Under the pieces are notes generated by a model. That model saw only the letters and a program-made list of their open reading frames with translations, did not search any database and was not told the origin of the DNA. From positions 11,988 to 75,465 of the forward strand of contig JAFKJY010000055.1 in NCBI GenBank assembly GCA_017305835.1: a DNA stretch of 63,478 nucleotides, in the 5' to 3' direction. This stretch comes from Hyphomicrobiales bacterium (GTDB taxonomy: Bacteria > Pseudomonadota > Alphaproteobacteria > Rhizobiales > Rhizobiaceae). Positions 1 to 63,478 of this stretch are shown here, piece after piece. The translations under genes and the position numbers were made by a program. The stretch's first letter is position 1. The number at the start of each line of letters is the position of its first letter.

Positions 1-775
1 GGCCAGCCACGGCGACGCCGGCAATCCCGCCTCGCTGGCCCGTGCGATGGAGGGCGTCGAGACGGTGTACCACATCGGTCCCGCACTGCTGCCGCAGGAG
101 AAGGAGATGGGCATCGCCGTGGTCGAGGCCGCCGAGGCCGCCGGCGTCAAGCATCTGGTTTTCAGCTCGGTCCTGCACGCGATCGAGGACAAGCTCATCC
201 AGCATCGCGCCAAGCTGGCGATCGAGCAGCGCATCATCGTCTCGAACATCGGCTGGACCATCCTCCAGCCGACCAACTACATGCCGGCGGCCTATCCGGT
301 GTTCAGGAGCGGTGTGTTCCGGCTGTGGTGGTCGGTCGACCGCCGCCAGTCCCTCATCGTGCTCGACGACTATGCGGAAGCGGCCGCGAAGGTCATCTGC
401 GAGGGCCCCGAGAAGCACCACGGCGCGACTTACGAGCTCTGCTCGGGCGACTGGCTCACGGCTCACGAGATCGCCCTGCGCTTCGCGCGGGTCATCGGAC
501 GGCCTGTCCGCGCCGAAGAGGTCGAGCCCGACGAGTTCCTGCTGAAGTACCGCAAGCACCCGTTGATCGAGGCGCAGCTCGCGGCCGGGAAGACGGTGAC
601 CGCGGCCGACTTCCCCTACATATTCGAGGTCTTCCGCGCCATCGGGGCCTGCTACGGCAAGTACGACTTCACCGGCAACCCGAACGTGCTGACGTGGCTG
701 CTCGGGCGCAAGCCGACATCCGTCGAGGACTATGTCCGCCGGGAATACGCCCGCTTCCTCGCGGAGGCCGCATGA
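1..775 (+). CDS. NmrA-like NAD(P)-binding protein, 5' truncated by window edge
   Basis: The reading frame is open from base 2, so the first ATG (base 47) is internal and the true start lies upstream. The visible part has features of atypical SDR/NmrA proteins: a GVETVYHIGP stretch, then VKHLVFSSV, which is the usual beta-strand of NmrA and HSCARG-like redox sensors. The dinucleotide-binding glycine motif would be at the missing N-terminus. Such proteins are soluble and either sense NAD(P) or reduce carbonyl or quinone substrates; the substrate here cannot be read. It converges with the next gene, with only about 50 bp between the stops. Confidence 0.75.
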   Translation, partial: ASHGDAGNPASLARAMEGVETVYHIGPALLPQEKEMGIAVVEAAEAAGVKHLVFSSVLHAIEDKLIQHRAKLAIEQRIIVSNIGWTILQPTNYMPAAYPVFRSGVFRLWWSVDRRQSLIVLDDYAEAAAKVICEGPEKHHGATYELCSGDWLTAHEIALRFARVIGRPVRAEEVEPDEFLLKYRKHPLIEAQLAAGKTVTAADFPYIFEVFRAIGACYGKYDFTGNPNVLTWLLGRKPTSVEDYVRREYARFLAEAA

Positions 776-799
776 GCGTCGACACGGGACGCGCGCGTC

Positions 800-826
800 G
801 GCCCTAGGCTGGCGCCCGCGAGGGCC
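800..826. terminator. Possible bidirectional hairpin between convergent genes
   Basis: GGCCCT and AGGGCC flank a 15-base GC-rich spacer that contains GGCGCC. It sits exactly between two convergent stop codons. There is no U-tract, so its role as a terminator is weakly supported. Confidence 0.3.
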
Positions 827-1653
827 TACATGGTCGGCGTCGGATAGCCCCTCGCCACCTTGAAGGCCTTGATGATCTCCTTCACCTGGCCGCAGAGCGG
901 GATCGCGAACCTCAGCCTGTCGGCCTCCTGTTGGGCGATCACCATGTCCTTTTCCGCCCACGGGATCGGCCTCGTGTCGGCCTTCTCGATCAGCGGGAAA
1001 TTGGCCGCGCTGCTGCGCACCAGCGCGGCCCGCATGGTTTCCTGGTCGATGCCGAAGCGTTCGCCGAAGCGCAGCCCCTCGTCGTTCGCCGCCATGCAGG
1101 CCCAGAGGATCATGTTGTTGACCATCTTGGCCACCTGCCCGCTGCCGAACGGCCCGAGGTTGAAGATGTCCTCCTTGACGGCGAAGGTCTCGAGCAGCGG
1201 CCGGCAGGCCTCGAAGGCATCCGGATCGCCGCCGCCGAGCACCAGCATATTGCCCCCTTCCGCGGCCTCGGCGCTGCGGGTCAGCGGCATGTCCACCAGC
1301 TTGATGCCGCGACCCTTCACGCGCGCGGCGAGCGCCTGCGCGAAAGTCGGGGAAACGGTCGAGCCGACCCCGACGATCAGCCCCGGCCGGGCGCCGGCGA
1401 GGATGCCGTCCTCGCCGAGCAGCACCTGCTCGACCTGCTTCTCGAAGCCGACGACGATCATGACCGCGTCGCTCCGCTCGGCCACCGCCTTCGGCGACGG
1501 CAGCGCAATGATGCCGCTTTCGCTCTCGCTCCGGCTGCAAGCCTCCGCGACGGGGTCGAACCCCACCACCTCGTACCCGGCCTTGACCATGTGACGGCTC
1601 ATCGGCCGCCCCATCGCGCCCAGCCCGATCACCCCGACGGTCCTGATTGTCAC
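826..1653 (-). CDS. NAD(P)-dependent oxidoreductase of the 6-phosphogluconate / 3-hydroxyisobutyrate dehydrogenase family
   Basis: About 275 aa. The N-terminal Rossmann motif GLGAMG lies at residues 10-15. A substrate-loop equivalent reads DMPLTRS where the family usually has DAPVSGG. The catalytic lysine region reads KMVNN. The family oxidises beta-hydroxyacids to semialdehydes or reduces the reverse, in the cytosol. I prefer the GTG start at 1653, which has a GGAGG 9 bases upstream; an in-frame ATG at 1686 has no ribosome-binding site. It follows the LLM oxidoreductase on the same strand with a gap of about 37 bp, so they probably form an operon. The altered substrate loop suggests an unusual substrate; a second family member lies at 12889-13791. 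Confidence 0.8.
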   Translation of the reverse strand: MTIRTVGVIGLGAMGRPMSRHMVKAGYEVVGFDPVAEACSRSESESGIIALPSPKAVAERSDAVMIVVGFEKQVEQVLLGEDGILAGARPGLIVGVGSTVSPTFAQALAARVKGRGIKLVDMPLTRSAEAAEGGNMLVLGGGDPDAFEACRPLLETFAVKEDIFNLGPFGSGQVAKMVNNMILWACMAANDEGLRFGERFGIDQETMRAALVRSSAANFPLIEKADTRPIPWAEKDMVIAQQEADRLRFAIPLCGQVKEIIKAFKVARGYPTPTM

Positions 1654-1690
1654 GTTCTGTGTCCTCCGTTCCGCGCGTTGCGGCATTCTC

Positions 1691-2809
1691 TCACGCGGCC
1701 CGGTGGGGCGTGCGCAGCCCTAGCCGCTCCAGCCGCGGCAGCAGCTCGTCGCGGACGATCGGGAACTCGTCGATGTAGTTGACGAGGCCGACCGCCATGC
1801 CGTCGAGCCCGGCGTCGCTGAGCTGCTTGAAGGTCCGGGCGACCTCGTCGTAGCTGCCCACCAGCGGGAAGCTGCCGATGCCGGCCATGTGCCTTTCCTT
1901 CATCTGGCGGATCGCCTCGGGCGGGAAGGACCGGTTGTTGCCCTGGATGCGGATGTTGACGATGTGCTCGGCTCCTTCCCAGTCGCCATTCTCGTGCACG
2001 ATGTAGTGGTAGTAGTCCTTCGCCTCCTTCGCGGTGGCGCGCGTCAGGATGTGGCCGCTCGAATAGATGCCCACGCGTCGCCCCGTGGTGGCGGCGCGCA
2101 GCTCGGCGACCTCGGCCGGCAGCTTGTTGACGTCGAGCACGGCCATGAACAGGCAGTCGGCATTGTTGACGGCGAAGGCGCGTCCCGCCCCCGAGGAGCC
2201 CGCGCTCATCAGCATCGGCATCTGCCCGCCATAAGGCTTGGGCTTGGCGAGCACGCCCTTGAGGTCGAAATACTTGCCCTTGAAGTCGAACGGCTCCTCG
2301 CTGGTCCAGATCCTGCGGGCGATCGCCAGCCATTCCTCGGTGAAGACGTAGCGCTCGTCGTGCTCGAGGAGCTCGACGTTGAACATCGCGTACTCGCCCT
2401 CGTTCCAGCCGGAGACCATGTTCAGCCCGAAGCGGCCGCCGCCGATATGATGGTCGGTGACGATCTGCTTGGCGGCGAAGACCGGGTGAATGAGGCCGAC
2501 ATGCAGCGTGCCGAAGACCGAGATCCCTTCCGTCGCGGCCAGCAGGCCGGCCGCCCAGGTCAGCGCCTCGAAGGTGGTGCCCTCGGTGTCCGTCTCGCCC
2601 TTGTAGCCGAGCCAGCGGGCGATCGGCAGGATGAATTCGAGGCCGGCCTCGTCGGCGAGCTTCGCCGCCACCGCATTGTTGCGCCACGACGGATCCCACC
2701 GCTCCGGCGCCTTGGTCATGGTCATCCCGCCGGAACAGTTCATCCCGAAGAGACCGAGCTTCATCCTGTTCGCGCCCAACATCCGGTTGGGTCTGGCAGC
2801 CTCGACCAT
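1691..2809 (-). CDS. LLM-class flavin-dependent oxidoreductase (RutA/SfnG-like)
   Basis: About 372 aa, a luciferase-like TIM-barrel monooxygenase. GGRFGLNMVSGWNEGEY and MLMSAGSSGAGRAFA are close in style to the corresponding parts of pyrimidine monooxygenase RutA and dimethylsulfone monooxygenase SfnG. Such enzymes use FMNH2 from a separate flavin reductase plus O2 to open or oxidise N-, S- or C-substrates. No flavin reductase gene is visible nearby. The start at 2809 is chosen because GGGAGG lies 4 bases before that ATG; an ATG at 2839 is less supported. It is divergent from the Liv operon, with an operator-rich intergenic region between. Confidence 0.85.
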   Translation of the reverse strand: MVEAARPNRMLGANRMKLGLFGMNCSGGMTMTKAPERWDPSWRNNAVAAKLADEAGLEFILPIARWLGYKGETDTEGTTFEALTWAAGLLAATEGISVFGTLHVGLIHPVFAAKQIVTDHHIGGGRFGLNMVSGWNEGEYAMFNVELLEHDERYVFTEEWLAIARRIWTSEEPFDFKGKYFDLKGVLAKPKPYGGQMPMLMSAGSSGAGRAFAVNNADCLFMAVLDVNKLPAEVAELRAATTGRRVGIYSSGHILTRATAKEAKDYYHYIVHENGDWEGAEHIVNIRIQGNNRSFPPEAIRQMKERHMAGIGSFPLVGSYDEVARTFKQLSDAGLDGMAVGLVNYIDEFPIVRDELLPRLERLGLRTPHRAA

Positions 2810-2884
2810 GGTTCCTCCCATTCGTTGCCGACGCCCCATCGAGCGGTCCCGCCCGCTCTCGCCGGCGGATGCGGCGGTCGATTG

Positions 2885-2945
2885 TTGACAGCACGCTGTC
2901 GGAATGTCAAATTCGACAGTACACGCTCTTTCAGCACACTGTGCA
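2885..2945. promoter_or_regulatory. Operator region with GACAG/CTGTC arms (divergent promoters)
   Basis: TCGACAG (2913-2919) and CTGTGCA (2939-2945) are separated by exactly 19 bases, matching the element seen at 9303, 10814, 14173 and 19593. An additional TTGACAG (2885), CTGTC (2896) and TGTCAA (2905) lie just upstream, so the region between the divergent LLM gene and the Liv operon may bind more than one dimer. TTGACAG also resembles a sigma-70 -35 hexamer, so promoter and operator probably overlap. Confidence 0.6.
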
Positions 2946-3021
2946 TTTCGGAGGAATGCAGCTGGAGAGGCGAAGCGTCGTGGCGCGCCGTGGGCGTGCC
3001 GGGTCCTGGGAGGAGATACCG

Positions 3022-4227
3022 TTGACGAACCTATGGAAACCGAGCCGCCGCGCCTTCATCGCCGGCGCCGCCGCAGCATCCGGCCTGGCCATCGACGCCG
3101 GCTTCGCGCGCGTATTCGCGCAGGGCGCGGGGCCCATCAGGATCGGCGTTCTGAACACGTTCAGCAAGGCCGTCGGCCTGTTCGGCGAGACCACCGTCCG
3201 CGGCATGCAGGTCTATCTCGACGAGCAGGGCGGGACGATCGCCGGCCGCCAGGTCGAGATCATCCGCGAGGACGACGAGTTCAACCCGCAGGTCGGCCTC
3301 CAGAAGCTGCGCAAGCTGGTCGAGAGCGACAAGGTACACGTCGTGATGGGGCCGATCGGCAGCCACATCGCGATCGCGATGACCGACTACATGAAGCAGG
3401 CCGGAACGCCCTGGCTGAACACCGGAGCCGGCGCCACGGCGCTGACCAGACTACGCCTGCCCAACATGTACCGCACCACGATGAGCAACTGGCAGGTCGC
3501 CAGCCCGATGGGCGAATGGTCGGCCAGGAACGGCATCACCGACGTCGCCATCATCACCTCCGACTTCATCGCCGGCCACGAGGTCGCGGACGCCTACAAG
3601 GCTTCGCTGGTGGCTGGTGGCGCCAAGGTCGCCAAGGAGATCTACACGCCGCTCGGCACCAACGACTTCAGCGCCTATCTGGCGGACATCCGCTCCTCCG
3701 GGGCCGCGGCCATCTATGCGTTCCTGATCGGCAGCGAGGCGGGCCGCTTCGTCAAGCAGTTCGAGCAGTTCGGCCTCAAGGGCAAGGTCAGGCTGACCGG
3801 CTTCCAGCCGCTGCTCGATTCCGACACCTTCCCCCTGCAGGGCAGGGCCGCCGTGGGCGGGCTGTCGTCGAGCATCTACTGCGAGACGCTCGATACGCCC
3901 GAGAACAGGCATTTCGTCGAGCTGCATTCCGCGAAATCGAAGGACTATCCGGGCATCATGACGGAATCGGGCTATACGAGCCTGCGCATCGTCGACGATG
4001 CCGCCAAGGCCGTCGGCGGCGAGATCGAGAACGTCGCAGGCTTCCTCGAAGCCGTCGGCAAGGTCGACATCGTCGCGCCGCGCGGGCCGCTCAGCTTCGA
4101 TCCGGTGACTCACCAGGCCATCCACAACGTCTATGTCCGCGAGGTCGCGGAGCAGGACGGCCGGCTGGTCAACAAGGTCGTCGCCACCTTCGAGAAGGTC
4201 GGCGACAACCCGGCGAACCGGGCCTGA
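3022..4227 (+). CDS. Branched-chain amino acid-type ABC transporter substrate-binding protein
   Basis: About 401 aa, type I periplasmic binding fold (Peripla_BP_6, LivJ class). The N-terminus has SRRAFIAGAAAAS followed by a hydrophobic stretch and an FAQG cleavage-like site, which suggests Tat-type export. IRIGVLNTFSKAVGLFGE and IIREDDEFNPQVGLQKLRKLV are typical of the family. I chose the TTG start at 3022 because GGGAGGAG lies 6 bases upstream. It is the first gene of a five-gene Liv operon. In degradative clusters these receptors often bind aromatic or other organic acids rather than amino acids, which fits the neighbours here. Confidence 0.9.
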   Translation: MTNLWKPSRRAFIAGAAAASGLAIDAGFARVFAQGAGPIRIGVLNTFSKAVGLFGETTVRGMQVYLDEQGGTIAGRQVEIIREDDEFNPQVGLQKLRKLVESDKVHVVMGPIGSHIAIAMTDYMKQAGTPWLNTGAGATALTRLRLPNMYRTTMSNWQVASPMGEWSARNGITDVAIITSDFIAGHEVADAYKASLVAGGAKVAKEIYTPLGTNDFSAYLADIRSSGAAAIYAFLIGSEAGRFVKQFEQFGLKGKVRLTGFQPLLDSDTFPLQGRAAVGGLSSSIYCETLDTPENRHFVELHSAKSKDYPGIMTESGYTSLRIVDDAAKAVGGEIENVAGFLEAVGKVDIVAPRGPLSFDPVTHQAIHNVYVREVAEQDGRLVNKVVATFEKVGDNPANRA

Positions 4228-4237
4228 ACGGGCTGCG

Positions 4238-5104
4238 ATGGACCTCTTCCTCAGCCAGGCGCTGAACGGTCTGGTCTACGGGATCCTGCTGTTCCTGCTC
4301 GCCGCCGGGCTCTCGATGATCTTCGGGCTGCTCGGCGTCGTGAACCTCGCGCACGGCTCGTTCTTCATGCTCGGCGCGTTCATCGGCCTGTCGGTGATGC
4401 AGATTACCGGCAGCTTCTGGCTGGCCATGCTGCTGGCGCCGATCCCCGTCGGGCTCGTCGCCGCGGCGATCGAGATGTTCTTCCTGCGAAGGCTCTACAG
4501 GCGCGACCGGCTCGACCAGGTCCTGCTGACCTTCGGCTTCTCGTTCATCTTCACCGATCTCGTCGAGACGGTGTGGGGCCGCGACGTGCTCGCCATCGAC
4601 GAGCCGCCGTCGCTGCAGAACTCGATCGAGTTCCTCGGCGGCTTCTACCCGAGCTACCGGCTCGCCCTCCTGGGCTTCGGGCTCCTCGTCGCGTTCGTGC
4701 TGTGGCGGATCGTCGAGCACACGAGGGCCGGGGCGATGGTGAGGGCGGGCGTCGACGATCCGGCGAGCGCCATGGGCATCGGCCTCAACGTGCCGCTGCT
4801 CCTGACCTCCACCTTCGCGCTGGGCGGAGCGCTGGCGGGGCTGGCCGGCGTCGTGGCCGGCCCGATCCTCGGCGTCTATTCCGGCCTCGACATCGAGGTG
4901 CTGATCCCCGCCTTCATCGTGGTGGTGGTCGGCGGCCTCGGCAGCCTCAAGGGCGCCTTTTTCGGCTCCCTGCTGATCGGCATGACCGATACGCTGGGCC
5001 GCGCCTACCTGCCGGACATGGCGATGTTCCTGACCTACCTGATGCTGATCGCCGTCCTTCTGTTCCGGCCCGCGGGCCTCTTCGGGATCGCCCAGCCGCA
5101 ATGA
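4238..5104 (+). CDS. Branched-chain amino acid-type ABC transporter permease (LivH-like)
   Basis: 288 aa, strongly hydrophobic with about eight predicted membrane helices. The N-terminal LNGLVYGILLFLLAAGLSMI and the LGVVNLAHGSFFMLGAF segment are hallmarks of LivH permeases. It forms the channel with the next gene product in the inner membrane. The start is the ATG at 4238, 10 bases after the receptor's stop. Its stop codon overlaps the ATG of the following permease, indicating translational coupling. Confidence 0.92.
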   Translation: MDLFLSQALNGLVYGILLFLLAAGLSMIFGLLGVVNLAHGSFFMLGAFIGLSVMQITGSFWLAMLLAPIPVGLVAAAIEMFFLRRLYRRDRLDQVLLTFGFSFIFTDLVETVWGRDVLAIDEPPSLQNSIEFLGGFYPSYRLALLGFGLLVAFVLWRIVEHTRAGAMVRAGVDDPASAMGIGLNVPLLLTSTFALGGALAGLAGVVAGPILGVYSGLDIEVLIPAFIVVVVGGLGSLKGAFFGSLLIGMTDTLGRAYLPDMAMFLTYLMLIAVLLFRPAGLFGIAQPQ

Positions 5105-6075
5105 GCGCTTCCTCCCCGACCACATGGGCCGGACGTGCCCGCAGCGCGGATCCCGTCGCCTATCTCCAGTATCCCGCGCTGGCCGTGCTGCTGGCCTGGC
5201 CGTTCCTCTTCTCCACCTATAACACCGGGCTGCTGACCGAGATCCTCATATTCGCCATCGCGGCCATGAGCCTCGACCTGCTCATGGGTTATGGCGGGCT
5301 GGTGTCGTTCGGCCAGGCAGCGTTCTTCGGCCTCGGCGCCTACACGACCGTCATCCTGTCCGTCAGCTTCGGCATGTCGCCGTGGACGGGCTGGGCCGCC
5401 GGCGTCGTCGTCTCGGCCGCCGCAGCGGCGGTCATCGGCTTCCTGTGCATCCGCCTCAAGGGCGTCGGCTTCTTCATGCTGACGCTGGCCTTCGCGCAAC
5501 TGCTGTTCTCGGCCGCGCTGAAGTGGCGCAGCCTCACCGGCGGGTCCGACGGGATCGGCGGCATGCAGCGGCCCGCGCTTGCCGGCTTCCGCCTCGACGA
5601 TCCCGCGACGATGTACTTCGTCGCCCTCGGCGCCTTCCTGCTGTCGCTCGTGCTGCTGCGCCTCGTGGTAGGATCGCAATACGGCCACGCCCTCGTCGGC
5701 ATTCGCGACAACGAGGTGCGCATGCGGGCGCTCGGCTACCGGGCGAACGCCGTCAAGCTGATCGCGTTCACCGTCTCCGGGCTGTTCGCCGGCTTCTCGG
5801 GCGGGCTCTACGCCATCTTCAACGGCTTCGTCTCGCCCGACGCGATGGCGTTCGGCCTTTCGGGCACGATCCTGCTCATGGTCGTGCTCGGCGGCGCTGG
5901 CTCGCTCGTGGGGCCGGCCATCGGCGCCGCGGTGTTCCTGCTGGTCAAGCAGATCGCCAGCTCCTACACGGAGCACTGGCTGTCGATCGTCGGCATCATC
6001 TTCGTGGCCTGCGTGATGTTCTTCCGCAGCGGCATTTACGGGCTGCTGCTGCGGCTGGGCCGCCGGGGGTCGTGA
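5101..6075 (+). CDS. Branched-chain amino acid-type ABC transporter permease (LivM-like)
   Basis: 324 aa, hydrophobic, with the LivM hallmarks SLDLLMGYGGLVSFGQAAFFGLGAY and a conserved GIRDNEVRMRALGYR cytoplasmic loop that contacts the ATPases. It pairs with the LivH-like protein. Start and stop overlap the neighbouring genes by 4 and 1 bases. Function as the second membrane subunit of the uptake system is clear; the substrate is not. Confidence 0.92.
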   Translation: MSASSPTTWAGRARSADPVAYLQYPALAVLLAWPFLFSTYNTGLLTEILIFAIAAMSLDLLMGYGGLVSFGQAAFFGLGAYTTVILSVSFGMSPWTGWAAGVVVSAAAAAVIGFLCIRLKGVGFFMLTLAFAQLLFSAALKWRSLTGGSDGIGGMQRPALAGFRLDDPATMYFVALGAFLLSLVLLRLVVGSQYGHALVGIRDNEVRMRALGYRANAVKLIAFTVSGLFAGFSGGLYAIFNGFVSPDAMAFGLSGTILLMVVLGGAGSLVGPAIGAAVFLLVKQIASSYTEHWLSIVGIIFVACVMFFRSGIYGLLLRLGRRGS

Positions 6076-6818
6076 TGGGCCTGCTTGAGATCGAAGGCCT
6101 CAACAAGGCGTTCGGCAGCCTGACGGTGACGAGGAACGTCAGCCTGAGCGTCCCGTCTGGCCGCAAGCACGTCATCATCGGCCCGAACGGCGCCGGCAAG
6201 ACGAGCCTGATCCACCAGATCGGCGGCCAGCTCCAGCCGGACTCTGGCCGCATCCTCATCGACGGCGCGGAGGTCGGCAAGCTCGGGCCGGAAGGGCGCG
6301 CGCGGCTCGGGCTGGCGCGCACCTTCCAGAAGAACACGCTGTTCCCCAAGCTCAGCGTCCACGAGAACGTGCGCCTCGGCGCGCAGGCGCGCTTCGGCTC
6401 CCCCTTCGACCTGTTTCGCCCGGCGCGGCGCAGCACCGAGCTGGACGATCGCGCCGCCTCCCTGCTCGCGCGCTTCGGCCTCGACCATCTCGCGCAGGCC
6501 CCGGCCGGCAGCATCTCCTACGGCGACCAGCGCCAGCTCGAACTCGCCGTGGCGCTATCGGGCGAGCCGCGCATCCTGCTTCTCGACGAGCCCACATCCG
6601 GCCTCTCGCCGACGGAGACCAAGGCACTCGTCGGCGTGATCCGGTCGCTTCCGGACGACCTCGCGATCCTGATGATCGAGCACGACATGGAAGTGGTCTT
6701 CTCGCTCGCCGATCGCATCACCGTCCTCTACTACGGGGAGGTTCTTGCCGAGGGGACACCGGAGGAAGTGACGGCGAACGCCCGCGTCCAGGAAGTCTAT
6801 CTGGGAGCGGGGATCTGA
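6075..6818 (+). CDS. Branched-chain amino acid-type ABC transporter ATPase (LivG-like)
   Basis: 247 aa. Walker A is GPNGAGKTS near residue 38, the signature reads ISYGDQRQLELA (normally LSYGEQR), and Walker B is ILLLDEPTSGLSP followed by the H-loop IEHDMEVV. The last part ends in the LivG-type EVTANARVQEVYLG. It is cytoplasmic and energises the two permeases with the LivF-like partner. The ATG at 6075 overlaps the LivM stop. The conservative signature change (Glu to Asp, Leu to Ile) should not abolish activity. Confidence 0.92.
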   Translation: MGLLEIEGLNKAFGSLTVTRNVSLSVPSGRKHVIIGPNGAGKTSLIHQIGGQLQPDSGRILIDGAEVGKLGPEGRARLGLARTFQKNTLFPKLSVHENVRLGAQARFGSPFDLFRPARRSTELDDRAASLLARFGLDHLAQAPAGSISYGDQRQLELAVALSGEPRILLLDEPTSGLSPTETKALVGVIRSLPDDLAILMIEHDMEVVFSLADRITVLYYGEVLAEGTPEEVTANARVQEVYLGAGI

Positions 6819-7513
6819 TGCTCGCCGTCGAAGACATCCACGCCTACTACGGCCAGAGCCACGTCCTGCACGGCGTGTCGCTCACCGTCGGGCGCGGCGA
6901 GATCGTCTCGCTGCTGGGCCGCAACGGCGCGGGCAAGACAACGACGCTGCTCACCATCATGGGCTTCATCGCGCCGCCGAGCGGCACGGTGGTCTATGAC
7001 GGCAGGGACATCAGCGGCTGGGCGCCGTTCCGCGTGTCGCGGCTCGGCCTCGGCTTCGTCCCGCAGGAGCGCGGCATCTTCTCCAGCCTGACCGTCCACG
7101 AGAACCTGACCGTCGCCGCCCGCCGGGGCATCTCGGGCGAATGGACGCTCGACCGCATCTACGACCTCTTCCCACGGCTTCGCGAGCGCGCGGCGAACCG
7201 CGGGTCGCAGCTCTCGGGCGGCGAGCAGCAGATGCTGTCGATTGCCCGCGCCCTGCTGCTCAATCCGGCCCTGCTCGTCCTCGACGAGCCCTCGGAGGGG
7301 CTGGCACCCCTCATCGTGCGCGAGCTGATCGCCGTGCTGAAACAGGTGCAGGCCGCCGGCCTGCCGATCCTGCTGGTGGAGCAGAACATCCACGCGGCCT
7401 TCGCGCTCGCCGAGCGGCACTACATCCTGTCCAAGGGGCAGGTCTGCTACACCGGCACGACGGCCGAGCTGCGGGCCGACGAGAAGGCGCTCCACAGCCA
7501 TCTCGGCATCTGA
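6818..7513 (+). CDS. Branched-chain amino acid-type ABC transporter ATPase (LivF-like)
   Basis: 231 aa with Walker A GRNGAGKTTT, signature LSGGEQQMLS and Walker B LLVLDEPSEGLAP, the last being the classical LivF form. VEQNIHAAFALAERHYIL is the LivF H-loop region. Its ATG overlaps the LivG stop by one base. It closes the Liv operon, converging on a minus-strand SDR across a hairpin. Confidence 0.93.
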   Translation: MLAVEDIHAYYGQSHVLHGVSLTVGRGEIVSLLGRNGAGKTTTLLTIMGFIAPPSGTVVYDGRDISGWAPFRVSRLGLGFVPQERGIFSSLTVHENLTVAARRGISGEWTLDRIYDLFPRLRERAANRGSQLSGGEQQMLSIARALLLNPALLVLDEPSEGLAPLIVRELIAVLKQVQAAGLPILLVEQNIHAAFALAERHYILSKGQVCYTGTTAELRADEKALHSHLGI

Positions 7514-7537
7514 ACGCGCCGTCCCCGACCTTGCCCG

Positions 7538-7559
7538 GCGCCGTCGGCTAGGACGGCGC
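7538..7559. terminator. Hairpin between convergent livF-like gene and SDR
   Basis: An 8-bp perfect stem, GCGCCGTC with GACGGCGC, has a 6-base loop. It lies between convergent genes and overlaps the SDR stop codon. There is no clear U-tract on either side. Confidence 0.4.
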
Positions 7560-8297
7560 GCCGCCGCTGGCGAGCAGGTGCTGCCCGCTGACATAGCCGG
7601 CCAGGTCGCTGACGAAGAACTCGACCAGGTCGGCCGCGTCCTTGGGCGTGCCGGCCCGTTTCATGGGATAGTTCGTTTCCACCGTCGCCTTCACCCCGGG
7701 CCTCAGCCCGTCGGCATGGAGCCCCGCACCCTCGGTCGCCGTCGGCAGGACGGTGTTCACGGTGACGCCGCGGGGGCCGAGCTCCTTGGCCAGCGATTCC
7801 ACCACGAACCGTCCCGGCATCTTGCTGCTGCCGTAGAGCGAATGCTGGATCATCGGGAACGCCGTGGTGCTCGACCCGATATAGACGATCCGGCCATTGT
7901 CGGCGACGTGCCTGGCCGCCTGCTGCAGCGTGAAGAATGCGCCCTTGGCGTTGAGGTTGTAGAGCAGGTCGTAGTCGGCCTCGGTGAAGTCGAGGATCGA
8001 AGGCGCATTCTTGGCGATGCCGGCATTGGCGACCACGATGTCGAGCCGGCCGAAACGTTCGAGCGTCGCCGCGAACAGCGCCTGGATCTCGGCCACGACA
8101 GAGATGTCGGCGCGCATCGCCACCGCCTTGCCCCCGCCCCGCTCGATGGCGCCGACGACCGCGTCGGCCTGTTCCTGCCCGCCGCGATAGTTGACGACGA
8201 CGCTGGCGCCGAGCGATCCCAGCCGCTCGGCGATCGCGCGCCCGATCCCGCGCGACGCGCCCGTCACCAGGGCCACCTTGTTGTCGAGCCTTGTCAT
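7548..8297 (-). CDS. Short-chain dehydrogenase/reductase (SDR)
   Basis: About 249 aa, classical SDR. It has TGASRGIG for cofactor binding, VANAGIA in place of the usual NNAG, an active-site serine in IGSS and the catalytic YGSSK pair. It is cytosolic and NAD(P)-dependent; the substrate is unknown. The ATG at 8297 is preferred since AGGGGAGG ends 7 bases before it, whereas an ATG at 8303 would sit directly on the ribosome-binding site. The gene lies between the Liv operon and a MarR regulator read on the same strand. Confidence 0.88.
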   Translation of the reverse strand: MTRLDNKVALVTGASRGIGRAIAERLGSLGASVVVNYRGGQEQADAVVGAIERGGGKAVAMRADISVVAEIQALFAATLERFGRLDIVVANAGIAKNAPSILDFTEADYDLLYNLNAKGAFFTLQQAARHVADNGRIVYIGSSTTAFPMIQHSLYGSSKMPGRFVVESLAKELGPRGVTVNTVLPTATEGAGLHADGLRPGVKATVETNYPMKRAGTPKDAADLVEFFVSDLAGYVSGQHLLASGGAPS

Positions 8298-8412
8298 GGA
8301 CATTCCTCCCCTGTCGTTGGCTGCCAGCCGTCAAGGCGCCGCGGGTCGACCCTGCGGCTGCCGATCGACGTGGCGCGGCGATCGTCCGATGTCGTCGGCA
8401 ATGGATGCCGGT

Positions 8413-8940
8413 TCAGTCCTTCGTCTTCAGCGAGGCGAGCTGGCTGGTGCTGGAAGCGTATTTGTCGAGCTTCTGGAGAATTTTCAGCAGCTCGGCCCGC
8501 TCGCTCTCGGTCAGCGGCGCCAGGATGACGTCCGAGATCTCGGGCGTCATGTCGCTGAGCGAATCCACGAGCTGCGCACCCTTCTTGGTGATGTGCAGGG
8601 TCTTGGTGCGCTTGTCGACGCTGCCTTCCGCCCGCTTGATCAGGCCCTTCTGCTCGAGCCGCCCGATGACGTGCCCGATCGTGGTCCGGTCGAACCTGAT
8701 GATCTCGCTCAGCCGCGTCGCGTCGATGCCCGCATTGTCCTTGATCGAGACGAGCGAGGCCATCTGCACCGGCGTGATGTCGTAGTCCCGCGTGACGACG
8801 TTGAAAGCCGCCGTCGCCAGCTGGTGGGCCCGGCGGAACAGATAGCCGGGCTGCACGTACATTTCTTTGTATTTCAAAGTTTCCCCCGCCTGCAAAATCC
8901 GAACGCCTCGCGCGTGAAACAGTTGCGGCTCCTCCGGCAT
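8413..8940 (-). CDS. MarR-family transcriptional regulator
   Basis: Up to 175 aa; an ATG at 8862 would give 149 aa, nearer the family norm, and neither start has a strong ribosome-binding site. The winged helix is visible as ATRLSEIIRFDRTTIGHVIG, followed by RLEQKGLIKR and a basic wing RAEGSVDKRTKTLHIT. MarR proteins are cytosolic dimers that usually repress catabolic or efflux genes and release DNA on binding an aromatic acid or CoA ester. It is the only regulator encoded among the genes carrying the repeated GACAG-N19-CTGTC element, so it is the leading candidate for reading that element. Confidence 0.88.
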   Translation of the reverse strand: MPEEPQLFHARGVRILQAGETLKYKEMYVQPGYLFRRAHQLATAAFNVVTRDYDITPVQMASLVSIKDNAGIDATRLSEIIRFDRTTIGHVIGRLEQKGLIKRAEGSVDKRTKTLHITKKGAQLVDSLSDMTPEISDVILAPLTESERAELLKILQKLDKYASSTSQLASLKTKD

Positions 8941-9030
8941 CCGGGGATCGTTCCAATTCTCGGGCGCGGGTGGAGATCACCCGCGCGCCACATCATCGTG
9001 CCTCGGCCCGTCGACGAAACGCGCCGGAGA

Positions 9031-9074
9031 TACACAGCACACCTATATTCCGCATACTCACTTAACTTTGACAG
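9031..9074. promoter_or_regulatory. Degenerate operator-like site and TTGACAG half-site in 421-bp intergenic region
   Basis: The 8941-9361 gap between the divergent MarR and monooxygenase genes has no gene. TACACAG (9031) and CTCACTT (9057) are 19 bases apart, a weak match to the shared element, and a perfect TTGACAG occurs at 9068-9074 without a right arm. This may be where the MarR gene is controlled, but the matches are poor. Confidence 0.3.
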
Positions 9075-9302
9075 CGCAACAGAAGATAATTCTTCCTGGT
9101 GCGCGCGAAAAGAGCGCATGGAAGCATGCCCACCGTCGCGACGGCCCGGTCCTGACTGCGGACGCGTGCCGAAGCGCGATTCCCAAGCGATTCCAAATGG
9201 AATAACGGAATCGATGCCGGTGGACGCGGCAGGCGCCCCGTGGCCCGGAGCGCCGTGCCTGCGCTGAAATGAACCAGCCCGGTGGGGCGGCCGAGGTTGA
9301 TT

Positions 9303-9335
9303 CCGACAGCGTTAGGATTTATAGCACACTGTCTA
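9303..9335. promoter_or_regulatory. 33-bp GACAG-N19-CTGTC operator upstream of FAD monooxygenase
   Basis: CCGACAG and CTGTCTA are separated by 19 bases, with CGTT and CACA as inner flanks. The right arm ends 26 bases before the monooxygenase GTG start, overlapping the expected promoter. Confidence 0.65.
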
Positions 9336-9361
9336 AAACGCAGCGCACCAGGGAGGAGCCC

Positions 9362-10576
9362 GTGACGCAGCAAACCCAGATCATCGTCGCGGGCGGCGGC
9401 ATCGGCGGGCTGAGCGCCGCGGTCGCGCTCGCGCGCGCCGGCCGCACGGTCCGCATCGTCGAGCAGGCGAGCGAGTTCCGCGCGATCGGCTACGGCATCC
9501 AGCTCGGCCCGAACGCGCACCATGCCTTCCGGCACCTCGGGATCGAGCAGGAGATCCTCGACCGCTGCAGCCTGCCCGAGGCCGGCGTGCTCGCCAACGC
9601 GGTGACCGGCGAGACCCTGCTGCGTCTCCCGATGGGCGAGGAGATGCGCCGGCGCTACGGCCAGCCCTATGCCGTGATCCACCGCCCCGACCTGCACGAG
9701 GTGCTCATCGAGGCGTGCCGCAGGGAAGGGGTGGAGCTGATCACCGACTGCGAACTCCGCTCGTTTGAGGACACCGGCAGCCTGGTCAGGGTCGATACGT
9801 CGAAGGGTACGCTGGAAGCCTCGGCGCTGGTCGCGGCCGACGGCATCTGGTCGAAGTCGCGGACCGCGCTGGTCGGCCCCGAGACGCCGGAGCGGCTCGG
9901 CTACGTCGCCTTCCGCGCGGTGCGCCCGATGTCGGAGATACCCGCCCATCTGGCGAAGAACGAGGTCAAGCTGTGGTGCGGCCCGTCCTGCCACATGATC
10001 CACTACCCGCTGCACGGCGGCACGATCTTCAACCTCGTGATCGGCTTCGACTATCGCTACAACGCCGAGGCGGAAGCCGGTATGTCCTACAAGGAGCGCA
10101 TCCTCAAGCGGTTCGAGGGCGCCTGCGAGGACGTGCGCGGGCTCCTGCCCTATCTCGACTTCTCCAGGTTCTGGGAGATCGCGACGATCACGCCGATCTC
10201 GACGTGGAGCAAGGGGCGCGTGACCCTGCTCGGCGATTCCGCGCACGCCATGGTGCAGGCGATGGCGCAGGGCGCATGCCAGGCGATCGAGGACGCCCTC
10301 GTGCTCGCCGAATGCGTCTCCACCGCCGACGAAGACTACGCGGCCGCGTTCCGCGAATTCAATTCCAGGCGGCTGGTCCGGGCGACGCGCGTCCAGTACA
10401 TGTCGCGCTTCATGTGGGAGCTGATCCACGTCCGCGGCGCCTATGTGGACCTGCGCCAGAGCATGCTGAGCCGCTTCCGCGACAGCGACACGCTCGAGAT
10501 GCTGAGCTGGCTCTACGACGAGCATGCCGCGGGGCTCGGCCGGAAGGAGCTGCCGCACATCGCGCGGGCGGGCTGA
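9362..10576 (+). CDS. FAD-dependent aromatic-ring monooxygenase (3-hydroxybenzoate 6-hydroxylase-like)
   Basis: 404 aa, class A flavoprotein hydroxylase. Motifs in order are GGGIGG near residue 12 for FAD, AADGIWSKSR (the DG motif for FAD and NAD(P)H) and LLGDSAHAM (the GD motif). The HRPDLHEVL and WCGPSCHMIHYPLHGG segments resemble 3-hydroxybenzoate 6-hydroxylase and related salicylate hydroxylases as I recall them. The expected reaction is NAD(P)H- and O2-dependent hydroxylation of an aromatic acid in the cytosol. The GTG start is preceded by GGGAGGAG 3 bases upstream. No ring-cleavage dioxygenase is present in the window, so the product must be handled elsewhere. Confidence 0.85.
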   Translation: MTQQTQIIVAGGGIGGLSAAVALARAGRTVRIVEQASEFRAIGYGIQLGPNAHHAFRHLGIEQEILDRCSLPEAGVLANAVTGETLLRLPMGEEMRRRYGQPYAVIHRPDLHEVLIEACRREGVELITDCELRSFEDTGSLVRVDTSKGTLEASALVAADGIWSKSRTALVGPETPERLGYVAFRAVRPMSEIPAHLAKNEVKLWCGPSCHMIHYPLHGGTIFNLVIGFDYRYNAEAEAGMSYKERILKRFEGACEDVRGLLPYLDFSRFWEIATITPISTWSKGRVTLLGDSAHAMVQAMAQGACQAIEDALVLAECVSTADEDYAAAFREFNSRRLVRATRVQYMSRFMWELIHVRGAYVDLRQSMLSRFRDSDTLEMLSWLYDEHAAGLGRKELPHIARAG

Positions 10577-10632
10577 CGCCCGCCACACCATACTCCCAAG
10601 GCCTTCGGCCCGGCGCCGGAAGCCCGTCGACT

Positions 10633-10661
10633 GAGGGCGCCCTTCGAGGCGCCCTCCTTTT
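10633..10661 (+). terminator. Rho-independent terminator after FAD monooxygenase
   Basis: GAGGGCGCC and GGCGCCCTC form a perfect 9-bp stem with a 6-base loop, followed by CTTTTA. It lies about 55 bases after the monooxygenase stop. Confidence 0.85.
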
Positions 10662-10813
10662 ATCGGCCGGAACGCCGGCGCCTCGTGCATGACCTCCGTC
10701 GTCAGCCGGCCGGTACGCGCCGGCGATTACGCCGCAACCGCTCGGTCGTCTCACCATTGCCCGCACTGGAAGCCGGGTTTCGCACCGAATGCCGGCGTTC
10801 GACGCCATGGATA

Positions 10814-10846
10814 TTGACAGCGTACTTTCTGATGGTGCACTTTCAG
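10814..10846. promoter_or_regulatory. 33-bp GACAG-N19-CTTTC operator upstream of TRAP genes
   Basis: TTGACAG and CTTTCAG are separated by 19 bases, with CGTA and TGCA inside. One base of the right core differs from CTGTC. It lies 200 bases before the TRAP small permease, in a 470-bp region without a convincing gene. Confidence 0.5.
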
Positions 10847-10961
10847 GTCCGAGGGAGGTAGGCGCATTTGACAAAATGGCCTGCGGGAAGCTGACGGGCG
10901 CGCGGGGTCGCGCCCTTCATGGGCTTCGCGAATCATCGTTCATTCGGACCTGAAGCAGTGC
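10837..10961. repeat. Spaced inverted repeat in TRAP leader
   Basis: GCACTTTCAGGTCCGA (10837-10852) recurs inverted at 10944-10961, differing only by a 2-base insertion. The left arm overlaps the right half of the operator. Between the arms are a GGGCGCG/CGCGCCC hairpin (10896-10915) and a 25-codon ATG frame at 10876-10953. A strong GAGGGAGG ribosome-binding site at 10851 has no usable start codon after it, consistent with a lost gene. Confidence 0.55.
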
Positions 10962-11046
10962 AGCGCAGCGCCAACGGACCTGCATGCAAAGCCTGATCCG
11001 ATAACCGTGCGTCCGACCTCCGGCGCACATTCAGGGAGGAGAACCT

Positions 11047-11538
11047 GTGCAACGCCTCAACTCTGCCTTACGGCTGGCCTCGCAGATCTGCGCGTTTTTC
11101 GCCGCGGTCGCCGTCGGTATCACGGCATTCATCTACGTCGCCGAGGTCGTGGCCCGCTACGGGCTGAACAGCCCGATCAACATATCGAGCGACGTCGGCA
11201 GCTACATGCTGTGCGTGTGCGCCTTCCTGGCGGCGCCGCTGATCTCCCGCCAGCGGGGGCATATCGCCGTCACGGTGGTGCTGGAAACGCTTCCGCCCAG
11301 GGTTCTCGGCAAGGTCACGCGCGTGCTGGAGTTCGTCTCCGCGGTGGTGCTCCTCGTCGTCGGCTATTTCGTCCTCGACCTGTGCATCCGCCAGTATCAC
11401 CAGGGCGTGCTCACATCGATGGCGAACCAGATTCCGCGCTGGTGGCTGACCGCCGTCATGACGTTCGGCATCTTCTTCTCCGCCCTGAACTTCCTCGCCC
11501 CCGCCGACGCGAAGTCGGAAGAAATCATGGAACTCTGA
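11047..11538 (+). CDS. TRAP transporter small permease (DctQ family)
   Basis: 163 aa with four predicted membrane helices, the usual size and topology for DctQ. The start is a GTG with GGGAGGAG just upstream. It forms the membrane complex with the next gene product, importing an organic acid using an ion gradient. The periplasmic receptor (DctP or TAXI type) that these systems require is not encoded next to it. Confidence 0.88.
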   Translation: MQRLNSALRLASQICAFFAAVAVGITAFIYVAEVVARYGLNSPINISSDVGSYMLCVCAFLAAPLISRQRGHIAVTVVLETLPPRVLGKVTRVLEFVSAVVLLVVGYFVLDLCIRQYHQGVLTSMANQIPRWWLTAVMTFGIFFSALNFLAPADAKSEEIMEL

Positions 11539-11540
11539 TC

Positions 11541-12854
11541 ATGTGGTGGATGACCCTTCTCATCATGTTCGCGGCCCTGCTGGCGATGTTCGCCTCGGGC
11601 CTGCCGGTCTTCGCCTGCTTCATGGTCCTGAACGTGGTGGCGGTGATCTACTTCATCGGCACCAACGGGCTCGGCCTGTTCGTCAATTCCATGCTCGAAT
11701 CGAGCACCATGGAAGCCCTCGTGGCCGTGCCGATGTTCATCCTGCTCGGCGAGCTGATGTTCCGGACCGGCGGCGTCTCGCTCCTGTTCAAGGCCTTCGA
11801 CACGCTCATCGGCGTGGTCCGCGGCCGGCTCTACATCATCGCCGTCGTGGTGGCCGCGTTCATCAGCGCCATCTCCGGATCCACCATGGCTTCGGTGTCC
11901 GTGCTCGGCCGCTTCGTCTATCCGACGATGGTCGAGCGCGGCTGCGACCGCCGGCTGGCGGTGGGCACGATCCTCGCCGGCGCCACCCTCGACGCGATCA
12001 TCCCGCCCAGCGTCGTCGGCATCATCCTGGCGACGCTCGCCAACCAGTCGATCCAGAAGTTCCTCATCGCCGGCATCGGGCCGGGCATCCTGCTCTCCGG
12101 CTGCTACATCGCCTATGCGGTGATCCGGGTGATCATCAACCCGAAGCTCGACTCGCACGGAGCCACGGCCATCGCGGAAGAGCCGATGGATTCCAGGGCC
12201 AAGTTCAAGGCGATCCTGCCGATCATCCCGCTGATGGGCATCATCTTCCTCACCCTGGGGCTGGTGATGCTGGGTGTGGCGCAGCCCACCGAGGCGGCCG
12301 CCGTCGGCTGCGTCGGCGCCATCGTGATGAGCTTCTTCTTCCGCACCTTCTCGTTCAAGATGCTCGGGGATACGCTGTACGGCGCCGCGATGACCACCGG
12401 CACGGTGCTCTTCATCATCGCGAGCTCGCGGCTGTTCACCCAGCTCCTGGCCTATACGGGCGCCGCCCAGGGCCTCATCGAGTTCGCCAGCGGCCTGACG
12501 GTGGATCCGTGGCTCGTCTACATCGTCATGATGATCACGGTGTTCATCCTGTGCATGTTCATCGACCAGCTCGCCGTGATGCTGATCGTGGTGCCGGTCT
12601 ACATGCCGATCATCAACCAGCTCGGCTTCGACCCGCTCTGGTTCTGGATGATGCTGCTGATCAACCTCATGTTCGGGGGCATCACCCCGCCGCTGGGCTA
12701 CACGATGTTCGTGTTCAAGTCCGCCGCGCCGGACGTCCCCATGAGCGAGATCTACAAGGCCGTGGTCCCGATGATCCTGGTCGCGGTGGTGGGTGTCATC
12801 ATCCTCACCATCTTCCCCCAGATCGTCACCTTCCTGCCGAGCATCAGCGGATGA
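11541..12854 (+). CDS. TRAP transporter large permease (DctM family)
   Basis: 437 aa, about 12 membrane helices. The segments EALVAVPMFILLGELMFRTG, SGSTMASVSVLG and IIPPSVVGIILA are characteristic of DctM, the ion-coupled transport subunit. The C-terminal half repeats the pattern with GGITPPLGYTMFV. Its ATG follows the small permease stop by 2 bases. Substrate unknown; the catabolic neighbours suggest a carboxylic or aromatic acid. Confidence 0.92.
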   Translation: MWWMTLLIMFAALLAMFASGLPVFACFMVLNVVAVIYFIGTNGLGLFVNSMLESSTMEALVAVPMFILLGELMFRTGGVSLLFKAFDTLIGVVRGRLYIIAVVVAAFISAISGSTMASVSVLGRFVYPTMVERGCDRRLAVGTILAGATLDAIIPPSVVGIILATLANQSIQKFLIAGIGPGILLSGCYIAYAVIRVIINPKLDSHGATAIAEEPMDSRAKFKAILPIIPLMGIIFLTLGLVMLGVAQPTEAAAVGCVGAIVMSFFFRTFSFKMLGDTLYGAAMTTGTVLFIIASSRLFTQLLAYTGAAQGLIEFASGLTVDPWLVYIVMMITVFILCMFIDQLAVMLIVVPVYMPIINQLGFDPLWFWMMLLINLMFGGITPPLGYTMFVFKSAAPDVPMSEIYKAVVPMILVAVVGVIILTIFPQIVTFLPSISG

Positions 12855-12888
12855 CGGCGGGCGGCATATCGGGACGGAGGCGCGCCGC

Positions 12889-13791
12889 ATGACCGGGCAA
12901 GGCAACGGCGCGCCGCCCCTCCGCACGGTCGGCCTGATCGGCGCCGGAAGCATGGGCGCGCCCATCGCCGGCCACATCCACCGGGCCGGCTTCGAGCTGA
13001 CCGTCTGCGACAGCCGGCCCGAAGCCCTCGCGCAGTTTAAGGCGGCCGGCATCCGCACCACGCGGAGCCCGGCCGACTGCGCCGGTTGCGACGCGATCTT
13101 CATCCTCGTGGCGACGGCCGCCCAGATGCACGCCGTCGCCACGGGAGAAGGCGGTATCTTCTCCGGCATCGCGGGCGAAGGGCCGCGCTACATCGCGGTC
13201 GGCAGCACCGTCGCCCCCGCCGACGTCGACGCGCTCGCCGGCGCCTTCGCCGGCACCCGCGTCCGCGTCGTCGACGCCCCCATCAGCGGCGGGGTCGTCG
13301 GCGCGAGAAGGGGCACCCTCACGGTGCTTGCCGGCGGGGCCGCCGAGGACGTCGCGGCGGTGCGCCCGCTCTTCGACAGCATGGGCAGGACGCTCCATTG
13401 CGGCCCGCTGGGCGCCGGCCTGAAGACCAAGGCCGTCAACAACGTCATCGCGATCTCGAACCTGCTCATCTCCGCCGAGGCGTTCCGGATCGCCGCCGCC
13501 AACGGCCTGCGCTTCGAGGACCTGATCCCCGCGCTCGAGGCCGGCTCGGCGCGCAACTTCCTCACCCGCGACGCCGACTATGCGCGCGAGGTCTATGCGG
13601 CGTGGTCGGGCAGCAAGGCCGAATACGAGGCCGTCAACGAGATCGGTCGCAAGGACATCAGGCTCGCGCTGGAGCTCGGCAAGGGGCTCGATCTCCCGGC
13701 AGTCGAGTCGCTCCTGAAGCTGAAGGAATCGATCGGCGACGAGACGCTGGAGAACTGGCGGTCCGTCGCGCGCGGCGGTGACCGCGACTGA
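12889..13791 (+). CDS. NAD(P)-dependent oxidoreductase of the 3-hydroxyisobutyrate dehydrogenase family
   Basis: 300 aa. GLIGAGSMGAPIAGHI is the Rossmann motif, DAPISGGVVGARRGTL the substrate-binding loop and LKTKAVNNVI carries the catalytic lysine, so all family landmarks are intact, unlike in the paralogue at 826-1653. It is cytosolic and acts on beta-hydroxyacids or semialdehydes. It follows the TRAP large permease by about 34 bp on the same strand and probably belongs to that operon, which suggests the imported compound or a product is a hydroxyacid. Confidence 0.85.
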   Translation: MTGQGNGAPPLRTVGLIGAGSMGAPIAGHIHRAGFELTVCDSRPEALAQFKAAGIRTTRSPADCAGCDAIFILVATAAQMHAVATGEGGIFSGIAGEGPRYIAVGSTVAPADVDALAGAFAGTRVRVVDAPISGGVVGARRGTLTVLAGGAAEDVAAVRPLFDSMGRTLHCGPLGAGLKTKAVNNVIAISNLLISAEAFRIAAANGLRFEDLIPALEAGSARNFLTRDADYAREVYAAWSGSKAEYEAVNEIGRKDIRLALELGKGLDLPAVESLLKLKESIGDETLENWRSVARGGDRD

Positions 13792-13810
13792 GTTTCTTGG
13801 AGCTGCAAGA

Positions 13811-13848
13811 CGGCGCGAAGGGGCCGGCGGCCGGCCCTTCCAGCGCCG
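13811..13848. terminator. Large bidirectional hairpin between convergent genes
   Basis: Outer arms CGGCGC/GCGCCG enclose an inner stem AAGGGGCCGG/CCGGCCCTT with one bulged G and a 3-base loop. It sits between the convergent dehydrogenase and the small barrel protein. Confidence 0.55.
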
Positions 13849-13850
13849 CC

Positions 13851-14129
13851 TCAGACGACAACCTCGTAGTCGCTCATGGACTGGCGAAGCCCGCCCTCGA
13901 TGATCGTGCGGCGGATGGGCACCATGGCGTCCATGGCGCGGTCCGCGCAGCCTGCATCCTTCCAGATCGCCAGCACGATGGCCCTGCCCGCCTCCCGGTC
14001 CACCATCATGTGCAGCGCATGAAGGCCGGGCAGCGCCCGCAACGCATCGGCACATTCGCCCACGAGGACGCGCTCGAGCTCGGACAGGGCTGTCGGCGTC
14101 CCCTCGAAATTGACCAGGCGACCGATCAT
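13851..14129 (-). CDS. Small ABM-like dimeric alpha/beta-barrel protein
   Basis: 92 aa. The pattern GRLVNFEGTPTALSELERVL, GLHALHMMVDREAGRAIVLAIWKD and YEVVV resembles ferredoxin-like dimeric barrel proteins of the antibiotic biosynthesis monooxygenase (ABM) or stress-responsive type. Such small proteins act as cofactor-free monooxygenases, isomerases or heme-degrading enzymes, or bind ligands. It is divergent from the class II aldolase across a perfect operator, so both may be co-regulated. Specific activity cannot be assigned. Confidence 0.65.
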   Translation of the reverse strand: MIGRLVNFEGTPTALSELERVLVGECADALRALPGLHALHMMVDREAGRAIVLAIWKDAGCADRAMDAMVPIRRTIIEGGLRQSMSDYEVVV

Positions 14130-14172
14130 CTGCTTTCTCCTCCTCCGGGGCGCCGACGGGCCGGCCGCTTTC

Positions 14173-14205
14173 TTGACAGTACAGCATCAAAAAGTATGCT
14201 GTCAA
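14173..14205. promoter_or_regulatory. Perfect TTGACAG-N19-CTGTCAA operator
   Basis: Both 7-base arms are perfect complements, with inner flanks TACA and TATG extending the dyad. It lies between the divergent small barrel gene and the class II aldolase, 29 bases before the aldolase start, with TTGACA positioned as a -35 element. Confidence 0.75.
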
Positions 14206-14234
14206 AATCACTGGGTAGGAGAGGAGGGTCGCAG

Positions 14235-14945
14235 ATGGACAGGGACCAGGCGAAGCAGAAGCTGATCGATTCCGGGCTGGTGATCGGGAACGCCGGGCTC
14301 GACGATTTCACGCGCGGCCACATCTCCGTGCGCGATCCGGCGGATCCGAACCTGTTCTTCATGAAGCCGCACAGCCGCGGCCTCGACGAGATCACCATGG
14401 ACAACATCGTGACCTGCGACCTGTCGGGAGAGAAGGTCGCCGGCAGCGCGCGGCGTCACAGCGAGGTGTTCATCCACTCCGAGATCTTCATGGCGCGGCC
14501 GGACGTCAACGCCGTGCTGCATGCGCATCCCAAGCACGCCATCGCGCTTTCGGTCGCCGGCTACCCGCTGCGCTTCTGGAGCCTGCCCAGCACCGAGTTC
14601 GCCGACGGGATCGGCATGTTCGAGCAGACCCGCGACCTGATCCGCACGCCGGAGCTCGGCGCCGCCGTCGCGGTCGCCCTCGGGAAGCGGCGCGCGGTAC
14701 TGCTGCGCAACCACGGCATCGTGATCGCCGGCCGCACGCTGGAGGAATGCATCGTGCTGGCGATCACGCTCGAGAACGCCTGCGAGATCCAGCTCATGGT
14801 GCACAATGCGGGCGCGGCCGACGCGCCCGAGATCCCGATGGACCAGGTCGAGAGCCTGCACGCCAAGCTGAAGGTGCCCGAGCAGTACGAGGTGAACTTC
14901 GACTATCTGGTGCGCCGCGCCAGGCGCGCGGCCGGCCCCGCCTGA
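14235..14945 (+). CDS. Class II aldolase/adducin-family protein
   Basis: 236 aa. The family's zinc site is visible as HAHPKH and the later RNHG histidine, with a conserved acidic residue in HSEIF. N-terminal GNAGLDDFTRGHISVRDP matches the substrate-phosphate loop region. Members cleave or decarboxylate hydroxy-carbonyl compounds; actinobacterial phthalate decarboxylase PhtC belongs to this family. Combined with the dihydroxyphthalate decarboxylase-like gene at 19677, an aromatic decarboxylase role is possible but unproven. It has its own operator and converges on an SDR. Confidence 0.82.
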   Translation: MDRDQAKQKLIDSGLVIGNAGLDDFTRGHISVRDPADPNLFFMKPHSRGLDEITMDNIVTCDLSGEKVAGSARRHSEVFIHSEIFMARPDVNAVLHAHPKHAIALSVAGYPLRFWSLPSTEFADGIGMFEQTRDLIRTPELGAAVAVALGKRRAVLLRNHGIVIAGRTLEECIVLAITLENACEIQLMVHNAGAADAPEIPMDQVESLHAKLKVPEQYEVNFDYLVRRARRAAGPA

Positions 14946-14957
14946 CGGCGGCGGCCG

Positions 14958-15731
14958 TCAGTGCATGGCCTTGCCGCCGTCGACGTTCAGCGTCTGCCCC
15001 GAGATGAAGTCGCTCGCCGGCGAGGCGAAGAACATCACGGCTCCCACCAGGTCGTCCGGCACCTGCGGCCGCTTGATCGCCTGCTCGGCATAGGAACGCT
15101 GCTTTACATAGCTCGTGTCCGAGGACTGGAGCTGCGTCTCGCTGAGCGTGAAGCCCGGCGTGATCGCGTTGACGGTGATGCCGAACTCGCCGACCTCGCG
15201 CGCGATCGCCCGCGTGAAGCCGACCACGCCGGCCTTCGAGGTGGTGTAGTGCAGGCGGTTGGGGCTGCCTTCCCAGATCCGGCTCGACGAGATGTTGACG
15301 ATCTTGCCGTAGCCGCGCTCGCGCATCGTCGGGTAGACGGCCCGGCAGCACAGGAACATGCCCCGGAGGTTGACCGCCATCACGCTGTCCCACTCCTCGA
15401 CCGGGATCTCGAACCATGAGCGGCGGGCGAGCGTGCTCATCAGCGCGGCGTTGTTGACCAGCGCATCGATGGTGCCGAACCGGTCGAGCACGGCCGCCGC
15501 CATCGCCTCGCACGAGGCGGGGTCGGAGATGTCGACGCGCAGCCCCAGAGCCTCGCCGCCGCGCGCGGTGATCGCCGCGGCCACCGCCTCGGCCGCCTCG
15601 CCGTCGATGTCGGCCGCCACGACGCGCGCGCCGGCATTCGCGAACTCGTTGGAATAGACCTTGCCGATGCCCTTGCCGCCGCCCGTGATGATGACGACGC
15701 GACCGCTGAGATCAAACCGTTCGTTGGCCAT
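14958..15731 (-). CDS. Short-chain dehydrogenase/reductase
   Basis: 257 aa, classical SDR. TGGGKGIGK binds NAD(P), NNAA replaces NNAG, the catalytic serine is in ISSS and YTTSK gives the Tyr/Lys pair. An ADIDGEA stretch after strand 2, with an acidic residue, suggests NAD preference. AAGGAG lies about 9 bases before the ATG. It follows the HyuA-like gene on the same strand by about 56 bp and is likely the last gene of the ALDH-hyuA-SDR operon controlled from 19593. Confidence 0.88.
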   Translation of the reverse strand: MANERFDLSGRVVIITGGGKGIGKVYSNEFANAGARVVAADIDGEAAEAVAAAITARGGEALGLRVDISDPASCEAMAAAVLDRFGTIDALVNNAALMSTLARRSWFEIPVEEWDSVMAVNLRGMFLCCRAVYPTMRERGYGKIVNISSSRIWEGSPNRLHYTTSKAGVVGFTRAIAREVGEFGITVNAITPGFTLSETQLQSSDTSYVKQRSYAEQAIKRPQVPDDLVGAVMFFASPASDFISGQTLNVDGGKAMH

Positions 15732-15787
15732 TTGCCTTTGGCTCCTTCATGTTCCGGTAGGCCGGGGCCCGCGCCGGGCCCGTCGGG

Positions 15788-17860
15788 TCATGCTGTCTGG
15801 CGCCGCCTGATCGACAGGGTGCCGGCGGACTCGACGGTCGCCTGGAAGTCGGCGAGCACGACGGTGGTGGAATCGTACTGGTCGATGATCGCCGGCCCGT
15901 CGACGACGTCGCCGGCCCGCAGCAGCCTGCGGTCGTAGATCCCGGCGGTGAAGTGCTGCCCGAGGTCGACGTCGTAGAGCTGCCGCTCGCCGGTCAGCGC
16001 GTCCCGCGCATCGCCGTCGCCGGCCTCGATCGCCGGGAAGCGCAGGGTCGGCACCGAGATCTCGGAGGTCACACGGCAGGTGACGAGCTCCGGGTCCTCG
16101 TCGGAGGACTGCCCGTAGATCCGCTTGTGCAGGGCGTCGAAGGCGGCGCGTACCTGCGCCTTGTCATCCTCCCTGATCTCGCCGGCCGGGCATTCCACGC
16201 TCAGCGTGTATCCCTGGTGCGGGTACCGCAGCTCGGCCTGGCGCGTCAGCTTCACCGACTTCGCCTCAAAGCCCTCGTCCGCCGCTTCCGCATGCGCCTG
16301 CCGCTCGAGCTGGCCGAACATGTCGTTCATCTGTGCCACCGGGAACTGGCCGAGGGCGCCGATGGCCGACCTGATGTAGGAGTGCCGGACGGTGGTCTGC
16401 AGCAGGCCGGTGGCGCAGTTGATGCCGGGATAGAGCGGCACCAGCACGGTCGAGATGCCGACCGCCCGCGCCAGATAGCAGGCATGCAGCGGGCCGGCGC
16501 CGCCGAACGGCATCAGCGTGAACTGCCGCGCGTCCTGGCCCTGCTCGCGCAGGGCGTTGCGCAGGTCCACCGCCATATGCGTGTTGACGATGCGGATGAT
16601 GCCCGAAGCGGCCTGCAGCACGTCGAGCCCGAGCGGCGCGGCCAGCTCCTTCTCGATCGCGGCGCGCGAGGCCGCCTCGTCGAGCCGCAGGCTGCCGGCC
16701 AGCGGCGAACCAGGACTGAGCGAGCCGAGCACCAGGTTGGCATCCGTCACCGTCGGCTGCGTGCCGCCGCGCCCGTAGCAGACCGGACCGGGCATCGAGC
16801 CCGAGCTTTCCGGCCCCACCTTCAGCAGACCGTCCTTGCCGATCTCGGCGATCGTGCCGCCGCCGGCGCCGAGCGTGCGGATCTCCAGCATCGGCGTGGC
16901 GATGTCGTGGCCGGCGATGCGGTTCTCGCTGCTCTCCAGGATCTGGCTGCCGACGATCACGCCGATGTCGGCGCTCGTCCCGCCCATGTCGAAGGTCAGC
17001 ACGTGCCGGCATTTCGCCGCGCGGGCGAGCTCGGTCGCCGCGACGACGCCCGCCGCCGGACCGCTCAGCAGCGTCTGGTTCGGATGCCGCGCCGCGACGG
17101 TGATCCGCATCAGCCCGCCGTTCGACTGCATCAGGAATTTCTGCGGCGTCGATACGCCCATGGAGGAAAGCTGCTCGTCGAGCCGCTGCAGATAGGTCTC
17201 GACCTTCGGCCCGACATAGGCGTCGATGACGGTCGTCGACAGGCGCGGATATTCGCGAATGACCGGCAGCACCTCCGAGGAGAGGGAGATGCGCACGCCC
17301 GGCGCCTCCTCCCCGATGATCTCGGCGGCCCGCCTCTCATGGGCGGAATTGATGTAGGAGAACAGGAAGCAGACGGCGATCGCCTCCACGCCCTTGTCCT
17401 TGAGCGACCGGACGGAGCGACGCAGCGCCGCCTCGTCGATCGGCGTGATCTCGGTGCCCGTGTAGTCGAGCCGCCCCGTCACCTCCTCGGTGAGGTGTTG
17501 CGGCACCAGCATCGCCGGCTTCTGGTAGCCGGTGTCGATGAGGTCGCTGCCGCTCGGCTGGATCCAGCCCTGCGCCTCGTAGGTCGCCCGGAACCCGCGC
17601 GTGATCAGCAGCCCGGTGACGGCTCCGTGATATTCCAGCACGGCATTGGTGCCGACCGTCGTTCCGTGCGCGAAGAAGCCGATCTTGGAAGCGGGGATGC
17701 CCCGGTCGACGAGCTCCTGCACGCCCGCCAGGACCGCCCTGGACGGATCGGGCGGATAGGACGGCACCTTGGCGAGCTGGATCTCGCCGGTGGCCGTGTT
17801 GAAGGCCACGAGATCCGTGAACGTGCCTCCCGTGTCGACGCCGACCATCCAGGAGCCCAT
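15788..17860 (-). CDS. Hydantoinase/oxoprolinase subunit A (HyuA family)
   Basis: 690 aa, the usual size of HyuA. VGVDTGGTFTDLVA at the N-terminus is the ATP-handling motif; FDMGGTSADIGVI and LGAGGGTIA follow mid-protein. HyuA subunits of N-methylhydantoinases, 5-oxoprolinases and acetone or acetophenone carboxylases couple ATP hydrolysis to ring opening or carboxylation, normally with a HyuB subunit. No HyuB gene is present anywhere in the window. The ATG at 17860 gives a normal N-terminus; the open frame runs further upstream but overlaps the ALDH in another frame. It is in an operon with the ALDH. Confidence 0.88.
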   Translation of the reverse strand: MGSWMVGVDTGGTFTDLVAFNTATGEIQLAKVPSYPPDPSRAVLAGVQELVDRGIPASKIGFFAHGTTVGTNAVLEYHGAVTGLLITRGFRATYEAQGWIQPSGSDLIDTGYQKPAMLVPQHLTEEVTGRLDYTGTEITPIDEAALRRSVRSLKDKGVEAIAVCFLFSYINSAHERRAAEIIGEEAPGVRISLSSEVLPVIREYPRLSTTVIDAYVGPKVETYLQRLDEQLSSMGVSTPQKFLMQSNGGLMRITVAARHPNQTLLSGPAAGVVAATELARAAKCRHVLTFDMGGTSADIGVIVGSQILESSENRIAGHDIATPMLEIRTLGAGGGTIAEIGKDGLLKVGPESSGSMPGPVCYGRGGTQPTVTDANLVLGSLSPGSPLAGSLRLDEAASRAAIEKELAAPLGLDVLQAASGIIRIVNTHMAVDLRNALREQGQDARQFTLMPFGGAGPLHACYLARAVGISTVLVPLYPGINCATGLLQTTVRHSYIRSAIGALGQFPVAQMNDMFGQLERQAHAEAADEGFEAKSVKLTRQAELRYPHQGYTLSVECPAGEIREDDKAQVRAAFDALHKRIYGQSSDEDPELVTCRVTSEISVPTLRFPAIEAGDGDARDALTGERQLYDVDLGQHFTAGIYDRRLLRAGDVVDGPAIIDQYDSTTVVLADFQATVESAGTLSIRRRQTA

Positions 17861-17922
17861 GCTTCCGCGTCCGCCCGTTTCCATCCGATCCGCCAAATTC
17901 AAGCCTGCCCTGCCATCCGGTC

Positions 17923-19374
17923 CTAGATCCCGATATGGATCGCCTTGACCTCGGTATAGCTCAGCAGCTCGTCGATCCCCTCCTCGCGCCCGGTGCCGCT
18001 GTTCTTGAGGCCGCCGAACGGGGTGCCGCGATAGTGGCTGGAGAAGCCGTTGATCCAGATGTAGCCGGACTGGACCGCCTTGGCCGTGCGCAGCGCGGTC
18101 TTGATGTCGTTGGTCCAGATCGACGCGGTCAAGCCGTACTCCACGCTGTTGGCGATATGCAGGGCCTCCTCCAGGGTCTTCCACTTCAGCACCGAAAGGA
18201 CCGGGCCGAAGATCTCCTCGCGGGCGATGCGCATGTCCGGCGTCACGTCGGCGAAGACGGTCGGCCGCACCCAGTAGCCGCGCTTGAACTCGGCATCCTC
18301 GGGGCGATAGCCGCCCGACAGCAGCCGTGCGCCGTCCTCCTTGCCGTAGCCGATGTAGCGCAGCACGCGTTCGTACTGGGCCTTGGAGTTGATCGGGCCC
18401 ATCTGGCTCTTCTCGTCCGCCGGGTCGCCCAGGCGGATCGCGTCGATGCGCGCCTTCAGCTTGCCGACGAATTCGTCGTGAAGGGATTCGTGCAGCAGCA
18501 GCCGGCTGGTGGAGCCGCAGGACTGGCCCTGCCAGGCGAAGTTCATGCCCATCACGGCGGCGTTGACCGCCTGGTCGATGTCCACGTCCGGGAACACGAT
18601 CATCGGGTTCTTGCCGCCCAGCTCGAGCGAGACGTGCTTCACGCAGGTCTCGGCCGCGGCCCGCTGGATGGCGAGGCCGGACGGCACCGAGCCGATGAAG
18701 CCGATGCGCCGCACGTCCGGATGGCGCACGATCGCGTCGCCCGTCTCGGCACCGAAGCCGGACACGATGTTGACCACGCCCCTGGGGAACAGGTCCCTGC
18801 AGATCTCCGACAGGATGGAAGCCGAGAGCGGGCTCTGCTCCGGCGGCTTCACCACCACCGTGTTGCCGGCCATCAGCGCGGGCGCGGCGCCGCCCACCGC
18901 GAAATAGAGCGGGTGGTTGAACGGCGCGATGCGGCCGACGACGCCGTAGGGCTGCCGGATGGTGATGTGCAGGTTGTTGGTGCTGGCGGGGATCGTCTCG
19001 CCCTTGATCTCGTAGCCGAGGCCCGCGAACTGGTCGAGCGCGCCGACCGCGTGGCCGACGTCGCCGCGAAGCTTGCCGATGGTGCTGCCGCAGTCCGCCA
19101 CCTCGACCTCGAGGATTTCCGCGGCGCGCTCCTGCAGCCGGCGGCCCAGCTCGCGCAGCAGGTCGGCGCGCGCCTTGACGCCGATCGCGTCCCACTCGGG
19201 CGCCGCCTGCTTCGCCGCCGCGACCGCCCGGTCGACGTCGGCCTTGCTGCATTGAGGCACGTGGCCGATCAGCTCTTCGTTGGCGGGATTGACCGATTCC
19301 AGCCAGCGTCCGCTCTCGCTCTCGACGAGCTCGCCGCCGATGAGCATCTTCCTGTGGCCGAACCGCGTTCCCAT
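17923..19374 (-). CDS. NAD(P)-dependent aldehyde dehydrogenase
   Basis: 483 aa, normal ALDH length. The general-base glutamate is in SLELGGKNP and the nucleophilic cysteine in GQSCGST; APFNHP corresponds to the usual PWNFP oxyanion-site motif. It oxidises an aldehyde to an acid in the cytosol. It is the first gene of a minus-strand operon with hyuA and an SDR. GGAGG lies 12 bases before the ATG and a perfect operator lies about 220 bases upstream. Confidence 0.92.
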   Translation of the reverse strand: MGTRFGHRKMLIGGELVESESGRWLESVNPANEELIGHVPQCSKADVDRAVAAAKQAAPEWDAIGVKARADLLRELGRRLQERAAEILEVEVADCGSTIGKLRGDVGHAVGALDQFAGLGYEIKGETIPASTNNLHITIRQPYGVVGRIAPFNHPLYFAVGGAAPALMAGNTVVVKPPEQSPLSASILSEICRDLFPRGVVNIVSGFGAETGDAIVRHPDVRRIGFIGSVPSGLAIQRAAAETCVKHVSLELGGKNPMIVFPDVDIDQAVNAAVMGMNFAWQGQSCGSTSRLLLHESLHDEFVGKLKARIDAIRLGDPADEKSQMGPINSKAQYERVLRYIGYGKEDGARLLSGGYRPEDAEFKRGYWVRPTVFADVTPDMRIAREEIFGPVLSVLKWKTLEEALHIANSVEYGLTASIWTNDIKTALRTAKAVQSGYIWINGFSSHYRGTPFGGLKNSGTGREEGIDELLSYTEVKAIHIGI

Positions 19375-19592
19375 CAGACAAAAGCCTCCATCAACTGTCC
19401 GGGCGGAATCCGGAGCCCGGTCTCAACGTTCTTCGCCGCAACAGACGCGCGGCCCGCTCCGGCATCGGGCGTCCCGCAGGACGGCCCTCGCCCGAGGAGC
19501 GGACGGCATCATATCCGCATCCGCCCGACGCCTATCACGGAACGGGCGCCAGCCGGCCGGCAATGTCGGAAATGACGAAATTCCTCCACAAT

Positions 19593-19625
19593 TTGACAGC
19601 ATAGATACTTTATGTGTGCTGTCAA
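19593..19625. promoter_or_regulatory. Perfect TTGACAG-N19-CTGTCAA operator
   Basis: Both arms are perfect, with inner flanks CATA and TGTG. The 302-bp gap between the ALDH and the downstream decarboxylase-like gene holds nothing else I can identify. Read on the minus strand it would control the ALDH-hyuA-SDR operon. Confidence 0.75.
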
Positions 19626-19676
19626 GTTGCGCGAGGCGCACGGCCGCGGGCGATCCCCCGACGGGAACATTCCCGC

Positions 19677-20669
19677 TCAGCCTTCCTTCACCTGCAGGAA
19701 AATCTCGTCGACCGGCATCTTGCGCTCCGTCAGCCCCTGCTCCCACAGATAGCGCGTCTGGGCTTCCAGCGTCGGCCTGTTTCGTTCGAGGCCGTACGGC
19801 CACGGATCGCCGTCGAACACCTCGTCGATCTCCTCAACGTCATGCGCCAGCCAGGGCAGCATGTATTCGAGGCTCGCGACGTCCTTCATCCGCGCCAGCG
19901 CGATCGCCTTCGACCTGGACAGGGCGTCGAACAGGCTCTGCGCCAGCGTCGGATGCGCCTCGTGGACGGAGCGCCGGATGACGATGACGTGCATGATCGG
20001 GAACACCCGCGTCTTCCTGTAGTAGGCGAGCTCCACCGCCCGGTAGTCCGGGAATAGGCGGACGACGTCCGGATTCTTGCGGTAGCAGTCGGGAATGAAC
20101 GGGCCGACCGTGGCGTCGATCTCGCCGGCGCCGAGCATGGCACTGAGCGACTTGCCCTGCGTCTCCACCAGCTTCCGGGGCGGCCGCGCCATCGCGGGCG
20201 GCGCCGCATTGCCGTGCTTTCCCGCCTCGAACATGTTGCCCTGCACCCAGGTGCAGGCGTCGTAGTCGAAGCCGTATTCGTCGGCCAGGAAGCCGCGGGC
20301 GATGACGGCGGCCGACATGGTGAACAGCGGAACCCCGATCCGCTTGCCGGTGAGGTCCTCCGGCCGCGACACGGTCCTCCTGTTGACGAAGATGTAGCTG
20401 GAGCGGAACGCCCGCGAGGGAAATACCGGGATGCCGACATAGCGGTCGTCGCCCTTGGCGCGGGCCGAGATGAACTCGGAGCCCGACATCTCGGACACGT
20501 CGAACGCCTTGCCCTGCGCGCCCATCTTGTCGAAGATCGCCCGCACGCTCGTCGCGCCGTGCGAGCCCTCGAAGTCGACATCGAATCCCTCCACCTGCAC
20601 CTCGCGCAGGTAGAGCGGCATCATCCGGTCATAGAGGGAGCAGGCGAAGGAAATCTTGGGAAGGGGCAT
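19677..20669 (-). CDS. 4,5-dihydroxyphthalate decarboxylase-like protein
   Basis: 330 aa from the ATG at 20669; an upstream GTG at 20699 is less likely. FDVSEMS, VGIPVFPSRAFR, GKRIGVP, FPIMHVIVIRR and WPYGLERNR closely follow the pattern I recall for bacterial 4,5-dihydroxyphthalate decarboxylase (Pht5 family), which has a periplasmic-binding-protein-like fold. There is no signal peptide, so it is cytosolic and more likely an enzyme than a transport receptor. It lies 100 bp after the MFS transporter on the same strand. Actual substrate unproven. Confidence 0.8.
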   Translation of the reverse strand: MPLPKISFACSLYDRMMPLYLREVQVEGFDVDFEGSHGATSVRAIFDKMGAQGKAFDVSEMSGSEFISARAKGDDRYVGIPVFPSRAFRSSYIFVNRRTVSRPEDLTGKRIGVPLFTMSAAVIARGFLADEYGFDYDACTWVQGNMFEAGKHGNAAPPAMARPPRKLVETQGKSLSAMLGAGEIDATVGPFIPDCYRKNPDVVRLFPDYRAVELAYYRKTRVFPIMHVIVIRRSVHEAHPTLAQSLFDALSRSKAIALARMKDVASLEYMLPWLAHDVEEIDEVFDGDPWPYGLERNRPTLEAQTRYLWEQGLTERKMPVDEIFLQVKEG

Positions 20670-20768
20670 TGGCGGCTTCTTCGACGGGTGGGGTTGCACT
20701 GGGGTTCGATCGATCGCGGCGGGGCCGTTCCGGGAAGATGTCCGGAGCGCGGGCCGATTCCAAGGGCC

Positions 20769-22223
20769 TCACTCTCCCGCCGGTCCCGCAGGGCTGCGGA
20801 AGCATCCCCGCAGGGAGAGCGAGACGGCGATGCTGACGGCGACGAAGCCGGCGGCGACCGCGAAGGTGATCTGCGTGCCGCGTACCAGCCCCTCGGGCGA
20901 GGCCAGCGCGACGTCCGCCGCGCCTGAGACGCTGGCGAACAGGGTGCCGAGCGCCGAGGCGGCGATGATGGAGCCGAAATTGCGGGCGAGGTTGAGCATG
21001 CCCGAGACGACGCCGCGATGGTCCTGCTCGGCGCCGGACATGATGGCGGTGTTGTTGGCGACGACGAACATGATGTAGCCCAGCGAGAACACCGTGGTGC
21101 CGATGATGAAGCCGGCGAGACCGAGCATCGTGGCCAGCGCCGCGACGCCGCCCAGGCCGACCCCGGCGAGGATCAGCCCCGAGACGATCATGCGCGGCGT
21201 GCCCAGCCGATCGACCAGCCGCCCCACCACGACGCTGCCCAGCACGGCCGTGATCGGCCCGATCGCCATGACGACGCCGACGAGCGCGTCGTTGAGCCCG
21301 ATCGCGCCGGAAAGGTAGAACGGCCCGACCAGCGTCGTCATCGTCGCCACCATCATCACCACCATGTTGTCGAACAGGCCGGCGCTGAAGTCCGGCTTGC
21401 GGAACGCCGACAGCCTGACCAGCGGCGACGCCGTCCTCGCCTGCGAGAAGATGAAAAGGCCGGTGCCCGCGACTGCGGCTGCCAGCAGCCACGCGCTTCC
21501 CGAGCCCGCATTGCCGCCCGTCGTCATGGCGAGCGCATAGGCCGACAGCGTCGCCGCGAGCAGGAGTGTGCCGAGAATGTCGAAGCGTTGGCGGGCGGCC
21601 CCCGGCACGGTCCGGTCCGCCGGCACGAACAGGAAGGCGAGGAGAAGCGCCAGCAGGCCCAGCGGCACGTTGACGAGGAAGACCGAGCGCCAGCCGAACG
21701 CGGTGGTCAGCAGGCCGCCGAGCGGCGCGCCGGACGCCGTGCCGACCGCCGACATCGTCGCCAGCAGCCCCATGGCGCGGCCGATCCCGTCCCTCGGCAC
21801 GGTTTCGCTGACGAGCGCCATGGACAGCGCCACCATCATCGCGCCGCCGAGGCCCTGGAGGCCGCGCGCGCAGATCACGACCCACAGCGACGAGGCGGTG
21901 CCGCCCAGCACCGAGGCGCCGAGGAACACCAGGAGGCCGGCGACGAGCAGCTTGCGGCGCCCCACTATGTCGCTCAGCCGGCCGACGCTCACGATCAGCA
22001 CCGTCGTCGCCAGCAGATAGGCGATGATGAGCCACTGGATCTGCGCGAACGAGGCGGCGAAGCTCTCCGCCATCGTCGGCAGCGCCACGATGACGATGCT
22101 GGCGCTGAGGGCGAAGCATGTGGTCGACAGCGACAGGGCCGCCAGCGCGCCCCAATGCGGTCGCGGTTCCCGCGCGGCCGTGCCGCCCGCGTCCCCTGCC
22201 TTCGTGTCCGCGGTCGGCGACAT
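20769..22223 (-). CDS. MFS transporter, DHA2 (EmrB/QacA-like) family
   Basis: About 484 aa with 13-14 predicted membrane helices. Motif A reads GRLSDIVGRRK after helix 2, and the motif C-like region reads GTASGAPLGGLL in helix 5. Such transporters are inner-membrane proton antiporters for drugs or aromatic compounds. The ATG at 22223 is preferred over an upstream TTG. It is divergent from a LysR gene that may regulate it, and upstream of the decarboxylase-like gene, so it may export an inhibitory intermediate. Confidence 0.88.
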   Translation of the reverse strand: MSPTADTKAGDAGGTAAREPRPHWGALAALSLSTTCFALSASIVIVALPTMAESFAASFAQIQWLIIAYLLATTVLIVSVGRLSDIVGRRKLLVAGLLVFLGASVLGGTASSLWVVICARGLQGLGGAMMVALSMALVSETVPRDGIGRAMGLLATMSAVGTASGAPLGGLLTTAFGWRSVFLVNVPLGLLALLLAFLFVPADRTVPGAARQRFDILGTLLLAATLSAYALAMTTGGNAGSGSAWLLAAAVAGTGLFIFSQARTASPLVRLSAFRKPDFSAGLFDNMVVMMVATMTTLVGPFYLSGAIGLNDALVGVVMAIGPITAVLGSVVVGRLVDRLGTPRMIVSGLILAGVGLGGVAALATMLGLAGFIIGTTVFSLGYIMFVVANNTAIMSGAEQDHRGVVSGMLNLARNFGSIIAASALGTLFASVSGAADVALASPEGLVRGTQITFAVAAGFVAVSIAVSLSLRGCFRSPAGPAGE

Positions 22224-22287
22224 CGTTCCGTTTGCCAATCCAGCCTGCCGCGCGGAATGCTAGCATCGGCATGTCGAATGGCGGAAC

Positions 22288-22315
22288 GTGCACCATTTGC
22301 ATCATATCCGTGCAC
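22288..22315. promoter_or_regulatory. Paired GTGCAC motifs between MFS and LysR genes
   Basis: Two self-complementary GTGCAC hexamers (22288 and 22310) lie in the 135-bp divergent promoter region. LysR proteins bind spaced dyads in such positions, so this is a candidate site only. Confidence 0.3.
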
Positions 22316-22358
22316 GCGGCGCAATTCCCACATCCCGCCGCTGTGCTACGCTGAAGCC

Positions 22359-23408
22359 ATGTCGCAACCCGACCTGAACCTGCTTCTGGCTCTCGAAGCG
22401 CTGCTCGTGGAAGGCAGCGTGGCGCGCGCCGCGCGCCGGCTGCGCCTCAGCCCTTCGGCGACCAGCCGGGCGCTGGCGCGGCTGCGGGCCTCGACCGGCG
22501 ACCCGTTGCTGGTGCGCGCCGGGCGCAGCCTCGTGCCCACGCCGCGGGCGCTGGAGCTGCGCGGCCGCGTCGGCCTGCTCGTGCAGGAGGCCGAGGCCGT
22601 GCTGGCGCCGGTCAAGCCGGTCAACATGCGCGAAGTGGTGCGGACCTTCACGCTCCGCAACCGGGGCGGCTTCGTCGAGAATTTCGGCCCGGCGCTCGTC
22701 GCCCGCGTCAGCGAGCTCGCCCCCGGGCTGCGCCTCGTCTTCGTGCCGAAGCTCGAGCCGGAGAACACCAACCTGCTGCGCGACGGCAGCGTCGACCTCG
22801 GCACCGGGGTCGTCGACGGCGCCTCCGGGCCGGAGCTGCGCGTCCAGGCGCTGTTCCGCGACAACCACATCGTCGTCGTACGGCCGGGCCATCCGCTCTG
22901 CACCGGCCCCCTCACCTCGGAGCGCTACGCCGCCGCCCGCCACGTCCTCGTCGCCGACCGCGAGTTCGACCTGTGGCCTGTCGACGACGCGGTCGAGAAG
23001 CTGGGGTTCAAGCGCGACATCGCGGCGGTCGTGGGCGGCTTCTCCGAAGCCCTCAACCTGGTCCGCGGCACCGATCTGGTGGCGACCGTGCCCGAGCGCT
23101 TCACGGCGAACCTGCGCGACGGCCTCGTCAGCTCGCCGTTCCCGGTTCCGCTCGACGAGTTCACCTTCTCGATGGTCTGGCATCCGCGGATGGATGCGGA
23201 CCCCGTCCACCGCTGGCTGCGCGAATGCGTCCGCGAGGTGTGCAAGTCCATCGTCCGCGGCCGCCGGCTCGGCGGCGAGGACGAGGCGGACGCCTCGCCG
23301 GAGATGCCGGCGGATGGCGAGCCTGACCAGACCCGCTCCGGCCCGGAGGCCGCGTCTTTCGACGAGCCCGCCGGACCGGCAACGCACATCGCCGCCAGGG
23401 CCGGCTAA
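22359..23408 (+). CDS. LysR-family transcriptional regulator
   Basis: 349 aa; the normal LysR size is about 300, and here a 40-residue acidic, proline-rich tail is added after the effector domain. The helix-turn-helix is GSVARAARRLRLSPSATSRA near residues 19-38, followed by LVRAGRSLVPTPRA, as in NodD/SyrM-type LysR proteins. It is divergent from the MFS transporter and 14 bp upstream of the isochorismatase-family gene, so it could control either. Confidence 0.88.
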   Translation: MSQPDLNLLLALEALLVEGSVARAARRLRLSPSATSRALARLRASTGDPLLVRAGRSLVPTPRALELRGRVGLLVQEAEAVLAPVKPVNMREVVRTFTLRNRGGFVENFGPALVARVSELAPGLRLVFVPKLEPENTNLLRDGSVDLGTGVVDGASGPELRVQALFRDNHIVVVRPGHPLCTGPLTSERYAAARHVLVADREFDLWPVDDAVEKLGFKRDIAAVVGGFSEALNLVRGTDLVATVPERFTANLRDGLVSSPFPVPLDEFTFSMVWHPRMDADPVHRWLRECVREVCKSIVRGRRLGGEDEADASPEMPADGEPDQTRSGPEAASFDEPAGPATHIAARAG

Positions 23409-23422
23409 CGACGAGGCACACA

Positions 23423-24127
23423 GTGACGGACGATTTCGAAGACCATTGCTGGAAGGACGTGATCCCGCAGGACACGCTCGATCTCTATCAGGCCTACAAG
23501 CGCAAGCTCTACATCGGCAGCCGGCCGGCGATCCTGGCGATCGACCTGTACAAGCTCGCCTATCAGGGCGGGGCGCGGCCCGTCAGCGTGGTGGCGCGCG
23601 AGCATCCGGCCTCGTGCGGGATCAATGCGTGGAACGCGCTGGAGCCGACCCGGCGGCTGCTCGCCGCGGCCCGCGGCAGGAACGTCCCGATCTTCCACAC
23701 CACCGTGGACACCCGCCCGGAATCGAAGCCGCGCAACATCAAGGCGACCAACCGACCGATCAGCGAGAAGGATCTGGAGTTCTTCGAGTTCCAGGAGGAG
23801 GTCGCGCCGCGCGACGGCGAGATCGTGATCCCCAAGCAGCGCGCCAGCGGCTTCTTCGGCACGCCGCTCTCGGCGCACCTGGTCCAGCTCGGCATCGACA
23901 CCGTGATCGTGCTCGGCCAGACGACCTCGGGCTGCGTCCGCGCCTCCACCGTGGACGGCTTCTCGCAGGGCTTCCACATGGTCATGGCCGAGGAGTGCTG
24001 CTTCGACCGCAGCGACATATCCCACAAGGTCTGCCTCTTCGACCTGCATCACAAATATGCCGACGTGATGCGCACGGCCGAGATCGTCGGCCACCTCGAA
24101 AACACCTCTGTGGAGAGAGCGGCATGA
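23423..24127 (+). CDS. Isochorismatase-family cysteine hydrolase
   Basis: 234 aa. The catalytic triad of the family is visible: Asp in AILAIDLYK, Lys in VIPKQRASGF and Cys in QTTSGCVRAS. N-carbamoylsarcosine amidase, ureidoacrylate hydrolase RutB and nicotinamidase share this fold and hydrolyse amides or ureides. The GTG start has GAGG upstream. Its stop overlaps the ATG of the next gene (4 bases), so the two are coupled, which favours a ureide or amide substrate. Confidence 0.85.
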   Translation: MTDDFEDHCWKDVIPQDTLDLYQAYKRKLYIGSRPAILAIDLYKLAYQGGARPVSVVAREHPASCGINAWNALEPTRRLLAAARGRNVPIFHTTVDTRPESKPRNIKATNRPISEKDLEFFEFQEEVAPRDGEIVIPKQRASGFFGTPLSAHLVQLGIDTVIVLGQTTSGCVRASTVDGFSQGFHMVMAEECCFDRSDISHKVCLFDLHHKYADVMRTAEIVGHLENTSVERAA

Positions 24128-25011
24128 AGCCCGCCCGCTACGGCCCGTTCCCCTATTCGCCGATCGTCGACCGCCCCAGGAAGCGCTGGCCGAACGGCGC
24201 GCGCGTCGCGCTCTGGATCGTGCCCAACATCGAGATCTTCGCGCTCGACGAGGAGGTGCCCAAGGAGGCGGGCGGCAGCGGCAAGGCGCCGGCCATCATG
24301 AACTGGGCGACCCGCGACTACGGCAACCGGGTCGGCCTGTTCCGGATGTTCGACGTGCTCGACGCGCACAAGCTCCGCGGCACCGTCGCCCTCAACAGCG
24401 AGATCTGCGACCGCCACCCGCGCATCATCGAGGAGTGCCTGAAGCGCGACTGGGAGCTGATGGGCCACAACGAAAGCAATACCCGCCGGCTGGACCACGC
24501 CAAGGACGGCGAAGACGCCGCGATCGTACGCCGCACCGTCGCCACCATCGGCAAGGCGTCGGGCCGACCCGTCCAGGGCTGGCTGAGCTCGGGACTGGCC
24601 GAGACCTGGAACACGCTCGACCATCTGGTCGACAACGGCGTGCGGTATGTCGCGGACTGGGTGAACGACGACCAGCCCTACGCGATGACGCTGGACGACG
24701 GCCGCGAGATCATGTCGGTGCCTTATACGGCCGACCTCAACGACAAGGTCGCCTTCGAGCTGCGCAACTGCATGCCGGAGCAGTTCGAGGCGATGATCCG
24801 CGCGCAGTTCGACGTGCTGTGGCGCGAGGGTGCCGAGCAGGCGCGGGTGATGTGCATCGCGCTGCACCCATACCTGATCGGGCAGCCCTACCGGATCGGC
24901 GCGCTCGACCAGGCGCTCGGCTACATCCTCCGGCACGAGGGCGTGTGGGCGGCGACGGGCGCCGAGATCGCGGCCGAAGGCCGCAGGCTCCTGAAAGACG
25001 GAGCGAGCTAG
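24124..25011 (+). CDS. Polysaccharide deacetylase-fold hydrolase (PuuE/allantoinase-like)
   Basis: 295 aa. RYGPFPYSPIVDRP at the N-terminus and the helix-strand pattern up to NSEICDRHP are like the PuuE-type allantoinase branch of the NodB fold. IALHPYLIGQPYRI near the end carries a conserved histidine. There is no signal peptide, so it is a cytosolic hydrolase, unlike cell-wall deacetylases. It is translationally coupled to the isochorismatase-family gene, consistent with successive amide-bond hydrolyses. Confidence 0.82.
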   Translation: MKPARYGPFPYSPIVDRPRKRWPNGARVALWIVPNIEIFALDEEVPKEAGGSGKAPAIMNWATRDYGNRVGLFRMFDVLDAHKLRGTVALNSEICDRHPRIIEECLKRDWELMGHNESNTRRLDHAKDGEDAAIVRRTVATIGKASGRPVQGWLSSGLAETWNTLDHLVDNGVRYVADWVNDDQPYAMTLDDGREIMSVPYTADLNDKVAFELRNCMPEQFEAMIRAQFDVLWREGAEQARVMCIALHPYLIGQPYRIGALDQALGYILRHEGVWAATGAEIAAEGRRLLKDGAS

Positions 25012-25164
25012 CCCGGCAGGCACGTGCGGCCGCCGCCGTCGGCGGCGCGATCGGAAATCGAACGGGAGCCGCCCCGTGCGGGCGGCGCCGGGTCCGGCTT
25101 TGTGCGCCGTCATGCGCGGGCGGCCCGGCGGGATGAGCCAATTCAGCGAGACTGTGGGAGGAAC

Positions 25165-25893
25165 ATGGTCCGGCAGCAACCCTCTGGCAGCGTCGTCGTC
25201 ACCGGCGCGGGAAGCGGCATCGGCCTTGCGACGGTCCGGCTGCTGCTGGCGGCGGGCCGTCACGTGCTGGCCTGGGACCGCGATCTCGCCGGCCTGACCG
25301 GGCTCGACGACCGCAGGCTGCTCGCCGAGCGCCTCGACGTGCGTGACCGCGCGGCGATGGACGGTGCCCTGGCGGCTGCTGGGGGACGGTTCCCGCCGGT
25401 GGCCGGACTGGTCGCCTGCGCGGCGATCTTCCACCGCAAGCCCTTCCTCGATCTCGACGAGGCGAGCTGGGACGCCCACTTCGCGGTCAATCTCAAGGGC
25501 TCGCTGCTGGCCTGCCAGGCGGTGCTGCCGGGCATGCGCCGCCGCCGCGCGGGCAGCATCGTGCTGATGTCGTCGACGCTCGCCCGCACCGGCTCGCCCA
25601 CAGGCGCCCACTATGCCGCCACCAAGGGCGCGATCCTCGGCCTGGCGCGCTCGCTGTCGCTCGAGGTCGCGCGCGAGGGCATCCGCGTGAACGTCGTCTC
25701 GCCGGGGCTCACCGACACGCCGCAGCCGCGCGGTCACGGGCCGGAGGAGGAGCTGCTGGCGCGGGCGCGCAAGCTGCCGATGGGCCGCATGGCGCAACCG
25801 CAGGAGATCGCCGAGGCAGCCCTGTTCCTGCTCGGGCCGGAGAGCTCGTTCGTGACCGGGCAGGACCTCGCCGTGAATGGGGGCCTGCTGTGA
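25165..25893 (+). CDS. Short-chain dehydrogenase/reductase
   Basis: 242 aa. TGAGSGIG for cofactor binding, an altered ACAA at the NNAG position, MSSTLA with the active-site serine and YAATK with Tyr/Lys. GGGAGGA precedes the ATG at 25165, about 153 bases after the deacetylase; I see no gene in that short gap. The stop overlaps the GTG start of the following SDR. Confidence 0.87.
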   Translation: MVRQQPSGSVVVTGAGSGIGLATVRLLLAAGRHVLAWDRDLAGLTGLDDRRLLAERLDVRDRAAMDGALAAAGGRFPPVAGLVACAAIFHRKPFLDLDEASWDAHFAVNLKGSLLACQAVLPGMRRRRAGSIVLMSSTLARTGSPTGAHYAATKGAILGLARSLSLEVAREGIRVNVVSPGLTDTPQPRGHGPEEELLARARKLPMGRMAQPQEIAEAALFLLGPESSFVTGQDLAVNGGLL

Positions 25894-26642
25894 GCCCCGT
25901 CCGCCGCACCATCGTCGTCACCGGCGCCGCCAGCGGCATCGGGCTCGCCACGGCCCGGCGCATGGCCGCGACCATGAACGTCGTCCTGGCCGACATTGAT
26001 GCGCCGGGCGCCGGGGCTGCCGCCGACGCGCTGAAGGCCGGCGGCGCGGTGGCGGTCGGCGTCGGTGTGGACGTCACCGACCGCGCTTCGGTGCTGGCGA
26101 TGATGGAGGCTGCGCGCGCGGTCTTCGGCCCGGTCCACGCGCTGTTCAACAATGCCGGCGTCTCGCAGTCCGGCGCCACTGCCGATCTCGACGAGGCCGA
26201 ATGGGACCGGGTGGTGAACACTCATGTGAAAGGCGCATTTCTCTGCGCGCAGGCGGCCCTGCCGGACATGATCGCGCAGGGCGGCGGCGCCATCGTCAAC
26301 ATGGCCTCCATCTACGCCGTGACGGGCATGGTCGATGGCGGCGCCTATGCCGCCGCGAAGGCCGCCATGGTCTCGCTCACCAAGTCGCTCGCGCTGGAGT
26401 TCATCGCGCAGGGCATCCGCGTCAACGCCGTCGGGCCGGGTCCGATCGATACGCCGCTGCTGCGCGCGGCGGTCGGCGACGAATGGGCCGGCTGGAAGGC
26501 CCGGCGCATCGAGCGGGTGCCGATGGGCCGCCTCGGCGCGCCGGACGAGATCGCGGCCGTGGTCGAATTCCTGATCGGCGACAAGGCCTCTTACATCACC
26601 GGCCAGCTCCTGCTCGCGGATGGCGGGCAGGTGACCTGGTGA
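25890..26642 (+). CDS. Short-chain dehydrogenase/reductase
   Basis: 250 aa with TGAASGIG, NNAG, a serine in NMASIY and the YAAAK catalytic pair. ADIDAPG suggests NAD preference. It starts with GTG overlapping the preceding SDR stop by 4 bases, so the two SDRs are translationally coupled and may act as successive steps or as a heteromer. Confidence 0.88.
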   Translation: MSPVRRTIVVTGAASGIGLATARRMAATMNVVLADIDAPGAGAAADALKAGGAVAVGVGVDVTDRASVLAMMEAARAVFGPVHALFNNAGVSQSGATADLDEAEWDRVVNTHVKGAFLCAQAALPDMIAQGGGAIVNMASIYAVTGMVDGGAYAAAKAAMVSLTKSLALEFIAQGIRVNAVGPGPIDTPLLRAAVGDEWAGWKARRIERVPMGRLGAPDEIAAVVEFLIGDKASYITGQLLLADGGQVTW

Positions 26643-26670
26643 ACCGGGAATCCAAGGAAGGAGCACACGC

Positions 26671-27729
26671 ATGACGCTGCACATGGGAGTCTGGACGCCG
26701 CTGCCGCACACCATCAAGGCCGAGCCACGCATGGAGGCGGCGGTCGAGAGGCTGCAGCGGCGTGGGTCGGCGCAGGGGCCGGAAGACGCCTACGAATTCG
26801 CCCTCGAGGTGCTGCAGCGCGGCGAGCGGCACGGCTTCGAGATCACGCTGGTGGCCGCCCGCCATCTCGGGCCAGATCTCGACGCCTGGGTGCTCGCTTC
26901 CGCGCTGGCGGCGCGGACGTCGACCATGAAGATCATGGTCGCGGCGCATCCCGGCATCCATACGCCGCAGATGATCGCCAAGATGGCGGCATCCCTCGAC
27001 CGGATCAGCGGCGGCAGGGCCGCGATCAATGTCGTCAACGGCTGGAACGTCGACGAGTTCACCCTGTTCGGCAACGGCGCCTGGCTGCCCGAAGCAGAAG
27101 ACCGCCACCGGCGGATGGACGAGTTCGTCCAGGTGATGAAGGGCATGTGGAACGACGAGCCGCTCGATTTCGACGGCAAGTACTACCACGTCGAGAACGG
27201 CCTGATGCCGCTCAAGATCGCCGGCGACACGCCGCCCGGCCTCTATGCGACCAGCCAGTCCCCCGAGGGGATGGAGACCATCGCGCGCTATTGCGACCAC
27301 TGGTTCCTCGCCGACAAGGGTGACTTCCGCAAGTTCGACGAGACGCTCGGCTTCGTCCGCCAGCAGATCGCGGCGATGGAAAAGCTCGCCGGCGGCTTCG
27401 GGCGCAGGCTCGGCTACTGCATGAGCGCGAACGTCGTCTGCGCCGACACCGAGGACGAGGCGGTCCGGCAGGCCGAGGCGCTGGAGGAATATGGCCGCAT
27501 CCGGCGCTACAACAAGAGTGCGGCGGCCGGCGTCGGCGCCTGCCTGGTGGGCACGCCGCAGACGATCGCCGACCGCCTCAGGCGCTATGAGGACGCCGGC
27601 CTCGACCTGATGCTGTTCCAGTTCAGCCCGATGATCGAAGGTCTCGACAACTTCATCGAGAAGGTGCTGCCGCTGCTGGGCCGGGGCAGCCAGGCGACGG
27701 TCCGCGCGGCCGGTGCCGGCCGGCGCTGA
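26671..27729 (+). CDS. LLM-class flavin-dependent oxidoreductase (SsuD-like)
   Basis: 352 aa, TIM-barrel luciferase-like monooxygenase. KMAASLDRISGGRAAINVVNGW and the DGKYYHVEN region are typical of the alkanesulfonate monooxygenase / SsuD branch. It needs reduced FMN from a separate reductase, not seen here. It lies between SDR genes on the same strand with short gaps, so it probably belongs to the 23.4-28.5 kb operon. Confidence 0.87.
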   Translation: MTLHMGVWTPLPHTIKAEPRMEAAVERLQRRGSAQGPEDAYEFALEVLQRGERHGFEITLVAARHLGPDLDAWVLASALAARTSTMKIMVAAHPGIHTPQMIAKMAASLDRISGGRAAINVVNGWNVDEFTLFGNGAWLPEAEDRHRRMDEFVQVMKGMWNDEPLDFDGKYYHVENGLMPLKIAGDTPPGLYATSQSPEGMETIARYCDHWFLADKGDFRKFDETLGFVRQQIAAMEKLAGGFGRRLGYCMSANVVCADTEDEAVRQAEALEEYGRIRRYNKSAAAGVGACLVGTPQTIADRLRRYEDAGLDLMLFQFSPMIEGLDNFIEKVLPLLGRGSQATVRAAGAGRR

Positions 27730-27773
27730 CGCGCCGGACATCCCAAATCAGCTCATCGAGGGAGCAGGCCGAC

Positions 27774-28520
27774 ATGCAGCTCGACAACAAGGTCGCCATC
27801 GTCACCGGCGGTTCGCGCGGCATCGGCCGCGCGATCGCGCTCGCCTTCGCGAGAGAAGGCGCCGACATCGTCTTCTGCCATCTCGACGACGGCGAGATGG
27901 CGCAGAAGACCGCCGGCGACATCGCCGCGCTCGGGCGCAGGGTCCATCAGGCCTCCGTCGACCTGCGCGACCTCGATGCGCTGGCCGGCTTCATGGCGGA
28001 TGCGACCGCACGCTTTGGCGTGCCCGACATCCTCGTCAACAATGCCGGCGGCGGGATCATCCGGCCCTTCGCGGAGCTCACCCGGGATTTCTACGACGCC
28101 CAGATCGACCTCAACTTCCGGGCGGCGATCTTCGCGACGCATGCCGTCTACGGCGGCATGATCGCGCGCGGCAGCGGGCGCATCCTCAACATCGCCTCGC
28201 AGCTCGGCCTGCGCGGCGAGGCCGACATGGTGCTCTACGCCTCCGCCAAGGCCGGGATCATCGGCTTCACGCGCTCCCTGGCGCGCGACGCGGCGCAGCA
28301 CGGCGTGCTGGTCAATGCCATCGCGCCCGGCCCGACCGCGACGGAGCGCTTCCTCAGGGTGCCGCAGGCAAAGCAGGACGCGGTCAAGGCGAAGCTCTTC
28401 GTCGACCGCCTCGGCACGCCCGAGGACGTCGCCGCGACCGCCCTGCTGCTCGCCGGCCCGGGCGGCGGCTTCTATGTGGGCGCCTGCCTGTCGCCGAACG
28501 GCGGCGACGTCTTCCACTGA
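27774..28520 (+). CDS. Short-chain dehydrogenase/reductase
   Basis: 248 aa. TGGSRGIG, NNAG, ASQLG at the serine position (the catalytic Ser follows in IASQ) and YASAK. It has about 44 bases between it and the LLM gene, with GGGAG before the ATG. It is the last gene before the selenoprotein; a small GGCCCG/CGGGCC hairpin (28521-28535) follows its stop. Confidence 0.87.
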   Translation: MQLDNKVAIVTGGSRGIGRAIALAFAREGADIVFCHLDDGEMAQKTAGDIAALGRRVHQASVDLRDLDALAGFMADATARFGVPDILVNNAGGGIIRPFAELTRDFYDAQIDLNFRAAIFATHAVYGGMIARGSGRILNIASQLGLRGEADMVLYASAKAGIIGFTRSLARDAAQHGVLVNAIAPGPTATERFLRVPQAKQDAVKAKLFVDRLGTPEDVAATALLLAGPGGGFYVGACLSPNGGDVFH

Positions 28521-28548
28521 GGCCCGGATCGGGCCTACGCGTGGTATC

Positions 28549-28654
28549 GGAAAAACTGTTTTCGCGGATTGGAAAAAGCATTTGATGCCAAAGGCTTGCA
28601 GTCGGCCCGCGTGCCGGTTGCGCGGTTGACGGTCCCGCACGCCTTATCTAGCGT
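28549..28654 (+). promoter_or_regulatory. Candidate promoter region of selenoprotein gene
   Basis: The 197-bp gap is relatively AT-rich at 28549-28580, with a GAAAA/TTTTC dyad (28550-28563). TTGACG at 28626 with TAGCGT 17 bases later is a possible sigma-70 promoter, about 60 bases before the start codon. The -10 match is poor. Confidence 0.3.
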
Positions 28655-28717
28655 CATGAGAGCTTGCGCCGGCCATCTGCTGACTTGGCGCGTACGGGCG
28701 GAGCCAGGGAGGTCGAG

Positions 28718-30376
28718 ATGACCGGGAAGATCACGGTGATGGACCCGCGGGGCTATCCCCCCAAGGTCGAGGGCAAGCGTCTCGCCAGCCGGCCGCCGTC
28801 GCTCGACGGCAAGGTGCTCTACCTCATCGACGCGCTTTTCGACAATGCCGACCTGTTCGTCGAGGAGCTGCGCAAGTGGTTCGCGCAGCACATGCCGTCG
28901 GTGGAAACCCGCATCATCCGTCCCCGCGAAAGCTGGAAGGACGACGCGGAGCTGCGCGCGAAGGTGGTGGCTGACGGTGACGTCGCCATCATGGGCGTCG
29001 GCCTCTGAAGCACCTGCTGTCCCACGGTCGTGGGCTTCGCATTGGCACTGGAACAGGCCGGGATCCCGACGATCCCCGTCAGCACGCACGTCTTCGCGCG
29101 GCTGGCCAACGCCACCGCCAAGGCCGGCGGCATGCCGACGCTGCGCAACTGCTTCGTGCCGCAGCCCGTCGTCGGCCGCACCGCGGCTGAGCTGCGCGCC
29201 TATATCGAGGGCACGGACCCGGTCTCCAGGCGCCCCTTCATGCAGGGCGTCATCGACGGGCTCACCGGGCCGCTGGCCGGGGCGGACCTGGAGGGCGCGA
29301 CCTTCGAGCGCTCGACCCCGCGCTTCCTCGAGCCCGATACCGAGGAGAACCTGCAGCGGCTCTTCATCGAGAACCGCTGGACCGACATGATGCCGGTCGT
29401 CTTGCCGACCGAGGAGCGCGTCGAGGCGATGCTCAAGGGCACTTCCGTGCCCCGCGACAGGATCGTGGGGCACATGAGCCCCACCGCCTTCCGCGAAGCC
29501 TGGGCGTTCGACGTCGAGAAGATCGCGGTCAACGCCGTGATGGCGGGCGCCCGGCCCGAATATTTCCCGGTGATCCTGGCGCTGATGGCGAGCGGCGTCA
29601 CCGCGCGCAACAGCAGCACGTCGAGCTTCGCGACGATCTCGGTGGTCAACGGGCCGATCCGCGACGAGATCGGCATGGGCAGCGGCATCGGCGCCATGGG
29701 GCCGTACAACCACGCCAACGTCACCATCGGCCGCGCCTACGGCCTGTCCTGCCAGAACCTGCAGGGCGGCTCGGTCCCCGGCGAGACCTACATGGGCACG
29801 CTCGGCAACGGCCTCAACTTCTCGTCCTGCTTCGCCGAGGCCGAGGAACGCAGCCCGTGGCAGCCCTTCCACGTCGACCAGGGCTTCAGGCCCACCGACA
29901 GCACGGCCTCGGTGTTCTTCGGCGGCTGGTACACCCATTCCGGATTCGGCCCGCGCGAATCGTGGAAGGAGAAGTTCATCCGCTGCCTCACGGCGACCGA
30001 CCACTACAGCCCGCCGCTGATCGTCATGGACCCGATCGTCGCCAAGGCCTTCGCGGAACTCGGCTACACCAAGCAGACGCTGATCGAATGGTGCGCGGAG
30101 AATGCCAGGATGCCGGCGCGCGACTATTGGGACGATCAGTGGGTGTCGACAATGGTGCGCTCCTACGCCGCCGCCGGCGCCGAGCCCTATGCCAGCCGCC
30201 TCAAGGCCGCGCCGGACGAGCTGGTGACCATCTTCCGCCCGCAGGACATCAACATCGTCGTCGTGGGCGGCGAGACCCAGGGCGCGTTCAAGATGATCAG
30301 CGGGCGCTATCGCGGCGTGAACCCCTTCGCGGCCAACATGAAGAGCCCCACCGTCCTGATCGACGAATGGAGATAG
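28718..30376 (+). CDS. Selenoprotein with UxxC redox motif (UGSC-like), Sec97 encoded by in-frame TGA
   Basis: 552 residues if the TGA at 29006-29008 is read as selenocysteine. The frame is open on both sides of the single TGA and ends at TAG 30376. The residues around it are IMGVGL-Sec-STCCPT, giving a Sec97/Cys100 pair like a thioredoxin-type CxxC. AGGGAGG lies 5 bases before the ATG. The first 120 residues resemble the UGSC (seleno)protein family as I recall it. The rest, with GHMSPTAFREAWAFD, GAMGPYNHANVTIGRAYG and a final SGRYRGVNPFA, I cannot name. No signal peptide or membrane helix, so it is cytosolic. A complete Sec machinery follows immediately. A nonsense mutation is the alternative, but the SECIS-like hairpin and the context argue against it. 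Activity is presumably redox. Confidence 0.9.
29006..29034 (+). promoter_or_regulatory. TGA(Sec) codon and SECIS-like stem-loop
   Basis: After the TGA, CCCAC (29021-29025) and GTGGG (29030-29034) form a perfect 5-bp stem with a GGTC loop. The GGU of the loop lies 18-20 bases after the TGA; in E. coli fdhF the loop GGU lies at 19-21. Bacterial SelB reads this loop to deliver Sec-tRNA. Confidence 0.85.
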
Positions 30377-30462
30377 AGAGCGAGCCCTCGCGTCCAGATG
30401 GCCGATTGCACTCCGAAGTCGGGGTAATCAGCCTCGCAACAGTATCCACTAGGCGTCCAGCT

Positions 30463-30477
30463 TTCGCGAATCGCGAA
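30463..30477. promoter_or_regulatory. TTCGCG-AAT-CGCGAA palindrome upstream of selD
   Basis: This is a perfect 6-bp dyad in the 231-bp gap between selenoprotein and selD, which has no gene otherwise. A related TTTTCGCG occurs upstream of the selenoprotein at 28559. It may be an operator for selD-selC transcription; this is speculative. Confidence 0.35.
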
Positions 30478-30607
30478 GACCATTTTTCCCGCAGGCCGGT
30501 TTATGCCGCCGCCTGCGCCGTGCTTCATGTGGCAAGCCGAACGACGGACCGGGAGAGCAAATCATGGACCGCATGGAGCATCCGGCCGCCCACGCCGGAC
30601 CCGTTCG

Positions 30608-31678
30608 ATGAACGCGCCCCTCGCGCAGCCGGACCGAGCGCCGGCCTTCCGGCTGACCGACCTCGCCCATGGCGGCGGCTGCGGATGCAAGCTGGCGCCG
30701 TCGGTGCTGCAGGACTTGCTCGCGGGCCAGCCCGCCACGGCCGGCTTTCCCGACCTGCTCGTCGGCACCGAGACCGGGGATGACGCCGCCGCGTTCCGCA
30801 TCGAGGGCGACCGCTGCATCATCGCCACCACCGACTTCTTCATGCCCATCGTCGACGATCCGCACGATTTCGGGCGGATCGCGGCCACCAACGCCATCTC
30901 CGACGTCTATGCCATGGGCGGGCGGCCGCTGATGGCGCTGGCCATCCTCGGCATGCCGGTCGGCAGGATCGCGCCGGAAACGATACGCGGCATCCTCGCG
31001 GGCGGAGCCTCGGTCTGCGCCGAGGCCGGCATCCCGGTCGCCGGCGGCCATTCCATCGACGCGCCCGAGCCGATCTACGGGCTCGCCGTGATCGGCATCT
31101 GCCCGGTCGGAAATTTGCGGCGCAACTCCGAGGCGCGCGCGGGCGACGCGCTGATCCTCACCAAGCCGCTCGGCGTCGGCATCTATTCCTCCGCCTTCAA
31201 GAAGCGCGAACTGGGCGTTCAGGCTTATGACGAGCTGATCGCGACCACGACGCGACTGAACGCGATCGGGGCCGACCTCGCCGGGAATCCGGACGTCCAC
31301 GCCATGACCGACGTCACCGGCTTCGGCATCCTCGGCCACGGCCTCGAGATGGCGCGCGGCTCCGGGCTGCGCCTGACGATCGACCGGAGCGCGCTGCCGT
31401 TGCTGAGCGAAGCCGCTTCGCTCGCCCAGGCCGGCTGCGTCACCGGCGCATCGCAGCGAAACTGGACGAGCTATGGCCACGAGGTCGCGCTGCCGGAAGG
31501 CATGGCCGAATGGCAGCGCCACCTGCTCGCCGACCCGCAGACCTCCGGTGGCCTCCTTGTCGCGGTGGCGCCGGCCAGCGCCGGCCGCATCCTCGACCGC
31601 ATCAGGGCTGCCGGCCATCCGGCCGCGGCCGTCATCGGAAGCGTGAGCCGGGACGTCCCCGGCATCACCGTCGTCTGA
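30608..31678 (+). CDS. selD: Selenide, water dikinase (selenophosphate synthetase)
   Basis: 356 aa, normal length. It makes selenophosphate from selenide and ATP, the selenium donor for SelA. HGGGCGCK carries the catalytic Cys25 and Lys28 (equivalent to Cys17 and Lys20 in E. coli), so this is the cysteine form, not a selenoprotein form. GDDAAAFRI and [11 protein letters not shown] with its metal-binding aspartates follow, then [14 protein letters not shown]. The ATG at 30608 gives the family N-terminus; longer in-frame starts add unrelated residues. It heads selD-trxB-like-selA-selB-selC on one strand. Confidence 0.95.
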
Positions 31679-31692
31679 CCAGGGATTTCACC

Positions 31693-32628
31693 ATGACACA
31701 GCAGATCGACGTCGCCGTCATCGGAGCGGGAATCGCGGGGCTCAGCGCCGCGCTGACGCTTGGGCGGCTCGGCCGCAGCGTGGTGCTGCTGTCCGACGGC
31801 GTGCCGGGCGGCGAGCTGCTCAAGATCGAACGGATCGACGGCGTTCCCGGCCACGCGGAGGGCGTCGCCGGCTACGATCTCTGCCCGACCGTGCAGGAGC
31901 AGGCCGAGGCGCTCGGCGTCCGGCTCCTCGACGTCCCCGCCTCGGCGGTCGCCGCGCAGGACGACGGATGGCTGGTTTCGAGCGATGCCGGCGACCACCT
32001 CGCGCGTGCTGTCGTCGTCGCCACCGGCACCGTCATGGCCAGGCTCGGCGTGCCCGGCGAGGAGCGCCTCGAAGGCAAGGGTGTCAGCGACTGCGCGAGC
32101 TGCGACGGCCCGCTCCTGCGGGGCAAGACCGCCGTGGTGGCCGGCGGCGGGGATTCCGCCATGCAGGAAGCGCTGGTGCTCGCCGATCACGCCGCGAAGG
32201 TCTTCATGCTGGTGCGCGACGACCAGCTCCACGGCCAGGCGAGCTACAGGGACCTCGTCCTCGGCAACCCGAGGATCGAGGTACGCTACGGCAGCATCCC
32301 CGTCGAGATCCTCGGCGGCGACCACGTCACCCATGTCAGGGCGAGGAGCCTTGCGTCCGGCGCCGAGGAGGACATCGCGGCCGATGCGATCTTCACCTTC
32401 GTCGGCCTCGTGCCGAACACCTCCGTCGTCGAGGGACTGGTCCCGCTCGGCGGCACGGGCCGCATCGCTGTCGACCCTGCCATGCGCACGAAGGCCAGAG
32501 GGATCTGCGCCGCGGGCAATGTGCGCGAGGGCTCGCCGCACCGGGCCGCCGGCGGCATGGGCGATGCGGCAGCCGCGGCGGTCGCCATCGACGCCTATCT
32601 CGCGACCGGCGACTGGCCGGCCGCATAG
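31693..32628 (+). CDS. Thioredoxin reductase-like flavoprotein in the sel operon
   Basis: 311 aa, about the size of bacterial Trx[12 protein letters not shown] binds FAD, Cys134-Ala-Ser-Cys137 followed by DGP is the redox-active pair, [11 protein letters not shown] is the NADPH-binding motif and a [19 protein letters not shown] stretch replaces the usual C-terminal GDV motif. It sits 14 bases after selD and 41 before selA, so it is certainly co-transcribed. It could reduce the Sec97-Cys100 pair of the upstream selenoprotein or supply selenide for SelD. NAD(P)H preference is uncertain, since the GxGxxA-following region lacks the usual arginines that I would look for. Confidence 0.88.
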
Positions 32629-32669
32629 GGCCGGACGGGATCGCCGCCGTGCGCGGGGAGAAAAAAGAG

Positions 32670-34043
32670 ATGCCGGTACGCCGCGACCTGCCCTCGGTCG
32701 ACGCCGTGCTGCGCTCGGCAGTTGGCGGGCAACTGGTCACCCGTCACGGGCATCAGGCCACGGTCGCCGCCATCCGCGCCTGCTTGGCCGAAGCGCGCGC
32801 TGGCGAGGAGCACGGCCTTTCCGCCGAGGCTGCCGCGGACCGCGTCGGCCGGGCGCTCGACGCATCGAACGCGCCTCGTCTGAAGACCGTCTTCAATCTC
32901 ACCGGCACGGTGCTGCACACCAATCTCGGCCGCGCGCTGCTGGCGCGCAGCGCCGCCGAAGCGGCCGCCGCCGCGATGATCCATCCGGTCGCGCTCGAAT
33001 TCGACGTGGAGCGAGGCGGGCGCGGGAAGCGCGACGACCTCGTCCGCGACCTGCTGTGCGAGCTGACCGGCGCCGAGGACGCGACGTTGGTCAACAACAA
33101 CGCGGCGGCCGTGCTCCTCGTACTCAACACGCTTGCCGCCGGAAAGGGGGCGATCGTCTCGCGCGGCGAACTGATCGAGATCGGCGGCGCCTTCCGGTTG
33201 CCGCAGATCATGCAGAGCGCCGGCGCCCGATTGGTCGAGGTCGGCACCACCAACCGCACCCACAGGCGTGACTACGAGGACGCCATCGACGCCGAAACCG
33301 GCCTGCTGCTCAAGGTCCACACCTCCAACTACCGGATCGAAGGCTTCACCGCGGCTGTGCCGATGCGCGACCTCGCGGCACTCGCCCACCCCCGCGACAT
33401 CCCGCTCGTCGAGGATCTCGGCTCCGGCACACTGGCCGACCTCGGGCGCTTCGGCCTGCCTACCGAGCCGACGGTGGCCGAATCGGTGGCGGCCGGCGCC
33501 GACCTCGTCACCTTTTCCGGCGACAAGCTGCTCGGCGGTCCGCAGGCCGGCTTCATCGTCGGCCGCGAGGCGCTGATCGAAAGGATAAACCGCAACCCGA
33601 TGAAGCGCGCGCTGAGGATCGACAAGATCCGCCTCGCGGCCATCGAGGAGACTCTGCGGCTCTACCGCGACCCGGACCGGCTGGCCACGACGCTGCCGAC
33701 CTTCCGCCTGCTGGCGCGCGGCAAGCCGGAGATCGAGGCCGCCGCCAGGCGGCTCGCGCCGAAGCTCGCCGAACTCCTCGGCACGGAGGTACATGTCGCG
33801 GTCTCAGACTGCGCCAGCCAGGTGGGCTCCGGCGCGGTGCCGGGTGAGACGCTGCCGAGCGCCGGCCTCGCCCTGCGGCCGCGCGCGCCGGGCGGCGGCG
33901 CGGTGGAGGCGCTGGCCGCCCGCCTGCGCGCCCTGCCGATGCCGGTGATCGGGCGCATCTCCGGCGGTGCGGTCCTGCTCGACCTGCGCTGCCTCGAGGA
34001 CGAGGACGGCTTCCTCGCCAATTTCCAGGGTGGCGGCGCATGA
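32670..34043 (+). CDS. selA: L-seryl-tRNA(Sec) selenium transferase
   Basis: 457 aa, normal SelA length. It converts Ser-tRNA(Sec) to Sec-tRNA(Sec) with selenophosphate, as a large PLP-dependent ring oligomer. LPSVDAVL at the N-terminus, [26 protein letters not shown] and [13 protein letters not shown] are diagnostic; Lys286 of SGDK is the PLP Schiff-base lysine (295 in E. coli). The ATG at 32670 has GGGGAG 9 bases upstream. Its TGA overlaps the selB ATG in ATGA, so the two are translationally coupled. Confidence 0.96.
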
Positions 34044-36112
34044 TCATCGGCACCGCCGGCCACATCGACCACGGCAAGACGGCGCTGGTGAAGGCGCTGA
34101 CGGGGGTCGACGCCGACAGGCTGCGCGAGGAGAAGGAGCGTGGCATCACCATCGATCTCGGCTTCGCCTATCTGCCCGTCGGCGACGGCTGCATCCTCGG
34201 CTTCGTCGACGTGCCGGGGCACGACCGCTTCGTGCGCAACATGCTGGCGGGCGCCACCGGCATCGACTTCGTGCTGCTGGTCGTGGCTGCGGACGACGGG
34301 GTGATGCCGCAGACGCGCGAGCATCTCGACATCGTCACCCTGCTGGGGCTGACGCGGGGCGCCGTGGCGCTGACCAAGGCCGACCTCGTCCCGCCCGCGC
34401 GCCTGGCCGAAGTCGCGGGAGAGGTCGAAACGCTTTGCCACGGAACGCCGTTCGCCGGCACCCGGATGTTCCCGGTCTCCCCGGTGACCGGCGAGGGCGT
34501 GGAGGCGCTGCGCGACGCGCTCGCCGCCGCGGCGCGGTCCTTCTCGCCCCGCGGCGAAGAAGGGCTGTTCCGGCTGGCGGTCGACCGCTGCTTCAGCATC
34601 CGCGGCGCCGGCACGGTGGTCACCGGCGCCGTTCTGTCGGGCAGCGTTTCCGTCGGCGACGGCGTGACCGTCAGCCCCTCCGGCCTGCGGGCGCGGGTGC
34701 GCGGCATCCATGCGCAGAACCGCGCCGTGGCGCGCGGGCAGGTGGGCGAGCGCTGCGCCCTCAACCTCGTCGGCGACGGGGTCGGCGTGCAGGCCATCGG
34801 CCGCGGCGACGTCGTGCTGGACGCCGCCGCGCATGCGCCGGCGAGCCGTATCGACGCCGAATTGCGGCTGCTCGCCGGCGAGCCGCGCGCGCTGGCGCAC
34901 TGGACGCCTGTCCGCCTTCACCACGCCGCGGCGGAGGTCGGCGCGCGCGCCGCGCTGCTGCAGGAGGGTCCGATCGTGCCGGGCGCGACCGGCCGCGTGC
35001 AGCTCGTGCTGGAAAGGCCGGTCGCGGCGGCGGTCGGCGACCGCTTCGTCATCCGCGACACCTCCGGCGCGCGCACCATGGGCGGCGGCCGTTTCCTCGA
35101 CCTGCGTGGGCCCGACAGGCGCCGGCGGAGTACAGCGCGCCTCGCCCAGCTCGATGCATTGTCGCGCGAAAGCCTGGCCGATGTGCTGGCCGGACTGCTC
35201 GACCTGCCGCCCTTCGCCGTGGACGTCGCGGCCTTCGCCCGCGACCGCGCGCTCGGCCTGGAGCTGCGGGACCTTCTGGCCCGCGTGCCGCATGTCCGGG
35301 CAAGCTCGGACGGGCACGATCTCGCTTTCTCCCCGGCAACCTGGAAAACCCTTTCGGAAAGCGCGCGGGCGCTGCTCGAAGACCATCATCGCACCCACCC
35401 GCACCTGCTCGGCCCCGGCATCGCGTGGCTGGCTGCCCGGCTGGAGCCGCGCGTCGGCATCGGGCCCGCTTCCGTCGCGATCCGCACCCTCGTCGTGGAC
35501 GGCATGCTGGCGACGGAGGGCGGCGTGGTGCGCCTGCCCGGCCACAGGCTGGCACTCGACGGCCGCGACTACGCGCTATGGCAGCGCATCCTGCCTCTCT
35601 TTTCCGGCGAGGCCCGCTTCCGCCCGCCGCTCGGGCGCGAATGCGCGGGGCTGCTCGGCGAGCGCGAGCCGGAGGTGCGCCGGGTGCTCAAGGCGATGGC
35701 CAGGCAGCAGCGCGTCGTCGAGCTGGCGCCGGACCGCTTCTTCCTCGACGAGGCGGTGCGGGAGATGGCAGGTATTGCCGCCGAGGTCGCAGCGGCGCGG
35801 CCGGACGGGCTGTTCTCGGCAGCCGATTTTCGCGACCGGCTGCGCAACGGCCGCAAGGTGGCGATCGAGATCCTCGAATATTTCGACCGCAGCGGGCTGA
35901 CGACGCGGCGCGGGGACCTGCGCGGCGTCGTCCCGCAGCGGATCGCGGACCACGCGCGCCGCACGAACGGAATAATGGAAGAGAATCGTCCCCGGTGGGG
36001 CGTCCGGACTTCAAATCCGGGTGGGGCTGTCAGCCAGTCCCGGGTGGGTTCGACACCCACTCTCTTCCGCCATCCCACAACCGGCCCGGCCCGTGGTCGG
36101 GACGGACGTTGA
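34040..36112 (+). CDS. selB: Selenocysteine-specific elongation factor, frame running through tRNA-Sec gene
   Basis: 690 codons as an open frame; family members are usually 610-640. SelB binds Sec-tRNA(Sec), GTP and the SECIS loop. The GTPase motifs are [23 protein letters not shown] and TKADL near residues 4-120, followed by EF-Tu-like domains and C-terminal winged helices ending with [17 protein letters not shown] at about residues 618-634. The conserved part stops just before the tRNA-Sec gene starts at codon 646; no stop codon occurs until 36110-36112, 38 bases past the tRNA CCA. The last 45 codons are therefore tRNA sequence plus spacer. Confidence 0.93.
35977..36072 (+). tRNA. selC: tRNA-Sec (anticodon UCA)
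   Basis: 96 bases with an 8-bp acceptor stem (GGAAGAGA with TCTCTTCC), discriminator G and encoded CCA. The anticodon loop CTTCAAA has TCA at 36011-36013. A long variable arm, a TTCGACA T-loop and a GGT-type D-loop match the E. coli selC pattern closely. It lies inside the 3' end of the selB reading frame, sense orientation, so its maturation by RNase P would cut the selB transcript. Presumably it is the only Sec-decoding tRNA. Confidence 0.97.
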
Positions 36113-36144
36113 AGCGGGTCGGCCAAGCTGTCAGTGTGAACGCT

Positions 36145-37053
36145 ATGCCCATGCTGACGGACATCAAGGCATTCCTGGCGAGCGCCCGCACGGGCGGGTT
36201 CTCGGGCGCGGCGCGCGAACTCGGAACCACGCCGTCCGTCATCTCCAAGCGGGTCGGGCGCCTCGAGGACGAGATCGGCGCCAAGCTGTTCCTGCGCACC
36301 ACGCGGGCCCTGACGCTGACGGCGGAGGGCGAGCGCCTGCAGCCGCGGCTGCTGCAGCTGACGGCCGAGCTCGACGACACGCTGTACGACCGCGAAAGCT
36401 CCGGCCTGCGCGGCACGCTGCGCGTGCGCGCGCCTTCCACCTTCGGGACCTTCTTCGTCGGCCCCTCGGTCAACCGGTTCCAGGCCAGGCACCCGGACAT
36501 GACGATCGAGCTGCTGCTGATCGACCGCCCCGTCAATCCGCTGGAGGAGGGCTTCGACGTCTCGCTCGGCGCGCTGCCGCAATCCTTCAACGGCGTGATC
36601 GAGATCCCGTTCTGCCCCTACCGCAGGCTGCTCGTCGGCGCGCCGCGCTACCTCGAACGGCGCGGTACGCCGCAGATCCCGGCTGACGTCTTCGCCCATG
36701 ACTGCCTCGTCTTCGCCCCGTCGGGGCACACATGGACCTTCGGCGCGCCCGGCGGCCCGCTGTCGCTCGACATTCGCCCGCGCTACACGGTCAACGACAG
36801 CTACATCCTGGTGGACGCGGCCATGCAGGGGCTGGGGCTCGCCGCCGTGCCGGAATTCCTGGCGCGCCGGCCGATCGCGGAGGGCAGGCTGGCCGCCCTG
36901 CTGCCGGACTTCCCGCTCGTGCCGCTGTCGTTCAAGGCGATGGTGCCCCGTCACAAGTCGAGGCGGCCCGAGGTGGTCGCGCTGATCGAGCACATCAGGC
37001 AGGAATTCGATCCGCCGCCCTGGGACGACCACGTCCCGGTCTGGTTCGCCTGA
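36145..37053 (+). CDS. LysR-family transcriptional regulator
   Basis: 302 aa, normal length. The helix-turn-helix is SGAARELGTTPSVISKRVGR near residues 21-40, followed by LEDEIGAKLFLRTTRALTLT. The effector domain ends with VPLSFKAMVPRHKSRRPEV. It begins 72 bases after the tRNA-Sec CCA, on the same strand, and converges on a TetR gene. Its target is not evident; the sel locus, TetR or Ldi-like genes are all possible. Confidence 0.88.
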   Translation: MPMLTDIKAFLASARTGGFSGAARELGTTPSVISKRVGRLEDEIGAKLFLRTTRALTLTAEGERLQPRLLQLTAELDDTLYDRESSGLRGTLRVRAPSTFGTFFVGPSVNRFQARHPDMTIELLLIDRPVNPLEEGFDVSLGALPQSFNGVIEIPFCPYRRLLVGAPRYLERRGTPQIPADVFAHDCLVFAPSGHTWTFGAPGGPLSLDIRPRYTVNDSYILVDAAMQGLGLAAVPEFLARRPIAEGRLAALLPDFPLVPLSFKAMVPRHKSRRPEVVALIEHIRQEFDPPPWDDHVPVWFA

Positions 37054-37082
37054 AGCCGGTCCCGCCCGGCATGCGGCCCGGC

Positions 37083-37727
37083 CTAGGGGAGATCGAGCGG
37101 CAGGCGGCTGATGCGCCGCGCCTCCTCCTCCGCCATCCCGAGCGCCGAGAGGATCAGCTTGCACAGCGATTCGACGTAATCCGGCGGCCGCGTGTCGGAA
37201 AGCAGCGCCCGCAGCCCGGTGCGGACCGTGCCGACGACAAGGTCGCTGGCGCTGGTGAGGTCGTCGAAGGCGAAGCGGCCGGCGGCGCGGCCAAGCATGA
37301 GGTCCGGCCGCGGATAGGCCTTCAGGTCCTCGTTGACGGTCCTGCGGTCGGCCGACATCGCCACGATCAGCCAGCCCAGCGTGGCGTCGCGGCGCGCCCG
37401 GTGCATGACGCTGCGGGTCACCGCGGCCAGCCGCTCGGCCGGATCGGCGAAGATCGCGCAGGCCGCCTGGATGTCCCGGAACGGATCGCGGCCGACCCGC
37501 TCCCACAGCGCCTCCAGCAGATCCTCGCGCATGGAGAAGTGGTTGTAGAAGGTGCCGCGCGAGACGTCCGCCTCGGCGATGAAATCGTCGATCGTGGCGC
37601 GCGCCATTCCGTGATGGGCGATCGCGCGGGCGCCGGCTTCCATCAGCCGCTGACGCATCCGCGCACGCCGCTGCTGGCCGATCTCCGCCCGCGTCCTGCG
37701 CGGTTCCGCCTTGCCGGGCTGCTCCAT
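37083..37727 (-). CDS. TetR-family transcriptional regulator
   Basis: About 214 aa from the ATG at 37727; an upstream GTG-type frame start to 37793 would run across the operator. The DNA-binding domain is ATIDDFIAEADVSRGTFYNH followed by FSMREDLLEAL near residues 46-75. The C-terminal ligand domain is not assignable. It is divergent from the linalool-dehydratase-like gene, with an 18-bp operator-like dyad between, so it probably represses both. Confidence 0.87.
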   Translation of the reverse strand: MEQPGKAEPRRTRAEIGQQRRARMRQRLMEAGARAIAHHGMARATIDDFIAEADVSRGTFYNHFSMREDLLEALWERVGRDPFRDIQAACAIFADPAERLAAVTRSVMHRARRDATLGWLIVAMSADRRTVNEDLKAYPRPDLMLGRAAGRFAFDDLTSASDLVVGTVRTGLRALLSDTRPPDYVESLCKLILSALGMAEEEARRISRLPLDLP

Positions 37728-37740
37728 TGCGCAATCCAAA

Positions 37741-37758
37741 TTGAACAAATCTGTCCAA
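37741..37758. promoter_or_regulatory. TetR operator-like dyad
   Basis: TTGAACA-AATC-TGTCCAA, with one mismatch between arms, is centred between the divergent TetR and Ldi-like genes, 13 bases upstream of the TetR ATG. A TTGACA at 37776 could be the -35 of the plus-strand promoter. Confidence 0.55.
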
Positions 37759-37828
37759 AATGACAATTGACATGCATTTGCGGGTGCGGTCAACTCGGCA
37801 CCGGCCGCCCGTGCGAGCGGAGGAGAGC

Positions 37829-39400
37829 ATGTCGAACGTCGCCGAAGCGCATCGCGGAGCCGGCACCGCCCGGCCAGTCCCGGAGCCGGCGGCGCTGGAC
37901 GACAAGCAGGCCGGCCATCTGCGCCGCATCGTCGACCTGTCCGAGCGTCTTCCCGACGACTGGTCCGGCATGCTGGGCCGCAGCACCATGCAGGAGGATT
38001 TCGGGGCGCTGCGCTTCCAGCTCGCCTATATGGCCTACGCGCTGGCGCTGACGCATCTGCACCGGCTGCCGGCCGCGCCGGCGCTCTTCCGCAAGCCGTT
38101 CGACAGCCTGATCCAGAAGATCCTGTCGATCGACGTGTGGATGTACTGGCACTATGTCAGCACGGGCAACGTCCGCCTCAACAAGGGCGAGCTGCCGGCG
38201 CGGTGGGATCCCGTCGCCGAGGACAACATCATGTACAGCGCCTACGTCCAGTCGATGGCGCTGATGTACCATTATCTCTTCGACGACCCGAAATATGCCG
38301 GGAAGGGCGCGCTGTCCTTCAAGCTCCAGCCGCTCTTCTGGGGTAGCGGCGACAGGATATTCGCGTATGACGAGAAGTCGCTCAGCCAGCACCTCTACTG
38401 GATGATGGTCGAGAAGGGCTATCTCGGCATCGCCTGCGAGCCCAACTGCGTCTTCCAGATCTGCAACCAGCCGGCGATCCTCGGCTTCCGCCTGCACGAC
38501 CTCGTCTATGGCGGCGATCTGGCCGGCGAGGTCACCGAAGGCTACCGCAAGGCCTGGGCGGAGTTCGGCATCCGGTCCCCGGACGGCCATTTCAACATCC
38601 TGGCGCTGGAGCGCGAGCACGCGCTCGTGCAGCGCCCGCCCGCGCCCTGGGCCGATTTCTGGCTCGGCGCGCTGATGCATGCCTGGGACCCGGAAGGCGT
38701 CGAGGCGGCCTATCGCGGCCAGATGGACCATTGGAAGCGCGAGGGGCCGGACGGCACCTTGTGGATCCAGCCCTACGTGCCGTCCTCCAATGCCGAGGCG
38801 CGGTCGGGCAATGCGCTCGATTTCGGCTGGGCGGCGGTCTGCGCGTCGGAAGTGGGCGACACGGACACGCTCGAAAGGCTGCTCGCCTATGCCGATCGGT
38901 TCCTGACGCCGACCTGGGAGGACGGCGCCTATTACTATCGCCGCCGCGACGAGCCGATGCTGGACGGGCGGCCCGCCGCCATGGACCCGCACACCGGCAA
39001 CTGCCTGCTCGGCTATGCCCGGCTCAACGTTCCGGGCGGCCTGCGCAAGCTCTATGCCGGGCCGCTCGGCGCCGACTGGTTCTCGCGGCCCGCGATCGTC
39101 GACATCTCCGGCCGGCCCGACATCCGCGCCGCGCGCCACGATCCAGACACGGACGAGTTGCGCGTCGTGCTGCGGCCCGGACGCGGCGGCAGGGAGCAGG
39201 TCGGGCTTGCCGTTTCCAACGTCTGGGGGAAGGGCCGCTCATGGCGGCTCGCGGCCGACGGCGAGACCGTGGCCCGGGGCGATGGCGACGGCGTCACGGA
39301 CGCCGGCGGCCGCATCTCCGTGCAGCGCGAAGCATCGAACCTCGCCATAAGCCTGCCGCTGGACGGCGAGGTCGAGCTTCGCCTGGCCATGCAACCATGA
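37829..39400 (+). CDS. Linalool dehydratase/isomerase (Ldi) family protein
   Basis: 523 aa. The middle holds VWMYWHYVSTGN and IACEPNCVFQICNQP, giving Cys203 and Cys212 nine residues apart, the same spacing as the catalytic Cys171/Cys180 of Castellaniella LinD. TWEDGAYYYRR and the alpha/alpha-barrel-like repeats also fit this family. LinD dehydrates linalool to myrcene and isomerises geraniol in the periplasm. This protein shows no signal peptide, so it would act in the cytosol. A C-terminal beta-rich extension of about 100 residues follows. GGAGGAGA precedes the ATG at 37829. It is translationally coupled to a SCO-like gene. Family assignment comes from recalled motifs; the substrate may well not be a terpene. 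Confidence 0.65.
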   Translation: MSNVAEAHRGAGTARPVPEPAALDDKQAGHLRRIVDLSERLPDDWSGMLGRSTMQEDFGALRFQLAYMAYALALTHLHRLPAAPALFRKPFDSLIQKILSIDVWMYWHYVSTGNVRLNKGELPARWDPVAEDNIMYSAYVQSMALMYHYLFDDPKYAGKGALSFKLQPLFWGSGDRIFAYDEKSLSQHLYWMMVEKGYLGIACEPNCVFQICNQPAILGFRLHDLVYGGDLAGEVTEGYRKAWAEFGIRSPDGHFNILALEREHALVQRPPAPWADFWLGALMHAWDPEGVEAAYRGQMDHWKREGPDGTLWIQPYVPSSNAEARSGNALDFGWAAVCASEVGDTDTLERLLAYADRFLTPTWEDGAYYYRRRDEPMLDGRPAAMDPHTGNCLLGYARLNVPGGLRKLYAGPLGADWFSRPAIVDISGRPDIRAARHDPDTDELRVVLRPGRGGREQVGLAVSNVWGKGRSWRLAADGETVARGDGDGVTDAGGRISVQREASNLAISLPLDGEVELRLAMQP

Positions 39401-39906
39401 TCGAGGCGTCGTTCTCGCTGCTCGACCACGACGGCCGGCGCGTCGGGCCGGAAACCTATCGCGGCCGGTGGATGCTCGTCTTCTTCGGCTTCACCCACTG
39501 CAAGGTCGTCTGCCCGCGCAACCTGGCGAAGCTGTCCGCCATGCTGGACGGTCTCGGCCCGGCCGCGGACGACATCGTGCCGCTCTACATAACGGTCGAT
39601 CCCGAGCGCGACACGCCGGAGCGCATGAGGACGTGGCTTGGCGAGCACTATCCGCGCTTCACCGGCCTGACCGGCACGCGTGAGGAGATCGACGCCGCGC
39701 GCCGGGCGTTCCGCGTCTTCGCGCAGCGACGGCCGGAGACGACGCCGGGAGACTATGACGTCCCGCACACGGCCATCGCCTATCTGCTCGACCGCGACGG
39801 ACGTTTTCGCGACCATTTCCCCGAGACGAGGAGCGAGGCGGAGATCCGCGAAGGGATCGCCGGGCTGCTTGCATCCGACGCCGGGCATGCCGGCCCTCCT
39901 GCCTGA
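39397..39906 (+). CDS. SCO1/SenC-family thioredoxin-fold protein, leaderless
   Basis: 169 aa. FFGFTHCKVVCPRNLAKLS carries the CxxxC pair of SCO copper chaperones, and the third ligand appears as the histidine in YDVPHTAIAYLLD. ITVDPERDTPERM is also typical. SCO proteins usually have an N-terminal membrane anchor or signal; here the domain starts at the first residue (ASFSLLDHDG), so the protein should stay in the cytosol. Its ATG overlaps the upstream stop (ATGA), so it is tied to the Ldi-like protein and may serve as a thiol reductant or metal donor for that protein's cysteines. Confidence 0.85.
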   Translation: MIEASFSLLDHDGRRVGPETYRGRWMLVFFGFTHCKVVCPRNLAKLSAMLDGLGPAADDIVPLYITVDPERDTPERMRTWLGEHYPRFTGLTGTREEIDAARRAFRVFAQRRPETTPGDYDVPHTAIAYLLDRDGRFRDHFPETRSEAEIREGIAGLLASDAGHAGPPA

Positions 39907-39912
39907 CCTCTT

Positions 39913-40698
39913 TCAGGACTCGGGAAAGCCGCCCAGTTCGAGCAGGCGGTTGCGGTCTTCGATGTCGATGTTGATGTCGAAGACGACGCCGTCCGTGCGG
40001 TAGACGAGCTGCGCCAGGCACAGCACCTCCTTGCGCGCGTTCTGGAAGATGCGGCGCACGCGCACGACGGGATCGTGGATGCGGATGTCGAGCTCGGCCG
40101 CCTCCGGCGGCATCGAGGACACGACGCGGAAGGTCTGGCGCACGTTGGTCAGCCCGATCTCGCGCGTGTCGTAGAGCAGCGTGCTGATCAGCTCGGTCGC
40201 CCACAGCCGGTCCGGCACCAGCCTGTAGGCGTCCTCGCAGATCAGGTACTCCGCGAAGATGAAGGGCCGGCCGTTCCGCGAGAATATGCGCTTCATGTAG
40301 TGGTAGGGCTCGGCCGCCCGGCCCTCGTCGGGACCGATCCGCAGCTCGCCGTCGGCCGGCCGCGACGCGACCACGCGGAAGGCGAGCTCGCGTCCGCTCC
40401 CCGAGGGCGAGCGCGTCAGCCGGTAGGGGATCGTGTCGGGCGCGTCAGGCTTGGCGGTGACGAAGGTGCCGCGCCCGCGCTCCGGGCTGATCAGTCCCTC
40501 GGTCTCCAGCGTGGCCAGCGCGTGGCGCACCGTCATCGGCGAGACACCGAAGGTCGCCACCATCTGCTTCAGCGTCGGCAGCCGGTCGCCGAGCTTCCAG
40601 GTGTCGTCCGCGATCTGCCGGCGCACGATCGCCGCGAGCTGGACGTAATAGGGCGTGCCGTCCTCGCGCAGCATCTTCTGTTCGGCTGAACCCGGCAC
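39913..40698 (-). CDS. GntR-family regulator, HutC subfamily (UTRA domain)
   Basis: 261 aa. The winged helix is PTLKQMVATFGVSPMTVRHA near residues 41-60, followed by LETEGLISPERGRGTFV. The C-terminal half, with YHYMKRIFSRNGRPFIFAEYLI and DINIDIEDR, is a UTRA ligand domain. It is divergent from the oligopeptide-type ABC operon and probably represses it. The GTG at 40698 has GGAAGGA upstream; an ATG at 40674 is possible. Confidence 0.9.
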   Translation of the reverse strand: MPGSAEQKMLREDGTPYYVQLAAIVRRQIADDTWKLGDRLPTLKQMVATFGVSPMTVRHALATLETEGLISPERGRGTFVTAKPDAPDTIPYRLTRSPSGSGRELAFRVVASRPADGELRIGPDEGRAAEPYHYMKRIFSRNGRPFIFAEYLICEDAYRLVPDRLWATELISTLLYDTREIGLTNVRQTFRVVSSMPPEAAELDIRIHDPVVRVRRIFQNARKEVLCLAQLVYRTDGVVFDINIDIEDRNRLLELGGFPES

Positions 40699-40784
40699 CT
40701 GCCGCCAATCCTTCCCCGTTGCGAACCCGCGCCCCGTTATTGCACGCCGCAGGCGCAGACAATGCGCGGCCGGGACGATTTCGC

Positions 40785-40827
40785 AAAAAAAAAAGCGTTT
40801 GTGACCCTTATCACGAATATATTAAAG
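40785..40827. promoter_or_regulatory. AT-rich divergent promoter with GTGA-N6-TCAC dyad
   Basis: A run of ten A (40785-40794) is followed by TTGTGA (40799) and TTAAAG 17 bases later, a plausible promoter for the ABC operon. GTGACCCTTATCAC (40801-40814) overlaps the -35 and is a candidate operator for the divergent GntR. Confidence 0.4.
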
Positions 40828-40927
40828 TGCTAGCGTTATATCACAATCGGGGCAAGTCCCGATGTGGGAGGTTCAGGCGCCGGCGCCGCCGGTTCGCCGC
40901 ATCCAAGATCAGGCTGGGAGGGCCGAG

Positions 40928-42445
40928 ATGAAGAAGTGGATCACGACATTAGCAGCTTCCGTGGCGCTGGCGCTCGGGCTCGCCGGGACTTCGGCGTGGG
41001 CGCAGGGCAGCGGGACGTTCAGATATGCCGAGCAGGTGAAGCTCATCACCATGGACCCGCAGCAGCAGAGCGGCAGCGGCGTTCCGTTCCTGCGCCCCGT
41101 CTATGAGACGCTGTTCGAGAAGTCGCCCGACGGCAAGCCGGTCCCGCTGCTGGCCACCGGCTACAAGGTCGACGGGCTCGACGTCACCATCACCCTGCGC
41201 CAGGGCGTCACCTTCAGCAATGGCGAGTCCTTCAACGCCGAGGTGGCGGCCGCCAACATCAACCGCGGCGTCAAGCTCGCCATCATCGAGGGCCTGAAGA
41301 CCGTCGCCAGCGCCGAGGCGGTCGACGCCTCCACGCTCCACATCAAGCTCAAGGAGCCCGATCCGGCGATCATCGACAGCCTCTGCTACACCGGCGGCAT
41401 GATGCTCGCCCCGGCTGCGATGGCCGACCCGGCAATCGACCGCAACCCGATCGGCACCGGCCCCTACGTCTACGACAAGGCGCAGTCGCGCGAGGGCGAG
41501 GTGCGCGTCTACACGCCGAACCCGACCTACTGGGACAAGGACAAGATCGGCCTCGCCCGCTACGAGGTGTGGGAGCTTCCCGACGACACCGCGCGCCTGA
41601 ACGCGCTGAAGACTGGCCAGATCGACGCCGGCAACTGGCTGGCCAACCCGCAGTCCGCCATCATCGACCGCACGCCCGGCCTGAAGCTCATCCGCGGCAC
41701 CGGCGGCCTGAACTACCACGTCATCATCTCCGACCGCGAGGGCACCGTCGTCCCCGCCTTCGCCGACATCAACGTGCGCAAGGCGATGGCGCACGCCATC
41801 GACCGAGAGGCCTTCGGCAAGGCGGTCCAGTTCGGCCTCGCCGAGAAGTCGTTCCAGCCCTACGGCAAGGGCGACTGGGCCTACGACCCGGCGCTGGAGG
41901 GCGTCTACGAGTTCAATCTCGACAAGGCCCGCGAGTACATGGCCAAGTCGAAGTTCCCGAACGGCTTCAGCTTCGACATGCCGTCGATCCCGATCTACCA
42001 GTCGCGCCTGGAGGCGCTGGCTGGCTTCTTCAAGGAGATCGGCATCACCATGAACATCGTGCCGCAGGAGCCGGGCACGCTCGCCCGCGTCAGCCGCACG
42101 ACCAACTTCCCGGCGACCAACCTGGTCTGGGCCACCAACACCGATCCGAAGTTCCTCGCGCTCCGCTACATCTACAAGGACGCCGCCTACAACCCGTTCA
42201 AGGCGACGCCGAGCGAGGAACTGCTTTCGCTTGCCAAGCAGGGGCTGGAATCGGTCGACATCGGCGTGCGTGCTCCCATCTACAAGAAGATGGCCGCCGA
42301 ACTCGCCGACGAGGCGTTCCTGATCTTCGTCACCAACACGCCGATCCTGATCGGCGTCAGCGACAAGACCGCGAACAATCCCACCGTCGTCTATCGCTTC
42401 GGCGAGGACTCGATCAATCTGCGTGGCCTGAAGGCCAACGACTGA
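40928..42445 (+). CDS. Oligopeptide-type ABC transporter substrate-binding protein (SBP_bac_5)
   Basis: 505 aa. Signal peptide KKWITTLAASVALALGLAG ending in AWAQ. FRYAEQVKLITMDPQQQSG, NPIGTGPYVYDK and INVRKAMAHAIDREAF are landmarks of DppA/OppA-class receptors. It binds the substrate in the periplasm for the permease and ATPase genes downstream. GGGAGG lies upstream of the ATG. The hydrolase and CoA transferase at the operon end suggest the ligand is an ester or carboxylic compound and not necessarily a peptide. Confidence 0.92.
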   Translation: MKKWITTLAASVALALGLAGTSAWAQGSGTFRYAEQVKLITMDPQQQSGSGVPFLRPVYETLFEKSPDGKPVPLLATGYKVDGLDVTITLRQGVTFSNGESFNAEVAAANINRGVKLAIIEGLKTVASAEAVDASTLHIKLKEPDPAIIDSLCYTGGMMLAPAAMADPAIDRNPIGTGPYVYDKAQSREGEVRVYTPNPTYWDKDKIGLARYEVWELPDDTARLNALKTGQIDAGNWLANPQSAIIDRTPGLKLIRGTGGLNYHVIISDREGTVVPAFADINVRKAMAHAIDREAFGKAVQFGLAEKSFQPYGKGDWAYDPALEGVYEFNLDKAREYMAKSKFPNGFSFDMPSIPIYQSRLEALAGFFKEIGITMNIVPQEPGTLARVSRTTNFPATNLVWATNTDPKFLALRYIYKDAAYNPFKATPSEELLSLAKQGLESVDIGVRAPIYKKMAAELADEAFLIFVTNTPILIGVSDKTANNPTVVYRFGEDSINLRGLKAND

Positions 42446-42458
42446 TATCCGGGTCCCC

Positions 42459-43403
42459 ATGCTTCGGCTCATCCTCCAGCGCCTCCTGGCGCTGGTACCC
42501 CTGCTGTTCATCGTCTCGGTGCTGACGTTCTCGTTCACGTCGCTGCTGCCGAGCGATCCCGTCGATCTCATCATCGGCGACAACGGCACACAGGAGCAGT
42601 ACGAGCTCGTGCGCGAGCGGCTCGGCATGAACCAGCCCGTGGTCGTCCGCTACTTCCAGTGGCTCGGCAAGGCGGTGCAGGGAGACCTCGGAACCTCGTT
42701 CTTCAACAGCGTCAGCGTGATGGGGGCCGTGATGCAGCGGCTGCCCGTCACGCTCTCCCTGACGGCGATGTCGGCGCTGATCGCCATTCTCATCGGGGTC
42801 GCGGCGGGCGTGGCCGCCGCGCTGCGGCCGCAATCCTGGGTCGACCGCTTCGCCACCCTCGGCGCGACCTTCGGCCAGGCCGTGCCCAATTTCTGGTTCG
42901 GCCTCATCCTCGTCGCCATCTTCGCGGTGAACCTGCGCTGGTTCCCCGCCACCGGCTTCACGCCGATCACGCAGTCGCCGTGGGAATGGCTGCGCAGCGT
43001 CATCCTGCCCTCGATCGCGCTCGGCACGGCGTCGAGCGCCGCGATCGCCCGCCAGGTCCGCTCGGCGATGGTCGGCGTGCTCCAGCAGGACTACATCCGC
43101 GCCGCCCGCGCGCAGGGCCTGTCGGCGCGGCGCGTCATCTTCAAACATGCGCTCACCAACGCCATGGTCCCGGTGGTGGCGGTGCTGTCGTTCCAGATCA
43201 CCGTGCTGCTCGGCGGCGCGCTGATCGTCGAGCAGGTCTTCGCCATCAACGGGCTCGGCACGCTCGCCATCGGCGCCGTGCGCCAGCAGGACATCCCGAT
43301 GCTGCAGGGGCTGGTTCTGGTGATGGTCGGGCTCGTCGTCGTCGTGCAGCTCGCCACCGACGTCGTCTACGGGCTGCTCAACCCGAAGGCGCGCCCGTCA
43401 TGA
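42459..43403 (+). CDS. ABC transporter permease (DppB-like)
   Basis: 314 aa with six predicted helices. LRLILQRLLALVPLLFIVSV at the N-terminus, a periplasmic loop with RLGMNQPVVVRYFQWL, and the EAA-loop equivalent YIRAARAQGLSARRVIFKHA are typical. It pairs with the permease domain of the next protein. Its stop overlaps the next ATG. Confidence 0.93.
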   Translation: MLRLILQRLLALVPLLFIVSVLTFSFTSLLPSDPVDLIIGDNGTQEQYELVRERLGMNQPVVVRYFQWLGKAVQGDLGTSFFNSVSVMGAVMQRLPVTLSLTAMSALIAILIGVAAGVAAALRPQSWVDRFATLGATFGQAVPNFWFGLILVAIFAVNLRWFPATGFTPITQSPWEWLRSVILPSIALGTASSAAIARQVRSAMVGVLQQDYIRAARAQGLSARRVIFKHALTNAMVPVVAVLSFQITVLLGGALIVEQVFAINGLGTLAIGAVRQQDIPMLQGLVLVMVGLVVVVQLATDVVYGLLNPKARPS

Positions 43404-45327
43404 GCGCCGGTCCCGCCACGGCAACCGCGCCGCGCCGCGCCCGCCGGCGCTTCGGCCTCGCCTCTCTCATAACGGGCGTCGCGACGGCCGTGCTCCTGGC
43501 GCTCGCCTTCTTCGCCATCTTCGCCGACTGGGTCGTGCCCTACGACCCGCTCAAGCAGAACCTCATCCAGGCGCTGCAGGGTCCGTCCGCCGCCCACTGG
43601 CTGGGCACCGACGATCTCGGCCGAGACGTGCTCTCGCGGCTGATCTACGGATGCCGCATCGCCGTCATCGCGGCCGCCGAGGGCACCTCGATCGCCATCC
43701 TGCTCGGCGTGCCGCTCGGCCTGTTCATCGGCTATCGCGGCGGCTGGTGGGACTGGGTGGTGATGCGCGTCGTCGAGGCGGTCGTGTCGATCCCCGGCAT
43801 CATGGTGGCGATCGTCATCATCGCGCTGCTCGGCGCCGGCCTGCACCGGGCGATGATCGCGCTCGGCATCCTGTTCTCGACCTCCTTCCTGCGGCTCGCC
43901 CGCGGCGTCGTGCTGGCCGAGCGCGAGGAGGTCTACGTCCGCTCGGCGCGCGTCGTCGGCGCCTCGGACGGGCGCATCCTGCTGCGCCACATCTTCCCCA
44001 ACATCGCGCCGCCGCTGATCGTGCAGGTGACGCTGACCGTCGGCGCGGTGCTGCTGGCGGAGGCGGGCCTCTCCTTCATCGGCCTCGGCGTCCAGCCGCC
44101 GCAGGCGAGCTGGGGCACGATGCTCAACACCGCCGCCGCCTTCATGGACCTGAACTGGTTCCTGGCCATCCCGCCCGGCATCGCCATCATCGTCACCGTG
44201 CTGTCGGTCAACCTTCTGGGCGACGTGCTGCGCGATTCGATCGGCCGCGGCATCGCCGTCACCGCGAGGCCGCAGGCGCCCGCCGCGCAACCTGCCGCGG
44301 CGGGCGCCGTGTCCGTCGCGGGCGGCGCCGCGCCGTGCACGCACGGCAAGGACGAGGTGCTGCGCGTCGAGGGCCTGCACGTCATGGTCTCGGGGCGCGA
44401 CGGCGCCGAGGTGCCCGTCATCACCGACCTCTCGCTCGGCATCGCCAGGGGCGAGACGCTCGGGCTGGTCGGCGAATCGGGCAGCGGCAAGACGCTGACC
44501 GGGCTCGCCATCCTCGGCCTGACCGGCGCGACCGTGCGCACCGCGTCCGGCTCCATCGTGCTCAACGGCCGCGACCTGCGCCGGCTTCCGCCACGCCAGC
44601 TCGAGAAGGTGCGCGGCAACGAGGTGGCGATGGTCTTCCAGGACCCGACCACCAGCCTCAACCCCGCCTTCACCGTCGGCAGCCAGATCGCCGAGGTGCT
44701 GCGCACCAAGCTCGGCCTCGGCGCGAAGCCGGCATGGGAGCGCGCGGTGGAGCTGATCGACCGCGTCGGCATCCCGCGGCCGGCCGAGCGGGCGCGCGCC
44801 TATCCGCACGAGCTGTCCGGCGGCATGGCGCAGCGCATCGCGATCGCCCGCGCCCTCTCCTGCAACCCCTCGCTGCTGATCGCCGACGAGCCGACGACCG
44901 CGCTCGACGTCACCGTCCAGCAGGAGATCCTCGACCTCTTCCGCGACCTCCAGGACGAGTTCGGCATGGCGATCCTGTTCGTCACCCACGACCTCGCCGT
45001 GGCCGCCGACATCTGCGACCGCATCAGCGTCATGTATGCCGGCGAGATGGTGGAGATGGCCGGGGTCAACGCGCTCTTCTCCGACCCGCGCCACCCCTAT
45101 ACGCGCGGCCTGCTCTCGGCCATGCCGCATGCGGCCGACCGCAACCCGCCGCTGCCCACCATCCGCGGCAACGTGCCCCGGCCGGGCTCGTGGCCGGCCG
45201 GATGCCGCTTCTCCAACCGCTGCGACTTCTATCGGCCCGGCGCCTGCGACCGGCTGGTGCCGCTCACCGGCAGCGGGCGGCTGGTCCGCTGCGTGCGCGC
45301 CGGCGAGATCGAGCTGAGGGCCGCGTC

Positions 45328-45331
<4 letters not shown>
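43400..45331 (+). CDS. Fused ABC permease-ATPase (DppC-DppD)
   Basis: 643 aa, a natural fusion. Residues 1-290 are a DppC-type permease (YDPLKQNLIQALQGPSAAHW, then GTDDLGRDVLSRL; EAA loop YVRSARVVGASDGRILLRHI; SFIGLGVQPPQASWGTM). An Ala/Pro-rich linker near 290-315 joins it to a DppD-type ATPase with Walker A GESGSGKTLT, signature LSGGMAQRIAIARAL, Walker B LLIADEPTTALDVTVQ and a C-terminal Cys-rich CRFSNRCDFYRPGAC region as in oligopeptide ATPases. The frame is continuous, and the reading frame overlaps both neighbours by 4 bases, so no frameshift is suspected. Confidence 0.93.
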
Positions 45332-46352
<1,021 letters not shown>

Positions 46353-46356
<4 letters not shown>

Positions 46357-47309
46357 CGGCGGTCTACGAACCCGTTTTCGAGGCCGCGGGCGTGCGCGAG
46401 GCGCATGGCGTGCTGGCGGGCAGCGCCGCCCTCGGCGAGGCCGCCGCCCTCACCTGTCGTTGGCCGGAGGGCCGGGCGCCGCGCGGCTTCGTCGTCTTCT
46501 GCCACGGGCTCGGCTCGAACGGCCGCGAATACGGGCCGCTCTCGCGCAACTGGGCGCGCCACGGCTATCTCGTCATCCACCCGACCTTCTCCGATGCGAT
46601 CGACACGGTCGCCCGCGCCGAGCCGCAGCTCGGGCTCGATCCCCAGGCCGACAATTCCCGCTGGAGCCTGCAGCCGCCGGTCCGGGCGCGCATGCACGAG
46701 ATCCTGCACACGCCGGCGCGCTGGCTGGAGCGGCTGGCGGTCGTCGGCAGGGTGATGGACGCGCTGCCTGAGATATTCGCGGCCGTCGGCGCGCCTTCCG
46801 GTCCGCTGCCCGGCGCCATCGCCGGCCATTCCTTCGGCGCCTACACGGCGCAGCTTCTCGCCGGCGCGGAGATCGACATGCCGGGCAGCGGCCCGCGCGG
46901 CTTCCGCGATCCGCGCTTTTCCGCCGCGATCCTGCTCAGCGCGCAGGGCCGCGACCAGCAGGGCCTGCGCGACCGCTCGTGGGACGGCATGACCGGACCG
47001 GTGCTCAACGTCACCGGCACGCTCGACCGCGGCGCCAGGGGCGGCGACTGGCACTGGAAATGCGAGCCTTACGAACTGGCGCCCGCCGGAAACAAGTACC
47101 TCGCCGTGCTCGACGGCGGCGACCATTTCCTCGGCGGTCTGACCGAGCGCGACCCGCACACCCACGTGCCGGCCCAGCAGGAGGCCGTGCGGCGGGTCAC
47201 GCTCGCCTTCCTCGACGCCTTCCTCGGCGACAGCCGGCCCGCTCGCGACTGGCTCGGCTCGATCCGCGACCAGGTCGGCGACTGCAAACTGATGTTCAAG
47301 CACAAGTGA
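46353..47309 (+). CDS. Alpha/beta-hydrolase (platelet-activating-factor acetylhydrolase/dienelactone hydrolase-like)
   Basis: 318 aa. The nucleophile elbow is AGHSFGAY; VVFCHGLGSNGREYG provides the oxyanion-hole strand and GGDHFLGG the terminal histidine. There is no signal peptide, so it is cytosolic. The ATG overlaps the DppF-like stop by 4 bases, so the hydrolase is made with the transporter and probably hydrolyses the imported compound, for example an ester, lactone or amide. Confidence 0.87.
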
Positions 47310-47391
47310 TGGCGATGGCGCTTCTTCTCAAAACCCATCTCGGATCGGCGGCCGCGTGGGCGGCCCCCACCCGCCGGCAGGGAGCGGCCTG

Positions 47392-48594
47392 ATGTTCCAG
47401 CCGCTTTCCGGTCTGCGCGTCATCGACCTGACGCAGGTGCTCGCCGGCCCCTACGCCGCCTACCAGCTCGCGCTGATGGGGGCGGAGGTGCTCAAGATCG
47501 AGACGCCCGGCGTCGGCGACTGGTCACGCGACAAGGGCCACCTGCCCGGCCTCAACGCGGAAGGCATGGGCCTCACCTACCTGACGCAGAACGCCAACAA
47601 GAAGTCGGTGACGCTGAACCTGAAGGCGGCCGAGGGCGTCGATATCCTCAAGCGGCTGGTCCGCGACGCCGACGTCTTCATCGAGAACTTCCGCCCCGGC
47701 ACGATCCGCCGGCTGGGCCTGTCCTTCGACGTGCTGCGCGAGATCAACCCCCGCATCGTCTACTGCTCGATCTCGGCCTTCGGCCAGGACGGCGAGATGA
47801 GCCACCGGCCCGCCTACGACCACGTCATCCAGGGCATGAGCGGCATCATGAAGACCACCGGCACGGTCGACACCGGGCCGCAGAAGGTGGGCGCGCCCTA
47901 TGTCGACTACGCGACCGGCCTCAACGCCGCCTTCGCCATCGTCTCGGCGCTGCACGAGACGCGGCGGACCGGCGAGGCGGTGCATCTCGACGTCGCCATG
48001 CTCGACACCTCGATGCTGCTGATGGCCTCGCTGGTGACCAGCCACCTGACCGGCGGCTGGATGCCGAAGCCGGCCGGCAACGAGGCGTGGAGCCAGAGCC
48101 CCTCGTCCGGCGCCTTCGAGACGGCCGACGGCCTGCTGATGGTCGCCGCCAACAACGACCGCCAGTTCCGGGCGCTGTGCGCCGGGCTGGGGCGGCCGGA
48201 CCTTTGCGAGGACGCGCGGTGGCGCGACGCCGAGGCGCGCCAGGAGAACGCCGCCGCCCTGCGGGCGGAGCTTGTATCGATCTTCCGCACCCGCTCCGCG
48301 CTCGAATGGGAGAAGGCGCTCGATGCCGCCGGCGCCCCGGCGGCGAAGGTGCGCTCGCTCGACGAGACGCTGGCCGAGGCCCACGCGGCCACGCGCGCCT
48401 TCGCATATCCCGTGCATTGGACGCGCGAGCCGCACGACATCCACCTGCCGACGCTGGGCTTCAAGGTCAACGGCGAGGTTGTGCCTCCCACCGTCGCCCC
48501 GCCCGAGCTCGGCGCCGACACGCCCGCCGTGCTCAAGGAGCTCGGCTACACCGACGCCGACCTGTGCCGCCTCGCCGAGCAGGCGGTCATCTGA
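47392..48594 (+). CDS. Family III CoA transferase (CaiB/BaiF)
   Basis: 400 aa. LSGLRVIDLTQVLAGPYAAY at the N-terminus and the active-site aspartate in GAPYVDYATGLNAAFA define the family; IENFRPGTIRRLGL is also conserved. It transfers CoA to a carboxylic acid. It is the last gene of the ABC/hydrolase operon, 82 bp after the hydrolase, so imported acid may be activated here. The stop is 6 bases from the converging ATPase gene. Confidence 0.93.
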   Translation: MFQPLSGLRVIDLTQVLAGPYAAYQLALMGAEVLKIETPGVGDWSRDKGHLPGLNAEGMGLTYLTQNANKKSVTLNLKAAEGVDILKRLVRDADVFIENFRPGTIRRLGLSFDVLREINPRIVYCSISAFGQDGEMSHRPAYDHVIQGMSGIMKTTGTVDTGPQKVGAPYVDYATGLNAAFAIVSALHETRRTGEAVHLDVAMLDTSMLLMASLVTSHLTGGWMPKPAGNEAWSQSPSSGAFETADGLLMVAANNDRQFRALCAGLGRPDLCEDARWRDAEARQENAAALRAELVSIFRTRSALEWEKALDAAGAPAAKVRSLDETLAEAHAATRAFAYPVHWTREPHDIHLPTLGFKVNGEVVPPTVAPPELGADTPAVLKELGYTDADLCRLAEQAVI

Positions 48595-48600
48595 ACGGGC

Positions 48601-49664
<1,064 letters not shown>

Positions 49665-49668
<4 letters not shown>

Positions 49669-51332
49669 GCGACCCTCCCTGTTGCTTCCGGCGCCGCGGC
49701 GCGCGCGGGCGCACGGCCGGCGGCGGTCCTGTCGTTGCGGATGAACTGCGCCGCCCGCTCGCCGATCATGATGGCGGCGGCGTTGGTGTTGCCGGAGACG
49801 AGCCGCGGCATGATCGAGCAGTCGGCGACCCGCAGCCCTTCCAGCCCGTGCACCTTGAGCCGCGCATCGACGACGTCGCCGCGCTGCGGGTCAGGCCCCA
49901 TGCGGCAGGTGCCGCTCGGATGATAGATCGAGCTGCCGGTCGCCCGGATGAAGTCGAGGATCTCGTCGTCGCTGCGCACCCCGGCGCCGGGCCGGTGCTC
50001 GGCGGCGACGATTTCCGCCAGCGCCGGGGCGGCCGCGATCCGCCGCGCCCAGCGAAATCCCTCGATCATGGTCAACCGGTCGCGCTCGCTCGAAAGATAG
50101 TTGGCGCGGATCTCCGGCCGCGCGGCCGGGTCGGGCGAGGTGACGCGGATCGTCCCCTCGCTCTCCGGCCTGAGCTGGCAGGCCGAGATCGTCGCGCCCG
50201 GAAACGGATGCAGGCCGCCGTCGTAGCTGTCGAGGCTGAGCGGCTGGAAGTGGAACTGCACGTCCGGCCGGTCCGGCGACAGCGGCGTGCGCGCGAAGCC
50301 GCCGGCGAGCGAGGCGCCGAAGCTGAGCACGCCTCTGCGCCGCAGCAGGTAGTCCAGCCCGATCGCCAGCTTGCGCGCCGGCCCGCGCGTCAGGTCGTTG
50401 AGGCTGATGGGCCGCGAAAGCCGCAGCATCAGCCGCGACTGCAGATGGTCCTGCAGATGCAGGCCGACGCCGCCGAGCGCGTGCCGCGGCTCGATACCTG
50501 CCGTCTTGAGATGCTGCGGATCGCCGATGCCCGAGAGCTGGAGGAGCTGCGTCGAGCCGACCGTGCCGGCCGTCAGCACCACCTCGCGCCGGCAGGCGAA
50601 GTCGAGCGCCTGCCGGCCGCGCCAGCAGCGCAATCCGGCGACCCTGCGGCCGTCGAGCTCCAGCCGCTCGGCGGTCACCCCTGTCACGATGCGCAGATTG
50701 GGCCGGCGCGCTGCGGCCGCCAGGAAGGCGCGCGCGCTCGACGAGCGGCGGCCCTTGCGCGTGGTGAGCTGGAAACGGCCGACGCCCTCCTGCGCGATGC
50801 CGTTGAAGTCGTCGTTCACCGGCAGGCCCGCCTGCCGCCCCGCCTCGACGAAGCGCGCGACAAGCTCCAGCCCGACATCCGGGTCCTCGACGCCCAGCCC
50901 GCCGCCGGCGCCGTGGAACTCGCTTTCGCCGCGCGCCTGCGCCTCGACCGCGCGGAAGGCGGGCAGCACGTCGGCCCAGCCCCAGCCGGGATTGCCGCGC
51001 TGCGCCCAATCGTTGAAGTCGTCCGCCTGGCCGCGGATGTAGATCAAGCCGTTGATCGCGCTCGACCCGCCGAGCACCCTGCCGCGCGGCCAGGCGATGC
51101 GGCGGCCCTTCAGCTCCGGCTCCGGCTCGGTCTCGTAGCGCCAGTCGTAGCGCGGGTCGTTGATCGTCTTGAAGAACCCCGTCGGCACGTGCAGCCACGG
51201 GTTCCAGTCGCGCGGCCCCGCCTCGACCAGCAGCACCGAGGTGCCGGCGTCCTCGCTCAGCCGCGCCGCGAGCAGGCAACCGGCCGATCCGGCGCCCACC
51301 ACGATGTAGTCGTATGTCTCGCGGTTCTCCAT
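49665..51332 (-). CDS. GMC-family FAD oxidoreductase (choline/alcohol dehydrogenase-like)
   Basis: 555 aa. The FAD motif VVGAGSAGCLLAARLSED, GMC signature 1 around GSSAINGLIYIRGQADDF, and the C-terminal catalytic region YHPSGTCRMG, then GNTNAAAIMIGERAA are all present. GMC enzymes oxidise primary alcohols to aldehydes. With the ALDH in the same operon it could carry an alcohol to an acid in two steps. There is no signal peptide, so it is cytosolic. Confidence 0.93.
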
Positions 51333-51353
51333 CGTCGTCTCCGGCGGGCCGGC

Positions 51354-52190
51354 TCAGCCCTTCACCGCGCCGGCCGCCAGCCCGGCGATCAGGTAGCGGC
51401 GCGCCAGCGTGACGAGCAGCACCACCGGCACGAGCTGCAGCGTCACGCCGGCGAACAGCACGCCCCATTCGGTGCCGTCGACCGCGCCCATCAGCTCGCT
51501 CAGGATCAGCGGCGCAGTCTTGGCCCTGTTGGTGGTGAAGATCATCGCGAACAGGTATTCGTTCCAGGCGAAGACGAAGACGAAGATCGACCCCGCCGCC
51601 ATGCCCTGCAGCGTCAGCCGCGCCAGGATGCGGTGGACAAGCTGCCATTCCGACGCGCCGTCGACATAGGCGGCCTCGTCCAGCTCGTAGGGGATCTGGT
51701 CGAAGAAGTTCTTCATGATCATCGTGTTCAGCGACACCCAGAAGGTCGCATAGAGCAGGACGAGCAGGATGTGGGTGTCGCCCAGCCCGAGCCGGTCGAC
51801 CACCGGGAACAGCGGCAGCGTCACCACGATCGGCGGCAGCACGCGCACCGCGATCATGTAGACTGCCGTCCACGAGGTCAGCCGGCTGCGGTAGCGCGAA
51901 TAGGCATAGCCGCCGAGGAAGCTGACGACGCCGGCGAGCACGGTGGCGCCGAGCGCCACGATCAGGCTGTTGCCCATCGCGTCGAAGAAGCCCTTCCACT
52001 GGGTCGTCAGCTTCAGGTAGTTGTCGATCGTCGGCGTGAAGACGAGCTTCGGCGGATAGACGAAGATGTCGACCTGCCGCTTGAACGACGACATCACGAT
52101 GAACAGGATCGGCCCCACCGACCACGCCAGCATCACGGCGAGGAAGAGGCCGCGCGCCAGGCGCGCCGGTAGCGAGAGGCGAGAGCGCAT
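51354..52190 (-). CDS. Sugar-type ABC transporter permease (MalG-like)
   Basis: 278 aa, six predicted helices. The EAA loop is YELDEAAYVDGASEWQLVHR, followed by FVFAWNEYLFAMIF, typical of MalG permeases. The ATG at 52190 overlaps the stop of the preceding permease by 1 base; the longer open frame upstream is a shadow of that gene. Confidence 0.92.
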   Translation of the reverse strand: MRSRLSLPARLARGLFLAVMLAWSVGPILFIVMSSFKRQVDIFVYPPKLVFTPTIDNYLKLTTQWKGFFDAMGNSLIVALGATVLAGVVSFLGGYAYSRYRSRLTSWTAVYMIAVRVLPPIVVTLPLFPVVDRLGLGDTHILLVLLYATFWVSLNTMIMKNFFDQIPYELDEAAYVDGASEWQLVHRILARLTLQGMAAGSIFVFVFAWNEYLFAMIFTTNRAKTAPLILSELMGAVDGTEWGVLFAGVTLQLVPVVLLVTLARRYLIAGLAAGAVKG

Positions 52191-53059
52191 CAGGCGCCCC
52201 TCATGCTGCGCTGCATGGCGAACAGGAACACCGAGGCGAGCAGCAGCGAGCCGAGCACCATCAGCCAGCCGGTGGCCGAGGCTATGCCGAAATCGCCGTA
52301 GCGGAAGCCGTGCTGGTAGAGATAGACGGCGAGCACCTCCGACAGCCGCGCCGGCCCGCCCTTGGTGAGCAGCCACACCTCGGAGAACATGCGGAAGGCG
52401 AAGATCAGCCGGAAGATCAGCGCGATCAGGATGGTCGGCACCAGCAGCGGCAGCGTGATGCGCGTGAAGCGCTGCCAGCGCGTCGCGCCGTCGATCTGCG
52501 CCGCCTCGTAGAGCGACGGGTCGATCGCCAGCAGCCCGGCATAGAGCATCAGGAAGGTGAAGGGCAGGTGGGTCCAGACGTTGATGACGCCGACCAGCGT
52601 GAGCCCGATCGTCGGCGAGGCGCTCCAGTTGAGCATGCCGAAGCCCATCCCCTCGATCGTGCGGGCGATCGCGCCGACGCTCGGGTCCATCATCATCTTC
52701 CAGACCAGGACGGCCACCACCTCCGAGATCGCGTAGGGCATCAGGATGCAGGCGAACATCGCGCCCCTGAGCGGCACGCCCGCCGCGAACTGCGTGGCCA
52801 GCGCCAGCGCCACCACGAGCTCGACATAGACGACGCCGTTGACGACGAAGAACGTGTTGACCGCCGCCCGCCAGAAATACGGGTCGGAAAAGACCATGCG
52901 GTAATTGTCGAGCCCGACGAAGGTCAGGCCTGTGCCGTAGCTGGATTCGTTCAGGCTCAGCCAGAACACATAGACCGACGGCGCGGTCAGGATGGCCAGC
53001 AGCAGCAGGTGCAGCGGGCTCAGGTAGAGCCAGGTGGTCAGGCGCGGCCGGCTGTGCAT
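52190..53059 (-). CDS. Sugar-type ABC transporter permease (MalF-like)
   Basis: 289 aa, six predicted helices. EAAQIDGATRWQRFTRITLP is the EAA loop. It forms the heterodimeric channel with the MalG-like protein. It starts 47 bases after the ALDH stop. Together with the substrate-binding protein at 56877 and the ATPase at 48601 the importer is complete but split over divergent transcripts. Confidence 0.92.
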   Translation of the reverse strand: MHSRPRLTTWLYLSPLHLLLLAILTAPSVYVFWLSLNESSYGTGLTFVGLDNYRMVFSDPYFWRAAVNTFFVVNGVVYVELVVALALATQFAAGVPLRGAMFACILMPYAISEVVAVLVWKMMMDPSVGAIARTIEGMGFGMLNWSASPTIGLTLVGVINVWTHLPFTFLMLYAGLLAIDPSLYEAAQIDGATRWQRFTRITLPLLVPTILIALIFRLIFAFRMFSEVWLLTKGGPARLSEVLAVYLYQHGFRYGDFGIASATGWLMVLGSLLLASVFLFAMQRSMRGA

Positions 53060-53105
53060 GTCTGTTCCATTGCGTGGTTTGCTTTCCTTCTCCGGCGGCG
53101 GCCGT

Positions 53106-54578
53106 CTACACGCCGATCAGCAGATATTGCTGCTCGCAATAGTCGAGCAGGCCGGCATGCCCGCCTTCCCGCCCCAGCCCCGACTGCTTGACGCCGCCGA
53201 TCGGCGCCATCTCCAGCCCGAGGTGGACGGCGTTGATGCCGACCATGCCGAGGTCGAGCGATTCGGCCGTCTTCAGCAAGGTCGAGATGTCGCGGCCGAA
53301 GACGTATCCGGCAAGCCCGTAGGGCGAGGCGTTGACCTGCGCCTTCACCTCCCCGATGTCGGAGAAGCGGCTGATCGCCGCCACCGGCCCGAACGTCTCC
53401 TCGCAGGAGACCAGCATCTCGGCGTCGACGTTCTCCAGCACGGTCGCCTCGTACCAGGTGCCGCCGATCGCGGCGGGCCGCCCGCCGCGGGTCAGCGTCG
53501 CGCCCCGCGCCAGCGCGTCGGCCACGTGGCGCTCGACCTTGGCCAACGCCGCCACGTCGATCAGCGGCGCGAGCGTGCTTTTCGGGTCGCGCCCGTCGCC
53601 CGGCACCAGCCGGTCGACCTCGCGCAGGAAGCGTTCGAGGAAGGCCTCGTAGATCTCGGCATGGACGAAGAACCGGTTGGGGCACACGCAGGTCTGCCCG
53701 GCATTGCGGAACTTCGCGGCGACCGCCGCCGCGGCCGCCTTGTCGAGGTCGGCGTCGGGAAACACGATGAAGGGCGCGTGCCCGCCCAGTTCGAGGCCCA
53801 GCTTCTTGATCGTCCCGGCGCATTGTTCATAGAGCCGGCGCCCGGTCGCGGTCGAGCCGGTGAAGCTCAGCATGGCGACGCGCGGATCCCGCGTCAGCAC
53901 CGCGCCGATCGTGGCGGCGTCGCCGGTGACGACCTGCAGCGCGCCCTCCGGGACGCCCGCCTCGCGCGCGAGCGCGGCGATCGCCAGCGCCGTCAACGGC
54001 GTCTGCGGCGCGGGCTTGAGCACGACGGTGCAGCCGGCGGCGAGCGCCGGCGCCAGCTTCCGCGCCACCATCGAGGCGGGGAAGTTCCACGGCGTGATGG
54101 CGGCCACCACGCCGACCGGCTTGTGGGCGACGAGGATGCGGCTGTCGGCACGGGGCGAGGCGACGATCTCGCCGTCGAGGCGCCGCGCCTCCTCCGCGAA
54201 GAAGTCGAAATAGGCGGCGGCCGAACCGATCTCGGCGCGCGCTTCGGCGAGCGGCTTGCCCTGCTCGGCGGTGAGCAGGCTCGCGAGATCGGCCGAATTG
54301 TCGGCAATCAGCGCGGCGAGCCGCCGCAGGACCTTGCCCCGCTCCTGCGGCGCCAGACCCGACCAGCCGGCGAAGGCCGCGTGGGCCGCTGCCACCGCCG
54401 CACCGACCATGTCGGCCGACAATGCCGGAACATGGCCGACGACCGCCCCGGTCGCGGGGTCACGGACCGCCGAATCGTCCTCCGACTGCCGGGCTTCGCT
54501 CGCACCCCCGATTTCCAGTTCGCCCCACTGCACGCCGGGCCTCTCCTCCACTGATTTGCATGAAGCATATTGCATCAT
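53106..54578 (-). CDS. Aldehyde dehydrogenase (succinate-semialdehyde dehydrogenase-like)
   Basis: 490 aa. ITPWNFP, the glutamate in LELGGHAPFIVF, and the nucleophilic cysteine in NAGQTCVCPNR follow the GabD pattern; PIGGVKQSGLGREGG is near the C-terminus. It is the first gene of the minus-strand transporter operon, and a GGATCC operator overlaps its start region. With the GMC enzyme it likely forms an alcohol-aldehyde-acid route. Confidence 0.92.
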   Translation of the reverse strand: MMQYASCKSVEERPGVQWGELEIGGASEARQSEDDSAVRDPATGAVVGHVPALSADMVGAAVAAAHAAFAGWSGLAPQERGKVLRRLAALIADNSADLASLLTAEQGKPLAEARAEIGSAAAYFDFFAEEARRLDGEIVASPRADSRILVAHKPVGVVAAITPWNFPASMVARKLAPALAAGCTVVLKPAPQTPLTALAIAALAREAGVPEGALQVVTGDAATIGAVLTRDPRVAMLSFTGSTATGRRLYEQCAGTIKKLGLELGGHAPFIVFPDADLDKAAAAAVAAKFRNAGQTCVCPNRFFVHAEIYEAFLERFLREVDRLVPGDGRDPKSTLAPLIDVAALAKVERHVADALARGATLTRGGRPAAIGGTWYEATVLENVDAEMLVSCEETFGPVAAISRFSDIGEVKAQVNASPYGLAGYVFGRDISTLLKTAESLDLGMVGINAVHLGLEMAPIGGVKQSGLGREGGHAGLLDYCEQQYLLIGV

Positions 54579-54595
54579 GGATCCAAGATTGCAAT
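54569..54595. promoter_or_regulatory. GntR operator (ATGGATCCAA within ATTGCA/TGCAAT dyad)
   Basis: ATGGATCCAA at 54577-54586 matches the elements at 56740 and 56835. It is flanked by ATTGCA (54569) and TGCAAT (54590). It overlaps the ALDH start codon and lies 46 bases before the FAD oxidoreductase start, so one site may control both divergent genes. Confidence 0.65.
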
Positions 54596-54631
54596 AACCC
54601 TCTCCGACGCGGCAAGCAGGGAGACCCCATC

Positions 54632-56023
54632 GTGGACAGCCAGGACTATGACGTCATCGTGCTCGGAGGCGGCAGCGCCGGCATCGCCGCGGCGGTGGCC
54701 GCCGCCCGCAACGGCGCCCGCACCGCGCTCGTCGAGGCTGGTCAGATGCTCGGCGGCGAACTGCTCACCGGGATGACGGTGGACGGCGCGATCAACGGGC
54801 GCGGGCAGGACACGGTCGGCGGCGTGCTCAACGATCTCCTGGACCTCTGCCGCGACATGGGCGGCTTCGTCGCCAAGCTCAACGACTGGCGGCTGATCCA
54901 GTATGTCGCCTACGACCCCGAGATCATGAAGATCGCCATCCCGCAGCTCGTCTTCGGCGCGGGCGTCAAGGTCTATCTCCAGACCTTCGCCGAGGAGGTG
55001 GTGCAGGCGGGCGGCAGGATCTCCGGCCTCGTGGTGCGCAACAAGGGCGGCCGCCGGCTGCTGACGGCGCGTGCCTTCGTCGACGCCTCCGGCGACGGCG
55101 ACCTGTGCGCCATGGCCGGCGCGCAGATGATGAGCGTCGGCCCCGACGAGAAGCCGCAGCCCATGTCGATGATGTTCCGCATGGCCAACGTCGACAGTGC
55201 CGCGCTGCTCTCCTACGTGCGCGAGCATCCCGAATCGGTGGCGGTGGGCGAGAGCGAGGCGATCCGCGGCGGCCGCACCGACCGCGAGATCACCGAGGAG
55301 ATCTACCGCCAGGGCCAGCCCTGCGTCTTCTTCAAGGGCGACGGCCCGCTGCTCGGCGACGCGATCGCCCGCGGCGACATGTTCCCGACCGCGCTGATCA
55401 TGATCCAGCCGACCTCGGACGTGCGCCGCGAGGTCTGCGTCAACGCCACCCGCATCGTGCTCGACGATCCCATGCAGGCCGACAACATGGCCACCGCGCT
55501 GCGCGTGCTGACCGGCCAAGTGTTCCAGTGCGCGGCCTTCCTGCGCAAGGCGGTGCCCGGCTTCGGCGATGCCAGCATCTCGGGCATGTCGCCGCGGATC
55601 GGCATCCGCGAGACGCGCCGCGTCGTCGGCGACTATGTGCTCACCGGCGAGGACGTGCTGGAGGCCCGCAAGCGCGAGGACGGCGTCGCCAAGGGCTGCC
55701 ACCACGTCGACATCCACCAGGACGGCACCGGCCAGATCCGCATCCCCGTCGCCGATGGCGGCTCCTACGACATCCCGCTGGGAAGCCTGCTGCCGAAGGG
55801 GCTGGAGAACGTCGTCATCGCCGGGCGTTGCCTTTCGGCCAGCCGCGAGGCGCAGGGCTCGGCGCGCGTCATGGGAAGCTGCATGGCCATGGGCCAGGCG
55901 GCCGGCAGCCTGACCGCCATGGCCTCGGGCCAGACCAACCATTTGAGCCTGCGCGACATTCCCGTCGGCCGCCTGCGCCAGGCGCTGCGCGTCCAGGGCG
56001 CGATCCTCGACGGTACCTACTGA
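54632..56023 (+). CDS. FAD-dependent oxidoreductase (FAD_oxidored family)
   Basis: 463 aa. VIVLGGGSAGIAAAVAAARNG is the FAD-binding motif, EAGQMLGGELLTGMTV follows, DASGDGDLCAMAG lies mid-protein and NVVIAGRCLSASREAQGSAR near the end. The GTG start at 54632 has AGGGAG 8 bases upstream; an earlier in-frame ATG at 54560 would place the operator inside the gene. Substrate unknown; context suggests an oxidation tied to the imported compound. Its last 7 bases overlap the converging GntR gene. Confidence 0.87.
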   Translation: MDSQDYDVIVLGGGSAGIAAAVAAARNGARTALVEAGQMLGGELLTGMTVDGAINGRGQDTVGGVLNDLLDLCRDMGGFVAKLNDWRLIQYVAYDPEIMKIAIPQLVFGAGVKVYLQTFAEEVVQAGGRISGLVVRNKGGRRLLTARAFVDASGDGDLCAMAGAQMMSVGPDEKPQPMSMMFRMANVDSAALLSYVREHPESVAVGESEAIRGGRTDREITEEIYRQGQPCVFFKGDGPLLGDAIARGDMFPTALIMIQPTSDVRREVCVNATRIVLDDPMQADNMATALRVLTGQVFQCAAFLRKAVPGFGDASISGMSPRIGIRETRRVVGDYVLTGEDVLEARKREDGVAKGCHHVDIHQDGTGQIRIPVADGGSYDIPLGSLLPKGLENVVIAGRCLSASREAQGSARVMGSCMAMGQAAGSLTAMASGQTNHLSLRDIPVGRLRQALRVQGAILDGTY

Positions 56024-56697
56024 GCCGGATGCGCGCCGGCGCCGCCTTCCGCGAGCAGGGCGCAGACCTGCTCCTGCGTGCCCCGGTTGTGGGCCTTGAG
56101 CCGCTGGCTGAGCAGTTCGAGGTCGTGCCGCCGCAGCGCCTCCATCATGCCGGCATGCTCCTCGCGCGACTGGGTCTGCCGGCGCCGGGCGTCGAGCGCG
56201 GTCCGCTGGTAGCGCTCGGACAGGTCGAACAGCGTGGCGATGGTGCGCACGAGGTGCCGGTTGCCGCAGTCGCGGTAGAAGCGCAGGTGAAAGGCACGGT
56301 TCTCGTGCATGTAGCCTTCGATGTCGGCGTCCGAATCCTGTGCGGCGAGCCGCTTGTGGACGGCCTCCAGGTCGGCGATCCCGCCCGACACGAGCGCCGG
56401 CCAGCTCGCGCGCAACGCCATGTCCTCGAGCGTTTCGCGCAGCGAGTAGAGCTCGACCAGGTCGTCGACGGATTGCGCCGTGACGACGGCGCTGCGATGC
56501 GGGCTGAGCTGGACGAAGCCGCGCTCGGCCAGCCGCTCGATCGCCTGCCGCACCGGGTGGCGGCTGACGTCGAGCTGTTCGGCCAGCCGCACCTGGTCGA
56601 GCCGCTCGCCCGCGGGCAGGTCGCCGGCGAGGATCATCCGCTGGATTTCGGAGGTGGCGTAGTCAGCCGCACTCTTGAAACGGACCGCACGTTCCAC
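56017..56697 (-). CDS. GntR-family regulator, FCD (FadR) subfamily
   Basis: 226 aa. The helix-turn-helix is RLAEQLDVSRHPVRQAIERL near residues 37-56. The C-terminal FCD domain shows the metal-binding histidines in HENRAFHLRFYRDCGNRHL and REEHAGMMEAL. FCD regulators bind small carboxylic acids or sugars acids and release operator DNA. It lies between the two sets of transporter genes and next to GGATCC-type palindromes, so it is very likely the module's repressor. Confidence 0.91.
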   Translation of the reverse strand: MERAVRFKSAADYATSEIQRMILAGDLPAGERLDQVRLAEQLDVSRHPVRQAIERLAERGFVQLSPHRSAVVTAQSVDDLVELYSLRETLEDMALRASWPALVSGGIADLEAVHKRLAAQDSDADIEGYMHENRAFHLRFYRDCGNRHLVRTIATLFDLSERYQRTALDARRRQTQSREEHAGMMEALRRHDLELLSQRLKAHNRGTQEQVCALLAEGGAGAHPAQ

Positions 56698-56739
56698 GCC
56701 GCAGCCTCCCCTGTTGGGCGGACGCTTTCGCCCGCAATC

Positions 56740-56844
56740 ATGGATCCAAGAATCCTAGTCATGGTTGCGACCCAATGTCCAGCCGCTGCGGAGGCGGTTG
56801 ACCGAAGCCTTCTTTCCTGATTGGATCCATATCAATGGATCCAA
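56740..56844. promoter_or_regulatory. Cluster of TTGGATCCAT/ATGGATCCAA operators
   Basis: ATGGATCCAA at 56740-56749, and a perfect inverted repeat TTGGATCCAT-ATCA-ATGGATCCAA at 56821-56844. A partial TCGATCCAAA lies at 56853. The first covers the GntR promoter, the second the promoter of the substrate-binding protein. Confidence 0.75.
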
Positions 56845-56876
56845 GATTTTGTCGATCCAAAGCTGGAGGAGCTGAA

Positions 56877-58157
56877 ATGAGACTGACGAGACGCGTGGTG
56901 CTGGCCGCCGGTGTGGCGTTCGGCGCTGGAATGGGGCTGTCGGGGGCGTGGGCGCAGACCAAGACGCTGACCGTCCTGTCCCACAAGGTGCACGAGAACG
57001 TCGCGCGCGGGCTGACGTCCGGCACGACCGGCGGCGACGTCGCCGGCGAGTGGGCCAAGGCCAACGGGGTCGAACTGAACTGGGTGACCGGCAACATCGA
57101 CCCGATCCACGATCGCCTCGGCCGCGAGCTGTCGCTGGCCGAGAGCTCGGTCGATCTCGCCTTCGTCATCAACAAGTTCCACACGCCGAAGATCGCCGCC
57201 CTGCTGGAGCCGCTGGACGACCGCATCAAGGCGGAGCCGATCGAGATCCTCGATTCGATTCCCGAGCCGATGAAGAAGGCGCTGACCTATGACGGGCACC
57301 TGACCGCCATCCCGTTCCGCCACGCCACCACCGGCCTGCACTGGAACAAGGCGCTGTTTGCCGAGCAGGGCCTCGACCATGCCCCGCGCACGCTCGACGA
57401 GCTGCTCGAATACGCCCGCAAGATGAGCTACACGCGCAAGGACGGCACCCGCGTGTCCGGCCTGGTGATGAATTCGGGCGACGAGCACGTCGCGGTCCTC
57501 ACTTTGCTGTCGGCCTTCGGCGCGCGCCTGTTCGGCGACGACGGCAAGGTCACGGCCGACAGCCCCGAAATGGTGAAGGGGCTGTCCACGATGGCGCAGC
57601 TCTACAAGGAGGGCGTGCTGGCACAGAATTACGCCACCATGACCATCGACGACGTCATCACGGCGATGCAGACCGGCCAGGCCGCGATGGCGATCGACCC
57701 GTTCGCCCGCTATGCGGTCTACAACAATCCTGACAGTTCGAAGTTTCCCGGCCAGATCGACGTGGTCGTGACGCCCTCGGCGACCAATCCGGCCGGCACG
57801 GCGATCACCGAGATCTGGTCGATGGCCATTCCGCGCAATGCGAAGAATAAGGACATGGCCTATTCGCTGATGCGCGCGCTGGCGACGAAGGAAGCGACGA
57901 TCCGCATCGCGCTCAACGGCAACGGCCCGGTCGACCCCAACGCCTATTCCGACCCGCGCCTGCAGCAGAAGCTGCCCTACACCAAGGCCGAGTCGGAGGC
58001 GCTGAAGATCGCCCAGGTCATCCCTTCGAGCTTCGACCGCTCGGTCGAGGTCGCGGCGATCTTCCGCGAGGAATCGCAGGCGGCCGTGCTGGGGCTCAAA
58101 TCGGCCGAGGACGCCGCCAAGTCCATGCAGTCGCGCATCGAGCGGCTGGTGAAGTGA
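56877..58157 (+). CDS. Extracellular solute-binding protein (sugar-type ABC transporter)
   Basis: 426 aa with a twin-arginine-containing signal RLTRRVVLAAGVAFGAGMG ending AWAQ. KTLTVLSHKVHENVARG, YDGHLTAIPFRHATTGLHWN and MQTGQAAMAIDPFARY fit the SBP_bac_1 group. It should serve the MalF/MalG/MalK-like proteins at 48.6-53.1 kb, although it is transcribed separately. GGAGGAG precedes the ATG at 56877. Its stop is followed by a strong hairpin. Confidence 0.91.
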   Translation: MRLTRRVVLAAGVAFGAGMGLSGAWAQTKTLTVLSHKVHENVARGLTSGTTGGDVAGEWAKANGVELNWVTGNIDPIHDRLGRELSLAESSVDLAFVINKFHTPKIAALLEPLDDRIKAEPIEILDSIPEPMKKALTYDGHLTAIPFRHATTGLHWNKALFAEQGLDHAPRTLDELLEYARKMSYTRKDGTRVSGLVMNSGDEHVAVLTLLSAFGARLFGDDGKVTADSPEMVKGLSTMAQLYKEGVLAQNYATMTIDDVITAMQTGQAAMAIDPFARYAVYNNPDSSKFPGQIDVVVTPSATNPAGTAITEIWSMAIPRNAKNKDMAYSLMRALATKEATIRIALNGNGPVDPNAYSDPRLQQKLPYTKAESEALKIAQVIPSSFDRSVEVAAIFREESQAAVLGLKSAEDAAKSMQSRIERLVK

Positions 58158-58178
58158 CAGGCTCGGAATAACCGATCA

Positions 58179-58208
58179 GCCGGCCGGCGAAATCCTTCGT
58201 CGGCCGGC
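58179..58208. terminator. Strong bidirectional hairpin
   Basis: A 13-bp stem, GCCGGCCGGCGAA with TTCGTCGGCCGGC (one G-U pair), has a 4-base loop. It lies between the convergent solute-binding protein and dnaE2 genes. The rest of this 209-bp gap shows nothing I can name. Confidence 0.7.
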
Positions 58209-58366
58209 ATTCCATATGTAACGCGGCTTTCCTTCACGGCGCAGTTGAGCCCGCCATTGCTGGCCACGGCGCGCCGTAGCGGAACCCTGGACCCCGGAAA
58301 GGGACGTCCGGCCGTGAGGCTGCGGCTCCCCCTTCCTGCCGATGCCGCGCCATCCGGTGCGCACCC

Positions 58367-61746
<3,380 letters not shown>

Positions 61747-61750
<4 letters not shown>

Positions 61751-63345
61751 GCGAAGAAGCCCTGCACGAACCAGCGCGGCATCGGCGTCCCGGCGCCGTA
61801 GGAGCCCTCGCGAAAGACCCAGTAGCGCCGTCCCTCCCGGTCCTCGACGCGGAAATAGTCGCGGCTCGGCGCGCCTGCCGGCTCGCGCCACCATTCCGGC
61901 GCGATGCGCTCCGGCCCCTCGGCGCGGGCGATGCGATGGGTCGCGCGGCGCCAGCGGAAATTGAGCGGCGGGCCTTCCGGCACCTCCGTCGCGAACACCT
62001 CGATCGGCTCGGGCGGTGTAAGCAGGCGGATCGGCCGCTCCGCCGGGCCGGGCCGCGAGGCGGCGGTCCGGGCCGGCTCCTGCAGCGCATGGGGAAGGCT
62101 CAGCACGGCGCGCTCGGGCACGTGGCTTTCCACCATGACGGCCCGCAGCAGCGCCCGCTCGCCCAGCCGCGCGCGCACCCTGTCGGCGAAGAAGGCGACG
62201 TCGTCCGTCCCGTCGGCCCCGTCCTCGGCGAGATCGGCCTGCATCGGGTCGAGGCGGGCGACCGAAAGCGCGGCGAGGCGGACGAGGTCGTAGCCGAAGC
62301 CGACATCGATCTCCTCGCCCGTCGCCTTCAGCTTCTCCGCGAACAGCCTGGCGACGAGCCTCGGCTCCCGCACCGGCCGCGCCGTGCCGACGGCGAGGCG
62401 GCTGACCGCGCCGTCGGCGCGGAAAAGCACGAGCTGGAGCCGGCGCGCGCCCTCGCCGCGCCGTTCCAGATCCCGCGCGAGGGAGGCGGCCAGCATCGGC
62501 ACGAGGCGCTCGACGTCCTCCAGCCGCGACAGCGGCTCGGCGAAGCCGCGCTCGACCGACAGCGGCGCCACCGGCCCGCGCGGCGAGATCGCTTCCTCGA
62601 CGGCGCCGACGGCCTGGTCGATCCGCAGGATCAGCATCCTGCCGAAGCGGCGCGCGAGCGGTGCCCGCGCCGCCCTCATCACAGGCCCGACGCTGCGCAG
62701 GCCCACACTTTCGAGCCCGCGCACCGTCGCGGCCTCGAGCCGCAGCGCGGCGAGCGGCAGCGGCGCCAGCCCGGCCGCCTCGGTCCCGCGCGGCAGCGGC
62801 GGCAGGCCGTAGCGGGCGGCCGCCCAGGCGGCCCCCGGCGTCGAAGCGATGCCGCCGCGGGCGTCGAAGCCCTGCGCCGCCAGCCGCCCGACCACCTCCG
62901 CCAGCATCTCCTCCTCGCCGCCGAACAGGTGGGCGCAGCCGGCGATGTCGAGGAACAGCCCGTCCATCCCGTCGGTCGCCACCAGCGGCGTGTAGCGGTC
63001 GCACCAGTCGGCGATCGCCGAAAGCAGCCGCGCGTCGGCGGCCGGGTCGGCCTCGACCACCTCGATCCCCGGGCATATGGCGCGCGCGTCGGCCAGCCCC
63101 ATGCCGCGCTTCAGCCGCAGCCCCTCCGCCCGCTCGTCGAGCGCGTGGACGCGCTGGGTATTGTCCTCGCGGCGGCTGACCACCAGAGGCGGCCGGGCCG
63201 CCCCGCTTTCACGCGACGCCCCTGAACGCCACGACCGCCCCAGCCTGCCGCGCAGGATGCGCTCGGTCGCCAGATAGGGCAGCCACAGCGCCAGGATGCG
63301 CGGCCCGGGCCGGGTCTCTTTCACGAAAGGCGTGGTCATGCTCAT
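61747..63345 (-). CDS. imuB: Y-family polymerase-like mutasome protein ImuB
   Basis: 532 aa. [18 protein letters not shown] is the family N-terminus, replacing the catalytic Asp-bearing strand of true Y-family polymerases. [20 protein letters not shown] follows at the palm, and the protein ends in the ImuB-specific [20 protein letters not shown]. ImuB bridges ImuA, DnaE2 and the sliding clamp. It is expressed as imuA-imuB-dnaE2, usually under LexA; the LexA site would be upstream of imuA, outside the window. Confidence 0.95.
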
Positions 63346-63478
63346 TCCATTCGAGCGTGGCAGTTGCGGGGATCGCCAGGCGGCTTCTGGAGACGGTGAC
63401 GGCGAAGGCGGGCGGGCCGATCGAGCCCTCCAGCGTGCCCGCGGCCATGGCGCGCTCCCCCGCCGGGGCCGGCGCCAC
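63209..63478 (-). CDS. imuA: Probable ImuA C-terminus, truncated by window edge
   Basis: The frame is open to the window edge. [27 protein letters not shown] at its middle is similar to the C-terminal strand pattern of alphaproteobacterial ImuA, with a conserved EWN-type ending, placed just before imuB as expected. After that, the frame runs about 137 bases inside imuB without a conserved pattern, which is unusually long. Either ImuA really ends inside imuB or a frame change exists. RecA-like parts of ImuA would be outside. Confidence 0.45.
   Translation of the reverse strand: MAPAPAGERAMAAGTLEGSIGPPAFAVTVSRSRLAIPATATLEWNEHDHAFRERDPARAAHPGAVAALSGDRAHPARQAGAVVAFRGVA

Follow-up and report, generated by a model that had tools for sequence, protein, structure and literature searches.

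A UGSC-family selenoprotein with a regular partner domain and probable remote kinship to GrdB, encoded beside selenocysteine machinery in a Hyphomicrobiales bacterium

The window, i.e., the whole stretch of 63,478 nucleotides of a Hyphomicrobiales genome analysed here, carries what is almost certainly a selenoprotein gene, followed on the same strand by genes for the synthesis and insertion of selenocysteine (Sec) (Table 1). A full Sec-decoding set directly downstream had been claimed in the earlier note on this DNA, and selD, selA, selB and tRNA-Sec are indeed all present; within this set also sits a thioredoxin-reductase gene (31693-32628), which that note lacked. The selB frame (34040-36112) has no stop ahead of the tRNA-Sec and reads through it (35977-36072), and a search of Rfam over 27500-38500 returned nothing besides tRNA-Sec. 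Upstream, on the same strand, lies a run (23423-28520) of an isochorismatase-type gene, three short-chain dehydrogenase genes and a luciferase-type monooxygenase gene, together with a gene for a 295-residue protein lacking a Pfam match at 1e-6; this run is perhaps a catabolic cluster.

Table 1. Features of the selenoprotein locus (positions in the window)
Feature	Position	Strand	Basis
Selenoprotein gene, 552 residues with one TGA read through	28718..30376	+	UGSC domain and fused C-terminal partner domain; conserved in relatives over about the full length
UGSC domain, residues 6-162, probable remote relative of the GrdB Sec domain	28733..29203	+	Pfam PF24696; hhalign and hmmsearch to GrdB
TGA codon for Sec97	29006..29008	+	TGA in 63/86 copies, Cys codon in 23/86
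Cys100, presumed resolving cysteine of U-S-T-C	29015..29017	+	Invariant in alignment A1, >=90% in alignment A4
Predicted bacterial SECIS, stem CCCAC/GTGGG, loop GGTC at 29026-29029	29021..29034	+	Loop conservation, covariation
C-terminal partner domain, residues 201-552	29318..30373	+	No Pfam family, no clear known fold; partner of UGSC
selD, selenophosphate synthetase	30608..31678	+	AIRS and AIRS_C; start chosen by the analyst
Thioredoxin-reductase-like flavoprotein, CASC motif; proposed electron donor	31693..32628	+	Pyr_redox_2; recurrent neighbour in the subfamily
selA, selenocysteine synthase	32670..34043	+	SelA, 534.6 bits
selB, Sec-specific elongation factor	34040..36112	+	GTP_EFTU, SelB beta-barrel, winged helix
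tRNA-Sec, anticodon TCA	35977..36072	+	ARAGORN; RF01852, 80.5 bits

Across 61 related genomes, weaker matches to the tRNA-Sec model (mostly about 50 bits or lower) occur in all or nearly all and are taken for putative serine tRNAs; hence, a match was counted as tRNA-Sec only above 65 bits, which left four. Both genomes with a TGA copy of the selenoprotein gene have such a strong match (80.5 bits in G000 and 71.5 bits in G006), and the other two (76.7 and 68.6 bits) come from genomes without a gene of this type. Two genomes with distant Cys-type copies show background-level matches only. In the five remaining genomes of the genus of G000 and G006, the gene found no match and the tRNA-Sec model no strong one. 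The sole other selenoprotein class checked in the host genome, the molybdopterin oxidoreductases, has 12 members, none with an internal stop, so that a Sec-containing formate dehydrogenase does not account for the Sec gene cluster.

The frame of the selenoprotein gene is interrupted solely by the TGA at codon 97, in the context GVGL-U-S-T-C-C-P (S98-T99-C100-C101-P102). Relatives were drawn from one genome scan (79 loci) and the search of the 61 related genomes; when L006 and L007, duplicates of L003 and L005, are removed from the 88 alignments, the remaining 86 copies have TGA (63, the present copy included) or TGC/TGT (23) at this codon, and none has anything else. Conservation continues across the TGA: 46 relatives with 49–78% identity to the protein align over about its full length (alignment A1), with residue 97 (TGA read as Cys) and residue 100 invariant. 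On a quick tree of 81 proteins, from which the distant L003-L005 and the second copies in L015 and L021 were left out, the Sec/Cys state amounts to one change. Two loci hold pairs of copies: a Sec copy back to back with a Cys copy on the other strand (L021:3467-7012), and a tandem pair of Sec copies with TGA in both (L015:4229-7626).

A predicted hairpin with a GGUC loop begins 12 nt past the TGA, and this loop stands at a fixed spacing from the codon in all 63 TGA copies, as against 3 of the 23 Cys copies. In 37 distinct elements taken together, pairing within the five-pair stem holds in 93.5% of cells; its covariation score of 0.321 compares with a shuffled mean of 0.114, and none of 500 shuffles scored as high. 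Pairs changed on both sides number two in the same elements, no more than among the shuffles. A 55-nt piece of the locus' own RNA that includes the TGA has another minimum-energy fold without the hairpin (z = -0.46), and the same stretch without the TGA does fold into it. On these sequence grounds, a SECIS-like hairpin would follow the TGA, with its loop mostly lost where Cys takes the place of Sec.

The 120 best of 7574 protein homologues, one of which is the entry for this very gene, are all only 414–455 residues long, as is expected if gene calls begin 3' of the TGA. It might be argued from these lengths that the TGA is an ordinary stop, separating two genes or marking a decayed one, but the absence of any codon other than TGA or Cys among the 86 copies, the GGUC loop in 63 of 63, the conservation across the codon and the adjoining Sec machinery make this highly improbable. 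The earlier note had read the frames 28718-29005 and 29009-30376 as one gene with Sec at the single TGA, had expected annotators to split or miscall it, and had named homologues with neither Cys nor Sec at the codon as one finding that would speak against it; the open frame, the conservation past the codon, the codon counts and the loop uphold this reading, the lengths of the best homologues fit starts after the TGA, and homologues of that kind number 0 of 86. That the product is a selenoprotein, belonging to the known UGSC family, is almost certain.

The Pfam UGSC model (PF24696) matches residues 6-162 with 94.5 bits, well over its cut-off of 25, whereas the NCBIfam UGSC equivalog model (NF041046) scores 70.1 bits, below its cut-off of 125, and nothing in NCBIfam other than UGSC_fam matched the protein at E up to 1. 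The literal UGSC/CGSC motif is absent, its place being taken by U-S-T-C, and close relatives (L002, L008-L086) have USTC, USSC, CSTC or CSNC; the likening of the N-terminal part to UGSC with a U-S-T-C motif, made beforehand from the letters alone, thus holds good. In an alignment of 57 diverse UGSC domains, the present one included (A4), only residue 97 (Sec/Cys) and F126 are invariant, with C100 kept in at least 90%. Predicted strands (33-38, 63-67, 89-95 and 118-123) alternate with helices, and Sec97 falls between a strand and a helix, an order that, as far as prediction goes, has a Rossmann-like pattern.

Comparison of profiles points to a remote kinship between this domain and the Sec domain of GrdB. 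The UGSC profile was built from A4, and the GrdB profile from five Sec-containing sequences with a T-S-T-U-G-T motif (L169-L172 and L179), selected by motif pattern from ten long GRDB loci, such that L185 (also with Sec), L173, L180, L181 and L182 were left out. With hhalign, the two profiles aligned over 71 columns with a probability of 93.9% (P 1.5e-7); Sec falls on Sec, the G-[IL]-P and later H-P stretches are in register, and the best of 26 control profiles of unrelated neighbour proteins reached 4.3%. A narrower profile of the protein's own subfamily gave 75.5 against GrdB, and UGSC against 21 GRDB-like proteins gave 62.9 (P 7.1e-5), with CPVC placed on USTC. When 770 mixed proteins were searched with hmmsearch, the five GrdB sequences ranked straight after UGSC (E 3.1e-7 to 9.2e-5; 1.2e-6 to 3.7e-4 with a profile built without the own subfamily). 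Searching in the other direction placed UGSC domains at ranks 1–19 of the best 20, with the present domain at E 6.3e-4; the entry at rank 20 carries a decoy label but is L003's UGSC gene.

The Pfam GRDB model (PF07355) does not hit the protein at an E limit of 1, is missing from the 12 families that the 47 A1 members hit at E up to 10, and has a single match, at E 0.056, in the 57 UGSC domains. This negative hardly tests the shared part, since the model's match stops at the residue before Sec in all four GrdB proteins checked, which may explain why the link has been missed. In L169, L172, L179, L185, L087 and L088, matches to the model likewise stop right at the Sec/Cys motif or two residues short of it, so that the catalytic motif lies outside the model. 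The relationship, as judged from these profiles, would thus extend over some 70 residues around the motif and be one of kinship rather than of family membership.

The rest of the protein, some 430 residues that the earlier note could not name, does lack a Pfam family (none for residues 201-552), and structure searches found no clear known fold for the C-terminal domain, but it is no arbitrary appendage. The 40 regions fetched and the eight survey loci contain 50 UGSC regions, and in 47 of these the C-domain is found no more than 300 bp away on the same strand, as a separate gene in either order in 34 and fused in frame in 13. When the two parts were searched for separately in ten genomes, 75 UGSC domains and 81 C-domains were found, a partner lying within 400 bp on the same strand for 69 of the 75 and 69 of the 81; the counts of the two are identical in seven of the ten genomes, including one with 21 of each, and a contig end is no more than 250 bases away from at least five of the 18 unpaired domains. 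These arrangements make the unassigned back part the regular partner of UGSC domains, and it is likely the 'Unknown_1' domain named in PMC2398784. As candidates for its relatives, GrdE (one sequence) and GrdB (five) were rejected, with hhalign probabilities below 1. PF09338, the model of the pyruvoyl partner GrdE/PrdA, has no match in the host genome, but none in the control genomes either.

Eight residues are invariant in 59 C-domains (D223, A270, G277, G312, R339, N347, E374 and G517 in the numbering of the present protein), and no Cys is. As the C-domain is the larger part of the protein and these residues could form an active site, it might be the true catalyst, with UGSC storing or transferring electrons (or selenium or a metal). 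We think this rather improbable: it is the UGSC domain that appears akin to a known catalytic Sec domain, and searches gave neither a Pfam family nor a clear known fold for the C-domain.

The thioredoxin-reductase gene recurs beside relatives of the selenoprotein gene, being within 2.5 kb in 30 of 80 subfamily loci (18 with Sec and 12 with Cys main copies) and directly adjoining (up to 200 bp, same strand) in 22 of 80, counts that are lower bounds since many loci end early. It was found in none of 20 control regions. The wider UGSC regions have it in only 2 of 40 (L143 and L148, the latter being L082's copy, already counted), which makes it a trait of this subfamily. Such a neighbour, together with the UxxC motif, would also fit a thiol/selenol redox enzyme resembling thioredoxins or peroxidases, with Sec97 and Cys100 taking part in disulfide exchange or peroxide reduction and the C-domain serving only to select the partner. 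A thioredoxin-like fold has been guessed for UGSC (available part of PMC2398784), and a peroxidase activity of GrdB is reported, to go by the title of a reference cited in PMC3091704. Against this stand the predicted Rossmann-like alternation of strands and helices, which places Sec97 in between, and the large, conserved C-domain, which is devoid of a conserved Cys and yet regularly beside UGSC (69 of 75) and thereby suggests a small-molecule substrate; on balance, we regard a redox enzyme of this kind as unlikely.

In genomes drawn evenly from the same phylum, the family is rare, being present in 5 of 398, the host genome included. The genome of L082 (G481, the uncultured beta proteobacterium RBC024) has 21 UGSC paralogues, each with one TGA, and 21 partner domains. 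Over 30 genomes, 92 of 103 UGSC matches have one TGA and 11 have none; both this set and that of ten genomes were picked for a close relative of the present gene, such that their counts are no census. The neighbours gave no clue to a substrate: Pfam comparison of 134 UGSC-adjacent proteins with 126 control proteins from regions of five of the same genomes (first 25 families listed per set) revealed no clear enrichment, TctC receptors, for example, being common in both (11 of 134 and 13 of 126). In Caldilineaceae (L062-L065, L067-L070, L072-L074, L077, L078 and L083), and among the neighbourhoods compared only there, the Sec copy lies in a conserved neighbourhood with genes for two PhyH proteins, one Kelch protein and members of unassigned families.

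Our preferred reading, to which we give somewhat better than even chances on the sequence comparisons, is that the 552-residue protein is a selenoenzyme of GrdB kinship, working with a regular partner domain in the reductive cleavage of a bond in a small molecule. SelB would insert Sec at codon 97, and the C-domain, which has no conserved Cys, would bind the substrate, much as PrdA is proposed to do for PrdB. Sec97, as its selenolate, might then attack a carbon of the substrate and expel the leaving group, whereupon Cys100 would attack the selenium, releasing the reduced product and leaving a Se-S bond for the neighbouring NAD(P)H-dependent flavoprotein to reduce. A scheme of this form has been proposed for PrdB: the substrate sits on PrdA and is attacked at its alpha carbon by the PrdB selenolate, a Cys resolves the selenoether to a Se-S bond, and the flavoprotein PrdC reduces that bond with NADH, while glycine reductase is reduced by NADPH, thioredoxin reductase and thioredoxin (PMC3091704, in the text available). 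By analogy, we infer that Sec97, Cys100, the C-domain and the flavoprotein may be mapped onto the respective elements of the PrdB scheme. The many paralogues in one genome might then be versions for different substrates. More broadly, and at somewhat less than even chances, UGSC and its partner may constitute a third, unrecognised branch of the glycine/proline-reductase-type selenoenzymes in aerobic bacteria, with up to 21 versions per genome for the reductive cleavage of different small molecules, the present protein being a single-chain version with its own reductase and complete Sec machinery.

Parts of this picture have been in print for some time. The fusion of UGSC with 'Unknown_1' was reported in 2008 (PMC2398784), and few selenoprotein families are as abundant in aquatic metagenomes as UGSC (PMC2398784 and PMC9402790). 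The available parts of PMC2398784, PMC9312934 and PMC13188914 list it as a family with the redox motif UxxC and give no function. In the literature outside subscription papers and supplements, we found no statement linking UGSC to GrdB and no description of the partner domain as a regular companion of UGSC; nor did we find a report of a thioredoxin-reductase gene beside UGSC genes. Thus, the family and the fusion are known, and the probable GrdB kinship, the regular partner and the reductase neighbour are what we did not find in print. The link to a GrdB-type Sec domain, with a named partner and a likely reductase, would make UGSC a concrete system open to assay. The shortness of all the best 120 of 7574 homologues hints that truncation at the Sec codon affects many database entries, and the 21 TGA-containing UGSC genes of a single genome raise the question of why such bacteria need so much selenium chemistry.

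Set against known systems, the protein is like the UGSC family (PF24696, NF041046) and its published fusion with 'Unknown_1' in its profile match, in the Sec/Cys at the motif and in being joined to a large C-terminal domain, and unlike them in having U-S-T-C in place of U-G-S-C and in scoring under the NCBIfam equivalog cut-off. The top structural match of a model of its UGSC domain (m922c0e7803a0, residues 28-194), a borderline one, is chain H of 8s7v, from the methyl-coenzyme M reductase activation complex; going by chain length, this chain is likely Mmp7, a nitrogenase-like cluster carrier. The GRDB-like CPxC proteins of the same phylum (L087-L091), a very large family matching only the second part of GRDB, have a CPVC motif that aligns with USTC, but they are separate proteins of about 300 residues with Cys rather than Sec in those read. 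With GrdB and PrdB (PF07355 and relatives), the protein shares Sec-x-x-Cys at the same place of what appears to be a related domain. The proposed likeness would extend to a second, substrate-binding part and to reduction by NAD(P)H via a flavoprotein or thiol chain, in keeping with the mechanism in the available text of PMC3091704. It differs from them in lacking a match to the Pfam model of the part preceding Sec and in a partner domain that resembles neither the GrdB set nor the single GrdE tried. Finally, the UGSC fusion is carried by Oricola, Marinicaulis, Bradyrhizobium, Ramlibacter and others, which we take to be aerobic, rather than by classical Stickland fermenters.
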